Assembly (NCBI RefSeq): GCF_001544355.1
Contig: NZ_BCQI01000008.1
Location: 1-64,000, forward strand
Source: Alicyclobacillus acidiphilus NBRC 100859
Lineage (GTDB): Bacteria; Bacillota; Bacilli; Alicyclobacillales; Alicyclobacillaceae
Length of the DNA stretch: 64,000 bases
Direction: 5' to 3'
Numbering within the stretch: the first letter of the stretch is position 1; every line of letters begins with the position of its first letter. Made by a program: the position numbers and the translations under genes. Of the stretch, positions 1 through 64,000 are shown one piece after another. The notes below the pieces were generated by a model that saw nothing but the letters and a program-made list of their open reading frames with translations, did not search any database and was not told the origin of the DNA.

Positions 1-290
1 CCCGCATAGCGGTACTTTTGTCCGCTATGGCGACGCTCACTCAGCTCATCCGGCCCTCCCGCACCCGCGTAGCGGTACTTTTGTCCGCTATGGCGACGCT
101 CACTCAGCTCATCCGGCCCTCCCGCACCCGCATAGCGGTACTTTTGTCCGCTACGGCGACGCTCACTCAGCTCATCCGGCCCTCCCGCACCCGCATAGCG
201 GTACTTTTGTCCGCTATGGCGACGCTCACTCAGCTCATCCGGCCCTCCCGCACCCGCATAGCGGTACTTTTGTCCGCTACACGTGTCCAT
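1..290. repeat. 63-bp tandem repeat array, left (at least 5 copies)
   Basis: Five copies of the core TAGCGGTACTTTTGTCC begin at 7, 70, 133, 196 and 259, an exact 63-bp period. In every copy the core continues to make a 21-bp dyad, TAGCGG-N9-CCGCTA; some copies extend the arms to CATAGCGG/CCGCTATG. The other 42 bp of each unit are nearly identical between copies. The array starts at the window edge, so its full length is unknown. Because 63 is a multiple of three, long open frames run through it; none has a ribosome site and I do not treat them as genes. The same core and period recur at 60002-60755. Confidence 0.95.
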
Positions 291-588
291 ACATCAATTT
301 CTCGCATCCGAAAACCGCTGTTTCGATCCGGTTTGTGATCCTGACTCGATGCACTATTCCATATTATGCAAATTTGCGCCCCATTTGCTGTGTTATTTAC
401 CGTTGTAAACCTCTGAAAAGAACTCGCTACGGGAAGCGCGAAGGTGCTCACAGCGACCTCCCAAGCGACCTCCAATGGATTGGCCCCGCCCCGGGACACC
501 CCTTGACGATCCGTTGCGCAAATCTCGCCTTCGAACGGGCGAATAACGCATTGGTGTTGTAATGATCGCCGTTCGCCGTGCTTCAGGG
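291..588. other. Intergenic region without recognised features
   Basis: About 300 bases between the left repeat array and the stop codon of the aldehyde dehydrogenase gene. The short frames here lack ribosome sites and family resemblance. I see no clear intrinsic terminator for the operon that ends at 589. Confidence 0.6.
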
Positions 589-2067
589 TTATTCCGGAAT
601 ATACGGCAATTCCAAGTTCTTGGGCACATTGATCACGTGCGTTTCGGTGTAACCCAAGATCCCTTCCTTGCCGTACTCGCGTCCGACTCCGGATTGCTTG
701 ACACCGCCGAACGGAAAACGAACATCGAGTCCCTGAACGGCCGCTGTGTTGATCATGGTCGTGCCCGCTTCCACACGGCGGGCGACTCGGATGGCGTGCT
801 CCTGTTCTCCCCATACCGAACTCGTGAGCCCATAGATGCTGTTGTTCACCAGCGCAATGCCCTGCTCTTCGTCATCGTACGGCATGATCGGCACGGTCGG
901 ACCAAATTGTTCATCCACCGCGATGGGATCGTCGTAACCCGCACCCAGGACCAGCGTGGGCTGCAAGAAGTAGCCTTTCTCGAACACGTCTTTGTCGAGG
1001 ATCTGCCCGAGCGGAATCACTTCACAACCCCGGCTCTTGGCGTCGTCAACCAGACTTTGCACGTACTTCTTCTGTCTGAGGTTGTTCACCGGCCCCATGG
1101 TCACATTTGGATTGAACGGATCGCCGACTCGAATCCATTTGTTTGCCGCTTCGATGTACTTTTGGACGAATTGATCGTAGATGGACCGATGAACATACAC
1201 CCGCTTTGCGATCATGCAAATTTGCCCGGCGGTCAGGAAGTTCGAGATGACGATCCGCCGCATCGCCCGTTCGTCGTTGACGTCGAAATCGGGAAGAATC
1301 AGCGCGGCGTCTTTACCCCCAAGCTCCAGGGTCATGTGCTTAATCGTGTCGGCGGCCGCTTTCATGATCGACTTTGCGGTATTCGTGCCACCCGTGAATG
1401 CGATTTTGGCGACCTTCGGATTCGACGTGAGTTCAACACCCACATCAGCATCGCCGTGGACGATGTTCAGAACGCCTGGAGGAAACTCGCCAGCGATGAT
1501 CTCCACGACTTTCGTAACCGTCAACGGCGCGAAAGGACTGGGCTTCAGCACGACGGTGTTGCCTGCCAAGATGGCGGGCGCAATCTTGATGGTCGACAAG
1601 GAGATGGGATAGTTCCAGGGCGTGATCGCCGAAACGACACCCATCGGGTCATGCGAGATAATCGTCTTTCCGCCGTCGTGTTCTTCGACGTCGTCACTCA
1701 GAACTTCTCTGGCCGTCTGGCAGGCATAGTCCATCCACATGAACGATACGCCGAACTCGCCCTCGGAATCGTACAGCGCTTTACCATGCTCGCGCGAAAG
1801 CAGACGAGCCAATTCCGGTGTCGCGTCCTTCAGCTTTTGGATCGCGCGTTCCATTCGTTCGATCCGTTCGTCGAGTGACGTCCATCTCCAGAAGGAGAAT
1901 GCTTCGTGAGCCGCATCGATGGCACGAATGGTATCTTCGCGCGTATTGACTGGGGCGTATCCGACAATCTCGTCTGGGTTCGTCGGATTTTCGCGGGAAT
2001 AGCGCTTGGCAGTTTCGAAGCTCTGCCCATTGATAAACGAATGAACGACAATAGGTTCGTTTGTCAT
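589..2067 (-). CDS. NAD(P)-dependent aldehyde dehydrogenase
   Basis: Aldehyde dehydrogenase superfamily protein of 492 aa, a normal length. It shows the ITPWNYP segment near residues 148-154, the general base in LELGGKD (E248) and the catalytic cysteine in GQICM (C284). The ATG at 2067 is chosen because AGGCGG lies at good spacing; an in-frame GTG three codons upstream is less well placed. It is the last gene of the vdc operon, 43 bp after the split-barrel gene. From that context I infer that the substrate may be an aromatic aldehyde such as vanillin, giving the acid that VdcBCD would decarboxylate. The substrate is not visible in the sequence; a succinate-semialdehyde or general aldehyde role remains possible. 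Confidence 0.9.
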   Translation of the reverse strand: MTNEPIVVHSFINGQSFETAKRYSRENPTNPDEIVGYAPVNTREDTIRAIDAAHEAFSFWRWTSLDERIERMERAIQKLKDATPELARLLSREHGKALYDSEGEFGVSFMWMDYACQTAREVLSDDVEEHDGGKTIISHDPMGVVSAITPWNYPISLSTIKIAPAILAGNTVVLKPSPFAPLTVTKVVEIIAGEFPPGVLNIVHGDADVGVELTSNPKVAKIAFTGGTNTAKSIMKAAADTIKHMTLELGGKDAALILPDFDVNDERAMRRIVISNFLTAGQICMIAKRVYVHRSIYDQFVQKYIEAANKWIRVGDPFNPNVTMGPVNNLRQKKYVQSLVDDAKSRGCEVIPLGQILDKDVFEKGYFLQPTLVLGAGYDDPIAVDEQFGPTVPIMPYDDEEQGIALVNNSIYGLTSSVWGEQEHAIRVARRVEAGTTMINTAAVQGLDVRFPFGGVKQSGVGREYGKEGILGYTETHVINVPKNLELPYIPE

Positions 2068-2110
2068 CAAAAACACCGCCTAATCTTTGTTATTTGGGAT
2101 GTGTCTCGTC

Positions 2111-2584
2111 TTACCGATCTCGCCGAATGTCAGATATGGTTTCGTTCCAACGGGCGATCACGTCGGACGGATCGTTCAACTGAAACCGAACTCCACCGAG
2201 CAGCTCCGCATACTTCGCTGTGTCTTCGCGAATTCCATCGACCATCGCATCGAAGTGAACGAGATGGTACTTCGTCTCCTCGCTTGTTCGTCCCGACTTC
2301 AGCGCGAGTCTGATGTAGTATGCCTTACCGTCGTTCACGACAACCAGTGTGGCCCGTCCCGTCCGCAGGATGTTGGCGGTTGTGGTCGATGTCGGCCAGA
2401 TGGCGATTCGCAACGTCGACTCGTCCATTGCCACAACTTCACCGACACTCAACATGGCGCAATGCGGCCAGAAGTCTTCGGTGACTGTCAGCAGCAGCAT
2501 GGCTTCATGCTGCTTCTCCTCGAGGTTTCTCCCATCCAAAAACGCGATCAAATTGGATGGGAGTTCGGTCAAATTGCCAAACAT
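2111..2584 (-). CDS. Pyridoxamine 5'-phosphate oxidase-like (flavin split-barrel) protein
   Basis: Protein of 157 aa resembling the PNPOx-like flavin split-barrel family: an early segment around HCAMLSVGEV, then beta-rich stretches with ATLVVVNDGKAYYIRLAL. The ATG at 2584 has AGGGGG upstream; the longer frame starting nine codons earlier has no comparable site. It lies 30 bp after vdcD and 43 bp before the aldehyde dehydrogenase, so it is probably co-transcribed. Family members bind FMN, F420 or haem, and many have unknown substrates. A link to prenylated-FMN chemistry or aromatic metabolism is only a guess from position. Confidence 0.7.
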   Translation of the reverse strand: MFGNLTELPSNLIAFLDGRNLEEKQHEAMLLLTVTEDFWPHCAMLSVGEVVAMDESTLRIAIWPTSTTTANILRTGRATLVVVNDGKAYYIRLALKSGRTSEETKYHLVHFDAMVDGIREDTAKYAELLGGVRFQLNDPSDVIARWNETISDIRRDR

Positions 2585-2614
2585 GACGAGCCCCCTGCGC
2601 GATCCATGCACGAA

Positions 2615-2839
2615 TTACTTGCGCTGTGCAATCTCGGGCACATGGATCGCCTTTGGAATATCCGCTTGCCTCACCTTAAAGTCTGGGTTGTACAACGACG
2701 ACGACGTAAATTTCGGGTCTTCGCTGGACCGCCATGTATAAAAGCAGACTGGACAAGCGTAAATGGTCCATGCTCCCGAAACTGGAGAATCGGAAACCTT
2801 GCCAGCTTCCTTCGAGTCGCATCGTGGACAAGTGCTCAT
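2615..2839 (-). CDS. vdcD: Non-oxidative hydroxyarylic acid decarboxylase small subunit (VdcD/BsdD)
   Basis: Protein of 74 aa with an N-terminal CPRCDS and a second CPVC pair about 24 residues later, a zinc-ribbon-like layout, followed by YTWRSSEDP and YNPDFKV. This matches the small D subunit of the Bacillus BsdBCD and Streptomyces VdcBCD decarboxylases as I know them. The chosen ATG at 2839 lies about 10 bases after GGAG; the upstream GTG almost touches that site. It follows vdcC by 28 bp. The D subunit has no known catalysis of its own but is typical of the dedicated phenolic-acid decarboxylases, so its presence separates this operon from ubiquinone-type UbiD/UbiX pairs. Confidence 0.88.
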   Translation of the reverse strand: MSTCPRCDSKEAGKVSDSPVSGAWTIYACPVCFYTWRSSEDPKFTSSSLYNPDFKVRQADIPKAIHVPEIAQRK

Positions 2840-2867
2840 ATCAAACACGCTCCTTCGCGCATGCCGC

Positions 2868-4292
2868 TTACTGTTTGTTCAATAAACCCTGGAATATCTT
2901 CTCCCATTTCTCCGTCGCGATCGGCGCATCCAATGGCTGCGAGTAGTGACCGCGCGTCTCAGGCGCCACTGGTGTGGTTGCGTCGAGAATCATCTTGTGC
3001 GTGATGCCGGCTGGATTTGAGCCGGGATCGAGCGGCAGGACGGACATATCGGGCAGAATGATGACGTCGTGCGCAGGATGCATTTTCGTCGACAGCGCCC
3101 ACATCACTTGCGGGAGGTTGAACGGATCGACCGTCTCGTCGACCAGGATCACGAGTTTGCAGTACCCCAGGCCGTGCCTTGTCGCCATGGCGCTCATGCC
3201 GACCGCTTTCGCAAAGCCGCCGTAGCGCTTTTTGGTCGACACAATGCAGACGAGTCCATGGGTGTACATGGCGTTCACGGCAACGATCTCATCTGGGAAA
3301 AGGTCTTTGAGCTGCTTATAAATCGGGACACAGGTGTTGATGCCTACCATGTAGTCCGTTTCGGTCCATGGCATGCCAATGTAGAGATGTTCGAAAATCG
3401 GATTTTTTCTGTGATACACCCGATGAATTTGAATCACGGGCATACTTCTCCCGCCCGAATAGTGCCCGGTGAATTCTCCAAACGGGCCTTCAAACTCGCG
3501 CGTGCCGGCGAGAATTTCACCTTCGAGCACAATTTCAGCGCCCCAAGGAACATCCAAATTGGTGCCAGGCAAGGTGAATACCGGGTACGGCTCACCTTGG
3601 ATAGCCCCTGCCATTTCGTATTCAGATTGATCGTACGCGATGGGGGCGGCAGCCATCGTCGTGATCACCGGTTCGCAACCAATCGCAAGTGCGACGGGCA
3701 GATTTTCACCGCGCTCTTCGGCATGTCGAAGGTGAATCGCGATATCGTGTTGGGGAACCGGCTGAATGCCCAAACGATCTTTACCTTTCACCTGGATCCG
3801 ATAGATACCGACATTTTGCTTGCCGAAATGCTCCGGATCGGATGGATCGCGCGATATCACACACGCCTTGTCGATGTAGAAGCCGCCATCATATTGGTTC
3901 AGGCGAAACAAAGGCAATAGGTCAAACAAATTGACGTTCCCGTCGACGACGACCTCCTGAAACGGGGCACTCGCCTCGCGTCTGACTGGAACCGGATAGT
4001 TCTCCCAGCGACGGGCGAATTCAAAGAACTGTTCTTTCACCGGCGTGGTTTTTGGCAGTCCCATCATGAGCGCATGATTCGGCCACGATCCGATCACATT
4101 CATGGCAATCCTCGCGTCGCGATACCCGTTGATATTCGTGAACAGGAGCGCGGGGCTTTGATCACTGACGTTGCTGATGGCACGTCCGGCTGATCCCAAA
4201 TCTGGTTCGGGCATCACTTCGTCTTCAATCGTCAAGAGTTGACCTTCCTTCTGCAAGGTCTCGAGAAAATCGCGAAAGTCCCTATACGCCAT
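2868..4292 (-). CDS. vdcC: UbiD-family phenolic acid decarboxylase, large subunit (VdcC/BsdC)
   Basis: UbiD family protein of 474 aa, the length of Bacillus BsdC. It carries the family segment around EFEGPFGEFTGHYSGG, in which acidic residues line the prenylated-FMN site, and the C-terminal LPDMSVLPLDPGSNPAG. Such enzymes non-oxidatively decarboxylate hydroxyarylic acids (vanillate, 4-hydroxybenzoate) using prFMN. Start ATG 4292 has GGAGGGG upstream; a longer frame to 4364 lies inside vdcB and looks spurious. The start overlaps the end of vdcB by 11 bp, suggesting translational coupling with the enzyme that makes its cofactor. Substrate preference is inferred from the B-C-D gene set. Confidence 0.92.
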   Translation of the reverse strand: MAYRDFRDFLETLQKEGQLLTIEDEVMPEPDLGSAGRAISNVSDQSPALLFTNINGYRDARIAMNVIGSWPNHALMMGLPKTTPVKEQFFEFARRWENYPVPVRREASAPFQEVVVDGNVNLFDLLPLFRLNQYDGGFYIDKACVISRDPSDPEHFGKQNVGIYRIQVKGKDRLGIQPVPQHDIAIHLRHAEERGENLPVALAIGCEPVITTMAAAPIAYDQSEYEMAGAIQGEPYPVFTLPGTNLDVPWGAEIVLEGEILAGTREFEGPFGEFTGHYSGGRSMPVIQIHRVYHRKNPIFEHLYIGMPWTETDYMVGINTCVPIYKQLKDLFPDEIVAVNAMYTHGLVCIVSTKKRYGGFAKAVGMSAMATRHGLGYCKLVILVDETVDPFNLPQVMWALSTKMHPAHDVIILPDMSVLPLDPGSNPAGITHKMILDATTPVAPETRGHYSQPLDAPIATEKWEKIFQGLLNKQ

Positions 4293-4878
4293 GAATGGCC
4301 CCTCCAGTATTCTTTCGATTCTTAAACCCTTCCCACCGCTTCGCTTCGCTCTGGGGCAAGCCAATTTGGTCCATGACGCGGAAAACGATGTGGTTCACCA
4401 TATCATCGATTGTTTCCGGCTGGTTGTAAAAGGCCGGCATGGGTGGGAAAATCACAGCTCCCATTTGGGAGAGACCCAACATATTCTCCAGATGAATCGT
4501 GCTCAATGGCATTTCGCGTGTTAAAAGAATCAACTTCCTGCGTTCTTTTAACATCACGTCGGCTGCCCGAGTTATCAAATTATCCGCGAGTCCAACGCGA
4601 ATGGAAGCCAATGTTTTCATGCTGCAGGGCGCGACGATCATCCCATCTGTTGGAAACGATCCGCTTGATATCTTTGCAGCCTGATCCTTGTGCGAGTAGT
4701 TGTAACTCGCCAACGCTTGCACGCGCTCTACCGAATAGGTTGTCTCGTACGGGATGGTTGTTTTTGCCCAGGGAGACAACACAAGATGTGTCTCGACACC
4801 TGCAGAGTGGAGGACTTCCAGAATGCGGACACCAAATATTGCCCCCGTAGCGCCTGTAATACCGACGACGATTCTCAA
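4282..4878 (-). CDS. vdcB: UbiX-family flavin prenyltransferase (VdcB/BsdB)
   Basis: Protein of 198 aa that prenylates FMN to prFMN, the cofactor of the UbiD partner. Visible UbiX features are the N-terminal GITGATGAIFG flavin-binding loop, the PCSMKTLASI segment and the C-terminal run through LTREMPLSTIHLENM and FPPMPAFYNQP. I choose a TTG start at 4878 because GGGGGAG lies just upstream and MRIVVGITG is the usual family start; the frame continues upstream without a better signal. First gene of the operon, divergent from the LysR-type gene. A possible -10 (TATACT, reverse of 4928-4933) would start transcription about 60 bases from the centre of the dyad at 4971-4991. Confidence 0.92.
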   Translation of the reverse strand: MRIVVGITGATGAIFGVRILEVLHSAGVETHLVLSPWAKTTIPYETTYSVERVQALASYNYSHKDQAAKISSGSFPTDGMIVAPCSMKTLASIRVGLADNLITRAADVMLKERRKLILLTREMPLSTIHLENMLGLSQMGAVIFPPMPAFYNQPETIDDMVNHIVFRVMDQIGLPQSEAKRWEGFKNRKNTGGAIHGV

Positions 4879-4970
4879 GATTCTCCCCCATCTGCATAGG
4901 AATTTGAATTCGTGACGAAGCAAGTGTAGTATACCCAGAAGGATATCAAAAATATTTGTTTAATCTATTT

Positions 4971-4991
4971 ATCATACGAATATCGTATGAT
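4971..4991. promoter_or_regulatory. LysR-type operator between vdcB and its regulator
   Basis: Perfect 9-bp inverted repeat, ATCATACGA-ATA-TCGTATGAT, in the divergent intergenic region. It contains the LysR-type consensus T-N11-A in the form ATAC-N7-GTAT, the motif described for CatR, BenM and CbnR sites. Its centre is about 60 bases upstream of the vdcB start point predicted from the TATACT box at 4928-4933 (minus strand), the usual place for a LysR recognition site, and about 40 bp upstream of the regulator's own start codon, suiting autoregulation. Confidence 0.8.
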
Positions 4992-5020
4992 TATGTCATA
5001 TGGTTATGGGAGACACGTTC

Positions 5021-5926
5021 ATGGACCTTCGGCAATTGAGGTATTTTGTCGCTGTGGCAGAGACTGGACAAATCACAGCGGCAGCCAAACGCTTGAATAT
5101 CGCACAGCCGCCGCTCAGTCAGCAGCTGAAAATCATAGAACAGGAACTTGGCGTTGTACTCTTTGAACGAGGAAAAAAGAGCGTCACATTGACGGCTGAA
5201 GGGGTTTCGCTGTATCGGCGGGCAGTCGATCTGCTCAAAATGTTCGACGAGATGGTCGTGGAAGTGCAGGAACTTGGCGGAGGCGTACACGGCATGCTCA
5301 GTGTCGGTACCACCCTCTATTCGGCACCGATGTTGTTGGATCATCTGACGTATCTTCGAAAGACGTATCCCCGTCTGACGTACAGAATTTGGGAAGGCGA
5401 ACCCGACAGACTTCAGGAACTGCTCGACAGCCGTTCCATCGAGGTAGCCATCACGAACATCCCCGTGCGCATCCCCCACGCCCATGTTCATCGAATGCAA
5501 CCCGACCCGTTTGTGTTTGTAACCATGAAAAAGACGGCGGACGTATCTGTCGATTCTATTCATATGGAGACCATCGTTCAAGAACCCATTGTCCTTCTGG
5601 GACCCGTCTACGGAACCGGTATTTACAACCAAATCGTGGATGAACTGCATCGCTTCAGCGACAGACCCAATATCGTTTGCGAATGTCACGACTCGACGTT
5701 GCTGTTCCGACTCATCCATGCAGGATTCGGATCGACCATATTGCCCAAATCTGTGCTGTCGCTCATCCCTCATGACGATCTCGCTGCCATTGCCATCGAA
5801 GGATCGAGTTTGGCTTATGAACCAGCGGTTGTTTATAAGGAAGGCGCACATTTATCGAACGCAGCCAAAATATTGATCAGCAGACTCGGCGTTACAGCGC
5901 CAGGGCCATCAGGCTCCGAGGCCTGA
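5021..5926 (+). CDS. LysR-family transcriptional regulator of the vdc operon
   Basis: LysR-type regulator of 301 aa. The N-terminal winged helix-turn-helix is clear (MDLRQLRYFVAVAETGQITAA, then RLNIAQPPLSQQLKIIEQELG, residues 1-60), followed by a periplasmic-binding-like effector domain (about 90-290). The ATG at 5021 has GGGAGA upstream and gives the canonical MDLRQLRYF start; two in-frame ATGs just upstream add an unlikely extension. It is transcribed away from vdcB across the dyad at 4971-4991. Position and family match BsdA, the salicylate-responsive activator of Bacillus bsdBCD; the effector here is unknown. Confidence 0.9.
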   Translation: MDLRQLRYFVAVAETGQITAAAKRLNIAQPPLSQQLKIIEQELGVVLFERGKKSVTLTAEGVSLYRRAVDLLKMFDEMVVEVQELGGGVHGMLSVGTTLYSAPMLLDHLTYLRKTYPRLTYRIWEGEPDRLQELLDSRSIEVAITNIPVRIPHAHVHRMQPDPFVFVTMKKTADVSVDSIHMETIVQEPIVLLGPVYGTGIYNQIVDELHRFSDRPNIVCECHDSTLLFRLIHAGFGSTILPKSVLSLIPHDDLAAIAIEGSSLAYEPAVVYKEGAHLSNAAKILISRLGVTAPGPSGSEA

Positions 5927-6023
5927 CAAACTGGGCGCCCTGCGCCCTGAAGCAAAGAGGACGAAACCGCGTCTCGTACGCGATCTCGCCCTCCAACAGG
6001 TATTTCGTTGTATACGTCCGGTA

Positions 6024-6635
6024 TTACTTCGCGAAGGTCAAGTTGCCAATAGTGGCAACAGTCGGCTGCGACCAAACCCAATTGCCTGCTGACGTTTGCG
6101 AAGGATTATAGAAGACCAATGCGCCTGGCACTTCGTCGGTGCCGTCTTGCAGCACGTCTTTTGCCGCCTGAACGCTGGAGGCGTTTGCCGGATGATAGAT
6201 ATATCCGTTCGCGACACTCGAAAACTGATAAACACCGTTTTCCCGCCCGAACACGACGTCATAGACGCTGTTGCCGCCGTATTGGCCAGACTGGATGCGA
6301 TGCATGATGACATCTCCGACAGCAATTTGCGTTTGCAGCGATTCCCCGCCGGCCTCGGCGTTGATGACCTGCCCCAGCCAGTACAAGTTGCCGGGCGTAT
6401 CGTACGCTTCAAACCAACTGGGCAACTTCAGCTGTGTTCCGGCCAATATCCAGTTCGGATTGACACTTGGATTCGCGTCCTGCAGCGATTGCAACTGGAT
6501 ACCATCCTCCTGCGAAATGCTCCACATCGATTCGCCGGGTAGGACTGTGACCGTATCAGCCAAAGCGGCGGCGGAACTCAATCCCCAGATTGCGGCGCCC
6601 GCGACAACACCCATCATGGCACGCGATATACGCAT
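6024..6635 (-). CDS. LysM and SleB-type cell wall hydrolase, secreted
   Basis: Protein of 203 aa with a signal peptide ending near ALA (residue 26), a LysM domain (about 27-72, TVLPGESMWSIS to GTQLKLPSW), and a C-terminal Hydrolase_2 (SleB/CwlJ-like) domain beginning WLGQVINAEAGGESLQTQIAVG with the expected conserved Glu. Members hydrolyse spore cortex or vegetative peptidoglycan. The ATG at 6635 has AAAGGAG upstream. B. subtilis SleB has a different N-terminal binding domain and is co-transcribed with ypeB; no ypeB is seen here, so this may be a vegetative or accessory lytic enzyme rather than the true germination SleB. Confidence 0.87.
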   Translation of the reverse strand: MRISRAMMGVVAGAAIWGLSSAAALADTVTVLPGESMWSISQEDGIQLQSLQDANPSVNPNWILAGTQLKLPSWFEAYDTPGNLYWLGQVINAEAGGESLQTQIAVGDVIMHRIQSGQYGGNSVYDVVFGRENGVYQFSSVANGYIYHPANASSVQAAKDVLQDGTDEVPGALVFYNPSQTSAGNWVWSQPTVATIGNLTFAK

Positions 6636-7003
6636 TGAAACACTCCTTTAGAATTGGTTGACATGGGTAGGAATGCGAGAGCATCTCACGTGTTTCATGA
6701 GCGAAATCGGACCATCAATCGCAACCGCCGTATGCGAAGACAGGGGACGATTGGCGTTTCGGATCGTCGCAGATCCGATTTCGTTCTCGAAAGACAATTC
6801 GGAGCGGCGTGTGTGCCGCGGCTCTCGCACAGATTTCGGTGAGCCTGCATCTCGTGCGGCTACAGTGAATGAGTCTAACAGGGATTGCGGTAGAGGAAAA
6901 CCCAATCATTTTTGTAACAGAACAAGAACTTGCCAAGCCGTGATCCATCAAAAACCAATTTTTGCGCACATGTCATGGTGTGACTGCTTGGCGTATCGGC
7001 TGT
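6636..7003. other. Intergenic region, 368 bases, no gene recognised
   Basis: Between the hydrolase start and the deacetylase stop. Short frames on both strands have no ribosome sites and unlikely composition. I see no riboswitch-like conserved sequence and no strong terminator. The promoter of the hydrolase gene presumably lies at the left end. Confidence 0.6.
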
Positions 7004-7702
7004 TTACAACACTTTGAACACATAGCCCTGAGTACGATAATATCGAATCAGCACTGGCAAGGCCTGTACCGTGTAACGGCTTTGGCTGACGCCATCGTGA
7101 AACAGGACAATCGATCCCGGCCGAGCCCAAGTCTTGACTTCATGAATGATGCTGGCTGCAGAAGTCGCCTTCCAATCCAGGGAATCGACCGTCCAAAACA
7201 CCACAGGATGCCCCATTTGGAGAATCATAGGAAGTTCCCTTCTATCGATTGCACCATACGCTGGCCGAAAATACCGCGGCTTTTTGCCCGTCACCTGCAC
7301 AATCGCAGTGTCTGCCATTTGCACTTCACTTCGGATCACGTGCTCCGGCACGTGAGCGAGATTGCGGTGATCATAGCCGTGACTACCGATCTCGTGGCCT
7401 TCACGCTGCATCCGTTTCATCACGTCAGGCAGTTCCGTGCAGCGAGAACCGAGCACAAAGAACGTCGCGTGAACGTGCTCACGCCGCAATACATCGAGAA
7501 TTTGGGGCGTGTATAATGCGCCCGGACCATCGTCAAACGTGAAGTACAACACTTTCTGCTGCGCTTCTTGTTTCGCCTGCACCGTGTTGGCGATGAACCC
7601 GCTGAACATCGTCGTAAGACCCGCGACGAGCACAGTGATACCCATTCGCGTGCAGGCGCGGATGGAAGAACGATGTTTGTTGCGCAGATGTTTGTTGCGC
7701 AA
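7004..7702 (-). CDS. Polysaccharide deacetylase, membrane-anchored or secreted
   Basis: NodB-homology carbohydrate esterase family 4 protein of 232 aa with the full motif set: TFDDGP (D57/D58), SHGYDHRNL with the two metal-binding histidines, RPAYGAIDRREL, FWTVDSLDWK and LFHDG. Residues about 20-43 form a signal or anchor segment ending near VQA. Members remove N-acetyl groups from peptidoglycan or other amino sugars outside the cell. I choose a TTG start at 7702 preceded by GGTGAGGTGA; an ATG at 7759 lacks a ribosome site. The first ten residues repeat an RNKH unit. Could be PdaA-like or PgdA-like; the sequence does not decide. Confidence 0.88.
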   Translation of the reverse strand: MRNKHLRNKHRSSIRACTRMGITVLVAGLTTMFSGFIANTVQAKQEAQQKVLYFTFDDGPGALYTPQILDVLRREHVHATFFVLGSRCTELPDVMKRMQREGHEIGSHGYDHRNLAHVPEHVIRSEVQMADTAIVQVTGKKPRYFRPAYGAIDRRELPMILQMGHPVVFWTVDSLDWKATSAASIIHEVKTWARPGSIVLFHDGVSQSRYTVQALPVLIRYYRTQGYVFKVL

Positions 7703-7870
7703 TGATATCACCTCACCATCCACAAAGATGCCCTCATAGGGAACAGAATATGAGGACATGGGTGGTTGGCAGGAGTCTGTACGGGGATTGCTGCCAGATC
7801 GGATCGGGCTGTACAATAAGTCAATTGAGAGTCAACTGAATACGGTACACGGACGAAGGAGCCGACAGCA

Positions 7871-8635
7871 TTGTTTCATCTTTCCGTTATGCATATCGCA
7901 ATACTCGCCATATCCGGATTTGTCGCCGCATTTATCGATGCGACCGTCGGCGGCGGCGGACTCGTCTCACTGCCAACCCTCCTTTTTTTGGGCCTTCCGC
8001 CCTCGATGGCGTTGGGGACGAATAAATTAGCCGGAACGATGTCGGCCGTGACGAGCACCGTTTCGTACTTGAGATCCGGAAAAGTGAGTTTTCGCCTCGT
8101 CGGTCCGCTGTTTCCGCTTGGCGTCCTGTCCGCGGCGGTCGGGGCCGTCGTGGTTCACCATCTTCCGTCGTCGTTTTTGCGACCGTTCGTCCTGGTGATG
8201 CTCATCATCGTCGCGGCCTATACCGTATTCAAAAAGAATTTGGGCTTGCACGCGCGTCCAGAAGGCTTGCGTCCACATGCCTACCTTTGGACCGCGGCAT
8301 TCGCCAGTGTGATTGGTTTTTACGACGGATTCTTCGGTCCAGGCACGGGTTCTTTCTTAATGATGGGATTCGTTCTGCTTGGTTTTGATTTTCTGCAAGC
8401 GAGTGGAAACGCCCGAACACTCAACTTCGCAAGCAACGTTGGCGCCTTGATCGCCTTCGCGTGGGTCGGCGCGGTGCGCTATGAGGCGGGCCTGATTCTC
8501 GGCGTATGCATGATGTTTGGGGCGTTCATCGGTTCGCGGTTCGCCATCCGCAAAGGCTCCCAATACGTTCGTCCGATTTTCATTGGCGTCACGATTCTAG
8601 TCATTGGTCAGCAAGTTTACACATTGCTTCGATAG
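7871..8635 (+). CDS. TauE/SafE (TSUP) family transmembrane exporter
   Basis: Integral membrane protein of 254 aa with about eight hydrophobic segments and the TSUP pattern: an N-terminal half with DATVGGGGLVSLPTLLFLG followed by GTNKLAG, and a C-terminal half with the matching YDGFFGPGTGSFLM. The family moves sulfite, sulfoacetate and related organic anions. The TTG at 7871 has GAAGGAG at good spacing; an ATG six codons later is the alternative. No sulfur-metabolism gene is adjacent, so the substrate stays open. Confidence 0.88.
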   Translation: MFHLSVMHIAILAISGFVAAFIDATVGGGGLVSLPTLLFLGLPPSMALGTNKLAGTMSAVTSTVSYLRSGKVSFRLVGPLFPLGVLSAAVGAVVVHHLPSSFLRPFVLVMLIIVAAYTVFKKNLGLHARPEGLRPHAYLWTAAFASVIGFYDGFFGPGTGSFLMMGFVLLGFDFLQASGNARTLNFASNVGALIAFAWVGAVRYEAGLILGVCMMFGAFIGSRFAIRKGSQYVRPIFIGVTILVIGQQVYTLLR

Positions 8636-8698
8636 ATTCGTCGAGTCGGTCATAAGCCTGTCCCAGCGGCCATATATTGGACTGGTGGGGGTGCTTTC

Positions 8699-9889
8699 GT
8701 GAACGACACACTCTTTCTATTTTTATTGGTCCTCGCCGCTTCGTTCGGATTCAGCACGTTGCTCAGCAAAATTCCGCTCTTGCGAATTCCAACGACTGTA
8801 TCCTACATGATATTCGGCATGGTCATGCAATCTCGCGTAGTCCCGATGACGCAGTCGGAGACCGTTTGGCTCAACCATCTGGCCGACTTTGGGCTGCTCT
8901 TTCTGATGTACATCTCGGGCATGGAGGTCGACATCCACAAACTGCGCCCGTCACGCCACAAAGGGGATGCTCCGTCTGCGCTGTATCTCGGACTCGCTAC
9001 ATTTACCGGCACCCTGCTGCTCACATTCGGTATCTCGTTCCTCGTGGTCCACCTGACTTCATCCACCATCGATCCCTACATGCTCACCCTGCTGTTTGCC
9101 ACCACCTCCCTCGGCGTCATTCTCCCGGTGCTGGAGGAGACACATGTACTCGACAAACCGTTTGGCCAAACGCTTCTGACGAGCGCGCTCATCGCCGATT
9201 TTCTCACCATGCTCCTGATTTCACTGTTCGTCAGCACACGCACGGACAGCAGCTTCGGGCATGTGCTGATGACGCTTGCCATCATTCCGTTCGCCGCGAT
9301 GGTATATGTTCTGTTGAGAGCCATTCAACGCGTGCCGGGCATGCGCCGACTGGCGGGTGATGCGCAGCTCCGTGTCCGCGCCATTCTCGCACTTCTGTCG
9401 ATCACGGTGGCGCTTGCCGACTCGACGGGCGCCGAACCAATTCTTGGCGCCTTCTTAGTGGGAATGATGGTTTCCGCGATGCCTTTCGCCTTCAAGGACA
9501 AACTTCGCGATTACAGCCACGGGATCGGCTATGGATTCTTTATCCCTCTGTTCTTCATCTCCGTCGGACTCGACTTCGACTTCCACGGTCTGGCTCTCTC
9601 CGAAACATTGCTGTGGATTCCAGTGCTCGTCGGGATCGCATTTGCCGTCAAGCTCATCCCGGCCATGCAGTTGATCCCCTATTTCGGCCTTCGCAACGCC
9701 TTCGCAGCGGGCTTTCTCCTGTCCGCCCGGCTCAGCCTCATCGCCGCCGCGGCACAGATGGGCGTACGCATCGGCGCACTCTCCCAACAGTTTGCGGACG
9801 CAGTCATCCTCGTCGCGATTGTGACCAGCATGGTCTCTCCGATTCTCTTTGTCGTTGTCGGCAAACACGCCGAATCTGCGGCAGAATAG
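8699..9889 (+). CDS. Cation:proton antiporter, CPA2 (KefB-like) membrane domain
   Basis: Membrane protein of 396 aa with about eleven or twelve hydrophobic segments and the sodium/hydrogen exchanger fold: FGLLFLMYISGMEVD, ALIADFLTMLLIS and GAEPILGAFLVGMMVS hold the expected acidic residues. It ends after the membrane domain, with no TrkA-N or TrkA-C domain, so it would lack NAD-linked gating. GTG start with GGTGGGG upstream. It follows the TSUP gene by 63 bp and may share its transcript. Ion specificity (K+ or Na+) is not visible. Confidence 0.87.
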   Translation: MNDTLFLFLLVLAASFGFSTLLSKIPLLRIPTTVSYMIFGMVMQSRVVPMTQSETVWLNHLADFGLLFLMYISGMEVDIHKLRPSRHKGDAPSALYLGLATFTGTLLLTFGISFLVVHLTSSTIDPYMLTLLFATTSLGVILPVLEETHVLDKPFGQTLLTSALIADFLTMLLISLFVSTRTDSSFGHVLMTLAIIPFAAMVYVLLRAIQRVPGMRRLAGDAQLRVRAILALLSITVALADSTGAEPILGAFLVGMMVSAMPFAFKDKLRDYSHGIGYGFFIPLFFISVGLDFDFHGLALSETLLWIPVLVGIAFAVKLIPAMQLIPYFGLRNAFAAGFLLSARLSLIAAAAQMGVRIGALSQQFADAVILVAIVTSMVSPILFVVVGKHAESAAE

Positions 9890-9952
9890 TCTTGCATGTG
9901 AGGTTCACTGTCGAACAAAGAGGAGATTTGACTTGCCGCGTCGAATCCGAAG

Positions 9953-12361
9953 TTGGGATATTATCCGATCCGTTACCACATCTTGTACGTTGATTCCATG
10001 GGCGGTGACTTCGTGGCCGGTGAATTTCTGGGCGCTCAGCGCGACGCATTGACGAATTTGCTCTCCCGCAGCCAATTTTTGTACGCGGCTGGACACATGA
10101 TGCCAAATGCTTCCTCGGCTGCCGTGTTGCTTGTGAACTTGGACCGATTCAGACTGGTGAACGACAATTTTACATACTCGAACGGGGATTTGGTTCTGCG
10201 GGAAGCCGCTGGCCGCCTCGTTCAGGAAGTGCCCCAGGATGCGCTCGTCAGCAGGTTGAGCGGGGACGAGTTTGCAATCGCGTTGTTTCATTTTGACAAT
10301 GAATCCGTGCACGCGCTCGCGGAACGAATTCGCAACAAATTGGCCGAACCGTACCGCGTCAGCGGTGCGGAAGTCGTGGTTACGGCGAGCATCGGGATCG
10401 CGTTCGACGACGCCCGCGCGTTCAATTGCGAGCAGTTGCTGCAACGTGCCGATTCCGCTTCGCGCACGGCGAAAGAACAGGGCCGAAACCAAATCTGCGA
10501 GGATGTCGACGAGTCGACTGATGGCATGTCGCCGCTCGTGGTGGAAACACTGCTGAGATCGGCGTTGCGCAATTCCGATTTGGAAATTTACTATCAACCG
10601 AAAATCCAGACCAAATCGATGCAAGTCGTCGGTGCTGAAGCGTTGTGCCGTTGGCGTCATCCCGAACTCGGCGAAATTCCGCCGCAATCGTTTATTCCCA
10701 TCGCCGAATCGAGCGATTTGATCCTTCCGGTCGACGAATATGTCCTGCGAGCGGTTTGTATCCAAGGGAGCAGTTGGCTGCGTGACGGCTACCGTGTGCG
10801 CATGAGCGTGAACGTGTCCAGTCGCCAGTTTCTTCACCCGTCCTTCACGGCCCTCGTGAGGAATGTGCTGAACGAGACTGGCATGGATCCGACGCTGCTG
10901 GAACTGGAAATCACGGAGCGAACCGCGATGACCGATGTCGATCACGCCGTACACGTGCTGCACGAACTACGCGATCTCGGCGTGCGCACGGCCATCGACG
11001 ACTTCGGCGTCGGCTATTCTTCGCTCAACTACTTAATTCGATTCCCTGTTCACACGCTGAAGATCGATCGTTCGTTCACGGCTGGCATTCAAGGATCCAT
11101 CAATCAAAATCCGGTGATTGGCGCCATCATCTCACTGGCCAAATCGTTGAACCTCAACGTCGTGGCGGAAGGCGTGGAGACGGTTCAACAATTTGACTTT
11201 CTGCGCGACAGCATGTGCGACGAAATTCAAGGTTATCTGTTCGGGGAACCTGTACCTCCTTCGTCGTTCCGCGTGGCCTCGTTCGTAGTGTCGCCACAAT
11301 ACAGAAATGCGCATACCATCGGGCAGGACGAAGGCACACTCGCTGTTCGTCTCCATGAATTTGAATGGCTGGATCGAATCAGCCAGCACGTGAACCGCAG
11401 GCCGCAGCTTCACGAAATCGTGTCGCACTTGACGGACGCGCTCGTGGATCGAATGCCCTACGACCGTCTCAGCGTCGAACTCGCCGCGCCGGACGACGAA
11501 TACTTCAGCGTCCACGAAGCTTCCATACGCGACGACGTGCCTGCGCGACCGGTCGGGACGCTGCTGCCGCTTGCGCACAGTGGATTATCCTACCTTCGCA
11601 AGACGCATCAGCCCTCGATGTGCGGAGATATCCTGCGCAATCCTGAATTTGCGGAGGACTACGAATTGAGCGCGGAGGGAATTCAATCGATCATCCGCGT
11701 TCCGCTTATCCGAGGCCATGAGGTATTTGGCCTGTTGTCGGTGCAATCCGTTCATAAGAACGTCTATTTTGAGGAAGACCGCGCTACGCTTTGGCGCGTT
11801 GCAACCCGGTTGGCAGACGCCTTGTACGCGTCTTTCCTGGAAGACGCCCGCTTGCGAACGGTATACGTCGAACCCGGAACAAAGCTCTATTCACGGGGGT
11901 TCTTGTTGGAATTGCTGCACGCGGACGAGCCGTCCACCTTCTTGTCCAACATGCTGCGCCGCCCCATTCACCCGGTCGACGTGGTGACGGCGGTGTACGT
12001 GTCTGTGTGCGATTTTGCAAAAATGCAGTTGGAGGAAGGGGAATATGCCATGAGTTACCTCGGGCAGTTCCTCTCCACGCACACCATTCACGACAGTATC
12101 GGCATCCGGATGGGCGCAAGTGATTTCTTGATCCTCGTCTTGAACGACGTACAGCTTCCGATCGCGCACTTCACACAACAACTTCGCGACCACCTCGGGC
12201 TCCTTCACGTACGCGCGGCTCGCATCGGAGACGCGGGTCAAAGCTTCGACGTGAAACTCGGCAAAGCGACGGGTACTTGGAAGGGTTTCTCCGACATCTA
12301 TCACCAGGCGATGGAAGACGCCATGACAAAAGACCCACTGGGCATGCCGCCGCGCCTGTGA
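9953..12361 (+). CDS. GGDEF-EAL-GAF cyclic-di-GMP protein
   Basis: Protein of about 802 aa. A GGDEF domain (about residues 30-170) has the variant signature RLSGDEF. An EAL domain (about 190-430) is complete, with GAEALCRWRHPELG, NVSSRQFL, LELEITERTAM, IDDFGVGYSSL and VVAEGVET, so it is probably an active c-di-GMP phosphodiesterase. A GAF-like domain (about 470-620) precedes a C-terminal region of about 180 aa I do not recognise. The start is uncertain: 9953 is a TTG with no close ribosome site, while AGAGGAGA at 9918-9925 instead suits a TTG at 9934 in another frame, which stops at 10052. A frameshift or short upstream frame is possible. Confidence 0.85.
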   Translation: MGYYPIRYHILYVDSMGGDFVAGEFLGAQRDALTNLLSRSQFLYAAGHMMPNASSAAVLLVNLDRFRLVNDNFTYSNGDLVLREAAGRLVQEVPQDALVSRLSGDEFAIALFHFDNESVHALAERIRNKLAEPYRVSGAEVVVTASIGIAFDDARAFNCEQLLQRADSASRTAKEQGRNQICEDVDESTDGMSPLVVETLLRSALRNSDLEIYYQPKIQTKSMQVVGAEALCRWRHPELGEIPPQSFIPIAESSDLILPVDEYVLRAVCIQGSSWLRDGYRVRMSVNVSSRQFLHPSFTALVRNVLNETGMDPTLLELEITERTAMTDVDHAVHVLHELRDLGVRTAIDDFGVGYSSLNYLIRFPVHTLKIDRSFTAGIQGSINQNPVIGAIISLAKSLNLNVVAEGVETVQQFDFLRDSMCDEIQGYLFGEPVPPSSFRVASFVVSPQYRNAHTIGQDEGTLAVRLHEFEWLDRISQHVNRRPQLHEIVSHLTDALVDRMPYDRLSVELAAPDDEYFSVHEASIRDDVPARPVGTLLPLAHSGLSYLRKTHQPSMCGDILRNPEFAEDYELSAEGIQSIIRVPLIRGHEVFGLLSVQSVHKNVYFEEDRATLWRVATRLADALYASFLEDARLRTVYVEPGTKLYSRGFLLELLHADEPSTFLSNMLRRPIHPVDVVTAVYVSVCDFAKMQLEEGEYAMSYLGQFLSTHTIHDSIGIRMGASDFLILVLNDVQLPIAHFTQQLRDHLGLLHVRAARIGDAGQSFDVKLGKATGTWKGFSDIYHQAMEDAMTKDPLGMPPRL

Positions 12362-12407
12362 GCGGCTGGCCCAATGGGTCTATTTGGAGACGTGCCAGTG
12401 TCCATAA

Positions 12408-12638
12408 TCACGCTTGCTTCGGATGTCGGCCCTTGAACTGATTCACGGCTCCGCATTCTGGGCATTGCAATTGGATGGCCATATGCACGTACGTGGGGTC
12501 CGATCCAATCACGCTCACATCGGCCCCGACTTCATTGCCGTGAGCCACCACAATTCCTCCGTAAATGTCGCCAGCCCAGCCCATCGTGTGACCGCAGGCG
12601 AAGCAAGTGTGAGACGCGTGAATTTCGTGGTTGTGCAT
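12408..12638 (-). CDS. Small zinc-ribbon-like protein of unknown function
   Basis: Protein of 76 aa with two CxxC pairs (CFAC and CPEC) about 45 residues apart and several histidines at the N-terminus (MHNHEIHASH), so metal binding is likely. Two ATGs lie near the site GGAGGAG; the second, at 12638, has six bases of spacing and is chosen. It lies convergent to the GGDEF-EAL gene and downstream of dtd. I do not recognise the family. Confidence 0.75.
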   Translation of the reverse strand: MHNHEIHASHTCFACGHTMGWAGDIYGGIVVAHGNEVGADVSVIGSDPTYVHMAIQLQCPECGAVNQFKGRHPKQA

Positions 12639-12733
12639 TGGCATCTCCTCCGAGCATAGTCTTCACTACGCCCAAGCGGCGTTATACCCCGTTCGAATTT
12701 GCGCGTTCACACAATACAGTCCCGCAGAAAACG

Positions 12734-13183
12734 TCAAAATCCTCGTTTGCTGTCGAGCAGGATGGTCACGGGACCGTCGTTCACCAAATGCACGTTCATC
12801 ATCGCTCGAAATACGCCTGTTTCAACGTGGATTCCCCGCTCCGCCAGCAACCCGTTAAACGCCTCGTACAGGGCTTTCGCCTCATCGGGTGAAGCTGCCA
12901 TCGCATAGCTCGGCCGCCGGCCCTTGCGCGCGTCGCCGTACAACGTAAACTGACTGACAGAAAGTACGGATCCGCCCGATTCCCGAATATCGCGATTCAA
13001 CTTGCCCTCGTCATCTTCGAAGATCCGCAGGCTCGCAACCTTGTCGGCGAGGTACTCGGCGTCGCTGATGGTATCTTCACGCCCGATTCCCACGAGCAAC
13101 ACCATGCCTCTATCGATTTGACCGACCGTTTGTCCTTCCACTTCAACCTTCGCTGGTCCGCTCCGCTGTACAACGATACGCAA
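12734..13183 (-). CDS. dtd: D-aminoacyl-tRNA deacylase
   Basis: Dtd of 149 aa, which hydrolyses D-aminoacyl-tRNAs (and glycyl-tRNA-Ala) to protect translation. The family's [10 protein letters not shown] motif, the KGRRPSY segment and the C-terminal [11 protein letters not shown] (cross-subunit Gly-Pro) are present. I start at the TTG at 13183, giving the canonical RIVVQRSG N-terminus; in-frame GTG and ATG codons upstream add an unlikely tail. It follows relA by 47 bp, as in Bacillus. Confidence 0.93.
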
Positions 13184-13230
13184 GTTGCTACCCGCCTTCC
13201 CCATCTCCACTAGAATTTTGAACCACTTGG

Positions 13231-15396
13231 CTATTGGACGATGCGGCGAACGCTGTAAATGTCTTTCAACCGCTTCAAGCGCTCGACGACGGTCCGAAGA
13301 TGATCCAAATTCCGAATCCGAATACTCATGTGAATATGTGCCACTTTCTTCGCGTCGGCCCGTGCACTCACAGCCGTGATTTCCGTCTTCGTCTCACCAA
13401 CCGCGTTCAACACCTCGTTCACCAGCCCATGTCGATCCAACGCTGTGATTTCGATCTCGGCGTTGTACGACCAGTCGCGGTTCGTCGCCCACTCGACTTC
13501 CAATGTCCGCGCTTCCTCCGCTGTGAGCGCGGCCACATTCGGACAATCGACTCGGTGAACCGATACGCCTCGGCCACGTGTGATAAAACCGACAATCTCG
13601 TCACCCGGGACTGGATTGCAGCAACGCGCGAACCGAATCAACAAGTTGTCGACGCCCTTCACACGAACGCCCGTGTCAGACGGTTTCGGCGCCGACTTGG
13701 TGATGGACATCGAATCGACCGGCTTTTCCTCCAGCGTCCGTTTATGCGCTTCGACCAAACGCGTGACAACTTGGGCCGCGCTCAAACCGCCGTAACCCAC
13801 GGCGGCATACAAATCGTCCTCACGTGTGAACGAAAACTTGTGCATGGCTTCCGTGATACCGGAAGGCGACATCAGCAGCTTCGGATCGAGGCGTTGACGA
13901 ATGATCTCACGCTCGATATTCTCACGGCCTCGCGCAACGTTTTCCTCTCTCTTTTCACGCTTGAACCATTGCCGAATCTTGCTTTTGGCTTGCGAGGACT
14001 GAACGATTTTCAACCAGTCTCGACTCGGCCCGTAGGAATGTTTCGAAGTCACCACTTCCACGATATCGCCGGTTCGAAGTCGGTAATCGAGCGGCACCAT
14101 CTTGCCGTTTACCTTTGCACCGATACAGTGATTGCCGATATCGGTGTGAATGCGATACGCAAAATCGATGGGCACCGATCCAGCCGGGAGCTCGATGACG
14201 TCGCCCTTCGGTGTGAAGACGAATACCTGATCAGAGAACAGATCGATCTTCAACGTCTCCATGAATTCCTGCGCATCGCGGAAATCCTGCTGCCATTCCA
14301 GTACCTCGCGGAACCAAGCCAGTTTTTTGGCGAAGTCGTCCTCTGCCCGTTGCGGACCGTTTTCCTTGTAGACCCAGTGCGCCGCAATACCGTACTCGGC
14401 GGTCTGGTGCATTTCCCACGTTCGGATCTGAATCTCAAGCGGTTCGCCGTTCGGACCGATCACGGTCGTATGCAGACTCTGGTACATATTCGCTTTCGGC
14501 ATCGCGATATAATCCTTAAAACGACCAGGCATTGGCTTCCACATCGTGTGCACAACGCCCAGGACGCCATAGCAGTCCTTGATGCTCTCGACCGTCACGC
14601 GGATGGCAAACAAATCATAAATTTCATTAAATTCCTTGTGTTGAGTGGTCATCTTTCGATAGACGCTGTAGATGTGCTTTGCTCGACCGCTGACTTCCGC
14701 TTTCAGATTCAATTCGTCCAGCTTCTCACGCAACAGTTCCATCACGCCATTGATGAACTGCTCACGCTCTTGGCGCTTGCGGGCCATCAGGTTGACAATT
14801 CGGTAATATTGCTGCGGATTTAAATACCGCAACGAAATGTCTTCCAGTTCCCATTTGATGGTGTTGATGCCCAGGCGGTGCGCGAGCGGCGCGAAGATTT
14901 CGAGCGTTTCACGCGCCTTCCTCGTTTGCGTTTCGGGTGTTTGGTAGCGGATCGTCCGCATGTTGTGCAGTCGATCCGCCAGTTTAATGATGAGGACACG
15001 GATATCCCGGGCCATCGCCATGAACATCTTGCGAAGATTCTCCGCCTGCTGCTCCTCGCGCGAGTCGAAGCGAATCCGTTTCAACTTCGTCACACCATCG
15101 ACGAGGGCGGCTACTTCGGCACCGAAATGCTGCACGATGCTGGAATCCGTGACGGATGTGTCTTCCACTACATCGTGCAGCAGAGCGGCGATGATCCCAG
15201 TCGCATCGAGCTGCAAATCGGCCAGAATGAACGCTACCGCCAGTGGGTGTATGATATACGGTTCGCCAGACATTCTCGTCTGACCCGCGTGCGCCCGACT
15301 GGCAAATTCATACGCTTCCCGCACACTCGCTAATTCGCTTTCATTACAATAGCTCGAGAGTTTCTCACAGAGAAGATCGATGGTCTGTTCAGCCAC
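13231..15396 (-). CDS. relA: Bifunctional (p)ppGpp synthetase/hydrolase RelA/SpoT
   Basis: Protein of 721 aa, near the 734 aa of B. subtilis Rel. Domain order: HD hydrolase (residues 25-180, with LLHDVVEDT and [11 protein letters not shown]), synthetase (about 220-370, with [13 protein letters not shown]), TGS (about 390-450, [21 protein letters not shown]), helical and zinc-finger-like segments ([21 protein letters not shown]) and C-terminal ACT (about 645-720). Both catalytic halves look intact. I start at GTG 15396, which has AAGGGGGTGGAG upstream and gives the usual MAEQTIDLL; the frame extends further upstream without a ribosome site. It makes and degrades the stringent-response alarmone. 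Lies 28 bp after apt. Confidence 0.96.
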
Positions 15397-15424
15397 GCCG
15401 CTCCACCCCCTTTGTAGCGGTTGT

Positions 15425-15949
15425 TCACTCATCATATTGAACCAACGTCCGAATGGGCATTCCACGAAGTCGCGAACGCCCGTGCAATGCCATCAATTCG
15501 ATGAAAAAGGCGGCGCCGACAACTTGTCCACCCAGCTTTTCGATGAGAGCCACCGTGGCCTGCATCGTGCCGCCCGTAGCCAGCAGATCGTCTGCAACGA
15601 CGACACGCTGTCCTTCCAGAATGGCGTCTTCGTGAATTTCCAAAGTATCCTGGCCATACTCTAAATCATAGGTCACCGATACCGTTCGATACGGCAATTT
15701 TCCCTTTTTACGAACAGGTACGAATCCGAGGCCCAAACGCGTTGCAAGCGGTGCTCCGACCACGTATCCACGCGCTTCAGGACCCGCAATCACGTCTGCT
15801 CCCCAGGCACGCACGCTGCCCGCCAAAGTCTCGATAGCGGATTGATACGCTTGGCCATCGCCGAGAAGCGGTGTGATGTCCCGAAACAGGATGCCCGGCT
15901 TCGGAAAATCTGGAATGTCGCGAATCCAACTCTGATAGTTGATGGTCAC
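15425..15949 (-). CDS. apt: Adenine phosphoribosyltransferase
   Basis: Enzyme of 174 aa converting adenine and PRPP to AMP (purine salvage). The PRPP-binding loop VVVADDLLATGGTM and the N-terminal IRDIPDFPKPGILFRDITPLL are characteristic of Apt, and the GPEARGYVVGAPLA segment matches. GTG start with GAGGAGAG upstream. Placed between recJ and relA as in Bacillus and many Firmicutes. Confidence 0.97.
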   Translation of the reverse strand: MTINYQSWIRDIPDFPKPGILFRDITPLLGDGQAYQSAIETLAGSVRAWGADVIAGPEARGYVVGAPLATRLGLGFVPVRKKGKLPYRTVSVTYDLEYGQDTLEIHEDAILEGQRVVVADDLLATGGTMQATVALIEKLGGQVVGAAFFIELMALHGRSRLRGMPIRTLVQYDE

Positions 15950-16025
15950 TCTTGTCTCTCCTCTATCCCTGTGCGTCTATCTATACCTTGCCGTACAACT
16001 GTGCCGCATCCATTTGGCGGCACAG

Positions 16026-18077
16026 TCAGTCGATGTTAGACTCATCTTTCGCGGTATCGTCTCGCAAAGAAACCATGCTTGTACGAAGATGCAATTGATA
16101 GCGGTGCGCGTCCCGAAGGTCGCGCTTTCTGCTCTTTACAACATGATACGCACCTTCCGCGCACGCGGCAAATCCTAGTTCGACAAAAGTATCTAGAATG
16201 AGTCCCAATTTCGTCGGATCGTCTCCATCCGCTGTCGAATGCGCTTGTGGAACCTGGAGACGACCTGACTGGTGAAGGGATCGGTACACGTCCGCAAAAT
16301 CGTTTCGCGACAAGGATCCTGACAGTTTCCATCCGTCGATGACACGCAGTTGCAACTGCCTTTTTCCCTGCCAGAGATTCTCTGACATTTCTACAACAAA
16401 CGCGTAATCCCTGCCGCGCTCAATTCTCACAGCGATCGACTCGGGAACGTGAAACCAGACGAGATCGCGCTCAACCGCACCCTCCGCAACCCTCAGCCGC
16501 AGATGCGAACCATTGCCCATCGGCGTTACTTGAGAAATCGAGATGGGACCAAGAAAGAACCGCAACGGCTCGTTATCGGGCCCGTACGGTCCAAATCGTG
16601 CAACCCAGTCCAGTGTTTCCAGCGTCGCCAATTCCAGCGGCAGGTAATCATCGGCGAGCGGTTCAGTCGCTGCGCTGTCTCCCGCTTTCGGCTGTTCCGC
16701 CAGTTGCATCGCGGCGGCCGTCTCGATGGCTGTTTGAAACGCCGCTCGAAAGGCGTCGAGATGACTCCGTTCGATCCCGCAGCCAATCGCCGCGTCGTGC
16801 CCTCCGAAATGATGGAGCCATTGGGAACAACGCTCGACGATGCCGTGCAGCGAGATGCCGCCAGGCGCTCGTCCCGAACCGCGCAAAATCGGTTGCGAGT
16901 CGAGATCGGAGAACACGATGGCTGGACAACCAAACTTTTCGACCAACTTGGCAGCGACGATGCCGACAACACCGAGCGGCCAAGGTCCGCTGACGACGAT
17001 GCCCTTCGGACGTCCATCCGCGCCGTGGATCGCCGCTTGCGCAATCGCTTCCGTCGCGGCCTCTTCGGTCGCCTTGCGCCTGTTCACATTCAACCGTTCG
17101 ATCTCGTCGGCAAGCACCACCGCTTCGCGCCGCTGTTTCGCCATCAACAATTGAAACGCGGTTTCCGCATGGGCCATTCGCCCAGCGGCATTCAACCGCG
17201 GCGCGATCTTCCAAGATACATCGGTCACCGACAGCTCGCGCTCGCCCACCTTTGCGCGCTCGCAGAGCAAGAGCCAGCCGGGTTGCTGACAGCGCCGCAA
17301 CGCGGCGAGGCCTTCCCGGACGATCCGGCGGTTCTCGCCACGCATCGGCATCATGTCGCTCACAGCCCCGAGCGCCGTGAGGCCCAACAGCCAATCTTCG
17401 TGGAGTTGGTTCGACCCTGTGGCAGGCGTTCGTGGATGCGCGAATTCCATAGCCTGCGTCAGTTTCCAGGCAACACCGGCGCCAGACAGCACGATGGCGT
17501 CTTCCGGATGCTCGTGGCGCGTGTAGTGCACGACGGCTGTACATGTGGGCAGCGTGCTGTCCCCAGGTTCATGGTGATCTGTCACGACCACGTCGATCCC
17601 CAGTTCGATCGCCGCGGCGACGGCATCATCCGCGCGAATGCCGTTGTCGACCGTGATCAGCAGTTCTGCGCCCAAATCGTTCGCGCGGTGGACGAGATCG
17701 ACGCTCAAACCGTAACCGTCGTTGACCCGCTCAGGAATGACGCAGTGCCAGATGGCTTCCCTCGCGTCCAACTCGCTCGCCAAGATCGCGCTCGCGGTCA
17801 CCCCGTCGACGTCATAGTCGCCGACAATCACGATTGTCTCTTTCTCCCGAATCGCCCGATGGATCCGATCCACCGCCTGCCTCATCTCGTGAAACGCGAA
17901 CGGATCGGACAATTGCTCCCGCCAAAACAAAAACCGCCTGGCTTCTTCGACATTGCGGATATTCCTCGCCACTAACCAACGCGCGACACGCTCTGGAACG
18001 TCCAGCGCTGCGACCAGTTGATCAACGTCTTGCGCAGAGACGTCCGCCGCACGCCATAGTGGTACATCGTTGCTCAC
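16026..18077 (-). CDS. recJ: Single-stranded-DNA-specific exonuclease RecJ
   Basis: RecJ of 683 aa, a 5'-3' ssDNA exonuclease acting in recombination and mismatch repair. DHH-family motifs are present: VIVGDYDVDGVTA, ITVDNGIRADD, VVTDHHEPG and GLTALGAVSDMM, with the DHHA1 part RGSGRAPGGISLHGI and HFGGHDAAIG. It is about 100 aa shorter than B. subtilis RecJ, mostly at the C-terminus, yet keeps a full core and an OB-like region. It lies between the CDF transporter (34 bp upstream) and apt. Confidence 0.95.
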   Translation of the reverse strand: MSNDVPLWRAADVSAQDVDQLVAALDVPERVARWLVARNIRNVEEARRFLFWREQLSDPFAFHEMRQAVDRIHRAIREKETIVIVGDYDVDGVTASAILASELDAREAIWHCVIPERVNDGYGLSVDLVHRANDLGAELLITVDNGIRADDAVAAAIELGIDVVVTDHHEPGDSTLPTCTAVVHYTRHEHPEDAIVLSGAGVAWKLTQAMEFAHPRTPATGSNQLHEDWLLGLTALGAVSDMMPMRGENRRIVREGLAALRRCQQPGWLLLCERAKVGERELSVTDVSWKIAPRLNAAGRMAHAETAFQLLMAKQRREAVVLADEIERLNVNRRKATEEAATEAIAQAAIHGADGRPKGIVVSGPWPLGVVGIVAAKLVEKFGCPAIVFSDLDSQPILRGSGRAPGGISLHGIVERCSQWLHHFGGHDAAIGCGIERSHLDAFRAAFQTAIETAAAMQLAEQPKAGDSAATEPLADDYLPLELATLETLDWVARFGPYGPDNEPLRFFLGPISISQVTPMGNGSHLRLRVAEGAVERDLVWFHVPESIAVRIERGRDYAFVVEMSENLWQGKRQLQLRVIDGWKLSGSLSRNDFADVYRSLHQSGRLQVPQAHSTADGDDPTKLGLILDTFVELGFAACAEGAYHVVKSRKRDLRDAHRYQLHLRTSMVSLRDDTAKDESNID

Positions 18078-18111
18078 ACGTCTCCAACCCTTTCCCTGTC
18101 AAACCAAACCT

Positions 18112-19020
18112 TCAGTCGGATGTCTTGTCGTACGGATTGACATGAACGAAGACATCCTGCACTCGCTCAAACTGACTTCGCAACACCTGACGGACCTCCG
18201 CCGCGATGTCGTGGCCTTCGGCCACGGTAATCCGGCTATCGACGCTGATTTCGATATCCACGATCACGTATTGGCCGTGATCGCGCACACGCAGTTCATC
18301 AATAGCGCACACACCTTCAATCTGTTCCACCTGCTGACGGTATGGCGCCAGATTCTCCTCCTCCAGCACGACTCTGTCCATCAGAGGGCGCAAGGCGTCC
18401 TTGGCGATATCGATGGCCATCTTCAGAACGAGCAAGGCGACAAACGTGCCAGCGGCCGCATCCATGTACATCAACCAGTGCACGCCGAGCCGACGGCCCA
18501 CAATCGACAGCAGAATACCGACGAGGGCAGCCAGCGACGAATACACGTCCGAGCGGTGATCGTAAGCCTGTGCCATCAGGCTCTTGCTCATCATCTGTTT
18601 GCCCAGCCGATAGTTGTAGCGAAACAGAAATTCCTTGACCACAATGGCGATCAACGCCACATACGCGGCCACCATGTCCGGCGTTTTCGGTGGATGAAAG
18701 AACGAGGTCACGGACGATATGCCGACCTCGATGGACGCCGCCACGAGCAGACCTGCGACAATCGTCGCGGCCAGGAGCTCCGCCTTGCCATGCCCGTATG
18801 GATGATCCTCATCGGGCGGCTTGCTGGCTATGCGCAATCCGATAATGACGGCGACGGAGCCGGCGAGATCCGAGGCGGAGTGGACGGCATCCGCAATCAA
18901 AGCGTCGCTGGACGCGATGACGCCGACGATACCCTTTGCCGCCGCCAACAGAACATTGAGCACGGCATTCGTGTAGGCCGCTCGAGTTCCGCGACTGGCG
19001 GCGTTCGCGGCATCTGCCAT
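18112..19020 (-). CDS. Cation diffusion facilitator family transporter
   Basis: CDF protein of 302 aa with six membrane segments. The metal site of the second and fifth helices shows as DALIADAVHSASDLAG and MAQAYDHRSDVYSSL (H/D pairs), and DEDHPYGHGKAE lies in the loop between. The cytosolic C-terminal domain (about 210-300) ends after VFVHVNPYD. The family exports Zn2+, Mn2+, Fe2+ or Co2+ in exchange for protons; the DxxxD/HxxxD residues do not identify the metal by eye. The ATG at 19020 has GAGGCG upstream. It sits between secF and recJ, and a terminator separates it from secF. Confidence 0.92.
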   Translation of the reverse strand: MADAANAASRGTRAAYTNAVLNVLLAAAKGIVGVIASSDALIADAVHSASDLAGSVAVIIGLRIASKPPDEDHPYGHGKAELLAATIVAGLLVAASIEVGISSVTSFFHPPKTPDMVAAYVALIAIVVKEFLFRYNYRLGKQMMSKSLMAQAYDHRSDVYSSLAALVGILLSIVGRRLGVHWLMYMDAAAGTFVALLVLKMAIDIAKDALRPLMDRVVLEEENLAPYRQQVEQIEGVCAIDELRVRDHGQYVIVDIEISVDSRITVAEGHDIAAEVRQVLRSQFERVQDVFVHVNPYDKTSD

Positions 19021-19061
19021 CAAGTCATCGCCTCACTTTCGCTCTCTGACTGAACACACTG

Positions 19062-19091
19062 AAGCAAAGAGAGCGCCCCAAAGGAGCGCTC
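19062..19091 (-). terminator. Intrinsic terminator after secF
   Basis: Read on the minus strand, GAGCGCTCC pairs with GGGGCGCTC (one G-T wobble) across a three-base TTT loop, followed by the T-rich TCTTTGCTT. It lies between the secF stop and the CDF start. Confidence 0.75.
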
Positions 19092-19110
19092 GTCTGTTTT
19101 GTAACGAACG

Positions 19111-20031
19111 TCACACGACTTCGACTTCGTCGGTCACGGTCTTCTTTGGCAGAGACCTGCTGCGCCAAGCGACCCAAATCGGGCTCGCGATAAAAATGGA
19201 TGAGTAAGCGCCACTGATGAGACCTATGATCAACGCGAATGTGAAATTCCGGATGGACACGCCTCCGAAGAAGTAGAGAATGACCGCGGCAACCAAGACG
19301 GTGAAGACGGTGTTGATGGACCTCGCCATGGTCTGCCACAAACTCTTGTTGACCACTTCGCGAAGGCTCTCGACATCCTTCGGCTTATCAATCTTCAGAT
19401 TCTCGCGAATACGGTCAAAGATGACGATGGTGTCGTTGATGGAATATCCGACAATCGTCAGCAATGCCGCCACGAACGTGAGATCGATTTCCCTTCGGAA
19501 CAGCACAAATACCGAAAGGACGATGAATGCGTCGTGGAGGAGCGCGATGATGCCCGCAATGGCAAAACGGAATTCAAAGCGAATCGCGACGTAGATCACG
19601 ATGAACGCCGCGGCGGCAAGAATGGCCCAAACCGCCTTGTGCGCGGTCTGTTGGGCGACGAACGGATCCACTGTGTCGACCTGAATGCCTTGCTTCGCAT
19701 CTGGAAAATATTTATGCTCCGCGTTCTGAATCTCCTGGATCTGATGCGGCGTCAACTGGCCGGGCAATGTCACAATCGCGACATTCCTCGCGATGCCGCC
19801 GACGGTCAACCCCGTATCCCCGATATTCAATCCAACTGACTGAAACATCTGCCGAACCTTCGTATCATCGACCTTCTGATTGACTTGAAACTGAATTCGC
19901 GATCCCGCCTTAAAGTCGGTGCTTAAATTGAAACCAAACACCGCAAAGAAGATCAATCCGGCTACGGTAATGGCACTGGAAAGGAGAAAGAACCACTTGC
20001 TGAGGCGAACGATATCAAACTTTGGCTTCAT
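19111..20031 (-). CDS. secF: Protein translocase subunit SecF
   Basis: SecF of 306 aa, part of the SecDF complex that uses proton motive force to help Sec-dependent export. One N-terminal membrane helix (residues 12-32), then the FNLSTDFKAGSRIQFQ motif, an external domain, and five more helices with FVAALLTIVGYSINDTIVIFDRIREN. The start overlaps the secD stop by 17 bp. B. subtilis has a fused SecDF, so this genome keeps the split arrangement. Confidence 0.96.
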   Translation of the reverse strand: MKPKFDIVRLSKWFFLLSSAITVAGLIFFAVFGFNLSTDFKAGSRIQFQVNQKVDDTKVRQMFQSVGLNIGDTGLTVGGIARNVAIVTLPGQLTPHQIQEIQNAEHKYFPDAKQGIQVDTVDPFVAQQTAHKAVWAILAAAAFIVIYVAIRFEFRFAIAGIIALLHDAFIVLSVFVLFRREIDLTFVAALLTIVGYSINDTIVIFDRIRENLKIDKPKDVESLREVVNKSLWQTMARSINTVFTVLVAAVILYFFGGVSIRNFTFALIIGLISGAYSSIFIASPIWVAWRSRSLPKKTVTDEVEVV

Positions 20032-21316
20032 GCTCTTTCAGCACTCCTTTCCCCACGCCATACCACCACGGCCGCCGAACGACGTTGGAGTTGGTGAACG
20101 AGAACAGCATCAGCCGGCTCAACAACACCGCCGTGATCAGGCTGACGATGATACTGACCATCAACGCGACCGCAAATCCCCGCACGTCGCCTTGTCCGCC
20201 GAAGAAGTACATGACGGCGCCTGCGATAAACGTCGTCGCATTGGAGTCGATAATCGTCCGGAGCGCGTTTCGGTTCCCGACTTTGACAGCAGACTTCAGA
20301 CTCCTGCCGTTTCGCATCTCGTCCTTGATGCGCTCGTACGTGATGATGTTGGCGTCAACGGCGATGCCGACACCGAGGATGAGCGCCGCCAAACCTGACA
20401 ACGTCAAGACGACGTGCAGTCCGTCAAACACCAGCAGGGTGACATAGCCATACGCCACCAAAGCGAGATCGGCAATGAGCCCCGCGAGTCTATACACCCA
20501 TATCATGAATACAAAGATGATGATGATGGCGACCAGACCTGCAACCATCGTTCGCTGCAGACTCGTCTGCCCCAAGGTCGGCCCTACACTGGTCAAGCTC
20601 TCCAAATGCAGCGGATACGGCAAGGCGCCCGCGTTCAACTCGCTGGCCAACGCCATACATGCCTGCGGCGTCGACAAGGAGCCCCCGGAAATTTCACTCT
20701 GTCCGTTGTACATCTTTTCCTGGATCACGGGATCCGTCAACAGTTGCCCGTTGAGAAAGACATAAATCTGTTTGCCGACATACTTGTCGGTAATGTTAAT
20801 CCACTTCTGCGCGTTCTTGAACTCAATCGCCACGGCGTTCTGACCGGTTTCCTGGTCCACGACCCACTTGGCGTTGCTCTTCAAATCCGCGCCTGTCGCA
20901 AGCGGTTTACCTTGAGGCACAAGCTGTCCAGTCTTCTTGTCCATCGTCGCGCTGCCGTAAATCGCCAACTGCGCTGTCGCGCCGATGATCTGCTCGGCTT
21001 CCTGCTGGTTCTTGACGCCTGCCACCTGCACGCGAATCTGGTCCTGTCCGGCTTGGTTCTTGCCTTCCAAATCGATAATAGGCGAAGACACGCCGAGCGA
21101 ATTGACCCGCAACTCAACCGCCTTTAACAACGCTTGCTTGGCGCTCGTCGAGAGCGACTGGCCCTTCGGCGTCTCTACCGAATAGAGCAAATCCACGCCG
21201 CCCTTTAAGTCGAGTCCCAATGGAATCGACTTCCAGATGGTCGTTACCGTGCCCGCCGTCAGTCCGACGATCACGACAGCCATCAGCAAGAACGCTAGAA
21301 AGCGTCCCCATTTCAT
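20015..21316 (-). CDS. secD: Protein translocase subunit SecD
   Basis: SecD of 433 aa. An N-terminal membrane helix is followed by GLDLKGGVDLLYSVE, the P1-type external domain with LRVNSLGVSSPIIDLEG, and five C-terminal helices with GVGIAVDANIITYERIKDEMRNG. It forms a proton-driven complex with SecF. ATG start behind TAAGGAGGA. The coding strand and the comN-secD-secF order match the Bacillus locus. Confidence 0.97.
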   Translation of the reverse strand: MKWGRFLAFLLMAVVIVGLTAGTVTTIWKSIPLGLDLKGGVDLLYSVETPKGQSLSTSAKQALLKAVELRVNSLGVSSPIIDLEGKNQAGQDQIRVQVAGVKNQQEAEQIIGATAQLAIYGSATMDKKTGQLVPQGKPLATGADLKSNAKWVVDQETGQNAVAIEFKNAQKWINITDKYVGKQIYVFLNGQLLTDPVIQEKMYNGQSEISGGSLSTPQACMALASELNAGALPYPLHLESLTSVGPTLGQTSLQRTMVAGLVAIIIIFVFMIWVYRLAGLIADLALVAYGYVTLLVFDGLHVVLTLSGLAALILGVGIAVDANIITYERIKDEMRNGRSLKSAVKVGNRNALRTIIDSNATTFIAGAVMYFFGGQGDVRGFAVALMVSIIVSLITAVLLSRLMLFSFTNSNVVRRPWWYGVGKGVLKEHEAKV

Positions 21317-21439
21317 AGCTTGTCCTCCTTAGTCACCTGACACACCCGCGCCCATCGTCTCTATATCCAGGCGAGTCTACAACATGTGGGTGTACAACCG
21401 TTCCAAACTTGGCATAACACGTCTAGTATACGCAACGAC

Positions 21440-21476
21440 AAAAAAAGCCGTCAAACTGCGAAATCCGACGCGGCTT
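21440..21476 (-). terminator. Probable intrinsic terminator after comN
   Basis: On the minus strand, AAGCCGCGTC is followed 14 bases later by GACGGCTT and a run of seven T. One base is bulged in the stem. Sits immediately after the comN stop and before the secD promoter region. Confidence 0.6.
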
Positions 21477-21479
21477 CGC

Positions 21480-21740
21480 CTACGGTCCCGGCAGCTCGCT
21501 GCTCTTATACGCCGCAATGGTCTGGTAATTCATGTAGTCTGTGATTCGGGCCGACAAAATACACTCGACCAATTGATGCAATTGCACATCCGGCTTCACT
21601 TTGGTCGAAATGTACGTCCAAAAATCTTCGAGCGACACCTGCCCGTAACCAAGCAGCGCGAACTCTTCGATCTTCGCCTGGCACAGATCCATGATAGCTT
21701 GCCGATGCGCACGCAGGTGCGGTTCATCCAAGATGCTCAC
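21480..21740 (-). CDS. comN: Post-transcriptional regulator ComN-like
   Basis: Small protein of 86 aa with the segment FWTYISTKVKPDVQLHQLVECILSARITDYMNYQTI, which resembles B. subtilis ComN (YrzD), a post-transcriptional regulator of the comE competence operon. Its place between spoVB and secD is the same as in Bacillus, which strengthens the call. GTG start with GGGGATGGGG upstream. No catalytic motif is expected. Confidence 0.8.
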   Translation of the reverse strand: MSILDEPHLRAHRQAIMDLCQAKIEEFALLGYGQVSLEDFWTYISTKVKPDVQLHQLVECILSARITDYMNYQTIAAYKSSELPGP

Positions 21741-21909
21741 GGGTCCCCATCCCCTTCATTCCAAGCTATCTATCTTTCCACCAAAATCGGCGAATTCCTC
21801 TGTCGGATCATGAGACTTGTATCCATTAGGACTACCCTAACCTCTCCGAGCATAACCAATAGAGTACATGTCCGTCGACTCAGCTTGATACGACAGGGAG
21901 CGTGACCCA

Positions 21910-23496
21910 ATGAATCGCCGAACATTCCTTCATGGTGCGCTCGTACTCATGATTTCAGGATTGATTACACGAATCATGGGATTCGTCTATCGCATCTTCC
22001 TGACTCGGATGATTGGCGCCCAAGGCATGGGCTTGTTTCAACTCGTCTTTCCCATTTTGGGCCTGGTTTTGACCTTCGTCACACTTGGCTTCCCGCTGGC
22101 CATTCCAAAGTTGGTCGCAGAATCCGTTGCGCAGAACGACAAAGCGAAAGTCAGACGAGTCATGCGGATCAGCACCGTGTGCGTCGTCTCCATGTCCATG
22201 ATTTGCACCATCGCCCTGTACCTGCTGCGACACATTGTGGAGACCCGCTGGTTGACCGATCCGCGCGCGTACCCTGTCTTCCTCGCCATGATCCCTGTGA
22301 TCGGCGTGATCGCGATATCGAGCCTGTATCGCGGCTATTTCCAGGGCTTGCAGGACATGAGTCCGACGGCTTGGGCGTCGATTCTCGAACAGTCGGTTCG
22401 CATCGTGAGCATCTGGCTCCTGGCCGCGTATTTCGTGCGATTCTCCTTGGCCTACGCGGCAGCGGCGGCCATGATGGGCATGGTGCTCGGAGAATTGTCT
22501 GGCCTGCTGTGGATGATCCTGCAGCAGCGACGGCGTGGTCGGCTGGATCAAATTTTGCCGGACGCGCCGTGGAACAGATCGGTTGAATCGATCCGCCAAA
22601 CCGTCCGCTCCATCGGCCAAATTTCGCTACCCGTCACCATGAGCAAACTGATCTGGTCACTGCTGTTCGCGGCGGAACCTATCCTGGTGACGCGCGCGCT
22701 GCAAGACGCTGGATTCGCGACGTCCCAGTCGACTGCGATGTACGGGTTGTACAGCGGCATGGCGATCCCGTTGCTCGTCTTTCCAACCGTCATCACATCG
22801 TCGCTCGCCACCAACCTCGTACCCGCCGTATCGGAAGCCGCGGCGGCTGGCGAACTGTTTCGCATTCGCAAGCGTCTGTCGCAAAGCTTTACTGCGACAG
22901 CCATCGTCTCGTTTCCAGCGTCCGTGGTTCTGACAATGTTTGCGGGCCCCATCACGTTGGCGATCTACAAAGAAGCCCACGTCGGACCGATTCTGGCCGT
23001 CATGGCGCCGTTCGAATTTCTGCTTTGCCTGCAGGCGCCGCTCACGGGCATTTTGCAAGGGTTGAACAAAGCTGGAATCGCCATGATGAACTCGATCATC
23101 GGCGGCGTGCTGAAGCTGCTGTTGATTGTCGTCCTCGCCGCGCAGCCCACCATTGGCATCCTCGGCGTCAGCATGGCGACGGCCTTCTCGTTCACGCTGT
23201 CGACGCTCCTGAGTCTGTGGTTCGTGATCCGGTACATCGGCTTCAGCGTGCGGCTGCAGTCGCTCGGCCGGATCGCGATCGCGTCGGTATGTATGTTTGC
23301 GTATATGAAACTCATCACCATTCGGACGGCCGTTCCGTCGTCGAACAGCTTGCTGCTCGCGCTGATTGGCGGACTCATCCTGTACTTCGCGTTGCTCTGC
23401 GCGCTTCGCGTGTTGACCAGTCGATCCGTCGCACGCATCCCGCGGTTTGGCCCTGCCTTGGCGCGCATCGTCAAATGGATGCCGTTTGCCGTCTGA
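21910..23496 (+). CDS. spoVB: Stage V sporulation protein B, lipid flippase family
   Basis: Membrane protein of 528 aa with about 14 hydrophobic segments, in the polysaccharide-biosynthesis (MOP) superfamily. It opens with LVLMISGLITRIMGFVYRIFLTRMIGAQGMGLFQL, the SpoVB/MurJ-like start, and includes IPKLVAESVA and GYFQGLQDMSPTA. SpoVB is needed for spore cortex peptidoglycan synthesis. ATG start preceded by AGGGAG. It lies next to comN and secDF as in Bacillus, divergently transcribed. Other MOP exporters would look similar, but synteny favours SpoVB. Confidence 0.9.
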   Translation: MNRRTFLHGALVLMISGLITRIMGFVYRIFLTRMIGAQGMGLFQLVFPILGLVLTFVTLGFPLAIPKLVAESVAQNDKAKVRRVMRISTVCVVSMSMICTIALYLLRHIVETRWLTDPRAYPVFLAMIPVIGVIAISSLYRGYFQGLQDMSPTAWASILEQSVRIVSIWLLAAYFVRFSLAYAAAAAMMGMVLGELSGLLWMILQQRRRGRLDQILPDAPWNRSVESIRQTVRSIGQISLPVTMSKLIWSLLFAAEPILVTRALQDAGFATSQSTAMYGLYSGMAIPLLVFPTVITSSLATNLVPAVSEAAAAGELFRIRKRLSQSFTATAIVSFPASVVLTMFAGPITLAIYKEAHVGPILAVMAPFEFLLCLQAPLTGILQGLNKAGIAMMNSIIGGVLKLLLIVVLAAQPTIGILGVSMATAFSFTLSTLLSLWFVIRYIGFSVRLQSLGRIAIASVCMFAYMKLITIRTAVPSSNSLLLALIGGLILYFALLCALRVLTSRSVARIPRFGPALARIVKWMPFAV

Positions 23497-23534
23497 GTGC
23501 GACATCCGGATGTCAGATTCCGTATTTGCGCACG

Positions 23535-24230
23535 TTACGATTGCGTGTCGTCGCGTGGATCGATCCAAATCGCGCCGTTTGCGTCCACGGTCGCGTAAAA
23601 GATCTCCGAGATGGTGTAGCCGCGGCGCCGCAGTTCATCCCGCAGCCATGCTTCATCCCGTTGCAAGATGCGCAATGTCTTCTGCACCACCCGTCCATCG
23701 ATCACGAGCGGCATCGGAATCACTTCCGGCGTCACCCGAAGCGAAATGTCGCGGGCAGACACGGGGCGCGCCTCGGCCTTAGGAAACACGCTGAGTTGCC
23801 CCGACGTTTCGAGAACAGCGAATTCGACATCTGCGATATTCGAGATTCCCTTCTCGCGCAGCTGGGTCAGCAGATCGTGCATCGAGTAGCGCATGCGCCG
23901 CATTGCGCGATCCTTCACCTGGCCATGTTCAATCAAAATCGTCGGTTCTCCGTCGACGAGGTGTCGAAAGCGGTGGCTCTTGATCTGCAGAATGGCGACC
24001 ACGATTTGAAACAACACGAGCGATCCGATGGCGATGGCGGCTTGATAGAGAGGGACATCGGCATTTTCCATCGGGAGGGTGGAAAGTTCCGCAATCATCA
24101 CGGAGACGACGAAGTCGAACACGGACAACTGGCCGATCTCGCGCTTCCCCATCACCCTGAGCGCAACCATGACCATCAGGTATAACGCGAGGACTCTTAT
24201 TGGAAACTGCCAAAGCGCTTCAGTTGCCAC
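23535..24230 (-). CDS. DUF421 membrane protein (YrbG/YetF-like)
   Basis: Protein of 231 aa with three N-terminal membrane helices (residues 5-75) and a cytosolic DUF421 domain recognised from VMGKREIGQLSVFDFVVSVMIAELST, then GEPTILIEHGQV and MPLVIDGRVVQKTL. YrbG lies beside spoVB in B. subtilis, so this is probably its orthologue. I choose GTG 24230, six bases after GGAGGGG; a longer frame starts five codons upstream. Some YetF-type proteins are needed for spore properties; the role here is unknown. Confidence 0.85.
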   Translation of the reverse strand: MATEALWQFPIRVLALYLMVMVALRVMGKREIGQLSVFDFVVSVMIAELSTLPMENADVPLYQAAIAIGSLVLFQIVVAILQIKSHRFRHLVDGEPTILIEHGQVKDRAMRRMRYSMHDLLTQLREKGISNIADVEFAVLETSGQLSVFPKAEARPVSARDISLRVTPEVIPMPLVIDGRVVQKTLRILQRDEAWLRDELRRRGYTISEIFYATVDANGAIWIDPRDDTQS

Positions 24231-24305
24231 ATCCATCCCCTCCAAGCAGGTAGTATGACCTACTTGAACGGAAAATCATGCGTTGCCAAAGACCAGCTAT
24301 GCTTG

Positions 24306-26453
24306 TCAAGCCATCGTGCGCTCGACATCGCGTTTCATCGTCGTGAAGACCTCCGCGACGTGATTGAACAGTTCGGCCGCATCCGAAATTTCAGTGAACA
24401 GGCGATAGGTGGAATGCGTATGCAGCGACAACACCACATTTTCGGAAACATGGTAACGGTGTAAGGACAGCGCCGACACCAGTCTGTCGTACACCGCTTC
24501 AAGTTCGCTGTCCGAGACGTCCGGAAGCACCACCAATAGTTCGTCGCCGCCATACCGACACGCAAGTTCCGTGTGCCGCAACGATTGACGAAGCGTAGCG
24601 CCTGTTTGCCGAAGCACGGCATCACCCACAGAAAAACCAAAGGTATTGTTGATTTGGCCAAACTGCTGAATATCGAGACAAATGACGCCCCATGTTGAAA
24701 CCCCGGACAATATAGTTTCGCGCACTTGAATGTTCATCAGGTGGTGCGTATACAATCCCGTCAACTCGTCCACAAACAGTTGCGCGTCGAACTCTGGAGA
24801 ATACATGGCCGTCCGGTTGCGGCCGCGCTGCTTGGCCCCCCAGTACATCGCGCTGTCCGCCTTCAGCAGCAGATCCCGATCAGACTCGCTGTGCTTGGGA
24901 CAACCCGCAATCCCGATACTGACCGTAATGCCCTGCAGGTGATATCCCTGAAAGTTGACCGACATCTTCATCACTTCTTGGCGTATCGTTTCAGCCACTT
25001 GGTATGCTTCGGTCGGCTCGATGTCGAGCAGCAGTGCGAACTCTTCCCCGCCGTAACGCGCGGCGACGCCGATGTCCTGGCAATGCCGCTGCAACAGCCG
25101 GCCCACTTCGCGCAGCACCGCGTCGCCTGCCAAGTGTCCATACGTATCGTTAAATTTCTTGAAAAAGTCCACATCCACGATCACGACGGAAACAGGGACA
25201 TGTTCCCGCTTGGATCGATCCACCGACCGCGCCAATTCCTCGTAAAAGAATCGGTAGTTGAACAAGCCTGTGGCCGCGTCGCGCCGCGTCCGTTCCTCCA
25301 ACTCCGCGTAGAGCCTCGCGTTGTCAAAGAGTACAGACACTTGGTTCGCAAGCACCATCATATAATCGTTGACGTAGGAAAAGGCTCTCGGATGTTTTGC
25401 GTAACAAACGATTGCCCCCGTTACCGAGGAGTGGGTGTGCATCGGGAAGATGGCCATGCTCAGAAACGAGGGCTGTCCGTCCAGCACACGGACGCGCTCA
25501 TCCTTGCGCACGTCCGGAACGCTGACGATCCGCTTCTCGTAAATCGTGCTCCAGATCACACCGCCATCGGTGTCGACAAGCCCTTCCTTTGGGACCAGGC
25601 CGGCGTATTCAGTGGGAAACACCGACTTCGGGATGAGCGTGTGTCCGTCTCTGTCCAGCAGGAAGATCACAACCACGTCGGCCAATGTCATCTCTTTCGT
25701 GATGCTGGCAGACGCATCGGCAATGGTTTGAACATCAAATTCGCTGGTCAACTGGATGGTCGCCTGATGAATCAGTTGCAATTCGCGGGTCCGCCGGTGG
25801 CTTCGCAGCATATACGCCAGCACTACGATAGGGATCAGCACCACAGGCCCCAGCCAAGCGTCGACCGGGCTCACCGCGACGACCAGAAACGCGAACGGCA
25901 GGCAAAGGGTGAGATTTGCCGCATCGACTGCCAAGGCCGACAACGCCATCGAAACCATCCATTGATTGCCGAGTATTTTCAGGATGTGAATAAACAAGTG
26001 ATTGAATATGAGAAACACCACCGCGGCCATTGCGAGATCCAGCAAGAGAGGACCTTGCATCTTGTCCGACGACGTTTGGTGCATCTCCCGGAAAACGAAA
26101 CTCATCATTCCTGCGCTGAGCGCGTATTGCCCGGCGTTGAAAACAGCGGTAATCCAATTCCAGTCGCGCAGGACCAATGGCGATACGAGCGCGGCGACGA
26201 CGACCACCCACACGGATTGCGCCGATCCATAGACCGCGATGGCGCTGAGGGGAATCACGGGAACGACGGACGACAAATTTTGCCGCAGCGATATGGGCAG
26301 GCACTCCAACCCAATCGCCAGCACGGCCAGTCCGGCGAAAACCAGCAAATTGGAGTGAAGCAATTGTGGAATCTCCCACAGAGCCAGCAACAATCCCAAA
26401 AAGCCCACGGACAGGCTATACGTCGTCTGTCTGCGCAGCACGCTTTGTTCCAC
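24306..26453 (-). CDS. Membrane GAF protein with two GGDEF domains
   Basis: Protein of 715 aa with seven or eight hydrophobic segments (residues 10-215), a GAF domain (about 230-390), and two diguanylate cyclase domains: the first (about 395-555) has RYGGEEF, the second (about 560-715) has RYGGDEL. The first keeps DVDFFKKFNDTYGHLAGD and is probably active. The second has lost typical residues (DIQQFGQINNTFGFSVGD, GGDEL), so it may bind rather than make c-di-GMP. Neither has a perfect RxxD inhibitory site; RHTE precedes the second. GTG start behind GGGTGGG. It sits inside an otherwise Bacillus-like sporulation/export gene order. Confidence 0.88.
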   Translation of the reverse strand: MEQSVLRRQTTYSLSVGFLGLLLALWEIPQLLHSNLLVFAGLAVLAIGLECLPISLRQNLSSVVPVIPLSAIAVYGSAQSVWVVVVAALVSPLVLRDWNWITAVFNAGQYALSAGMMSFVFREMHQTSSDKMQGPLLLDLAMAAVVFLIFNHLFIHILKILGNQWMVSMALSALAVDAANLTLCLPFAFLVVAVSPVDAWLGPVVLIPIVVLAYMLRSHRRTRELQLIHQATIQLTSEFDVQTIADASASITKEMTLADVVVIFLLDRDGHTLIPKSVFPTEYAGLVPKEGLVDTDGGVIWSTIYEKRIVSVPDVRKDERVRVLDGQPSFLSMAIFPMHTHSSVTGAIVCYAKHPRAFSYVNDYMMVLANQVSVLFDNARLYAELEERTRRDAATGLFNYRFFYEELARSVDRSKREHVPVSVVIVDVDFFKKFNDTYGHLAGDAVLREVGRLLQRHCQDIGVAARYGGEEFALLLDIEPTEAYQVAETIRQEVMKMSVNFQGYHLQGITVSIGIAGCPKHSESDRDLLLKADSAMYWGAKQRGRNRTAMYSPEFDAQLFVDELTGLYTHHLMNIQVRETILSGVSTWGVICLDIQQFGQINNTFGFSVGDAVLRQTGATLRQSLRHTELACRYGGDELLVVLPDVSDSELEAVYDRLVSALSLHRYHVSENVVLSLHTHSTYRLFTEISDAAELFNHVAEVFTTMKRDVERTMA

Positions 26454-26615
26454 CTAGCCCACCCGCCTTACGTATCGAATCCAGCCGCGGGATCGACACC
26501 GCCTCGCTGGTTGCTAACATTTTCCGACCACTTAGTTCCTCAATCGTATCACAAGTTCATATTCATCTGAATCATTGAATAAAGATTAGCAAAACTTGTA
26601 CAAGAGGTGAATAGG

Positions 26616-27008
26616 ATGCCTCAAAATTCTTCCAACCGTTCCATCACGCTGCGTTCGATCCCGGTGGTATATGGCTGTCTGTGGGGACTGTTCATCGCCC
26701 TGATTGGGACTCTGATTGTGTTCCTGCTCGCCCAATACGGTGGCCTTCAGGCAGGCGGCGTGACTGTAGCGGCTTATATCACGCACTGTTTCGCGGTGCT
26801 TTTCGGGGGTATCGCCGCCGCGCGGCAGGTGGAGTCGCGTGGTTGGTTCCACGGCGGTCTGACGGGGCTGCTGTACGCGCTATTCATGATCTCTATCGGA
26901 TTGTTCGTCTACAATACGTTCACGATGGATGCGAGCGGCCTCTTTCGCGTCCTGCTCATGGCCGTGATCGGCGCGTTCGGCGGAATGATTGGCACGTCCA
27001 CACGCTGA
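26616..27008 (+). CDS. TIGR04086-type membrane protein (YrzE-like)
   Basis: Protein of 130 aa with four hydrophobic segments, starting with a polar stretch and then VYGCLWGLFIALIGTLIVF, HCFAVLFGGIAAARQVESRGWFHGG and LMAVIGAFGGMIG. Small four-helix proteins of this kind (YrzE in B. subtilis) lie next to yajC. The ATG at 26616 has AGAGGTGA upstream. Function unknown. Confidence 0.78.
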   Translation: MPQNSSNRSITLRSIPVVYGCLWGLFIALIGTLIVFLLAQYGGLQAGGVTVAAYITHCFAVLFGGIAAARQVESRGWFHGGLTGLLYALFMISIGLFVYNTFTMDASGLFRVLLMAVIGAFGGMIGTSTR

Positions 27009-27037
27009 AAGAGCCCATTGAACGCAAATGAACGCGA

Positions 27038-27086
27038 AACGGCAACGCCGCACGGCATGAACAACCGCTGGCATTGCCGTTTTTTC
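27038..27086 (+). terminator. Intrinsic terminator after the YrzE-like gene
   Basis: AACGGCAA at 27038 pairs with TTGCCGTT at 27074, followed by TTTT. The loop carries a further small CGCC/GGC pairing. It lies between convergent genes and may also stop transcription from yajC. Confidence 0.7.
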
Positions 27087-27165
27087 AATGTTACGTCCAG
27101 GTTGCGTCCAGTTCCTTGCGCAACTCGGCCGTATCCTCCGTCGCCGTCATGCGCAATCAGCGAAC

Positions 27166-29799
<2,634 letters not shown>

Positions 29800-29843
29800 C
29801 CGAACATCCATCCTTTCGACTCGATCATACAGACAACCTTATC

Positions 29844-29871
29844 ATTATACTGAGTCCTCGGGCGAATACAA
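29844..29871 (-). promoter_or_regulatory. Housekeeping-type promoter for queA-tgt-yajC
   Basis: On the minus strand, TTGTAT (29871-29866) is separated by 16 bases from a perfect TATAAT (29849-29844), 45 bp upstream of the queA start. Matches a sigma-A type promoter. Confidence 0.65.
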
Positions 29872-29924
29872 AAGGGAGCACGCGTGGGATGGCGGGGCGA
29901 GTGGGTGAGCGGGTGAGGCAGCGG

Positions 29925-30163
29925 GATCGCGCAGGCTTCGGGCCACCCTGGTGCCAAATAAGTTGTCCACAGACGCTTATTTGCAGGAAACCCGTCGAAT
30001 GCACAAATTTAAGCGGCCGAAAGCGGCTTATCGGCTCGATATCGCACCGATCACGCGCGTTTCGAGCCGCTTAAGCCGCCCACGGCCGCTTATTTGCGAC
30101 ATATCATACGATTCGACACGTTTAAGCGGCCAGGGGCGGCTTATTTGCCCCAGAGCCATCCCC
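29925..30163. repeat. 239-bp direct repeat, copy A, with four 21-bp dyads
   Basis: First of two near-identical 239-bp units (291-bp offset). It contains four 21-bp elements of the form TAAGY-N11-GCTTA at 29959, 30010, 30072 and 30123 (spacings 51, 62, 51), with only the 5-bp arms fixed and variable GC-rich centres. No plausible gene: the frame running through both copies has no ribosome site. Lies between the queA promoter and the rsgI stop. Confidence 0.95.
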
Positions 30164-30215
30164 GCCCCCGGCTGGCCAGCCAACCACCAGCCAGCCTTCT
30201 CGACTATGCCGGGCC

Positions 30216-30454
30216 GATCGCGCAGGCTTCGGGCCACCCTGGTGCCAATTAAGCTGTCCACAGACGCTTATTTGCAGGAAACCCGTCGAATGCACAAATT
30301 TAAGCGGCCAAAAGCGGCTTATCGGCTCGACATCGCACCGATCACGCGCGTTTCGAGCCGCTTAAGCCGCCCACGGCCGCTTATTTGCGACATATCATAC
30401 GATTCGACACGTTTAAGCCGCCAGGGGTGGCTTATTTGCCCCAGAGCCATCCCC
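30216..30454. repeat. 239-bp direct repeat, copy B, with four 21-bp dyads
   Basis: Second copy of the unit at 29925-30163, differing at only a handful of positions. The four dyads are at 30250, 30301, 30363 and 30414. In the last, TAAGCCGCC and GGTGGCTTA pair over nine bases (one G-T) around AGG, a stronger stem than its counterpart in copy A. The 52 bp between copies are not repeated. Confidence 0.95.
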
Positions 30455-30489
30455 CGCTAGCCATCCCCCTCCGCCAGGCGCTCCCGCCC

Positions 30490-31398
30490 TTACGACTGGT
30501 TGGCCGCCGCCGGGCCCGTTTGGGAAGATGCCGCGCCAATCGCGCCTTCGACGATGGAAGCGACTTGATCGTAGTTGCCGGTATTGAGACCGGTCAGGGC
30601 CGTATGCAAATCGTGCGCTTCTGCCAAGACCGTCTGCAGATTGGACGAGTTTAAGTCGGCGAGTTTGACAGGAACGCCCACTTGCTGAGCCAACAGGAAG
30701 GTCGCGTATTGCCCCGGCGATACATGCTCATCTTCAGCTTTCATCCACACCTGACGGGGCACATCCATGCTGTACACACTGTCGTCGATGGAGTCCGGCT
30801 GCGCGGAACCTTGTAGAGCTTGGTGAACCGCCGTCACTGCGGTGGTCTCCACGGTGTGCGCACTCGAGTTGTCGGTCGCCGAAGCGGCCGTTACGACGAT
30901 GGTGTCGTGGCTTGGCAGCAGTTTGTTCGTCGCAAGCTTCGATACCACGTCGTCCACTGCGGACTGCAGCGAGGCTCCTTGGAGTTGGAGATTGGAGACG
31001 GTCTGCTTGCCCACTTGGTTCAACCCGTGGACGTCGACTACACGCATGTGTTGATTGACATCGAACGCGATTTGCCCGTTGGCGTCCAACGACACGTATG
31101 CGTAGACATTTTTGCTCGAGTTAGTCGCCACGGAGGTGGCAATCAGGGCACCGACCACGACCACAGCCGCGGCTCCAATCAGGCCCCAACGAGACGAAAG
31201 TCGTTGCAGGGCCCGTCGACGAATTTTCACTGGTCTAAAAAAGCGATCATCCTGAAACGACTTCCAAGGAACCGTGTCTCCAATGGAAACACCGCTTGGG
31301 ACGCGAATACGCTCAAACAGGCCAGATTGCGTCATCACAATTGCCTCGTGGCCTTCGATGGACATGACGATAGCTGTTTCATCTGCGCGTCGAGTCAT
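30490..31398 (-). CDS. rsgI: Anti-sigma-I factor RsgI-like
   Basis: Protein of 302 aa with an N-terminal RsgI domain (residues 5-60: TAIVMSIEGHEAIVMTQSGLFERI), one membrane helix (about 73-95) and an extracytoplasmic part with VYAYVSLDANGQIAFDVNQHMRVVDV, as in RsgI proteins. The outside region lacks the carbohydrate-binding modules of clostridial RsgI proteins. Its start overlaps the sigI stop (ATGA). It is expected to hold SigI at the membrane until an envelope or heat signal arrives. Confidence 0.88.
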   Translation of the reverse strand: MTRRADETAIVMSIEGHEAIVMTQSGLFERIRVPSGVSIGDTVPWKSFQDDRFFRPVKIRRRALQRLSSRWGLIGAAAVVVVGALIATSVATNSSKNVYAYVSLDANGQIAFDVNQHMRVVDVHGLNQVGKQTVSNLQLQGASLQSAVDDVVSKLATNKLLPSHDTIVVTAASATDNSSAHTVETTAVTAVHQALQGSAQPDSIDDSVYSMDVPRQVWMKAEDEHVSPGQYATFLLAQQVGVPVKLADLNSSNLQTVLAEAHDLHTALTGLNTGNYDQVASIVEGAIGAASSQTGPAAANQS

Positions 31399-32168
31399 CG
31401 TTGAACCGCCCCTTCCCCATTCATCAAAAACGACTTCAGCAAGGGAAAATCACCTGTCATCAGCACCAAAATGGCTAATATATATTTACGCTGTCGTTCC
31501 AACGTCTTTCTGGACACGTGAACGCGTTCTTCCAACGCCTTTAAGGGCAGAGCGCGTCGGCGTTCGACATATTCCAGCAGAGATGGGTCTTCGCGAATCA
31601 CCTTGGCGCACTCGAACGCGTTTCGACGGGCATCTTCGTGCTTTGGGGAAATTTCAACGAGTTCCGCAAACGTCATGTCGTATTTGGCAAGACAATTCGA
31701 ATACTCCTGAATCTCCAACGCCCGCATCGACGCTTCTTCTTGCTGCTGGTGAATCTCCAGAGAAGTGCTGACCTCTACCCAGTTGGACGTGTGGTTGTCA
31801 TCGTCGTCGACAACATCGAACTCGCTCCACGGAAGCTGCTTGCCTTTGTGCTGGCGCTGTGATCGGAAAAAGTCGATCAGGCGCCGTCGGATCACCGTTT
31901 CCGCAAATGTCAGGAACGATGCTGCCTTGTCTTCCTGGTAACGATCGATCGCCTCGTTGAAAGCAGAGAGCGAAATGCTGTATTCGTCGTCAACACCGGG
32001 ATCGATATATCTGCGTGTCGTTTGCGAGGCAATGCGCAGAATAAACGGAATGTAGGCCGAAATGAGATCATTTCGCGCCTCCGGATCACCCGATCTCGCA
32101 CTGTGGAGCAAACGGGCCAATTCGTTTCGATCATCTTCGCGACGAGCCCGAAACGGCAAAACGCCCAC
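31395..32168 (-). CDS. sigI: RNA polymerase sigma factor SigI
   Basis: Sigma factor of 257 aa of the SigI group. Region 2 is visible as IASQTTRRYIDPGVDDEYSISLSAFNEAIDRYQ and FLTFAETVIRRRLIDFFRSQ; the C-terminal part has LEERVHVSRKTLERQRKYILAILVLMTGDFP, the SigI-specific DNA-binding end. GTG start behind GAGAGGTGG. It forms a two-gene operon with rsgI. In Bacillus SigI responds to heat and cell-wall stress; a candidate autoregulatory promoter lies upstream (see findings). Confidence 0.92.
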   Translation of the reverse strand: MGVLPFRARREDDRNELARLLHSARSGDPEARNDLISAYIPFILRIASQTTRRYIDPGVDDEYSISLSAFNEAIDRYQEDKAASFLTFAETVIRRRLIDFFRSQRQHKGKQLPWSEFDVVDDDDNHTSNWVEVSTSLEIHQQQEEASMRALEIQEYSNCLAKYDMTFAELVEISPKHEDARRNAFECAKVIREDPSLLEYVERRRALPLKALEERVHVSRKTLERQRKYILAILVLMTGDFPLLKSFLMNGEGAVQR

Positions 32169-32285
32169 GCTTCCACCTCTCCCTCATCCATTCGTTCAAT
32201 CCGCTCGCTTTTCGGGGGTACATCGGTCCGAAATGGCGGTGGTTCTCCGTTCAAAATCAATCATCTCTACTATCCTATTCCTATC

Positions 32286-33287
32286 CTATTCCGATGATGG
32301 CATTTTTCTACCAAAATGTCGATACGCTGTTGGAGTTGCCACTCGCCCTCGCGGCGTCCTCTGCAACAGTCCCATCTGCAACAGATAGGGCTCGTAGACG
32401 TCTTCGATGGTGGTGGATTCCTCACCGATGGCCGCAGCCAGCGTCTCCAGGCCGACCGGTCCCCCGGCAAATTTGTCGATGGCCGCCAGCAAGATACGTT
32501 CGTCCACCGCGTCCAAACCTAACTCGTCGACGTTGAGACGCCCCAACGCCTCTGCGGCCGCTCTCTCATCTATCATGCCATATCCAGCTACCTGCGCAAT
32601 ATCCCGAACCCGCTTCAGAAGGCGATTGGCGATGCGTGGCGTGCCGCGCGCGCGCCGCGCAATCTCAAATTGAGCGTCCGGCGTGAGCGCGATTTGCAAA
32701 ATCTCCGCGCTCCGGCGAACGATCTCCGACAACTCGTCCACAGGATAGTAATCAAGATGCAAAATAACGCCGAATCGATCCCGCAGCGGAGCCGACAGCA
32801 ACCCTGCCCGCGTGGTCGCGCCAACGAGCGTGAACGGCGGCAGATCCAGGCGCACCGATCTCGCCGACGGCCCCTTGCCAATCATGATGTCGATCGCGTG
32901 ATCCTCCATGGCGGGATAAAGCACTTCCTCGACCGATCTCGACAGTCGATGAATCTCGTCGATGAACAGCACATCGCCAGGCTGAAGATTGGTCAACAGA
33001 GCGGCCAAGTCGCCCGCGCGCTCGATGGCAGGGCCGGACGTCACACGGATGTGAACACCGAGTTCATTCGCGATGATCATGGCGAGCGAAGTCTTGCCGA
33101 GTCCTGGGGGGCCGTAGAGCAAGACGTGATCCAGCGATTCTCCGCGTTCACGCGCCGCCTGGATAAATATCTTTAAATTTTCTTTGACCGCGCGCTGCCC
33201 GATATAATCGTCCAGAAAGCGCGGACGAATGGAGTCAAGCGCTGTATCTTCGCGACTCCATTCGGCAGAAACAATCCGATCATCCAT
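32286..33287 (-). CDS. ruvB: Holliday junction branch migration ATPase RuvB
   Basis: RuvB of 333 aa, a AAA+ hexameric motor. Walker A is [11 protein letters not shown], Walker B is [10 protein letters not shown], sensor 1 is [11 protein letters not shown], the arginine finger region is PLRDRFG, and the C-terminal winged helix ends with [24 protein letters not shown] start with GGAGGC upstream. It follows ruvA by about 100 bp on the same strand. Confidence 0.97.
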
Positions 33288-33391
33288 AGCTTGCCTCCAT
33301 ACACAAACCCATTGCTTGTGTCCAAACCAACATCCAAACCTTCATGCAAACCATCCACTGTATCTCAACAGCGGCCATCGCCAGCTGTCCA

Positions 33392-34015
33392 TCAAGCGTC
33401 TTGCTGGTGGACGTACAGCCAAGCCAAAGCCGCTTTTACAGCCGCTTCGACAGTGAGGTCGCTGTTCTCCGAAAAGACCGCCGAAACAGCTTGTTCCGCC
33501 TCGCGCATCCGATAGCCGAGCGCGACAAGCGCCGTGATCACATCGTCCTGCATGTCCGCAGGTCCCTGCGGGTGCGCGGACGCGCCGCGGACGATACCAT
33601 TCCAGTCAAGCGGCAAATCGCCGAGTTTATCCTTCAAGTCGAGAATCATCCGTTGTGCTGTCTTCTTTCCCACGCCAGGAAGGGTGCACAGCAGATTCGC
33701 GTCCTCCGTTTGAATGGCGGTCACGACAGCCTCCGCCGAAATCGCGCCAAGGATCCCGAGCGCAAGACGCGGTCCCACGCCGGAAACGAGCAGCAACTTC
33801 TCGAACACGGCCCGCTCCTCAGGCCGCAAAAATCCGTACAAAAAAACGCCGTCTTCCCGCACGTGCTGATACGTGTACACGGTACTTTCGCCATCATGGG
33901 CTATCGCTGCCGACGTTTCATCCGTCACATAGACGCGGTAGCCGACGCCGTGGACGTCGAGATCGATATAACCTGGGCCGCGGGCAGCCAAACGCCCTCG
34001 AAGGAAGACGATCAT
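33392..34015 (-). CDS. ruvA: Holliday junction DNA-binding protein RuvA
   Basis: RuvA of 207 aa. Domain I OB fold ([30 protein letters not shown]), two helix-hairpin-helix motifs ([15 protein letters not shown] and [23 protein letters not shown]), and the RuvB-contacting domain III at the end (about 155-205). Its start overlaps the ruvC stop (ATGA) at 34012-34015. Confidence 0.97.
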
Positions 34016-34554
34016 CGCCTCGCACCTCTCTCCCAGTTCCACCCTGTTCGCCGTTCTGCGACCGTCGACACCCCGTACTTCTCCAGCGGCGCCGCGTGAC
34101 CATGCGAAATGGCCACTGCCAGCGCGTCCGCGGCATCATCCGGTTTCGGCAACGCGGGAAGTCCCAGCAAAATCTTCACCATTTGCTGCACTTGCAGCTT
34201 ATCCGCGCGGCCATAGCCTGTGATCGATTGTTTGACTTGCATCGGCGTATATTCGGCGATAGGCGTGCCGCATTGCGCCGCTGTGAGCAAGACGACGCCT
34301 CTAGCCTGGCTGACCGTAAACGCCGTCGTCGTGTTGCGATGAAAAAACAATTCCTCCACCGCCATCACATCTGGCTGGTGTTGTCGAAACAAATCTTCCA
34401 AGCGTCGATGGATTTCCAACAGTCGATCCGCCAACATCACGTCCGGCTCAGTCTCGATGCATCCGTACGTGACGCAGCGAAGTTGGCTCCCCTGTACATC
34501 GACGACGCCATAGCCGAGGCGAGCCAGCCCCGGGTCAATGCCGAGTACCCGCAT
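34012..34554 (-). CDS. ruvC: Crossover junction endodeoxyribonuclease RuvC
   Basis: RuvC of 180 aa with the RNase-H-like catalytic acids: D7 in [14 protein letters not shown]67/E68 in AVEELFF, and D140/D143 in [15 protein letters not shown] start with GAGGGGAG upstream. B. subtilis lacks ruvC and uses RecU, so ruvC here is typical of other Firmicutes lineages. First gene of ruvC-ruvA-ruvB. Confidence 0.96.
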
Positions 34555-35084
34555 AAAGCGATTCTCCCCTCTGCTCTATGGATTCGTCATCGAGCCGAAA
34601 TCTCCTACTCTTGTCGATGGCTGCGGGACTTCCACGCGAAAAAGATCGTTTATCACGTAAATGAAGATAAAAATCACATCTTGACACAATCGCAACTTAG
34701 GATAATATTGTGGCTGTCGGAAGCGATGAATCCGCTTACTATGGAAAAATACTTTGTTTAAATTCAACCACACCCGCAACTTAGTTTATGTATTCAATTT
34801 TTAAGTATCACTTTGTTGTGTTGATAAACTTTGTGAACACCAGCATTCGTAGTGCGCCTTTTGCAACATCGTCGTTGAAAGGCCACTGCGTGCAAGTTTC
34901 GCAAGGCAGCATCGACTCGTCGACGAGTTTCGCGACTTGCGGGACCATATCAGAAAAACTTGCTGGAGATGGGGGTATGCGTGGCGCAACTGGGTTCAGT
35001 CCATTTGTTGTCGCGACGAAAGACGCGAAATAGAAACTCGCAATACTCCAAAATTGAGCACGATACAAGGGAGGATACACAAGA
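34555..35084 (+). promoter_or_regulatory. Long leader region of the sugar ABC operon
   Basis: A 530-base gap without a credible gene. A promoter-like TTGACA (34681-34686) and TAATAT (34703-34708), 16 bases apart, would give a leader of about 370 nt. Inside are two copies of CGCAACTTAG (34691 and 34775), a 14-bp palindrome ACTCGTCGACGAGT (34915-34928) flanked by GCAAGT and ACTTGC that could close an outer stem, and a GTGTT-N13-AACAC inverted repeat near 34820. Short frames here have no ribosome sites. Control by a regulator or RNA structure is inference. Confidence 0.5.
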
Positions 35085-36173
35085 ATGGCTATCAACTGGA
35101 AGAAAAAAGGAGCTGCACTATCCGGAGTCGCCCTCGCGGCCACCATGCTGACCTCCGGGATCGCCAGCCTGACTTCGACAGTCAGCGCAAAGTCGACGGC
35201 GAAAGTCACCATCGCCTTGCTGTTGCCTGACACGACGTCTTCTCCGCGGTATGAGACGGAAGACAAGCCAGACTTCACGGCGGACGTCAAGAAGCTCGAC
35301 CCGAATGCCACTGTCGATTACCAAAACGCGCAAGGCGACACCAACACCCAGCTGCAGCAAGCGGAAAGCGCAATCTCGAACGGCGCCAAAGTGCTCGTCG
35401 TCGATCCGATTGACGGCGTCGCCGCAGCTCAAATTGTGAAACAGGCACAACAAGCAGGCGTCAAGGTTATCGCCTATGACCGTCTGATCGAAGATTCTAA
35501 ACCGGACTACTACGTTTCTTTCAACAACGAGCTCGTAGGCGAGCTGCAAGGTAAATGGATTGCCGACCACACGAAAAAGGGCGGCACGGTGGTCATGATC
35601 AACGGCGCGCAAACCGACAACAACGCGGTCCTGTTCAGAAAGGGCGCGCTCGAAGTTCTACAACCGCTGTTCAACAGCGGCAAGCTGAAGTTGGGCTACC
35701 AAACCTACACGCCAAACTGGGATCCATCGACTGGCCAGCGCGAGATGGAACAGGCGCTCACGAAACTGAACAACAAAGTCGACGCGATCCTGGCGGCCAA
35801 TGACGACCTGGCTGGCGCGTGCATCCAGGCCATGAACGAGCAACACCTCAGCACCAAAAACATCCCGGTCACCGGACAGGACGCGACCGACGCCGGCCTG
35901 AATCGGATTTATTACCAAGGCACGCAGTCGATGACGGTGTACAAGGCCGTTCCGAAGGAAGCGGAAGCCGCTGCTGAACTCGCCGTGGCTTTGGCAACCG
36001 GATCGCAGCCACCGAAAGGCTTGGTGAACGGCACAACCCAGAATGGTATGGAAAACGTTCCTTCCGTTCTGCTGAAGCCCGTGGTCGTAACCAAAGCCAA
36101 CGTGGCAAGCACGGTGATCAAAGATCACTACACCACTTGGGCACGCATCAAGAACCCCGGTAAAACGTCGTAA
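35085..36173 (+). CDS. Sugar ABC transporter substrate-binding protein, XylF-like
   Basis: Periplasmic-binding protein of 362 aa related to XylF/RbsB. A signal peptide spans about residues 1-35, followed by VTIALLLPDTTSSPRYETED, ISNGAKVLVVDPIDGVAAAQIVKQAQQAGVKVIAYDRLI and VSFNNELVGELQGKWI, close to xylose-binding proteins. No cysteine follows the signal peptide, so a lipoprotein anchor is absent, unusual for a Gram-positive binding protein. ATG start behind AGGGAGGA. First gene of a three-gene importer. Substrate (xylose or another aldose) is inferred from family only. Confidence 0.88.
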   Translation: MAINWKKKGAALSGVALAATMLTSGIASLTSTVSAKSTAKVTIALLLPDTTSSPRYETEDKPDFTADVKKLDPNATVDYQNAQGDTNTQLQQAESAISNGAKVLVVDPIDGVAAAQIVKQAQQAGVKVIAYDRLIEDSKPDYYVSFNNELVGELQGKWIADHTKKGGTVVMINGAQTDNNAVLFRKGALEVLQPLFNSGKLKLGYQTYTPNWDPSTGQREMEQALTKLNNKVDAILAANDDLAGACIQAMNEQHLSTKNIPVTGQDATDAGLNRIYYQGTQSMTVYKAVPKEAEAAAELAVALATGSQPPKGLVNGTTQNGMENVPSVLLKPVVVTKANVASTVIKDHYTTWARIKNPGKTS

Positions 36174-36194
36174 GTTGCCGCTGAACAGCAAGAA

Positions 36195-36234
36195 GGGGCA
36201 CGCGCACAGGGTGCCCCTCGATCTTTCTTCTTTT
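36195..36234 (+). terminator. Intercistronic hairpin after the binding-protein gene
   Basis: GGGGCAC (36195-36201) pairs with GTGCCCC (36211-36217), followed by a T-rich stretch to 36234. Between the binding-protein and ATPase genes; such partial terminators or processing sites commonly raise binding-protein over transporter expression. Confidence 0.7.
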
Positions 36235-36253
36235 AAGCGAGGGGATTTCTGTC

Positions 36254-37033
36254 ATGGGAGAAAAATCTGGAGAAAACGTCCTTGAAGTGCGCAATATCAC
36301 AAAGCGTTTTGGCGCAGTGCAAGCGCTTGCCGGCGTCACCTTCGAAGTTGCCAGAGGAGAAGTCGTGGCGCTCGTTGGCGACAACGGCGCGGGGAAGTCG
36401 ACGACCATCAAAATGATCGCGGGTGTTGAACAGCCAGACGAAGGCGAGATCGTATTCGAAGGCGAAAGTGTCAAATTGACCTCTCCATCCATGGCCGAAA
36501 AACTGGGCATTCAAACGGTTTATCAAGATCTGGCCTTGTGCGACAACCTTGATATCGTCTCCAACTTATACCTTGGTCGGGAAATTACCCGGACCTTGAT
36601 ACCCGGCCTCATTCGAGTCATGAACAAAAACGAAATGGAACAGCGGGCTATCCCTGTTCTCAAAGAACTCGGCATTAACCTGCCGCCGCTGACGACGCAG
36701 GTGGCGAGCTTGTCGGGCGGTCAGAGGCAAACCGTGGCCGTCGCGAGATCGGTTTTGTGGGGATCGAAGTTAGTCATGCTGGACGAACCCACCGCGGCGC
36801 TCGGCGTCGCGCAGCAGAAAGCGGTATTGGACCTCATCCTGAGATTGAAAACGACGGGCAAGGCCGTCTTGGTCATTTCCCACAACTTGAGCGACGTGTT
36901 CAAAATCGCTGATCGAATTATCGTCCTTCGCCTCGGCAGATCCGTCGCGTCATTCATTCGATCCGAAGTCACACCTGAACAGGTTATCGCAGCGATTACA
37001 GGCGCATCAGAGGAGGCTGTCGTTTCCCAATGA
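36254..37033 (+). CDS. Sugar ABC transporter ATPase, single-domain
   Basis: ATPase of 259 aa with Walker A GDNGAGKST, ABC signature LSGGQRQTVAVAR, Walker B VMLDEPTAAL and the H-loop VISHNLSDVF. XylG and RbsA have two ATPase domains (about 500 aa); this has one, as in the FrcA-like subgroup, so a homodimer is expected. ATG behind GCGAGGGGA. The stop overlaps the permease start by 4 bp (ATGA). Confidence 0.92.
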   Translation: MGEKSGENVLEVRNITKRFGAVQALAGVTFEVARGEVVALVGDNGAGKSTTIKMIAGVEQPDEGEIVFEGESVKLTSPSMAEKLGIQTVYQDLALCDNLDIVSNLYLGREITRTLIPGLIRVMNKNEMEQRAIPVLKELGINLPPLTTQVASLSGGQRQTVAVARSVLWGSKLVMLDEPTAALGVAQQKAVLDLILRLKTTGKAVLVISHNLSDVFKIADRIIVLRLGRSVASFIRSEVTPEQVIAAITGASEEAVVSQ

Positions 37034-38238
37034 GTACAGGCGTATCAGCACAACCACCTATCACCGGCAACAAAGCGCCGAAAAGTTCGTCACTCATCAA
37101 CCGAGTCATTGGTGGAGATTTCTCTCTGCTGCCCGTTCTCCTTTCGCTACTCCTGATTTGGGTGATTTTCGAGATCATCAACCCGAACTTCTTGAGCGGC
37201 CGCAACCTGTCGAACCTCGTCTTGCAGATGGCCGAAATTGGCACACTCGCCATCGCCGAGACGTTTATCTTGCTACTTGCTGAAATCGACTTGTCCGTCG
37301 CAGCGTTGAGCGGGGTCTGCGGTTCTATCCTTGGCCTTCTCTCCGCAAACGGCGTCAATCCTTACCTGTGTATTCTCGCAGCCTTGGTGGTCGGCGCGGC
37401 ATTGGGACTATTCCAAGGATTTTGGGTCACCATCATCGGCGTTCCCGCTCTCATCGTGACATTGGCCGGGCAATTGGGCTATCAGGGGCTCATTCTCGTG
37501 CTGCTCGGGCAAGAAGGCACCATCCCAATCAGCAACAACACGCTGCTGGGAATCGCGTCCGCATACCTGGGGCGTTGGGAAGGCTGGGTGCTGGGCGCTG
37601 TCGTCGTCGTGCTGTACGCATGGAGCGTCCTGCATAACCGGGCGGCCCGCAAGCGCATGGGACTGACGCTGCCGAGTCATTCCAAGACGATAGGAAGCAT
37701 CGTCGCCGTCGTGATTGGCATTGGCATCGTGGTCTACGTGCTCAACTCGTACAACGGAATCCCGGTGGCTGGGCTCATCTTGTTCATCCTCGTCGCTGGA
37801 TTCGCAATTCTGACGCAAACCACTTCGTTTGGCCGACATCTGTACGCCATTGGCGGCAATGTCGAAGCATCGCGCCGCGCGGGCGTCAATGTGCGGAAAA
37901 TGAAGATCATCATCTTCACGCTCAGCGGCGTCCTTGGCGCGGCTGGCGGCATCATTGGCGCGTCTCGCTTAGGTTCATCGACGACCGAGGCTGGCGGCGG
38001 GGATCTGTTGATGGACTCCATCGCAGCCGCAGTCATTGGCGGCACGAGCCTGTTTGGCGGTCGCGGAAGCATTTGGAACGCCTTGGCCGGAGCGCTCGTC
38101 ATTGGCAGCATCGAAAACGGCATGGACTTGCTCAGTGCGCCTTCGAGTACAAAATACCTCGTCGAAGGAAGCATCCTGTTGTTGGCTGTGACGTTTGACA
38201 CGATTACCAGGAGACGCAGACAGCGGATCGGCAAATAA
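37030..38238 (+). CDS. Sugar ABC transporter permease, XylH/RbsC type
   Basis: Permease of 402 aa with about ten membrane segments of the ribose/xylose branch: NPNFLSGRNLSNLVLQMAEIGTLAIAETFILLLAEIDLSVAALSG, GTSLFGGRGSIWNALAGALVIGSIENGMDLL. It is longer than RbsC (about 320 aa), as XylH is. Overlaps the ATPase gene by 4 bp. Completes the importer. Confidence 0.92.
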   Translation: MSTGVSAQPPITGNKAPKSSSLINRVIGGDFSLLPVLLSLLLIWVIFEIINPNFLSGRNLSNLVLQMAEIGTLAIAETFILLLAEIDLSVAALSGVCGSILGLLSANGVNPYLCILAALVVGAALGLFQGFWVTIIGVPALIVTLAGQLGYQGLILVLLGQEGTIPISNNTLLGIASAYLGRWEGWVLGAVVVVLYAWSVLHNRAARKRMGLTLPSHSKTIGSIVAVVIGIGIVVYVLNSYNGIPVAGLILFILVAGFAILTQTTSFGRHLYAIGGNVEASRRAGVNVRKMKIIIFTLSGVLGAAGGIIGASRLGSSTTEAGGGDLLMDSIAAAVIGGTSLFGGRGSIWNALAGALVIGSIENGMDLLSAPSSTKYLVEGSILLLAVTFDTITRRRRQRIGK

Positions 38239-38267
38239 CCTCCGCCGTCACCATAGGCATCACGACA

Positions 38268-38322
38268 CGGCCGCTGCAGCGCAAGGTTCCCGATTTCTCG
38301 GAGTCTCGCGACGCAGCGGCCG
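38268..38322 (+). terminator. Possible terminator after the sugar ABC operon
   Basis: CGGCCGCTGC (38268-38277) and GCAGCGGCCG (38313-38322) are perfect 10-bp inverted arms around a 35-base loop. The following sequence is only weakly T-rich (AAGTTTCTTC), so termination is uncertain. Confidence 0.4.
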
Positions 38323-38344
38323 AAGTTTCTTCAACGGTATTCGA

Positions 38345-38692
38345 CTACACGCCGAGGCGCGTTTCATCGGTTGTTTCAACGTGCCGCTCGTACACCGGCT
38401 CCATGAAGTAATACGACAACGGGACATTCAGCGTCCACGCAGAATAGTCTGTCTTCAGTAGTACGACTGCGTCGTCACGGATACGGTGTTCTTCCAGTGT
38501 CACATCCCCGTTCTTGTCCTCCGTGACGAACAGTGCGCTCGTCGATGGTTTCCTATTTTCCGGAACCGTCATTGTCTGCGCCGAGATCGTCGCATGAATG
38601 GACAACCAAGGGACGGCGACACATAGCGACGCGAACACCATCCGCCAGAGACACTGTGCTATGGTGGTTGCACGTACTGACCGTACCGTCAT
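38345..38692 (-). CDS. Small secreted protein, possibly BofC N-terminal-like
   Basis: Protein of 115 aa with a signal peptide (about residues 1-38, ending near SAQ). The segment NGDVTLEEHRIRDDAVVLLKTDYSAWTL resembles the BofC region with GDVSIEH and AYAGWTL as I recall it, and bofC lies near ruv and yebC in Bacillus. The C-terminal BofC domain is missing: the protein ends soon after. The ATG at 38692 has GTGAGG upstream. In Bacillus BofC delays SigK activation through SpoIVB. The resemblance is short, so treat it as a hypothetical secreted protein with a hint. Confidence 0.5.
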   Translation of the reverse strand: MTVRSVRATTIAQCLWRMVFASLCVAVPWLSIHATISAQTMTVPENRKPSTSALFVTEDKNGDVTLEEHRIRDDAVVLLKTDYSAWTLNVPLSYYFMEPVYERHVETTDETRLGV

Positions 38693-38811
38693 CACTTTCC
38701 TCACCCTTTTCGCTATGGTCCTGCGGACTAGCGTACAAGGGTAGTGTGTGCCGCCAAGTTCAACTTATACAACCATGTCTCGGCCATGCCTCAACCATCA
38801 ACGCCACCTGG

Positions 38812-39552
38812 TCAGTCGTCTTCATCGTCTTCCGGGAAAAGTACGTTCGTGTAGACCGTTTGCACGTCGTCGTACTCTTCCAAGGCTTCGACGAGATCGT
38901 ACACCTCGTCCATCGCCTCTTCGGAGAGTTCCAGCTTCGTTGCCGCTTCGTACGTCAACTCCGCCTCCTCGTACGCGATCCCGGCATCTTCGATGGCTTG
39001 GCGAACCGCGACAAATTGATCCGGCTGCGTGACAATCAGATAATCGTCCGAGCGCTCCACCACGTCTTCCGCGCCAGCGTCGATGGCCGCCATCATGAGC
39101 TCTTCGCCGTCGATCCCGTCCTTGGTCACCGTGATTTGGCCCTGCCTCTGAAACATCCAGGCGACCGATCCCGACTCCCCTAAGCTGCCCCCGCGCTTCC
39201 GAAAGATGTGACGTACATCCGCAGCGGTGCGGTTGCGGTTGTCTGTGACGATTTCAATCAAAAGCGCGACCCCGTGCGGACCAAATCCTTCATATAATAA
39301 TTCCTCATACGTAACGCCTTCGAGCGTCCCCGTCGCCTTGGCAATGGTGCGCGCGATATTTTCAGCCGGCAGGTTATTCGCCCTGGCGCGTTCAATCGCC
39401 GTCTTCAGACGAAAGTTTGTGTCTGGATTACCGCCGCCTTCTCGCGCAGCCTGATAGATATCCTTGGATAATTTCGTGAACAACTGTCCGCGTACAGCGT
39501 CTTGTTTACCTTTACGTCGCTGGATGTTGTGCCATTTGGAATGTCCAGACAT
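38812..39552 (-). CDS. yebC: YebC/PmpR-family protein (translation/regulation)
   Basis: Protein of 246 aa of the YebC/TACO1 family: MSGHSKWHNIQRRKGKQDAVRGQLFTKLSKDIYQAAREGG, LPAENIARTIAKATG, then GPHGVALLIEIVTDNRNRT and an acidic C-terminal end. Family members act as transcription factors or as ribosome factors at proline-rich stalls. The start at 39552 gives the canonical N-terminus; 80 upstream codons open in the same frame are not supported. Confidence 0.94.
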   Translation of the reverse strand: MSGHSKWHNIQRRKGKQDAVRGQLFTKLSKDIYQAAREGGGNPDTNFRLKTAIERARANNLPAENIARTIAKATGTLEGVTYEELLYEGFGPHGVALLIEIVTDNRNRTAADVRHIFRKRGGSLGESGSVAWMFQRQGQITVTKDGIDGEELMMAAIDAGAEDVVERSDDYLIVTQPDQFVAVRQAIEDAGIAYEEAELTYEAATKLELSEEAMDEVYDLVEALEEYDDVQTVYTNVLFPEDDEDD

Positions 39553-39608
39553 GCGTTTCAACCCTTTGCAACATCGTGATATGCTCGCCCGCCTCGGACG
39601 AGTCTCGG

Positions 39609-40460
39609 TTACAGTCCCCAGTCGCGCAGATATCGGAAGTCGATCCCGATGGTCCGACTGGACAGTTTCGCGATGATTGGCAGCCTGCGCTTGTACTGAT
39701 TGCGTTGGACCCTCCTGACAATGTGATCGACCAACTTTGCATCCGCGCCGCGTTCGACGATCTCGGCGGGAGACAAACGCAAATCGACCCATTGATAGAG
39801 GATCTCGTCGGCGTCGTCGTACGTGAACCCGAGTTCATTCTCGTCCGTCTGATCTTCCCAGAGATCCGCGCTTGGCGCCTTCTCGAGAATACTCTTTGGC
39901 ACACCGACGTATGCCGACAATTGGCGGACCTGGCACTTGTACAGGTCTCCGATAGGATTGAGCGCGCTCGCCATGTCCCCGAACTGCGTGCCGTAGCCGA
40001 GCAGCAGCTCGGTTTTGTTGCTCGTCCCCACCACCAACGCGCCCTGTGCGGCAGATAAATCATACAGTGTGCACATCCGCTCGCGAGCCATTCGATTGCC
40101 TCGCCGCAGCGGGCTTGCCGGCTCGCCCAGCTTGTCGTCCATCTGAGCGAAATACGCGTCGACCGATCCGCTGATGTCGACGACCGTGTGCGGAATCCCC
40201 AAGTCCTTCACCACTTCCATGGCGTCGGCGAGACTTGCGGGACTGCTGGTTCGATACGGCATCAACACCGCGTGCACGTGGTTGGGTCCGAGCGCCCGTG
40301 CCGCCAGATACGCGGACAGGGCAGAATCAATACCGCCGGACAGTCCGAACAACACCTTGTGGAATCCGGATTTCTGGACCTCTTCCCGCAGAAAACCTTC
40401 GAGAATGGATGTGGTCAACGGTTCATTGACCTGCAGCGCAGCAGCTACCGACTCACGCAT
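39609..40460 (-). CDS. nadE: NAD synthetase (ATP-pyrophosphatase domain)
   Basis: NadE of 283 aa that amidates NaAD to NAD. P-loop SGGIDSAL at residues 41-48, [15 protein letters not shown] and [31 protein letters not shown] are typical. The C-terminal [26 protein letters not shown] resembles the tail of glutamine-dependent NAD synthetases. It overlaps the preceding nitrilase-family gene by 8 bp, suggesting that gene supplies ammonia (split enzyme). ATG behind GGAGGGGG. Confidence 0.94.
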
Positions 40461-41319
40461 GTGTCGACCCCCTCCGCAGTATCCCGTCAAGTTGCCGCTT
40501 CACGATATCCATGCGCTCATCCCGGACAAGAGGCGTCGTATAGCGAGCCCGTCGCGTCGCCCGGACGTCGATCTCGGCGAACACCAAGGTCTCTTCATTC
40601 GACTTCGCCTGCGCGATCCACGATCCGTCCGGCCCCACCACTCCGCTTCCGCCGTAGAAGTGCACGCCGTCTTCGTAACCGACGCGGTTGACAAACACCA
40701 CGTGCAGCCCCAGGAGCTGCGCGTACGTCTGCAGCAACTGACGCCAAAACGCGTGCGAACCTAGATCCTCCGCCGCCATGGCGTTGCGCCATGGACTCGA
40801 CGCAGGCACGAAGACCACAGTCGCTCCGTTCATCGCCAGCAGGTAGGGCGACGACAGGTGCCACGCGTCTTCGCAGATCATGACACCCGTTTTCCCAAGC
40901 GCCGTTCGAAACGTCTCGAACGAGTCGCCCGCTGCGAAATAGCGGCGCTCGTCAAACATGCCATACGTCGGCAGATACGCCTTGCGATGGATGTGCAGAA
41001 TCGATCCGCCGGAAGCGTACACCGCGCTCACGTAGAATCGGTAATCCTCCGCTTCCTCGACGAAGGAAAACAGGATATCGATCTCGCGACTCGCGTCGAC
41101 CAGCAGTTGAATCTCCGGGTGATGGACGGGCCGCGCGACTTCCAGCGTCAGGTCCTGCGTCTGATAACCGGTAAGTCCGAGTTCAGGAAAGACCAGTATC
41201 TTTGCGCGAGCCTCCACAGCCTCGCGAACGTACGAAAGGTGCTTGTCCAAATTTGCGCCCACATCGCCGAGTACGGGCGAAAACTGGGCCATGGCAACCT
41301 TGTGGACATGAGTCGACAA
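40453..41319 (-). CDS. Nitrilase-superfamily amidohydrolase, probable glutaminase partner of NadE
   Basis: Carbon-nitrogen hydrolase of 288 aa with the Glu-Lys-Cys triad: E46 in [12 protein letters not shown]113 in [14 protein letters not shown] and C149 in VMICEDAW. The CEDAW form and the [14 protein letters not shown] segment are those of the glutaminase domain of glutamine-hydrolysing NAD synthetases. The TTG at 41319 lies six to seven bases after GGAGGAA; an upstream ATG lacks a site. Immediately upstream of, and overlapping, nadE, so I infer a two-subunit glutamine-dependent NAD synthase. Confidence 0.85.
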
Positions 41320-41412
41320 AACAATTCCTCCATTGACCGTACAATACTCCAAATCAGTATACATTTCAGGCGGATGAAAACAAAGGGCTCGACCTTGCCT
41401 CGAGCCCCCTTG

Positions 41413-42381
41413 TCACATCGCGAGCGTTTGGTGATATCGCCTTCTCCGCCGCTCACACATGAGCGCGTAGAGCAGCTTCGCTTCTCCCGCCTTCTGACAA
41501 CCACCGCGGACCCATTCGAGGATGGTCCGGACCAAGATGTCCGGCCACTCGGCGAGCCGGAACAGGAGCACCCTCTGATCCGCGGACAGATTCGCGCATG
41601 CCACATAGGTGTCCAACATGTCGCAATACGCGTCTTCCGACAGGTTCGCGAGGAACATCGCGTGGCTCATGAACTGGATGGGATCCGACAGGATGTCGTC
41701 GTATCCGGCGTGATCGAAATCGATCCAGCCGATCCTCCCCCGCTCGTCGACCAACAGATTGTGCGGAGCGAGATCTCGGTGGCAGAACGAGGATCGCGCC
41801 AACCATGCCGCTTCCGACTTTGGCAGCGAGGACTGGTAGTCATCCAGGACCTCCTGCATCCAGCGGACGAGATGGGATCGCCAGGGACGAAGCAGCGGCT
41901 GCGCCTCTTCCGCAAGCGGCCACACCCGCAGCACAGCACGCTCTTTCGCCCGCAATTTCTGCAACAGCGTGCCACGCCGCAACTGGGTCCAGCCGGGATG
42001 GCCGCAATGCTGGGCGGCCACATGCACGACGGCGAGCGATCTCATTGCGGCCAAGCGCTCGACAGCGTGATCGACCTGCACGTGCCGCCCTGCGATCCAC
42101 GGCTGCAAATAGCCGCGATCGCCATTCGGCAGCTTCACCAACATGGTTCCCCCGCGGGCGGGCAGCGGCAGCGCGCACCGAACGTCGGTCGTTTCATACA
42201 CGCGCTTCATGTTGCGCAGGGCGAGCAACCGAGCCTCACTGTCGGCGGGGAGACTCGGTTTCCAGATGTAACGACCCTGATCCGCGATGATACCGATGAC
42301 CGAACGTTTGCGCACGATCGCCCTGACGCGAATGTCGTACGACTGCCCAATGGCCTCGACGAAGGTTGCGTCAGCCAGCAT
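41413..42381 (-). CDS. CotS/YsxE-like spore-coat-associated kinase-fold protein
   Basis: Protein of 322 aa with a phosphotransferase fold: FCHRDLAPHNLLVDE (HxDxxxxN motif) and GWIDFDHAGYDDILSDPIQF (metal-binding D), as in aminoglycoside kinases and the CotS/YutH/YsxE spore-coat group. It starts 5 bp after the SafA-like gene, which supports a coat role. The ATG at 42381 has GTGAGGA about ten bases upstream. Whether it has kinase activity is unknown. Confidence 0.82.
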   Translation of the reverse strand: MLADATFVEAIGQSYDIRVRAIVRKRSVIGIIADQGRYIWKPSLPADSEARLLALRNMKRVYETTDVRCALPLPARGGTMLVKLPNGDRGYLQPWIAGRHVQVDHAVERLAAMRSLAVVHVAAQHCGHPGWTQLRRGTLLQKLRAKERAVLRVWPLAEEAQPLLRPWRSHLVRWMQEVLDDYQSSLPKSEAAWLARSSFCHRDLAPHNLLVDERGRIGWIDFDHAGYDDILSDPIQFMSHAMFLANLSEDAYCDMLDTYVACANLSADQRVLLFRLAEWPDILVRTILEWVRGGCQKAGEAKLLYALMCERRRRRYHQTLAM

Positions 42382-42386
42382 CCGCG

Positions 42387-43160
42387 TTAGTCCTCACTCA
42401 AGTCGATGGTAAATGGCGCCGACCATCCTTCATCGTCCTGCTGCGGAATCGCTGCCGTGCCGCTCTCCGCGGCGTTCGGGGTGGAACGCGTGTCGCGTGC
42501 CGATCCATCCTGTTCCTCGAAGCGCAAATAAGGATCGTTGTCGTCAGCCTCAGCAAACCACGTCCCGCCCTGCAAGCGATAGGGGTTGTGCGTATGCGGC
42601 CCATACCCATTTTCGACGATAGCACCTGGCGCTTGCGGAATCGTTGGTTGTCCGTAACCTTGTGTCATATCGGCGCCCGGAGCCGCGCCATAACTGGGCG
42701 CGCCCGCGTAGCCTGGTGCCGCTCCTTGCGGCATGCCCGAAGCGGCCGTAGCAGGCACGTACACAATCGAATTTGGAGCGAGCGGATTGGATTGGTGTGG
42801 ATTGACATGTTGCAACTGTTGGAGACTGACGCCGTACTTCTCCGCGATGGAGTCCCACGTCTCGCCTGGCTGAACCTGATGCGGCCACACGAAACCGAAG
42901 TAAGGTGTCGACGGATTGTAGAAAGCCGCTCCAGCGGCCGCAGTTTTGGCAGCGCTGGTCGATTTTTTCTTGGGATGCGATTTCGAGATCGGCCCCTTCG
43001 CAGGCTTCCCCAGTTCGGGTATGACGATGGTCGTGCCCGGAAGCACGTCGTTCGCGTTCGTGATGTTCGGATTGGCAGCCAACAACAACGGCAGTCGGAC
43101 CCCGGTTTTTCGGCTGATTTGATAGAGCGACTCACCAGGTTTCACCACATATTTCTTCAA
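42387..43160 (-). CDS. SafA-like double LysM spore-coat assembly protein
   Basis: Protein of 257 aa with two LysM domains (residues 2-47, YVVKPGESLYQISRKTG to TIVIPEL; about 93-140, HQVQPGETWDSIAEKYG to SIVYVPA) joined by a basic linker (KSHPKKKSTS), then a Gly/Ala/Pro/Tyr-rich tail and a less repetitive end. Domain form and place near yebC match Bacillus safA, though SafA has a single N-terminal LysM. TTG start behind TAGGAGGG. It would bind cortex peptidoglycan and nucleate coat assembly. Confidence 0.8.
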   Translation of the reverse strand: MKKYVVKPGESLYQISRKTGVRLPLLLAANPNITNANDVLPGTTIVIPELGKPAKGPISKSHPKKKSTSAAKTAAAGAAFYNPSTPYFGFVWPHQVQPGETWDSIAEKYGVSLQQLQHVNPHQSNPLAPNSIVYVPATAASGMPQGAAPGYAGAPSYGAAPGADMTQGYGQPTIPQAPGAIVENGYGPHTHNPYRLQGGTWFAEADDNDPYLRFEEQDGSARDTRSTPNAAESGTAAIPQQDDEGWSAPFTIDLSED

Positions 43161-43290
43161 AACGGAACCCTCCTAGGCTAAGGCACTCAAACTACTGCGA
43201 CAGTATATGCGCCCGCCTAAGAAGTGGCACAGACCGAGACGGCCAATGAAGCGGCCCTCGGCACCTGATTCGCCGGAACGTATGAACGGT

Positions 43291-44031
43291 TCAATGGGAG
43301 CTCTGCGACGAGGAACTCTGTGGCGGCACCGTGACGTTTGGCTGCCCGTTCGATCCGTAAAACGCGTTTGGAACAGGCCCGCTCATGACAAGGTAGACGA
43401 TGGGTGCGCGGGTCTGCACGGTGGTTGGGACGTTGATCAAGGGCGTCATGACCATGACGTTGGCGGTTAAATTCAAATAGATCACGTGAACGACTTGATT
43501 GACGCCTTCGGACTTGATATCTGTCTCCAGAGTCGAATGCACGGAGCCGAGCAGGGAAAATCGAACGGGAACAGTCATGGCGTAGCCGGACAAGAGGGAT
43601 CCGGTGAACATTTGAAAGATGGGTAGGCGAAGACGCTGCGTCGACAGTTCGCGCAATCGGTTTTGCGCGTCGCTCGTGGCGATGCCCTGCAACGCGGTCA
43701 GTTTCACCATATCGAGAGTCGTGACGCTGAGCGTGTCACGCGGGGAAGGGTGGCTAAGGTCTGTGTCGACGAGCGACCGCGCGTCGGGATAGTGCGAGAT
43801 CGCGTCCGTCAACGCCTCCGCCAAGGCCTCCGATCCAATGCGTTTGGCGAGTGTCGACGACGTGGCAATCACCATGGGGCGCAGCCGATAGTCGATGTAG
43901 AAGAGAATGCCGGTGACGACACCCAAAAACATCAGCACGACCGCGATCCAATTGCGTCGGCGCCGCCTCGGGCCGGCACTGCGGGCGGATCGGATCGATC
44001 TCGTTGGTCTGGACACAAATCGGCGTGCCAT
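43291..44031 (-). CDS. yunB: Sporulation protein YunB
   Basis: Protein of 246 aa with an N-terminal basic stretch, one membrane helix (residues 28-46) and an external part: DYRLRPMVIATSSTLAKRIGSEALAEALTDAI, LSVTTLDMVKLTALQGIATSDAQNRL and LPIFQMFTGSLLSGYAMTVPVRF, matching YunB, a sporulation gene of unknown function. The end is Ser/Gln-rich. ATG behind GGGGGGAG. Confidence 0.85.
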   Translation of the reverse strand: MARRFVSRPTRSIRSARSAGPRRRRRNWIAVVLMFLGVVTGILFYIDYRLRPMVIATSSTLAKRIGSEALAEALTDAISHYPDARSLVDTDLSHPSPRDTLSVTTLDMVKLTALQGIATSDAQNRLRELSTQRLRLPIFQMFTGSLLSGYAMTVPVRFSLLGSVHSTLETDIKSEGVNQVVHVIYLNLTANVMVMTPLINVPTTVQTRAPIVYLVMSGPVPNAFYGSNGQPNVTVPPQSSSSQSSH

Positions 44032-44112
44032 GATAGCTCCCCCCTGTTCACACTGTACGCACAGAGGGGCGCCGTCATGTCCAATCGGCAGGACAACCTG
44101 GTCCGCCAGCCG

Positions 44113-45351
44113 CTATTGCAGCCGCAGACGTTTGAACTGACGCTTGCCGCGTTGCAGCACATCGCCGTCGGCCGGCGTGAAATTCAAATCGACATCCTTC
44201 ACTTTCTCCCCGTTGATCCTCACTGCGCCTTCCCCAATCGAACGGCGCGCTTCGCTGTTGCTCGCGGCCAGTCCGCAGTCGACAAGCAGCTTGACGATCC
44301 AAACCGGTTCGGCAGGCACCTGGACTTCCTCGATATCTTCAGGGATGGCTCCAGATTGAAACACTTGGTGCCAATGCGCGACCGCGTCTTTGACGGCCTG
44401 CGGTCCGAGAAAGCGATTGACAAGTTCTTCAGCCAAGGCCATCTTGACGTCCCGGGGATTGGTTTGACCGCTGGCAACGGCCGACCGCATCGCCTCGATC
44501 TCGTCGGTGCGCCGGAACGACAACAGCTCGTAGTATTTGAACATGAGATCGTCCGGGATCGACATCATTTTGCCGAACATATCGTTGGGCGACTCGTCGA
44601 CGCCGATGTAGTTGCCAAGGCTCTTGGACATCTTGTGAACCCCATCGAGTCCTTCCAACAGCGGCATCATGATGGCAATTTGCATGGGCATTCCGAATTC
44701 CTTCTGCAGCGTCCTGCCCATGAGCAGGTTGAACTTCTGATCCGTACCGCCGAGCTCGATATCCGTGTGAAGGTGGACAGAGTCGTACGCTTGCATTAAA
44801 GGATAGAAAAACTCGTGAATGTGGATGGGTCGGTTTTCCCGGAACCGCTTCGTAAAATCCTCGCGCTCCAACATGCGGGCCACGGTCAAGGTCGACGCCA
44901 GTCGGATCACATCGGCAAAGTTGAGCGGGCCGAGCCAGTCGGCATTGTACACGATATCGGTCTTGTTTGGATCCAAGATCTTGTACACCTGTGTCACATA
45001 GGTTTGGGCGTTGCGCTGCACCTCATCTTCACTGAGTTGCTTGCGTGTCTCTGACTTGTCCGTCGGATCGCCGATTCGACCGGTGAAATTTCCGATCACG
45101 AGGTGCGCCCGATGGCCCAAGTCCTGAAGCTGCCGAACTTTGTGCAAGACCACGGTGTGACCCAGGTGAATGTCTGCGGCAGTCGGATCCATCCCGAGCT
45201 TCACGCGAAGCGGCGTGCCTGTCGCGACGGAATGACGGAGCTTCTCCACCAACTCCGACTCCGGCACAATTTCTGCGACGCCTCGGCGAATGACGTCCAG
45301 TTGGCGAGCGACTTCGGCTTCCTGTTCAGGTGTCAACTGCAATTCTTCCAT
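44113..45351 (-). CDS. tyrS: Tyrosyl-tRNA synthetase, TyrZ-like
   Basis: Class I synthetase of 412 aa charging tRNA-Tyr. Motifs HLGH (62-65) and KMSKS (near 240) with the VKLGMDPTAADIHLGHTVVLHKVRQLQDLGH start mark the TyrZ (KMSKS) rather than the KFGKT subgroup. The C-terminal S4 domain is present (about 345-410). The ATG at 45351 has GGAGAGGATG upstream. Controlled by the T-box leader at 45477-45730. Confidence 0.95.
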   Translation of the reverse strand: MEELQLTPEQEAEVARQLDVIRRGVAEIVPESELVEKLRHSVATGTPLRVKLGMDPTAADIHLGHTVVLHKVRQLQDLGHRAHLVIGNFTGRIGDPTDKSETRKQLSEDEVQRNAQTYVTQVYKILDPNKTDIVYNADWLGPLNFADVIRLASTLTVARMLEREDFTKRFRENRPIHIHEFFYPLMQAYDSVHLHTDIELGGTDQKFNLLMGRTLQKEFGMPMQIAIMMPLLEGLDGVHKMSKSLGNYIGVDESPNDMFGKMMSIPDDLMFKYYELLSFRRTDEIEAMRSAVASGQTNPRDVKMALAEELVNRFLGPQAVKDAVAHWHQVFQSGAIPEDIEEVQVPAEPVWIVKLLVDCGLAASNSEARRSIGEGAVRINGEKVKDVDLNFTPADGDVLQRGKRQFKRLRLQ

Positions 45352-45476
45352 GCCAATCATCCTCTCCACATCTCTGTTTCATTTTTTCATCAGAAGTCAC
45401 ATCAGAAGCCATTCGAAGCATCTTGTGGCCGAGGTGCCGGCGATCCCACTGGAATCGTTACACACGTCCAAGACGC

Positions 45477-45508
45477 AAAAAAATCCCGTCCAAACTCCGG
45501 GACGAGAT
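45477..45508 (-). terminator. T-box terminator of tyrS
   Basis: On the minus strand ATCTCGTCC pairs with GGACGGGAT (one T-G wobble) over the 8-base loop CGGAGTTT, followed by seven T. Its 5' arm follows directly after the T-box sequence, so the two folds exclude each other. Confidence 0.9.
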
Positions 45509-45730
45509 GCCACTCGCGGTACCACCCTGATTGCCTGTCAAACCGCGCAATGGTTCCACCTTCGCGATTTGAGCGACCACTTCGCTAGTGTAACGGACTA
45601 GACCGATTCGCCTCGCAGGCGAACGCTCTCCACGGGTGTAATTTCAGAGACAGGACGGACCGGCTCGCACCAACCGCCGGCTCTCTTCACTCGTTTCCCG
45701 TTCCTACGAAAACCGCTTCAACGAGCATCG
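45477..45730 (-). ncRNA. T-box leader of tyrS (tyrosine)
   Basis: On the minus strand the AGGGTGGTACCGCG T-box is at 45528-45515. Stem I shows GAGAGCCGGCGG and the GGTGCGAGCC loop; downstream the segment GAAATTACACC holds a TAC (45640-45638), a tyrosine specifier that agrees with the gene. Uncharged tRNA-Tyr would stabilise the antiterminator and allow tyrS transcription. Leader 5' end is approximate. Confidence 0.92.
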
Positions 45731-45855
45731 ATGGATGCAATTTGTCTCAATATAACTTCAGGACATTGGGCGTGTCAATGTAACAAACAGCGCTTGGCTT
45801 CCGTCCTTTTTGTGGACGGTGTTCAGAAAGCGTTCACGTTGGGAAATCAGGTGTA

Positions 45856-45864
45856 TGCTATAAT
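45856..45864 (+). promoter_or_regulatory. Extended -10 promoter of the PBP gene
   Basis: TGCTATAAT (TGn plus perfect TATAAT) 25 bp upstream of the start codon. The -35 region is poor (no TTGACA at 17 bases), fitting an extended -10 promoter. Divergent from the tyrS leader. Confidence 0.6.
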
Positions 45865-45888
45865 TTTCGAGACGGAAGGAGGGGCAGC

Positions 45889-48879
45889 ATGCGCAAAAGA
45901 CGTGATGGGGTGGACCAACGCACACGTGTGATACGGACTGGTCGCCCACAAACGCCAGCCGCAAAACGGGAAGCGAAGGGACATCCGCGCCTTTGGCGGG
46001 CTGTTCGCATCGGTGCGTTCAGCGTGGGCAGCTTGGTCGTCCTTGGTTTAGCCGCAGGTACAGGCTACGTTTCCGCTCTCTTGAAGGGCTTGCCCAAGGT
46101 GAGTGCCGCAACGTTTGTCAACAACTCTGCCCCCTCTGTTGTCTATGACAGGAATGGACGAGTCATAGGACAATTCTCGGGCGACGGAGACAGGCAGCCA
46201 ATTTCCGGCTTGTCACAGGTCTCGCCGGACCTCGTCAACGCGTTTATCGCAGCGGAAGACAAGACGTTTTTTACGAATATCGGCATCAATCCTCTATCGA
46301 TGGCGCGCGCGATGGTACAGGATCTGCTTGGTCATTCCATCGAAAGCGGCGCCAGCACCATCACACAGGAAACTGTGAAACTCGCCGTATTTCCCGAACA
46401 ACAGCGCACCATGCAGCGCAAGATCCAGGAAATCGCTCTGGCCATCGAGGTCAACCATCAGTTGACCAAAGACGAGATCATGACCGACTACATGAACTGG
46501 ATCTATATGGGCCGCATGGGTACGGAGACGGTGTATGGCGTCAAACGCGCTTCAGAAATTCTGTTTGGCAAAGATCCGAAGAATCTCAACTTGGCCGAAG
46601 CCACGTTTTTGGCCGCGCTGCCAAACAATCCTTCGTATTTTTCACCGTATGAGTATCCAAAGCACACGTTGAGCAGACAGCACTACATACTCAATCAGAT
46701 GTTGGCGGACAAGTTCATCACGCAAGCTCAATACAATGAGGCGTATCACTACGATATCTTGAAAGAAATCCACAAAGCGCCGGAAAATGGCCTGCCAGCG
46801 CATCCGTACCTGATGTTGGACGAAATCAAGCCTCGTGTGATCAAAGCGCTCGTCAACGCTGGCGTCTACGACAACGCCAACGACGCCGAATCCGCGTTGC
46901 CGGTGGCCGGGCTGCGCATCTATACGACCATCGATCTCTCCAAACAGGAAGACGTCGAGAAAGTCCTGTCCAACCAGTCGCTCTTCGCGGGCACGAACAA
47001 GACCATCACGGTCAACGGCAAGACCATTCAGGACGAATATCAGGCTGGCTTTACGCTGATCGACAACCAAACGGGCGGCATTCTGGCGGTTGGCGGAGGT
47101 CGAAACTTTTTGGAGGACGAGATCGATCACGCCGACATTCCGCGGCAGCCAGGATCGTCCATCAAACCGCTGCTCGACTATGGGCCTGCCATTGATCAGG
47201 GCAAGTTGACGGCGGGATCGATCCTCTACGACGCGCTGACGCTGTTTCCGTCCACGTCAGGCGCGGATTATGAACCACACGACGACGAACCGGACTTCGG
47301 CGGTCTCATGACGGCGGATGAAGCTTTGTATGAGTCGCGGAACGTGCCTGCCATCGACATTCTCGACGAGATCACGCCGCAAGTCGGCTTTGGCTACCTG
47401 GCCAAGATGGGTCTCGGCACCGACGCGAAGACGCTCAACGGCCAGCCGACCATTGTCGCGGACGACGAGAACCATTTGGCCTCGGCGATCGGCGGCCTCG
47501 ACAACGGCGTGACCGTCGAACAGATGACAAGTGCCTACACGACGTTTGCCAACCAAGGAGTATGGCATCAAAGTTATATGATCAGTCGCATCGAGGATCA
47601 GACGGGCCGGCCGATTTATCAGGCTTCGCCCAAGACAGAGCAGGTGTTTACACCCTCTACGGCCTATATTATTACGAGCATGCTGCACAACGTTCTGTAT
47701 CACTCAGGCGGAACCGCGACCATGGTCGGTGCGAATTTCCCGGGACAATACATCTCCGGCAAGACGGGGACGACCGACTCGCTGACGGATGGCTGGTTCA
47801 TGGGCTACACGCAGCAATACACGGCGGGCATTTGGATGGGCTACAACTATCGCGAACCGATCGATGCCGCAAACTACAACTTGAAGTTCACCCTCTGGAG
47901 CGACATTATGGAACCCATCCTGGCGGAATCCCCGGCGACGACACCTTGGCCGAAGCCGAGCGACGTCGTCACGGCCAACGTCAGTTCGTTGAGCGGACTT
48001 TTGCCGACGTCCTTGTCGACTGTGCATGGCTCCATCGTCACCGAACCGTATGTTCAGGGTACGCAGCCAACCACCTACGACGATGTCGACGTGGAAGCGA
48101 AATATGTTGTGATCGATGGCAAAAAATATTTGGCCACGACGAAAACGCCAGCTTGGCAAGTTCATACCGGCGTGTTCATCAAATTGCCCACGGATCGCAT
48201 CCCTGATTGGGACCACAAGATTCCTGGAGGCATCACGGATCAAAGTCAGTATCTGGTGCCGACGCAGCCCGATCCTCGCGGCGGCCAAGTGCTGGACGCA
48301 GGCAGCGTGCCCGATGCCTCCAATCCGGCGGAAATCAACCCGCCAACCGGACTCTCCGCGACGTTTGACGGGACCGAAGTGGATCTGACGTGGCAGCCCG
48401 TGGACGAAGCGGTACAATACAATGTGTATCGATCCACGTCGCCTGATGGGCCGTTTACGAAGCTTGGCAGCGTACAAACACCGTCGTACACGGATACCAA
48501 TCTGCCGGCGGATGGAGGCACGCTCTACTACGAAGTGTTCGCGGAGTCGAATACGGCCTTGTCCACCGCGTCCCAAGTCGTCGAAGTGCAGTTGCCTGCG
48601 CCGAACCCGGTTGACAACGGGACAGGCAATAACGCGACCAATGGAACGTCGAACGAGTTCGACAATGGCAGCGGCAATCTGTTCGGCAACGATTCCAACG
48701 TCCTCACGCAGAACGGCGTGATCGACAATGGGACAGACGGACATAATTCGACGAACGGCGCGTCGGATGAAAACGGAATGACGAACGGCGCGACAGAACA
48801 GAATTCGAACAAAGCGAAGTCGTGGATTCCAGGCCTCGGTCCGGGTACGGACAGTTCCGGTCGAGGCAGCGGGCGCTGA
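45889..48879 (+). CDS. Class A penicillin-binding protein with FnIII domain
   Basis: Bifunctional peptidoglycan synthase of 996 aa. A basic cytosolic tail, a membrane helix (about 42-65), glycosyltransferase-51 domain (about 85-260: AAEDKTFFTNIG, GASTITQETVKL) and transpeptidase (about 390-650: PGSSIKP near 421, ESRN, SGKTGTTD near 623). A C-terminal FnIII-like domain (about 815-900) is followed by an Asn/Gly/Thr-rich tail. In GT51 the usual EDxxFxxHxG has Asn in place of His (EDKTFFTNIG). ATG behind GGAAGGAGGGG. It polymerises and crosslinks peptidoglycan. Confidence 0.93.
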   Translation: MRKRRDGVDQRTRVIRTGRPQTPAAKREAKGHPRLWRAVRIGAFSVGSLVVLGLAAGTGYVSALLKGLPKVSAATFVNNSAPSVVYDRNGRVIGQFSGDGDRQPISGLSQVSPDLVNAFIAAEDKTFFTNIGINPLSMARAMVQDLLGHSIESGASTITQETVKLAVFPEQQRTMQRKIQEIALAIEVNHQLTKDEIMTDYMNWIYMGRMGTETVYGVKRASEILFGKDPKNLNLAEATFLAALPNNPSYFSPYEYPKHTLSRQHYILNQMLADKFITQAQYNEAYHYDILKEIHKAPENGLPAHPYLMLDEIKPRVIKALVNAGVYDNANDAESALPVAGLRIYTTIDLSKQEDVEKVLSNQSLFAGTNKTITVNGKTIQDEYQAGFTLIDNQTGGILAVGGGRNFLEDEIDHADIPRQPGSSIKPLLDYGPAIDQGKLTAGSILYDALTLFPSTSGADYEPHDDEPDFGGLMTADEALYESRNVPAIDILDEITPQVGFGYLAKMGLGTDAKTLNGQPTIVADDENHLASAIGGLDNGVTVEQMTSAYTTFANQGVWHQSYMISRIEDQTGRPIYQASPKTEQVFTPSTAYIITSMLHNVLYHSGGTATMVGANFPGQYISGKTGTTDSLTDGWFMGYTQQYTAGIWMGYNYREPIDAANYNLKFTLWSDIMEPILAESPATTPWPKPSDVVTANVSSLSGLLPTSLSTVHGSIVTEPYVQGTQPTTYDDVDVEAKYVVIDGKKYLATTKTPAWQVHTGVFIKLPTDRIPDWDHKIPGGITDQSQYLVPTQPDPRGGQVLDAGSVPDASNPAEINPPTGLSATFDGTEVDLTWQPVDEAVQYNVYRSTSPDGPFTKLGSVQTPSYTDTNLPADGGTLYYEVFAESNTALSTASQVVEVQLPAPNPVDNGTGNNATNGTSNEFDNGSGNLFGNDSNVLTQNGVIDNGTDGHNSTNGASDENGMTNGATEQNSNKAKSWIPGLGPGTDSSGRGSGR

Positions 48880-48892
48880 TCAGTCAGCGCCC
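48871..48892 (+). other. Hairpin at the PBP stop codon
   Basis: GGGCGCTGA and TCAGCGCCC form a perfect 9-bp stem around TCAG, enclosing the stop codon. No T-run follows, so it is probably an mRNA stem between pbp and pepF rather than a terminator. Confidence 0.6.
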
Positions 48893-48934
48893 GTGAGCAC
48901 CACACACGATGAAACGCAGATGGAGGATGGACAC

Positions 48935-50734
48935 ATGAGTGAGAGATGGCAACGACACGAAGTACCAACCGAACTGACGTGGAATTTGAACGATCTGTTC
49001 CCAAGCGACGAAGCCTGGGCATCCGAACGGGACGCCATCCTTCGCGATGTGTCACAGGTCACGGCTTATCAGGGCAAGCTGGGAGAAAGCGCAACCACGC
49101 TGCTCGCGTGCCTGGAGGCGCGTGAAAACTTGCAGGTGCGAATGATCCGCGTCACGACCTACGCCTCGCTGCGCAGTGCCGAGGACGGAACCAATCCCGC
49201 AAATCAGGCCCTGGCTGATCAATCCTCCGCGATGACCGCACAAGTTGGACAAACGCTCTCTTTCATCGATTCGGAGCTGGCGCAGCTCCCAGAGTCCACC
49301 CTGCAAGCGTTTCTCGCGAACGAACCGAAGCTGCGGGACTTCGCCAATCTGTTGAACGACGTGATCGACTTCAAACCGCATATGTTGTCTCCGGAAACGG
49401 AAGCCACGCTCGCGGCCTTGGGCCGAGTCTTCGGCGGTCCATACGTCGTCTACCAACGCAGCAAGTTGTCCGACATGTCGTTCGATCCCGCCGTCGACAG
49501 CAACGGCGTGTCGCACCCTGTGTCGTTCGCTCTCTACGAAGATATTTACGAATTTTCACCCGACACCACGTTGCGCCGCAGTGCGTACACATCGTTCGTC
49601 CAAACCCTGCAACGATACAAGCACACGTTCGCGGCGGCCTACGCCCAGGAAGTCAATCGTCAGATCACCATGGCCCGGCTGCGCAACTTCTCATCGACGA
49701 CCGAGATGCTTCTGCAGCCGCAGAAAGTGACGGAGGAGATGTACAGCAACTTGCTGGACATCATTCAACGTGAACTTGCGCCGCATATGCGCCGCTTGGC
49801 AGCCCTTCGCAAACGCCTGTTCGCGCTCGACGAGATGCGGTTTTGCGATCTCAAAATCCCCCTCGATCCCTCCTTCAGCCCGAAGACGAGCATCGAGGAC
49901 GCGGGTCGCACGATTCTCGACGCGCTGCAGGTACTCGGCGAGGAATACGCGGCGAATATCAAAACAGGTCTGGAAAACCGCTGGATCGACTACCTGGATA
50001 ACGTCGGCAAGAGCACCGGCGCTTTCTGTTCGAGCCCGTACGGCGTCCACCCATACATTCTCATCACCTGGGGCGACACGATGCGCAGCGCGTTCGTGTT
50101 GGCCCACGAGTTGGGACACGCAGGCCACTTCGCTTTGGCAAACAAGTATCAGCGCCTGACAAATACGCGCCCCTCGCTGTACTTTATCGAGGCGCCGTCG
50201 ACACTCAACGAAATGCTTCTCGCCGATCACATCCTGAAGAACACGTCCGACCAACGCATGCGCCGTTGGGTCATCGGCCAACTGCTCGGCACGTACTACC
50301 ACAACTTTGTCACGCACCTACTCGAAGCGGAACTGCAACGCCGCGTCTACCGACTCGCCGAATCCGGCAAATCGATCACAGCCAATCTGTTGACCGAACA
50401 AAAGGGCGAAGTTCTCAGCAGCTTCTGGGGCGATACTGTCCATATCGACGAAGGCGCGGCGCTCACCTGGATGCGCCAGCCGCACTATTACATGGGATTG
50501 TATCCGTACACGTACTCCGCGGGTCTCACGGCATCGACCCTGATTGCCAAAAAGATTCGCGAAGAAGGCGAACCTGCCGCGAAGACCTGGATCGAGGTGC
50601 TCAAAGCAGGAGGCAGTCTGCCGCCGCTCGACCTCATGAAAATGGCCGGCGTGGACATGTCCAAGCCAGCACCAATTTCCGAAGCGGTCGCCTACGTCGG
50701 CAGCCTTGTGAGCGAACTTGAGGCGAGTTTTTAA
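48935..50734 (+). CDS. pepF: Oligoendopeptidase F
   Basis: M3-family zinc metallopeptidase of 599 aa cleaving oligopeptides in the cytosol. The HELGHAGH motif (about residues 389-396) gives the two zinc histidines and catalytic Glu, with the third ligand region in FIEAPSTLNEMLLADHIL. N-terminal WNLNDLFPSDEAW is typical. The ATG at 48935 has GGAGGATGG upstream; earlier in-frame starts have none. It follows the PBP gene by 55 bp, perhaps in one transcript. Confidence 0.94.
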   Translation: MSERWQRHEVPTELTWNLNDLFPSDEAWASERDAILRDVSQVTAYQGKLGESATTLLACLEARENLQVRMIRVTTYASLRSAEDGTNPANQALADQSSAMTAQVGQTLSFIDSELAQLPESTLQAFLANEPKLRDFANLLNDVIDFKPHMLSPETEATLAALGRVFGGPYVVYQRSKLSDMSFDPAVDSNGVSHPVSFALYEDIYEFSPDTTLRRSAYTSFVQTLQRYKHTFAAAYAQEVNRQITMARLRNFSSTTEMLLQPQKVTEEMYSNLLDIIQRELAPHMRRLAALRKRLFALDEMRFCDLKIPLDPSFSPKTSIEDAGRTILDALQVLGEEYAANIKTGLENRWIDYLDNVGKSTGAFCSSPYGVHPYILITWGDTMRSAFVLAHELGHAGHFALANKYQRLTNTRPSLYFIEAPSTLNEMLLADHILKNTSDQRMRRWVIGQLLGTYYHNFVTHLLEAELQRRVYRLAESGKSITANLLTEQKGEVLSSFWGDTVHIDEGAALTWMRQPHYYMGLYPYTYSAGLTASTLIAKKIREEGEPAAKTWIEVLKAGGSLPPLDLMKMAGVDMSKPAPISEAVAYVGSLVSELEASF

Positions 50735-50763
50735 GTTGGATGGAGCGGCGGCAAGTCCACCGC

Positions 50764-53106
50764 TCATATCCGCACGCTGACAATCGTCGCTCCGTCCCCG
50801 CCTTCGCCAGCGCCGCCCGGCTCGCTGGACTTGACCTGAGGGTGGCCCTGCAGGTGGCGCCGGATCGCGTGCTTGAGCGCGCCAGTGCCCTTGCCGTGAA
50901 TGACCACGATGCGGGACAGGCCAGCGACCACGGCGTCGTCCAAGTACTTGTCGATGCGCAGAATCGCGTCTTCCACGGATTCACCGCGAACGTCCAGCTC
51001 CATGCGGACGTCCTTCGTCGCAACGCCGCGGCGGGAGTGGCGAACCGCGGCCTGTTCCTCGCGCTCCTGCAGCACTTCCAAGTCCGATATGTCCACCTTC
51101 ATCTTCATCAGGCCCAGTTGCACGGTCGCGGTCGAAGAATCGTTCGAGACCTCGACGACATCGCCTTTTTGACCGAGCGAAACCACGCGCACGCGCGACC
51201 CGACGGCGACCGTTTGACGTTTGTCTTTGCGGGACGAGTTGGCTTTCGGCCGATCCCGCTCCGGCACCAGCCCTTCGAACCCTTTGCGAAGCTCCACGAG
51301 CTCGTGGTCCTTGACGCCGGCGGCGTTTCGCATGCTGCGCAATTCGCGGATGATGCGCTCGGCTTCCTCCCGTGCCCGTTCGACGATGCGTGCAGCTTCT
51401 TTGCGTGCCTCTTCCTTCAGCGCCTCGATTTCGCGCTCCAGGCGTTCCGACTTCGCCGCCCATTCGTCGCGCATCCGAATTGCCGCATCCCGTTCGGCCT
51501 CCGCCTCCGCCAGCAGTTTTTCGGCGTTGCGGTTGGCGAGTTCCAACTTGCCAATCAAGTCCTCGACGTGGATGTTCGTCTCCGTGACATGCTCCCGGGC
51601 TTCCCGCAGAATATCGGCAGGCAGGCCGAGCCGCTCCGCGATAGCCAGCGCGTTGGAGCGTCCCGGCACGCCAATCAGCAGCCGATACGTCGGGCGCAGA
51701 CTTTCCACGTCAAATTCCATGCTTGCGTTCATGGCGGCCGGATTTTCAAACGCGTAGCCTTTCAACTCGGCGTAGTGCGTCGTCGCCATGACGCGGGCGC
51801 CAATGCGCGAGAGCTTGTCGAGAATGGCGATCGCGAGCGCGGATCCTTCCGCAGGGTCCGTGCCGGCGCCAAGTTCGTCGAGCAGGACCAAGCTGTCGTG
51901 ATCGACCCGGGCCAGCATGTCGATAATATTGCGCATGTGCGAGGAGAACGTCGACAGGCTCTGCTCGATGCTCTGCTCGTCGCCGATGTCGACGAAGATT
52001 TCCCGGCAGAACCCAATTTCGCTCTCCCGACGCGTGGGCAAGAACAAGCCGCACTTGGCCATCAAGGTCAAGAGCCCAACCGTCTTCAAGCTAACCGTTT
52101 TGCCGCCTGTGTTCGGCCCTGTAATCATCAACAGGTGGTACGCGTCGCCCAATTCGACATCGATGGGCACCGCATCGGCCGAAAGCTGCGGGTGCCTCGC
52201 ACCGCGCAGGCGCCACACGTTCGTCGTGAGCAACGGGCGCTTGGCGTCGATGCGGCGGGCATATCCGGCTTTGGCGAAGACGAGATCGATCCGTTCCAGG
52301 ATGTCGACGTTCACCTTCAAATCGTCGGCAACCTCGCCAATGACGCCGGAGAGCCGGAACAGGATGCGTTCGATTTCGCGCTCCTCAAGAATCTGGATCT
52401 CTCGAACGCGATCTCCGATGTCTGCGACCGCCTGCGGCTCGATGAACACAGTCGATCCGGACGACGAAACATCCCGCACGATCCCGCGGATCATGTTCTT
52501 GTTTTCGACGCGCACGGGCAGGCAATAATATGGACCGCGCATCGCGATGATGGGTTCCTGGAGCAATTTTTGATGCGATCTCAGCAAACGTTCAAGCACC
52601 GTTCGCACTTCGCCTTCGCGACGGCGCCGTTCGATGCGGAGCTTGAGCAGTTCGTCGCTGGCGTGATCGAGCACTTGGCCGTCATCGCCAATCGCGTGAC
52701 GAATTTCCTGCTCGGTGCGGCGAGCGTCGGTCATCGGCTCAACCAACTCGGGCAGCAGCGCGAGCTCCGTCAAGGTCGCGGCATTCTCCAGATATTGTCG
52801 GAACGCGCGACCACCGGCGATGAACAACGCCACGGCTAGTATCCGATCCGCGCCCAGCGTTCCGCCGACTTGCGCGTGCCGAAGATCGTTTCGAATATCG
52901 GTGATGCCGCCAAACGGCGGCCCGCCTGCCCGCAGCAGGCAGCGAAGGGCTTCGTCGACAGTTTCCAGTTCACGTTCAGCCGCGTCGATCGACGTAAAAG
53001 GAAGCATAGCCATGGCCGCTTGTTTGCCGAGGCTGGACATGGCCTCTTTCGCGACGCGCTCGCGCACATAATCAAATTCCAAAGCCTGCAGGGCTCGTAT
53101 GTTCAT
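50764..53106 (-). CDS. mutS2: Endonuclease MutS2
   Basis: MutS2 of 780 aa. Central ATPase with Walker A ITGPNTGGKTVSLKT (near 335), Walker B LVLLDELGAGTDPAEG and ATTHYAELK; a long coiled coil (about 515-600) and a C-terminal Smr nuclease domain with LDVRGESVEDAI and VVIHGKGTGAL. The LDxR and HGxGxG motifs suggest an active Smr. MutS2 suppresses recombination and rescues collided ribosomes in Bacillus. ATG behind GGAGTGG. Order zapA-cvpA-mutS2 is as in Bacillus, but without polX. Confidence 0.96.
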   Translation of the reverse strand: MNIRALQALEFDYVRERVAKEAMSSLGKQAAMAMLPFTSIDAAERELETVDEALRCLLRAGGPPFGGITDIRNDLRHAQVGGTLGADRILAVALFIAGGRAFRQYLENAATLTELALLPELVEPMTDARRTEQEIRHAIGDDGQVLDHASDELLKLRIERRRREGEVRTVLERLLRSHQKLLQEPIIAMRGPYYCLPVRVENKNMIRGIVRDVSSSGSTVFIEPQAVADIGDRVREIQILEEREIERILFRLSGVIGEVADDLKVNVDILERIDLVFAKAGYARRIDAKRPLLTTNVWRLRGARHPQLSADAVPIDVELGDAYHLLMITGPNTGGKTVSLKTVGLLTLMAKCGLFLPTRRESEIGFCREIFVDIGDEQSIEQSLSTFSSHMRNIIDMLARVDHDSLVLLDELGAGTDPAEGSALAIAILDKLSRIGARVMATTHYAELKGYAFENPAAMNASMEFDVESLRPTYRLLIGVPGRSNALAIAERLGLPADILREAREHVTETNIHVEDLIGKLELANRNAEKLLAEAEAERDAAIRMRDEWAAKSERLEREIEALKEEARKEAARIVERAREEAERIIRELRSMRNAAGVKDHELVELRKGFEGLVPERDRPKANSSRKDKRQTVAVGSRVRVVSLGQKGDVVEVSNDSSTATVQLGLMKMKVDISDLEVLQEREEQAAVRHSRRGVATKDVRMELDVRGESVEDAILRIDKYLDDAVVAGLSRIVVIHGKGTGALKHAIRRHLQGHPQVKSSEPGGAGEGGDGATIVSVRI

Positions 53107-53219
53107 TCGTCCACTCCATGATCATCAATATGACTCCAAAAATCCCATCTATTTTACCACATCGGACGCGCTGCATCCGGAAACGATACCATCAGACACG
53201 CATTGAGGAGGGTTGAAGC

Positions 53220-53573
53220 ATGCATGTACTTGGTCATATCATCCGCTTCATCGTATCCGCTCTTGTCTTGATGTTTGTGGGCTATCTAGTACCCGGTTTT
53301 GGTGTCATGGGCTTCTGGTCCGCACTCCTTGCAGCCGTGGTCATTACGCTGTTGGGCATCGCGATGGAAGCCATCTTCGGCCGTCGCATATCGCCATACG
53401 GGCGAGGCATCGTTGGCTTTATCTCTGGCGCGATTGTCATTTACGTGGCACAGCTATTCGTTCCGGGCATGCGCGCGAACATTGTTGGCGCTCTCTTGGC
53501 ATCGCTTGTCATCGGAATTATCGACCTGTTTGTCCCAACTACGCTCAGACAGTCCCGCGGCCACGATGACTAA
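53220..53573 (+). CDS. Phage-holin-4/YvlD-like small membrane protein
   Basis: Protein of 117 aa with four hydrophobic segments: IIRFIVSALVLMFVGYLVPGFGVMGFWSALLAAVVITLLGIAMEAIF, then YGRGIVGFISGAIVIYVAQLFVPGMRANIVGALLASLVIGIIDLFVPT. Resembles YvlD and related proteins, which are not phage genes despite the domain name. ATG behind GAGGAGGG. Function unknown; inserted between convergent mutS2 and cvpA on the opposite strand. Confidence 0.82.
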   Translation: MHVLGHIIRFIVSALVLMFVGYLVPGFGVMGFWSALLAAVVITLLGIAMEAIFGRRISPYGRGIVGFISGAIVIYVAQLFVPGMRANIVGALLASLVIGIIDLFVPTTLRQSRGHDD

Positions 53574-53589
53574 TCGAATGTCAGGACAG

Positions 53590-53617
53590 AAGGACTGCCC
53601 GAGGGCAGTCCTTCTTT
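53590..53617 (+). terminator. Intrinsic terminator after the YvlD-like gene
   Basis: AAGGACTGCCC and GGGCAGTCCTT are perfect 11-bp arms with the dinucleotide GA between them, followed by CTTTAT. The tail is short but the stem is strong. Confidence 0.85.
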
Positions 53618-53652
53618 ATCGGTTATCCGATAGGTTGTCCGAAAAGTTTCCT

Positions 53653-54192
53653 TTACACATGTTGTCCATGAGCCGAAGCAGTCCATGTCGCAAGCTTCGC
53701 GGTCACATTCTGTCCGGTCAACCAGTGCACGATGGCCGAGTGCGCAACCTGATGTTGGATGACCGGCGTGTTGACATAGTGGAGAATTAACGCAACCACG
53801 TACACAAAAATGGCCGAGAGCAGAACGCCAGCGACTAGACCCACCAGTCGATTGACGAGCGACAGAACGGGTAAACTAAACAAGGCGTCCAACAGCCCTG
53901 CCGCGTACCGAAGCAACAAGAATGTAACCAGGAACACCAACCCAAACGCGATGGCTCCTGATAAATCGCCCAGCACGAGTGAAGCGACGCCGGACGATTT
54001 GACATGATTTTCAATATGCAAATTCCGGATGACTGGCGCGATATATGGCCGAAGCCAGTACGAAACAAAATATGCGATAACCGCGCCGAACAAGCGCGTA
54101 ACCTGGCGTACAAAACCAATCCGATAGCCGTTGATTGCCCCTAACAGGACAATCGCGGCAAAAATGAGATCGAGCGTGTCAATCCCCTTCAC
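53653..54192 (-). CDS. CvpA family membrane protein
   Basis: Protein of 179 aa with four membrane segments: LDLIFAAIVLLGAINGYRIGFVRQVTRLFGAVIAYFVSYW (CvpA/colicin V production signature), then GAIAFGLVFLVTFLLL and LVGLVAGVLLSAIFVYVVALI. GTG start overlapping the zapA stop by 4 bp (GTGA). B. subtilis YshB occupies the same position. Function unknown. Confidence 0.88.
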   Translation of the reverse strand: MKGIDTLDLIFAAIVLLGAINGYRIGFVRQVTRLFGAVIAYFVSYWLRPYIAPVIRNLHIENHVKSSGVASLVLGDLSGAIAFGLVFLVTFLLLRYAAGLLDALFSLPVLSLVNRLVGLVAGVLLSAIFVYVVALILHYVNTPVIQHQVAHSAIVHWLTGQNVTAKLATWTASAHGQHV

Positions 54193-54464
54193 GTAGACGT
54201 TTCACCTCGAGTTCGCTCGTCAAGCATGGCCAACAGTTCCTCGTATTCCTGTCGCAATCGATGCAACTCGTCGGCGAGATTGACCGCTGTCAACACAGCG
54301 ACTCGACGTTCATCCATGTAGGCTGATGACGCTGCAATTTCGGACATGCGCTGATCCACCAACCTGGCCACTTCGTGGATGTGGCGCTCGGAAGCTGAGC
54401 CGCGTATGGTGTACTCGACGCCATGGATGACTACCTTTACTCGATTGATTGATTGGTCATCCAT
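54189..54464 (-). CDS. zapA: Cell division protein ZapA
   Basis: ZapA of 91 aa, a coiled-coil protein that bundles FtsZ. The N-terminal VKVVIHGVEYTIRGSASERHIHEVARLVDQRMSEIA is followed by a helix (about 55-85) rich in Leu/Glu. In the order pheT-zapA-cvpA-mutS2 as in Bacillus, but rnhC is missing. Confidence 0.92.
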   Translation of the reverse strand: MDDQSINRVKVVIHGVEYTIRGSASERHIHEVARLVDQRMSEIAASSAYMDERRVAVLTAVNLADELHRLRQEYEELLAMLDERTRGETST

Positions 54465-54560
54465 CTATGCTCCGTCCTTTCCCGTCAGCCAATTGAGCAG
54501 AAACTTTCTGCTCCATATTCCCTTTTGCAACCTTGATCTCCTGCAACGGTCTTCGTTTCA

Positions 54561-56984
54561 CTATGAACGAAGTTGCGCACCGTGCGCGACAGCCGCAGAT
54601 GTGACAACCAACTGAACGGTGTCTTCAATTTCCTCGTCCGTCAAGGTCCGTTCGGAATCCTGGAAGTGCAATGCGATGGCGACACTCTTGTGACCTTCAG
54701 GAATTCCTTGACCCATATACACATCAAACACCTGAACGCCCGTCAAAATCCCGCTCGACGCCGCGGACATCTCAATCGTCTCCAGCAGTTCGCCCACAGG
54801 TACCTCCTGCTGCACCAACAGCGCGATATCCCGCCTGGATCCAGGGAATTTCGGCAGAGGCTCCACAGTGACGTCCATCGTGCGATGCTTCACCAATGGC
54901 TGCACATCGAGTTCCGCGTAGATTCCGCCAGGCACGCCCATGTCGTTGGCGATGGCCGGATGAATTTCGCCGATCACGCCGATTTCCTCATCCCCCACGA
55001 CGATGCGCGCCGAACGCCCTGGATGAAGCCACGTCAGCTCCAGGCGCACAAACGTCGCCTTGACGCCAAGCGCCGCAAGAACGCGCTCGATCGCGCCCTT
55101 CGCGTCGTAGAAATCGTACGGCCTCGACTTCTCGCGCAACGATTCGCCCGTTTCGCCAAACCACAGCAAGGCGAACTGCTCTCGTTCGATCGGCTGCTTA
55201 GTAAGCGGCAGCGCATCCGCGAGATACGTTCGACCGACTTCGAAGATGGCGCCGCCATCGACGCGATGGGCGAGGTTGTGCTTCGCAATCTCCGCCAACG
55301 ACGGCAACAGATGCGTGCGCAAGACGCCACGCTCGTCGGACATCGGGTGCATGAGCGGGATCGGCGGCTGCGACTCGTTCATGCCCATCGGACGAAGCGC
55401 TTCTGGCGACGTGAAGGCGTAGGATCGAACCTCATACAAACCTATCCCAACCAAAACGTCTTTCACTTGCTCGATCAACCGCTGGCGGCCGTCCCGCATC
55501 CCCGGCGTGATGGGCAAAACGAGATGAGTCGACGGAATGTTGTCGTAACCGTACAGCCTCGCCACTTCTTCCACCAGATCCGCTTGCAGGACCACATCGG
55601 GTCGGCGAGACGGCACCTGAACCGTCCAGTCGTCGCTGTGCATGGTCACCACAAATCCGAGACTTGCCAGAATTCCAGCCATGTCGGCATCGGAAATATC
55701 GAGCCCAAGCGAAACGCGACAAGCATCGGGCGAAAAACGAACGGACGTGGTCGCCGTCGCAGGCAAGTCTCCTCGATGAGCCGTGACCATGGAGCCAATC
55801 GGCTGTGCGCCGGCCAATCGCACGAGCAATTCCGTCGCCCGGGCGAGTGCGTTGCGAACCGCCGACGGATCGATCCCTTTCTCGAACCGCTGCTGCGCTT
55901 CCGAACGCAATCCCAGACGTTGGCCAGTCCTGCGGATGGCGCGGCCGGCAAATTGGGCAGACTCGATCACGACGCGCTTCGTTGTCCCAGAAATCTCGCT
56001 GTTTTCGCCACCCATCACCCCGGCGAGGCCAATCGCTTTGTCTGGGTCCGCAATTACAATCATGTCGCCGGTCAACGTGCGGCTCTGGCCGTCCAACGTC
56101 ACCAAAACTTCGCCTTCGCGGGCCTGCCGCACGACGATGGTCGAATCCGCGATGGTGTCGGCGTCGAACGCGTGCAGCGGCTGCCCCCACTCGAGCATGA
56201 CGTAGTTCGTGATGTCGACGACGAGATCGATGGAGCGGATCCCCATCGCCATCAGCCGCATCTGCATCCACAGCGGCGACGGCTTGGACGCAATACCCTC
56301 CAACACCTGCGCGTCATAACGCGAACATCCGTCTGTCTCCAAGCGGACGGTGAGTGGCGACGGACCGTCTGACTCCAAGGAATCGACAGTTGTCGGGAAG
56401 GTGGTTGGCCGCTTCAGGATGGCGGCCACCTCGTACGCGAAGCCGCGGATCGACAGACAATCGCTGCGATTCGGCGTCAGGTCCACATCGAGCACGGCGT
56501 CGTCGAGTTGCAGCAACGACACGATATCGGTGCCAATCGGCGTCCCCTCAGGCAAAATGTACAAACCCGTTGTCTGGTGTGCCGGCAGTAGGCGCGTATC
56601 AAGACCCAATTCGGCAGCCGAACAAAGCATGCCATTGGATTCGACGCCGCGCAGTTTCGCGCGCTTGATTTTGACGTCCCCAGGCAGCTTGGCCCCAACC
56701 AAGGCAACCGGGACCCGGATACCCGCGCGAACATTCGGCGCACCGCAGACAATCTGCAGAATTTCTCCAGTACCCGCATCCACAGCACACACGTTCAGAC
56801 GCTCCGCGTCGGGGTGCTTCTCGACCGACAGCACCTCGCCAACCACCACGCCCTCAACGCCTTGATTGCGCGACTCGACGCCGTCGACCGCAAGACCGGC
56901 CTTGGTCAGTCGATCCGCCAGCGCTTGTGGAGAAAGATCGTCGAGATCGACATATTCACTTAACCACATATAGGAAACTTTCAC
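54561..56984 (-). CDS. pheT: Phenylalanyl-tRNA synthetase beta subunit
   Basis: PheT of 807 aa. EMAP-like tRNA-binding domain (about 40-150: VVVGEVLSVEKHPDAERLNVCAVDAG), B3/B4 editing domain (about 210-385), B5 (about 410-475), catalytic-like core, and C-terminal FDX-ACB anticodon-binding domain (about 715-805: LPKFPGSRRDIALLV). The GTG at 56984 has GAGGAGTGG upstream and gives the usual MKVSYMWLSEYVDL. Forms the alpha2-beta2 enzyme with PheS and edits Tyr-tRNA-Phe. Confidence 0.97.
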   Translation of the reverse strand: MKVSYMWLSEYVDLDDLSPQALADRLTKAGLAVDGVESRNQGVEGVVVGEVLSVEKHPDAERLNVCAVDAGTGEILQIVCGAPNVRAGIRVPVALVGAKLPGDVKIKRAKLRGVESNGMLCSAAELGLDTRLLPAHQTTGLYILPEGTPIGTDIVSLLQLDDAVLDVDLTPNRSDCLSIRGFAYEVAAILKRPTTFPTTVDSLESDGPSPLTVRLETDGCSRYDAQVLEGIASKPSPLWMQMRLMAMGIRSIDLVVDITNYVMLEWGQPLHAFDADTIADSTIVVRQAREGEVLVTLDGQSRTLTGDMIVIADPDKAIGLAGVMGGENSEISGTTKRVVIESAQFAGRAIRRTGQRLGLRSEAQQRFEKGIDPSAVRNALARATELLVRLAGAQPIGSMVTAHRGDLPATATTSVRFSPDACRVSLGLDISDADMAGILASLGFVVTMHSDDWTVQVPSRRPDVVLQADLVEEVARLYGYDNIPSTHLVLPITPGMRDGRQRLIEQVKDVLVGIGLYEVRSYAFTSPEALRPMGMNESQPPIPLMHPMSDERGVLRTHLLPSLAEIAKHNLAHRVDGGAIFEVGRTYLADALPLTKQPIEREQFALLWFGETGESLREKSRPYDFYDAKGAIERVLAALGVKATFVRLELTWLHPGRSARIVVGDEEIGVIGEIHPAIANDMGVPGGIYAELDVQPLVKHRTMDVTVEPLPKFPGSRRDIALLVQQEVPVGELLETIEMSAASSGILTGVQVFDVYMGQGIPEGHKSVAIALHFQDSERTLTDEEIEDTVQLVVTSAAVAHGAQLRS

Positions 56985-57040
56985 GCTTCCACTCCTCACA
57001 CACGTCTCTTGTTCCCGTCAATCCGGGTTACGGCGATGGG

Positions 57041-58090
57041 TTACACCCCAGTAAACTGCGATAAGAAGCGCAGATCGTTTTGGTACATCAGGCGAATGTC
57101 GGAAATCCCATATTTCAGCATCGCGATGCGCTCCGGGCCCATACCAAACGCGAACCCGCTGTACACTTGACTGTCGTATCCCGACATGTCGAGAACGCGC
57201 GGATGCACCATCCCGGCGCCGAGGATTTCGATCCACCCGGTACCCTTGCACACACGACAACCGTCCCCTTGGCAATGAACGCAAATCACGTCGACCTCGG
57301 TGCTTGGTTCGGTGAACGGGAAGTAACTCGGCCGCAGGCGCACTTGCTGGTTCGGTCCGAACAACGCTTTGGCGAACGTTTCCAGCGTACCCTTCAAGTC
57401 GCTCATTCGAACGCCGCGATCCACCACGAGTCCCTCGATCTGCGTGAACGCGTGCGAGTGTGTCGCATCGTCCTCGTCCCGGCGGTAGACGCGTCCAGGC
57501 ACGATCACTTTAATCGGCACCTCGCCGCGCATTCGCTCCATCGTCCGCACCTGCATCGGCGACGTGTGCGTACGCAGCAGCAACTCCTCCGTCAAATAGA
57601 ACGTGTCCTGCATATCACGCGCAGGATGATCTTTTGGCAAATTGAGCAACTCGAAGTTGTAATGGTCCGTTTCCACCTCAGGTCCATCGACAATCGAGAA
57701 GCCCATGCCAAGAAAGACCTCCTCGATGTCGCGAATCACGCGCGAAATCGGATGAATGGCGCCCATCGGCACACGTCGTCCCGGCAGCGTCACGTCGATG
57801 GTCTCCGCCGCCAGCCGCTTCGCCTGTTCGATCCGCTCCAATTCCGCCTGCCTCGCCGCGAACGCCGTCTCCAACGCCTGGCGCACCTCGTTCATTCGCT
57901 GCCCAAATTTTGGACGATCCTCTGCGCTCAAACTTCCCATCTGCTTCGACAACGTCGAAATGGCGCTCTTCTTGCCCATATACTCCACGCGCCAGTCAGC
58001 CAGCGATCTCGTGTCCCCCACTTCACCCAGCCGCTTGAGCGCTGTCTCCCGGAGCCCGTTCAGTTCCACATCCAATGCCTCGAAATCCAC
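57041..58090 (-). CDS. pheS: Phenylalanyl-tRNA synthetase alpha subunit
   Basis: PheS of 349 aa, class II catalytic subunit. N-terminal coiled coil, motif 2 region with [28 protein letters not shown], and motif 3 [19 protein letters not shown] CxxC pair set ([12 protein letters not shown]) interrupts the later catalytic part, as in many bacterial PheS. The GTG at 58090 has AAGGAGG upstream; the longer frame runs into the T-box. Followed by pheT after 56 bp. Confidence 0.97.
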
Positions 58091-58153
58091 ACAGAGTCCT
58101 CCTTCAACTCGCTCGTTGGCGATTCGACACCATGGCATCAAGCGGCACAACGC

Positions 58154-58187
58154 AAAAAAGCAACCGCCCACCATAGGGGCGAGTTGC
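58154..58187 (-). terminator. T-box terminator of pheST
   Basis: On the minus strand GCAAC-T-CGCCC pairs with GGGCGGTTGC (one bulged T) around CTATGGT, followed by TTTTTT. Directly follows the T-box and competes with the antiterminator. Confidence 0.88.
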
Positions 58188-58470
58188 TCGCGGTACCACC
58201 CTAATTGACGACAAAGTGTCGCCCATCTCTTATCCATAACGGACGTTTTCCCCACATCGCGATTCACGAGGGGCGATATTCGATGCCCCCAACGCCGACG
58301 GCGTGTTGGCACGGAACGATCATCCGGTGAGGCCTACTTTCGGACTTCCGATGGCAACCCATCTCATCCGCTTCAACCCCACAGCTCAGAGGGGAACTTC
58401 AGACGGTCGTGTCCGGCACGCTTCCAGTCTAGGCGCGCCTCCCTGGGGAACCTGCTCCGTCCTACTCGCC
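58154..58470 (-). ncRNA. T-box leader of pheST (phenylalanine)
   Basis: On the minus strand AGGGTGGTACCGCG is at 58202-58189. The stem I region has AGGGAGGCGCGCC and GGAAGCGTGCC; the segment CTGAAGTTCCCC holds TTC (58396-58394), a phenylalanine specifier that agrees with the genes. The leader controls pheS-pheT by tRNA-Phe charging. The 5' end is approximate. Confidence 0.9.
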
Positions 58471-58733
58471 TCGTCACAGCCATATCGATATCAAATTCGA
58501 TTTGAGTATACGAAAAACCCTTACGTGTCGCAAGTTGGAAACTTGACCAAGGTGGGGGCGAAGGACGGGCGGGGCGCAGCGGTGGGGTGCCGTGGGGTGC
58601 GGTGGGCGCGCGAAAAATCCGCGTCGTTGACGGCGACTGGGTATCCGTCGTGATCGCCGCGTTCCAGGATACATATTGTAGCAGTGTGCTCGGCGGCACA
58701 CTTCGTCGTCGAAACCTTGAAGGAGGCGTTTCT

Positions 58734-58859
58734 ATGTACGGAGTTTTCGGTAGCTACACACAGTGGGCAGTCGTCTTCCTGATCATCTTTGTGCTCTTCT
58801 TCTTGCTCGTTCCCAGCTACGGCGGAGCAGCAGGTGCCGGCGCTGGCGCGGTATACTGA
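58734..58859 (+). CDS. YjcZ-like small hydrophobic peptide
   Basis: Peptide of 41 aa: a short polar start, one membrane helix (residues 10-28, AVVFLIIFVLFFLLV) and a Gly/Ala-rich end. It resembles the YjcZ family of small sporulation peptides in layout, though the order of the Gly-rich part is reversed relative to typical members. The ribosome site AAGGAGG is excellent and a perfect terminator follows, so expression is likely. Confidence 0.72.
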   Translation: MYGVFGSYTQWAVVFLIIFVLFFLLVPSYGGAAGAGAGAVY

Positions 58860-58876
58860 TTGGCTTGCAGGCTAAC

Positions 58877-58914
58877 AAAAGGGCCTCGATCCGGTGGCGG
58901 ATCGAGGCCCTTTT
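58877..58914. terminator. Strong bidirectional intrinsic terminator
   Basis: A perfect 16-bp stem: AAAAGGGCCTCGATCC and GGATCGAGGCCCTTTT around GGTGGC. A/T tails on both sides allow use on either strand. Confidence 0.93.
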
Positions 58915-59133
58915 GGATCGGCACGGCTGGACGAGAGTCCGCCCGGATTGGATGCGGCGGCGCGATCGCGAAGGCGGGATCGAAGAGCGCATTCGCGCAG
59001 TTGGCACGAGTCCTTTGCTGAACATCTTGACACTCTCCTTCGCGTCATCGACTTTTCGCGGCGATCAACCTAGAGTTAAGAAAATCACCATGGTCAGCCG
59101 CACGATAAACGATACGCAAAAGGAGGAATATCC

Positions 59134-59817
59134 ATGGACGCATGGGGCGGCGATGGCTACGTGTTCGAATTTCTGCGCGAACAGGCGTCAGGCCGAGTTC
59201 AGCGTGATCGAGAACGACTCGAAGCAGGGGTGCAGCATGCGGAAATCCTATTTCTATCCTCCGTATGGTGGCAGGCGTTTCACAATTTCAAATGGCTCCA
59301 TGCCGAGTACCCTGTCCGCGACTACAAGGAGGGCACCCGCTACATCGATTTTGCGTACATCCGCGATCACTACAAAATCGCGATCGAAATCGACGGCATT
59401 GCCACCCATATGCGGGATATCACACAAGACGATTTCTCTGAACACCTTCGGCGACAAAACCACTTGGTCATCGACGGTTGGCAAGTTTTGCGCTTTACAT
59501 ATCTGGACGTGAAATTGCACGCCAGACAATGCCAACAGATGATCCAGCAACTCATAGGACGATTGAGCGGCGAGCCAATCGTAGGATTGAGTGAACTTGC
59601 GCCGGTTGATCGAGAAATCATCCGGCTCGCACTCAATTCCGAAGGGCCGATCACCCCGAAGCAAGTGAGCCTCCACACGGGGTTGAACTCGAAGAGTACC
59701 AGACGCCACTTACGAGAACTGGTCCGGGTCAAGTGGCTCTGTCCTTTGAACAAACGAACGCGCATTCGCGCATATATACTTCACGAGTCACGCAGAATGG
59801 TCCGATTGGATATTTAA
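59134..59817 (+). CDS. PD-(D/E)XK (DUF559-like) nuclease domain fused to winged HTH
   Basis: Protein of 227 aa. Residues 60-130 hold a VSR/DUF559-like nuclease core: GTRYIDFAYIRDHYKIAIEIDGIATH with D72, E85, D87 and H92, and then RRQNHLVIDGWQVLRFTYLDV, the usual strand after the core. Residues about 158-205 look like a winged helix-turn-helix (PVDREIIRLALNSEGPITPKQVSLHTGLNSKSTRRHL). Start ATG behind AAAGGAGGA. It lies alone before the 63-bp repeat array. Function is unknown; a link with the repeats is only positional. Confidence 0.78.
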   Translation: MDAWGGDGYVFEFLREQASGRVQRDRERLEAGVQHAEILFLSSVWWQAFHNFKWLHAEYPVRDYKEGTRYIDFAYIRDHYKIAIEIDGIATHMRDITQDDFSEHLRRQNHLVIDGWQVLRFTYLDVKLHARQCQQMIQQLIGRLSGEPIVGLSELAPVDREIIRLALNSEGPITPKQVSLHTGLNSKSTRRHLRELVRVKWLCPLNKRTRIRAYILHESRRMVRLDI

Positions 59818-59885
59818 CCCATTGACCCGAGCCATTCGCCACTGTGGAGAAAGCGACGATCCTCACAGACAATGAGGCAGCTTGT

Positions 59886-59980
59886 GATGGTGATGGTGAC
59901 GGTGATGGTGATGGTGATGGTGATGGTGACGGTGATGGTGATGGTGATGGTGATGGTGATGGTGATGGTGACGGTGATGG
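59886..59980. repeat. GGTGAT hexanucleotide microsatellite
   Basis: About 16 uninterrupted copies of a 6-bp unit (GATGGT, with a T-to-C change at 59900, 59930 and 59972). The frames read Asp-Gly, Met-Val or poly-His; no ribosome site fits, so it is not called as a gene. It leads directly into the 63-bp array. Confidence 0.95.
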
Positions 59981-59997
59981 CCATGGCCATGGCCCGC

Positions 59998-60755
59998 CGC
60001 GTAGCGGTACTTTTGTCCCTTATCGGCGGTGGCGCGAGTCGGGCGTCCGGCCATTCCCCTCGCGTAGCGGTACTTTTGTCCCTTATCGGCGGTGGCGCGA
60101 GTCGGGCGCCCGGCCACTCCCCCTCACATAGCGGTACTTTTGTCCCTTATCGGCGGTGGCGCGAGTCGGACACCCGGCCACTCACCTCCCGTAGCGGTAC
60201 TTTTGTCCCTTATCGGCGGTGGCGCGAGTCGGGCGCCCGGCCACCCCCGCCTCATAGCGGTACTTTTGTCCCTTATGGGCGACCGGGTGCCACTGCCACC
60301 CGGCCACTCCCCTCCCGTAGCGGTACTTTTGTCCCTTATGGGCGACCGAGCGCCACTGCCACCCGGCCACTCCCCTCCCGTAGCGGTACTTTTGTCCCTT
60401 ATGGGCGACCGGGTGCCACTGCCTCGCGGCCATTTCTCTCGCGTAGCGGTACTTTTGTCCCTTATCGGCGACCGAGCGCCACTGCCACCCGGCCACTCCC
60501 CTCACATAGCGGTACTTTTGTCCCTTATCGGCGACCGAGCGCCACTGCCACCCGGCCACCCCCGCCTCATAGCGGTACTTTTGTCCCTTATGGGCGACCG
60601 GGTGCCACTGCCACCCGGCCACTCCCGCCTCATAGCGGTACTTTTGTCCCTTATCGGCGACCGAGCGCCACTGCCACCCGGCCACCCCCGCCTCATAGCG
60701 GTACTTTTGTCCCTTATGGGCGACCGAGCGCCTCACCCGCACCTACCCCCAAATG
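59998..60755. repeat. 63-bp tandem repeat array, right (12 copies)
   Basis: Twelve copies of TAGCGGTACTTTTGTCC followed by CTTAT start at 60002, 60065, 60129, 60192, 60255, 60318, 60381, 60444, 60507, 60570, 60633 and 60696; ten of the eleven intervals are 63 bp and one is 64. The first four copies have one flank type (GGCGGTGGCGCGAGTC), the rest another (GGCGACCG), in which CCGGGTG-N7-CACCCGG often forms a perfect stem. The core is identical in all. The last unit runs into the purK stop. Same core and period as the left array. Confidence 0.96.
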
Positions 60756-61924
60756 CCGGTCGACTCAATCCAAGCGATGGCCTTCTCGACATCCTCGGTG
60801 AGGATAGTCAGGTGTCCCATCTTTCGATCGCGCTTGGCCTCCGCCTTGCCATACCAGTGCACTTTCACGTTGGATGGGAAGTCCGCCATGGCGTCGAAGA
60901 CTCCTTCGACGTGCTGGCCCAGGACATTCACCATGACGGCAGGTGTCAAAAGCGAAACGTCGCCCAACGGCAGGTTGCAGATGGCGCGAAGGTGCTGCTC
61001 AAACTGGCTCGTGGCGCAGGCGTCCATCGTGTAATGTCCACTGTTGTGCGGGCGTGGGGCCAGCTCGTTGATGAACAGTTCGCCTCCCGCCGTGACGAAG
61101 AACTCGACGGCGACGAGTCCGATGACGTCGAGCGCTTCGGCGACTTGCCGGGCAAGTCGTTCAGCCTCTCGCATCACGCTTGCGTCGAAGCGCGCTGGGA
61201 CAATGGAAAGGTGCAGGATGTGGTGGACATGGACATTTTCGGAGGCTGGAAACGCGGCGACTTCACCGCGTCGATTGCGGGCGACGACCACCGAGCACTC
61301 TCCGATGAACGGGATATACTGTTCCGCGATCAGCGCCGCATCTCCCGCATCTCCTCGCGTTGACGCGGCAGCGTTCGCCAGGAGGATGTCGGACCAGGCG
61401 GCGACGCCCTCGTTGAACTGGGCGGCGGATCGCACCATCCATTGTCCTTTGCCGTCGTAGCCGCCGCGGGACGTTTTGACCACCATTTCGCCAGAAAACT
61501 GGCGATAGGCGGAATCAAGATCGGCCAATGCGTATATGGGCACGAACGGAGTGACTGGCAAACCGGCCTGGTGCAGGGCTGTCTTCTCGCGAACGCGATG
61601 CTGGGTGGTTGCCAACAGCGAACTGCCCTGTGGGACCGCGGTCGATTGCTCGAGGACGGCGGCTACGTCGGCATCGACGTTTTCAAACTCGTAGGTGACG
61701 ATATCGCAGCGCTCGGCGAGTTGCTTGGCGGCGGCGAGATCGCGATATTCCGCCTGCACTTGACCGTCCGCGACCTGAGCGGTCGGACAATCCGGCGTGG
61801 GATCGAGCACTTCGAAGCGATAGCCCATTTTGCGGCCGTCTATGGCGATCATCCGCCCCAATTGGCCGCCGCCGAGAATGCCAATGGTGGCTGGAGGAAG
61901 GACAACGTCTCGCCTATTGCGCAC
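60743..61924 (-). CDS. purK: N5-carboxyaminoimidazole ribonucleotide synthase
   Basis: PurK of 393 aa, ATP-grasp enzyme forming N5-CAIR from AIR, bicarbonate and ATP in purine synthesis. N-terminal [34 protein letters not shown] loop and C-terminal [19 protein letters not shown] are typical. The GTG at 61924 overlaps the purE end and has GGAAGGTGG eight bases upstream; the longer frame covering purE is not supported. The 3' end touches the right repeat array. Confidence 0.95.
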
Positions 61925-62408
61925 CGGGATCGCCACCTTCCAACACCTGATCTCGAATGGCCGCGGCGCGGGCGTCGAGCCGGGCTGCCAGGGCCTCGTC
62001 GTTCGCTGCGAGAATCCTCGCCGCGAATAGTCCGGCGTTCGTGGCCCCGGCTTTGCCAATCGCCATGGTCGCGACCGGAACACCGCCTGGCATTTGCACG
62101 ATGGACAGCAACGACTCAAGGCCCTGCAGCGTCGATGTCTGTACAGGCACGCCGATGACGGGCAGGTTGGTTTTCGCAGCGACCATCCCCGGCAGGTGCG
62201 CGGCGCCCCCTGCGCCCGCAATGATGACCTGCAATCCGCGATCGCGCGCGGAAGCGGCATATTCGAACATGTAATCCGGCGTCCGGTGAGCAGAAACCAC
62301 TTTGCGCTCATAGGGAACGCTCAATTCTTCCAGTACCGCACAAGCGTGACGCATGGTTTCCCAGTCGCTTTGGCTGCCCATGATGACACCTACCAACGGC
62401 GATGACAT
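61914..62408 (-). CDS. purE: N5-carboxyaminoimidazole ribonucleotide mutase
   Basis: PurE of 164 aa (class I), converting N5-CAIR to [33 protein letters not shown] and [26 protein letters not shown] give the active-site Ser, His and Gly-rich loop. ATG behind AAAGGAGGA. Overlaps purK by 11 bp. No purine riboswitch or PurR box was recognised upstream. Confidence 0.97.
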
Positions 62409-62437
62409 GCCGTGTCCTCCTTTATCCCAGAAACGTG

Positions 62438-62479
62438 TGATTGAGCTTCCACTGATTGAGCTTCCACTGATCGAACTTC
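62438..62479. repeat. 15-bp short tandem repeat
   Basis: TGATTGAGCTTCCAC begins at 62438 and 62453 with a third, diverged partial copy at 62468. Lies between purE and the aldolase gene. Confidence 0.8.
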
Positions 62480-62584
62480 AGACGCTCGCGAGCCTACAGG
62501 ATCTCAAAAATGGACCCTATGGCGATCGCGCCCGCAAGAGCGCGATGAACGTCAGTAGGGCCCATCCAATTCAAGGGCAAGGCG

Positions 62585-63652
<1,068 letters not shown>

Positions 63653-63703
63653 CTAAATCTCTCCTTGTATGAACCTCTGAACCTTTTCTGAACGTCGTTG
63701 CCC

Positions 63704-63745
63704 AAATCGTTCCTCAAATCGTTCCTCAAATCGTTCCTCAAATCG
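63704..63745. repeat. 12-bp tandem repeat before the pfkA stop
   Basis: AAATCGTTCCTC repeats at 63704, 63716 and 63728 plus half a unit, reaching into the last codons of pfkA. Short slippage-type repeat. Confidence 0.85.
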
Positions 63746-64000
63746 AAAGGATGTCGGCGAGTTCGCACAATTCTTGCGCTGGCTTGCGCTCTGAGCGGAA
63801 CACCTCGTCAAACGGAACCGAAATCAGGTTGCCGTTGAGTGTCGCCGCCATTTCCCCGGAAACACCAGCCATGCACAGATCCACCGCATGGGCGCCAAGG
63901 CGGCTCGCAAGTACGCGATCGTTCGCGCTGGGCGCGCCGCCGCGCTGTACGTGGCCCAGCACCGTCACTCTCGTGTCGAACCCGGTGTGCTGCTCGATGT
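63738..64000 (-). CDS. pfkA: ATP-dependent 6-phosphofructokinase, C-terminal part
   Basis: Only the last 86 or so residues are in the window; the gene continues beyond position 64000. FDTRVTVLGHVQRGGAPSANDRVLASRLGAHAVDL is the conserved PfkA C-terminal region (fructose-6-phosphate-binding Arg and HVQRGG). It phosphorylates F6P to FBP, the substrate of the aldolase encoded next. Confidence 0.93.
   Translation of the reverse strand, partial: IEQHTGFDTRVTVLGHVQRGGAPSANDRVLASRLGAHAVDLCMAGVSGEMAATLNGNLISVPFDEVFRSERKPAQELCELADILSI

What the first reader, a model, noticed from the sequence alone, without database searches (positions are those of the whole stretch)
29925..30454. Eight TAAGY-N11-GCTTA dyads in a duplicated 239-bp unit
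Two 239-bp units hold four 21-bp elements each with fixed 5-bp arms and variable centres; spacing is 51, 62, 51 in both. The arms are kept where the centres differ, suggesting the arms matter. They share the 21-bp length and TA...TA ends with the left-array dyads, a possible hint of a common family. The locus lies between the queA promoter and sigI-rsgI.
Basis: partly seen in the sequence, partly recalled or inferred. Interest (0 to 1): 0.65.

Follow-up and report, generated by a model that had tools for sequence, protein, structure and literature searches.

The report
Helix-phased palindrome arrays between bacterial genes
The two repeats belong to a large family of DNA elements lying between genes in spore-forming bacteria, in which 21-letter palindromes sit at fixed steps of about five or six turns of the double helix, probably as docking sites for a protein that is still unknown.

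Summary
The window holds two copies (97% identical) of an element of four 21-bp palindromes spaced 51-62-51. At least 119 such elements lie in this genome; a lone-dyad pattern occurs 307 times against 35 for the reversed pattern. The geometry recurs across Bacilli: four dyads at 51-61/62-51 in Cytobacillus, Neobacillus and Rossellomorea, and mostly 51-52-bp arrays of 2 to 22 dyads in Cohnella and Paenibacillus. Spacers differ and inner arms are lineage-specific, but arms stay complementary. In listings that did not impose spacing, partners within 130 bp lie only near 5, 6, 10 or 11 helical turns. Arrays favour convergent over divergent gene pairs (27:6, against 61:79 without arrays). At three sites, the congeners that could be measured (8 of 14, 9 of 9, 9 of 9) lack 305-626 bp present here. 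Y1 transposase, which is linked to REP/REPIN elements, is absent here and in G310 but present in 6 other carriers. No Rfam family, and no paper found in six searches, describes it. Best reading: a non-autonomous intergenic repeat built as a helix-phased row of dimer sites for an unknown DNA-binding protein. Binder, mover and function are inferred, not shown.

The parts
29959..30143 (+). Four-dyad element, copy 1 (D1-30-D2-41-D3-30-D4)
   Evidence: covariance-model match 29949-30153, 149 bits (this copy is in the model's alignment)
30250..30434 (+). Four-dyad element, copy 2
   Evidence: covariance-model match 30240-30444, 150 bits
29959..29979 (.). Dyad D1 of copy 1 (left arm TAAGT, so not fully symmetric)
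30010..30030 (.). Dyad D2 of copy 1
30072..30092 (.). Dyad D3 of copy 1
30123..30143 (.). Dyad D4 of copy 1
30250..30270 (.). Dyad D1 of copy 2
30301..30321 (.). Dyad D2 of copy 2
30363..30383 (.). Dyad D3 of copy 2
30414..30434 (.). Dyad D4 of copy 2
30110..30119 (+). GATTCGACAC, the most conserved spacer motif; gives the element its orientation (copy 1)
30401..30410 (+). GATTCGACAC, copy 2
29925..30454 (+). Local duplication of the element with part of its flanks (two 239-bp copies, 52 bp between)
29875..30489 (.). Approximate extent of the DNA present here and absent from 8 congeners (560-626 bp more, between the rsgI stop and the queA promoter region); ends not defined to the base

Best explanation
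It is a repeated, lineage-acquired intergenic element whose conserved feature is a row of palindromes on one face of the DNA. Each 21-bp dyad (outer arm TAAGC, lineage-specific inner arm) would be bound by a dimer of an unknown DNA-binding protein. Centre-to-centre steps of 51 and 62 bp are close to 5 and 6 helical turns, so the four dimers line up and could assemble cooperatively; the element has overall two-fold symmetry at consensus level. Copies prefer the 3' ends of genes and would act at DNA level there, by holding a local loop or wrap that insulates neighbouring transcription units or absorbs supercoils. They spread as non-autonomous units of about 300-390 bp including flanks, with frequent local duplication. 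Shown: the geometry, the family and its spread across Bacilli, arm complementarity, the convergent-gene bias and the extra DNA relative to congeners. Inferred: the binding protein, cooperative assembly, function and mode of spread.
For: 119 distinct elements among the 150 scored matches, a cap. Geometry in listings that did not impose spacing (capped lists, so part of each total): own genome, 50 of 307 sites, pairs within 130 bp at 50-52 (20), 62 (6), 112-114 (14), 2 sites isolated; G310, 69 of 122, at 51 (5), 61-62 (10), 111-114 (17), 18 isolated; a Cohnella genome, 19 of 44, at 51-52 (12), 102-103 (10), 5 isolated. No other distance occurs. The geometry recurs with unrelated spacers in other genera. 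Inner arms stay complementary across 72 named loci, all four pair types at position 6. S1 and the reverse complement of S3 agree at 11.6 of 30 positions against 7.6 shuffled, but no better within an element than between elements (11.9), so the symmetry is not kept by hairpin pairing of the halves. G-U and A-C mismatches are about equal in total (83 and 77). Convergent:divergent 27:6 with arrays, 61:79 without, p 8e-5. Extra DNA of 560-626, 312-390 and 305-337 bp at three sites.
Against: No binder was identified; ten proteins flanking long arrays are unrelated. Within this genome arms are often imperfect: cells paired 87.4% (shuffled 86.2%), and two of five covariation measures show little or no excess. 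The equal G-U/A-C total hides a bias at position 3 of D1 and D2 (34 G-U, 5 A-C), offset at other positions; hairpins used on both strands would also give equal totals. 18 of 69 G310 dyads have no partner within 130 bp. The step could be partly inherited by tandem duplication in Cohnella and Paenibacillus arrays, whose spacers are near-identical. The element finder allowed only steps of 50-52 and 60-63, and the scan required a 51-bp pair. No defined ends or regular target duplications were found.
Confidence: 0.48

Rival explanations
1. A non-autonomous parasite (REPIN or MITE-like): a transposase or recombinase in trans recognises the four-dyad unit, and the geometry is that of its synapse, with no host function.
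For: Dispersed copies 79-94% identical in G015 and up to 97% in G278; extra DNA at three sites relative to congeners; patchy distribution: two-dyad pattern 0 in the 10 other same-genus genomes of the class sample, many in other genera. Y1_Tnp is present in 6 of the 7 other carriers tested and in only 2 of 14 congeners. REPIN clusters also repeat in tandem with their flanks (PMC3116915, abstract and passages).
Against: Y1_Tnp is absent from this genome (a draft, 99.96% complete), which has the most elements of those tested, and from G310. No terminal repeat beyond the dyads, no regular target duplication, no recurring recombinase beside the long arrays scanned. Other transposase families were not tested.
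Confidence: 0.32
2. RNA-level function: clustered bidirectional hairpins that end or protect transcripts at gene 3' ends.
For: Convergent bias. At the L061 site congeners carry simple terminator-like inverted repeats where this genome has the element. GC-rich stems with AAATAAGC...GCTTATTT edges in this genome. G-U excess at position 3 of D1 and D2.
Against: 0 terminator-like sites in the window stretch, 0.9 in shuffles; many Cohnella and Paenibacillus dyads lack a T tract; RNAalifold found one weak stem; no overall strand bias; orientation relative to tandem genes 13 same, 11 opposite (read); a fixed 51/62 step has no obvious reason in RNA.
Confidence: 0.17
3. Ordinary tandem duplication of junk sequence, with the palindromes incidental.
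For: The window copies are a local duplication with 97% identity, and minisatellites abut many elements of this genome.
Against: Geometry and arm complementarity recur in unrelated sequences of other genera.
Confidence: 0.03

Closest known systems
REP / BIME / REPIN elements with RAYT transposases
   Same: Short palindromes in fixed pairs, extragenic, high copy, tandem repeats including flanks, presumed non-autonomous (PMC3116915, abstract and passages; BIME from recall)
   Different: Four dyads at 51-62-51 or open-ended 51-bp arrays; each dyad palindromic on its own; no Y1 transposase in this genome or G310, though present in six other carriers; no pairing covariation between the halves
Stem-loop repeat families of Firmicutes (e.g. 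Bhal-1 of 74 bp, Bcr1 of 167 bp)
   Same: Intergenic structured repeats in Bacillus (PMC2267715, passages only)
   Different: Sequences were not compared; the passages seen describe no phased multi-dyad geometry
CRISPR arrays
   Same: About 21-bp palindromic units with 30-bp spacers at a constant period
   Different: Spacers alike and repeats variable, the opposite of CRISPR; four units in many genera; no cas family among ten flanking proteins scanned
Bidirectional intrinsic terminators
   Same: Preference for 3' ends of genes; inverted repeats
   Different: Several units at helical spacing; no T tract in many genera

Membership tests
REP/REPIN-RAYT | Y1 (RAYT) transposase encoded in the genome | tested here: not met
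   PF01797: 0 matches in G000 and G310; but matches in G015, G170, G278, G180, G255, G161, i.e. 6 of 7 other carriers, and in 2 of 14 congeners (8 of 22 genomes). Not tested whether those are RAYTs.
REP/REPIN-RAYT | Halves of the unit pair into a hairpin with compensatory change | tested here: not met
   S1 against reverse complement of S3: 11.6 of 30 in the same element, 11.9 in different elements, 7.6 shuffled (37 of 44 elements)
REP/REPIN-RAYT | Extragenic, high copy, dispersed | tested here: met
   119 elements, a lower bound; 28 of 43 clusters overlap a mechanical ORF call that I take as spurious
MITE | Terminal inverted repeats, target-site duplication, related full-length transposon | tested here: inconclusive
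   No constant ends in duplicated or dispersed copies; direct flank repeats in 2 of 27 single elements; no search for a parent transposon
CRISPR array | Near-identical repeats with unique spacers | tested here: not met
   Repeats vary and spacers are shared
Any Rfam family | Covariance-model match above gathering score | tested here: not met
   Window stretch 29800-30520: one hit of 21 bits against a cut-off of 82; 17 other loci: only an FMN riboswitch and a 6S RNA
Intrinsic terminator | GC-rich stem followed by a T tract | tested here: not met
   0 sites in 29780-30560, 0.9 in shuffles; the scan may miss stems that include the T tract

The most novel reading that the evidence does not exclude
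A class-wide DNA-architecture system of Bacilli: intergenic arrays of lineage-specific palindromes set at whole helical turns, read by a co-evolving dimeric protein that polymerises on or wraps DNA at 3' ends of genes, with spacing rather than sequence under selection.
Probability: 0.3. Interest if true: 0.9.

Novelty: new variant of a known kind. Interest (0 to 1): 0.72.

Why it matters
Interspersed palindromic repeats are usually defined by sequence. Here geometry stays constant across genera while spacers and inner arms change, which gives a direct handle on the binder: a half-turn insertion should destroy function. The arrays are common in some soil Bacilli, can carry spurious hypothetical-protein ORFs, and offer a testable element at the 3' ends of genes.

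Tried and rejected
Y1/RAYT as the necessary mover: not supported, since Y1_Tnp is absent from G000 and G310, but not excluded, because 6 of 7 other carriers have it. On re-reading that table I lowered the best reading from 0.50 to 0.48 and raised the parasite rival from 0.30 to 0.32. Conserved RNA: RNAalifold gave one weak stem, Rfam nothing relevant. Whole-element hairpin: the window copy folds well (z -6.7 as DNA, -6.4 as RNA), but the halves do not covary. Fixed transposon ends: 11 of 13 duplicated pairs gave usable extents, 8-88 bp left and 5-65 bp right of the dyads (L047 and L060 aligned only to themselves and were set aside). Minisatellite flanks as a general feature: true here, 43 of 74 flanks against 2 of 74 pieces 600 bp away, 5 of 74 shuffled and 6 of 87 element-free intergenic pieces, but not elsewhere: named loci 4 of 143 (control 1 of 122), five genomes of other families 0 of 32, G015 0 of 4, G310 4 of 12 (control 0 of 12). 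Partner gene beside long arrays: ten proteins scanned, none recurring. BLASTN of the 239-bp unit: 0 of 40 relatives and no plasmid record. Six paper searches: listings showed no description of this family; most subscription papers are not held. Rows dropped: L184 and L240 (contigs labelled outside Bacillota); twelve elements (tandem duplicates, and L068_1834 and L078_1894) before alignment A1 (44 of 56 used); the window and L169-L172 were not in the count. G001, G004, G006, G007 and G012 were not given.

Full report
Observation. By shuffling, 0.07 matches to the pattern are expected in the window and 15 are found, counting both strands. The flanking genes are queA on one side and rsgI-sigI on the other, all on the minus strand.

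Extent in the genome. A pattern for a lone dyad (TAAGY-N11-RCTTA) occurs 307 times in the 3.86-Mb draft against 35 for the reversed pattern. In 41 stretches (window plus 40 loci) a script found 56 four-dyad elements: 38 at 51-62-51, the rest within 1 bp per step; the script allowed steps of 50-52 and 60-63 only. The consensus is GGGCAAA-D1-30 nt-D2-41 nt-D3-30 nt-D4-TTTGCC, and the motif GATTCGACACACT before D4 gives an orientation. A covariance model of 44 of them scored 150 places, a cap out of 1,044 candidates; without opposite-strand duplicates these are 119 distinct elements, a lower bound.

Geometry across Bacilli. A two-dyad pattern (30-nt spacer, up to 2 mismatches) hits 9 of 299 genomes of the class: this genome 202 times per strand, G310 25, G015 23, G170 6, G278 5, and G104, G161, G180 and G255 once each. 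G104 shows no palindromes there and looks like chance. The reversed pattern hits 6 of the 299 genomes (1, 1, 1, 1, 1 and 4 times), so single hits alone prove little; at the single hits of G161, G180 and G255 the dyads are palindromic with 51-bp partners. With the model, 9 of 15 chosen genomes match, both strands counted: G310 109, G015 94, G180 19, G278 16, G170 12, G012 4, G161 3, G255 1, G006 1. G001, G002, G004, G007, G009 and G014 have none; the G006 and G012 matches were not examined. The second of these two has a true 51-bp dyad pair; the first gave no palindromic pair. By script, chains with a six-turn step are 10 of 10 in Cytobacillus, 6 of 6 in Neobacillus (some perhaps chance), 4 of 4 in Rossellomorea, 1 of 26 in Cohnella and 4 of 28 in Paenibacillus; the remaining Cohnella and Paenibacillus chains, of 2 to 22 dyads, have five-turn steps only, sometimes with a skipped dyad. 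So the split by family is strong but not strict. One search demanded a 51-bp pair, so the unbiased test is the lone-dyad lists, which were capped: 50 of 307 sites here, 69 of 122 in G310, 19 of 44 in a Cohnella genome. Within 130 bp, partners occur only at 50-52, 61-62, 102-103 and 111-114. The lone-dyad pattern is enriched in G310 (122 against 9) and the Cohnella genome (44 against 15), not in G009 (0 against 5), G001 (2 against 11) or G278, whose arms vary (4 against 2). Steps of 51, 62 and 113 are 5, 6 and 11 turns at 10.2-10.3 bp per turn (arithmetic).

Arms and symmetry. Across 72 named loci, with dyads chosen only by outer TA(A/G)GC...GC(T/C)TA arms and by spacing, the inner pairs at positions 6, 7, 8 and 9 are complementary in 125, 150, 138 and 82 of 179 dyads; shuffling gives 54.5, 74.0, 66.6 and 49.5. 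Relatedness inflates such scores, but at position 6 all four pair types occur. Within this genome the signal is weaker: cells paired 87.4% against 86.2% shuffled (1 of 500 shuffles as high), both-side changes 46 against 31 (0 of 500), covariation score 0.131 against 0.110 (0 of 500), while pairs with both-side change (12 against 11.7) and further pair types (37 against 34.4) show little or no excess. G-U and A-C mismatches total 83 and 77, which is not expected of a hairpin used on one RNA strand; but position 3 of D1 and D2 is skewed (34 against 5) and other positions offset it, and hairpins used on both strands would also balance. The window copy folds very well, yet the two halves of an element are no more complementary to each other than to halves of other elements. 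I read this as a consensus-level two-fold symmetry, as a protein complex would read it.

Position. In this genome's 43 clusters the neighbouring ORF calls are 24 tandem, 11 convergent, 4 divergent and 4 at contig ends; 28 of the 43 overlap an ORF call of 90 aa or more (93-247 aa, one 636 aa), which I take as spurious. Pooled over own, unnamed and named loci with one ORF caller, intervals with arrays are 43 tandem, 27 convergent and 6 divergent; intervals without arrays in the same loci are 202, 61 and 79 (Fisher p 8e-5 for convergent against divergent). Several loci come from one species, so they are not fully independent. In the named loci 46 arrays could be placed, 35 lay too near an edge, and 7 fell inside ORF calls of 130 aa or more. 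Of ten proteins beside long arrays, five are enzymes of different families, one an AraC-type regulator, one a GAF-HD protein, one a penicillin-binding protein, and two have no match.

Extra DNA in this lineage. At the window site, 8 of 14 congeners have both gene matches adjacent: the gap is 103-183 bp against 729-749 bp here, 560-626 bp more for two elements. Four others match only queA; in two the rsgI match is elsewhere. The queA promoter region is kept, and the extra DNA lies between it and the rsgI stop. At the L061 site 9 of 9 congeners given have 73-166 bp against 463-500 here, 312-390 bp more, and simple terminator-like inverted repeats stand there instead. At the L055 site 9 of 9 are 305-337 bp shorter by the nearest aligned blocks, some short or distant. 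Gain here, rather than repeated loss in all of these, is the simpler reading. One unit is thus about 300-390 bp, more than the 185-bp dyad core; the rest is flank, G-rich on the left (45% G) and C-rich on the right (45% C) in 27 single elements. No exact ends or regular target duplications could be defined. In G015 the compared copies are 79-94% identical; in G278 up to 97%, with three copies sharing a longer segment of about 670 bp.

Special to this genome. Locus-specific minisatellites lie within 100 bp of 43 of 74 element edges, against 2 of 74 pieces 600 bp away, 5 of 74 shuffled flanks and 6 of 87 element-free intergenic pieces. G310 shows 4 of 12; named loci 4 of 143. With the local duplications of whole elements this suggests that the element, or what binds it, provokes slippage or breakage nearby. 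That is an inference.

A sister family. The window's other arrays (7-279 and 60002-60716) are 21-bp dyads, TA(A/G)CGGNACTTTTGTCCNNTA, at a 63-bp step. Genome-wide, with up to 1 mismatch, there are 77 sites (46 forward, 31 reverse) against 0 in the control; neighbouring sites are 63 bp apart 48 times, 64 twice, 52 twice. Of 23 clusters, 7 lie 44-76 bp from a match to the four-dyad model, 8 lie more than 2.9 kb away, and 8 are on contigs without a listed match.

The mover. REPINs are linked to Y1 transposases (PMC3116915, passages). PF01797 has no match here or in G310, but matches in G015 (several broken), G170, G278, G180, G255 and G161, and in 2 of 14 congeners. A Y1 protein is therefore not needed to keep the arrays, but a past or partial role is not excluded.

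Verdict. The sequence facts are firm. That whole-turn spacing means a protein-bound, DNA-level device is the most economical reading, at about even odds as a full mechanism. A transposase-driven parasite and an RNA 3'-end device remain open. As far as my searches go (Rfam, six full-text paper searches) it is undescribed, and it is best filed as a new variant of interspersed palindromic repeats. Family names of genera, and the terms BIME and HIP1, are from recall.

Noticed in passing
window 7-279 and 60002-60716: Second dyad family TA(A/G)CGGNACTTTTGTCCNNTA in 63-bp tandem arrays; 77 genome sites (up to 1 mismatch) against 0 in the control; 7 of 23 clusters adjoin four-dyad elements; several lie at contig ends.
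   Followed up: partly
own genome, edges of four-dyad elements (e.g. L054, L055, L064, L077, L080): Locus-specific minisatellites (period 4-42) abut 43 of 74 element edges; flanks are G-rich on the left and C-rich on the right.
   Followed up: partly
window 59884-59980: (GTGATG)16 hexanucleotide repeat directly before the 63-bp array.
   Followed up: no
L061 1755-1781 and 2073-2099: A 27-bp perfect direct repeat flanks the element (ends 77 bp before it, starts 29 bp after it); the strongest of 27 single elements.
   Followed up: partly
L061 orthologues L291-L299: Congeners carry simple GC-rich inverted repeats, terminator-like, where this genome has the four-dyad element.
   Followed up: partly
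G015, G170, G278, G180, G255, G161: Y1_Tnp matches in 6 of 7 other carrier genomes but in only 2 of 14 congeners of the window's genome; whether they are RAYTs with arrays beside them was not looked at.
   Followed up: no
flanks in several own loci (e.g. L058, L070, L081, L082): GCGATCGC, known to me from memory as the HIP1 palindrome of cyanobacteria, recurs in element flanks; frequency not tested.
   Followed up: no
window 29951-30460: A 169-aa ORF runs over both elements and is probably spurious; such ORFs may be annotated as hypothetical proteins in carriers.
   Followed up: no
L240 5994-6065: A 51-bp dyad pair in a contig labelled Solirubrobacterales; perhaps a binning error or a real outlier.
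   Followed up: no
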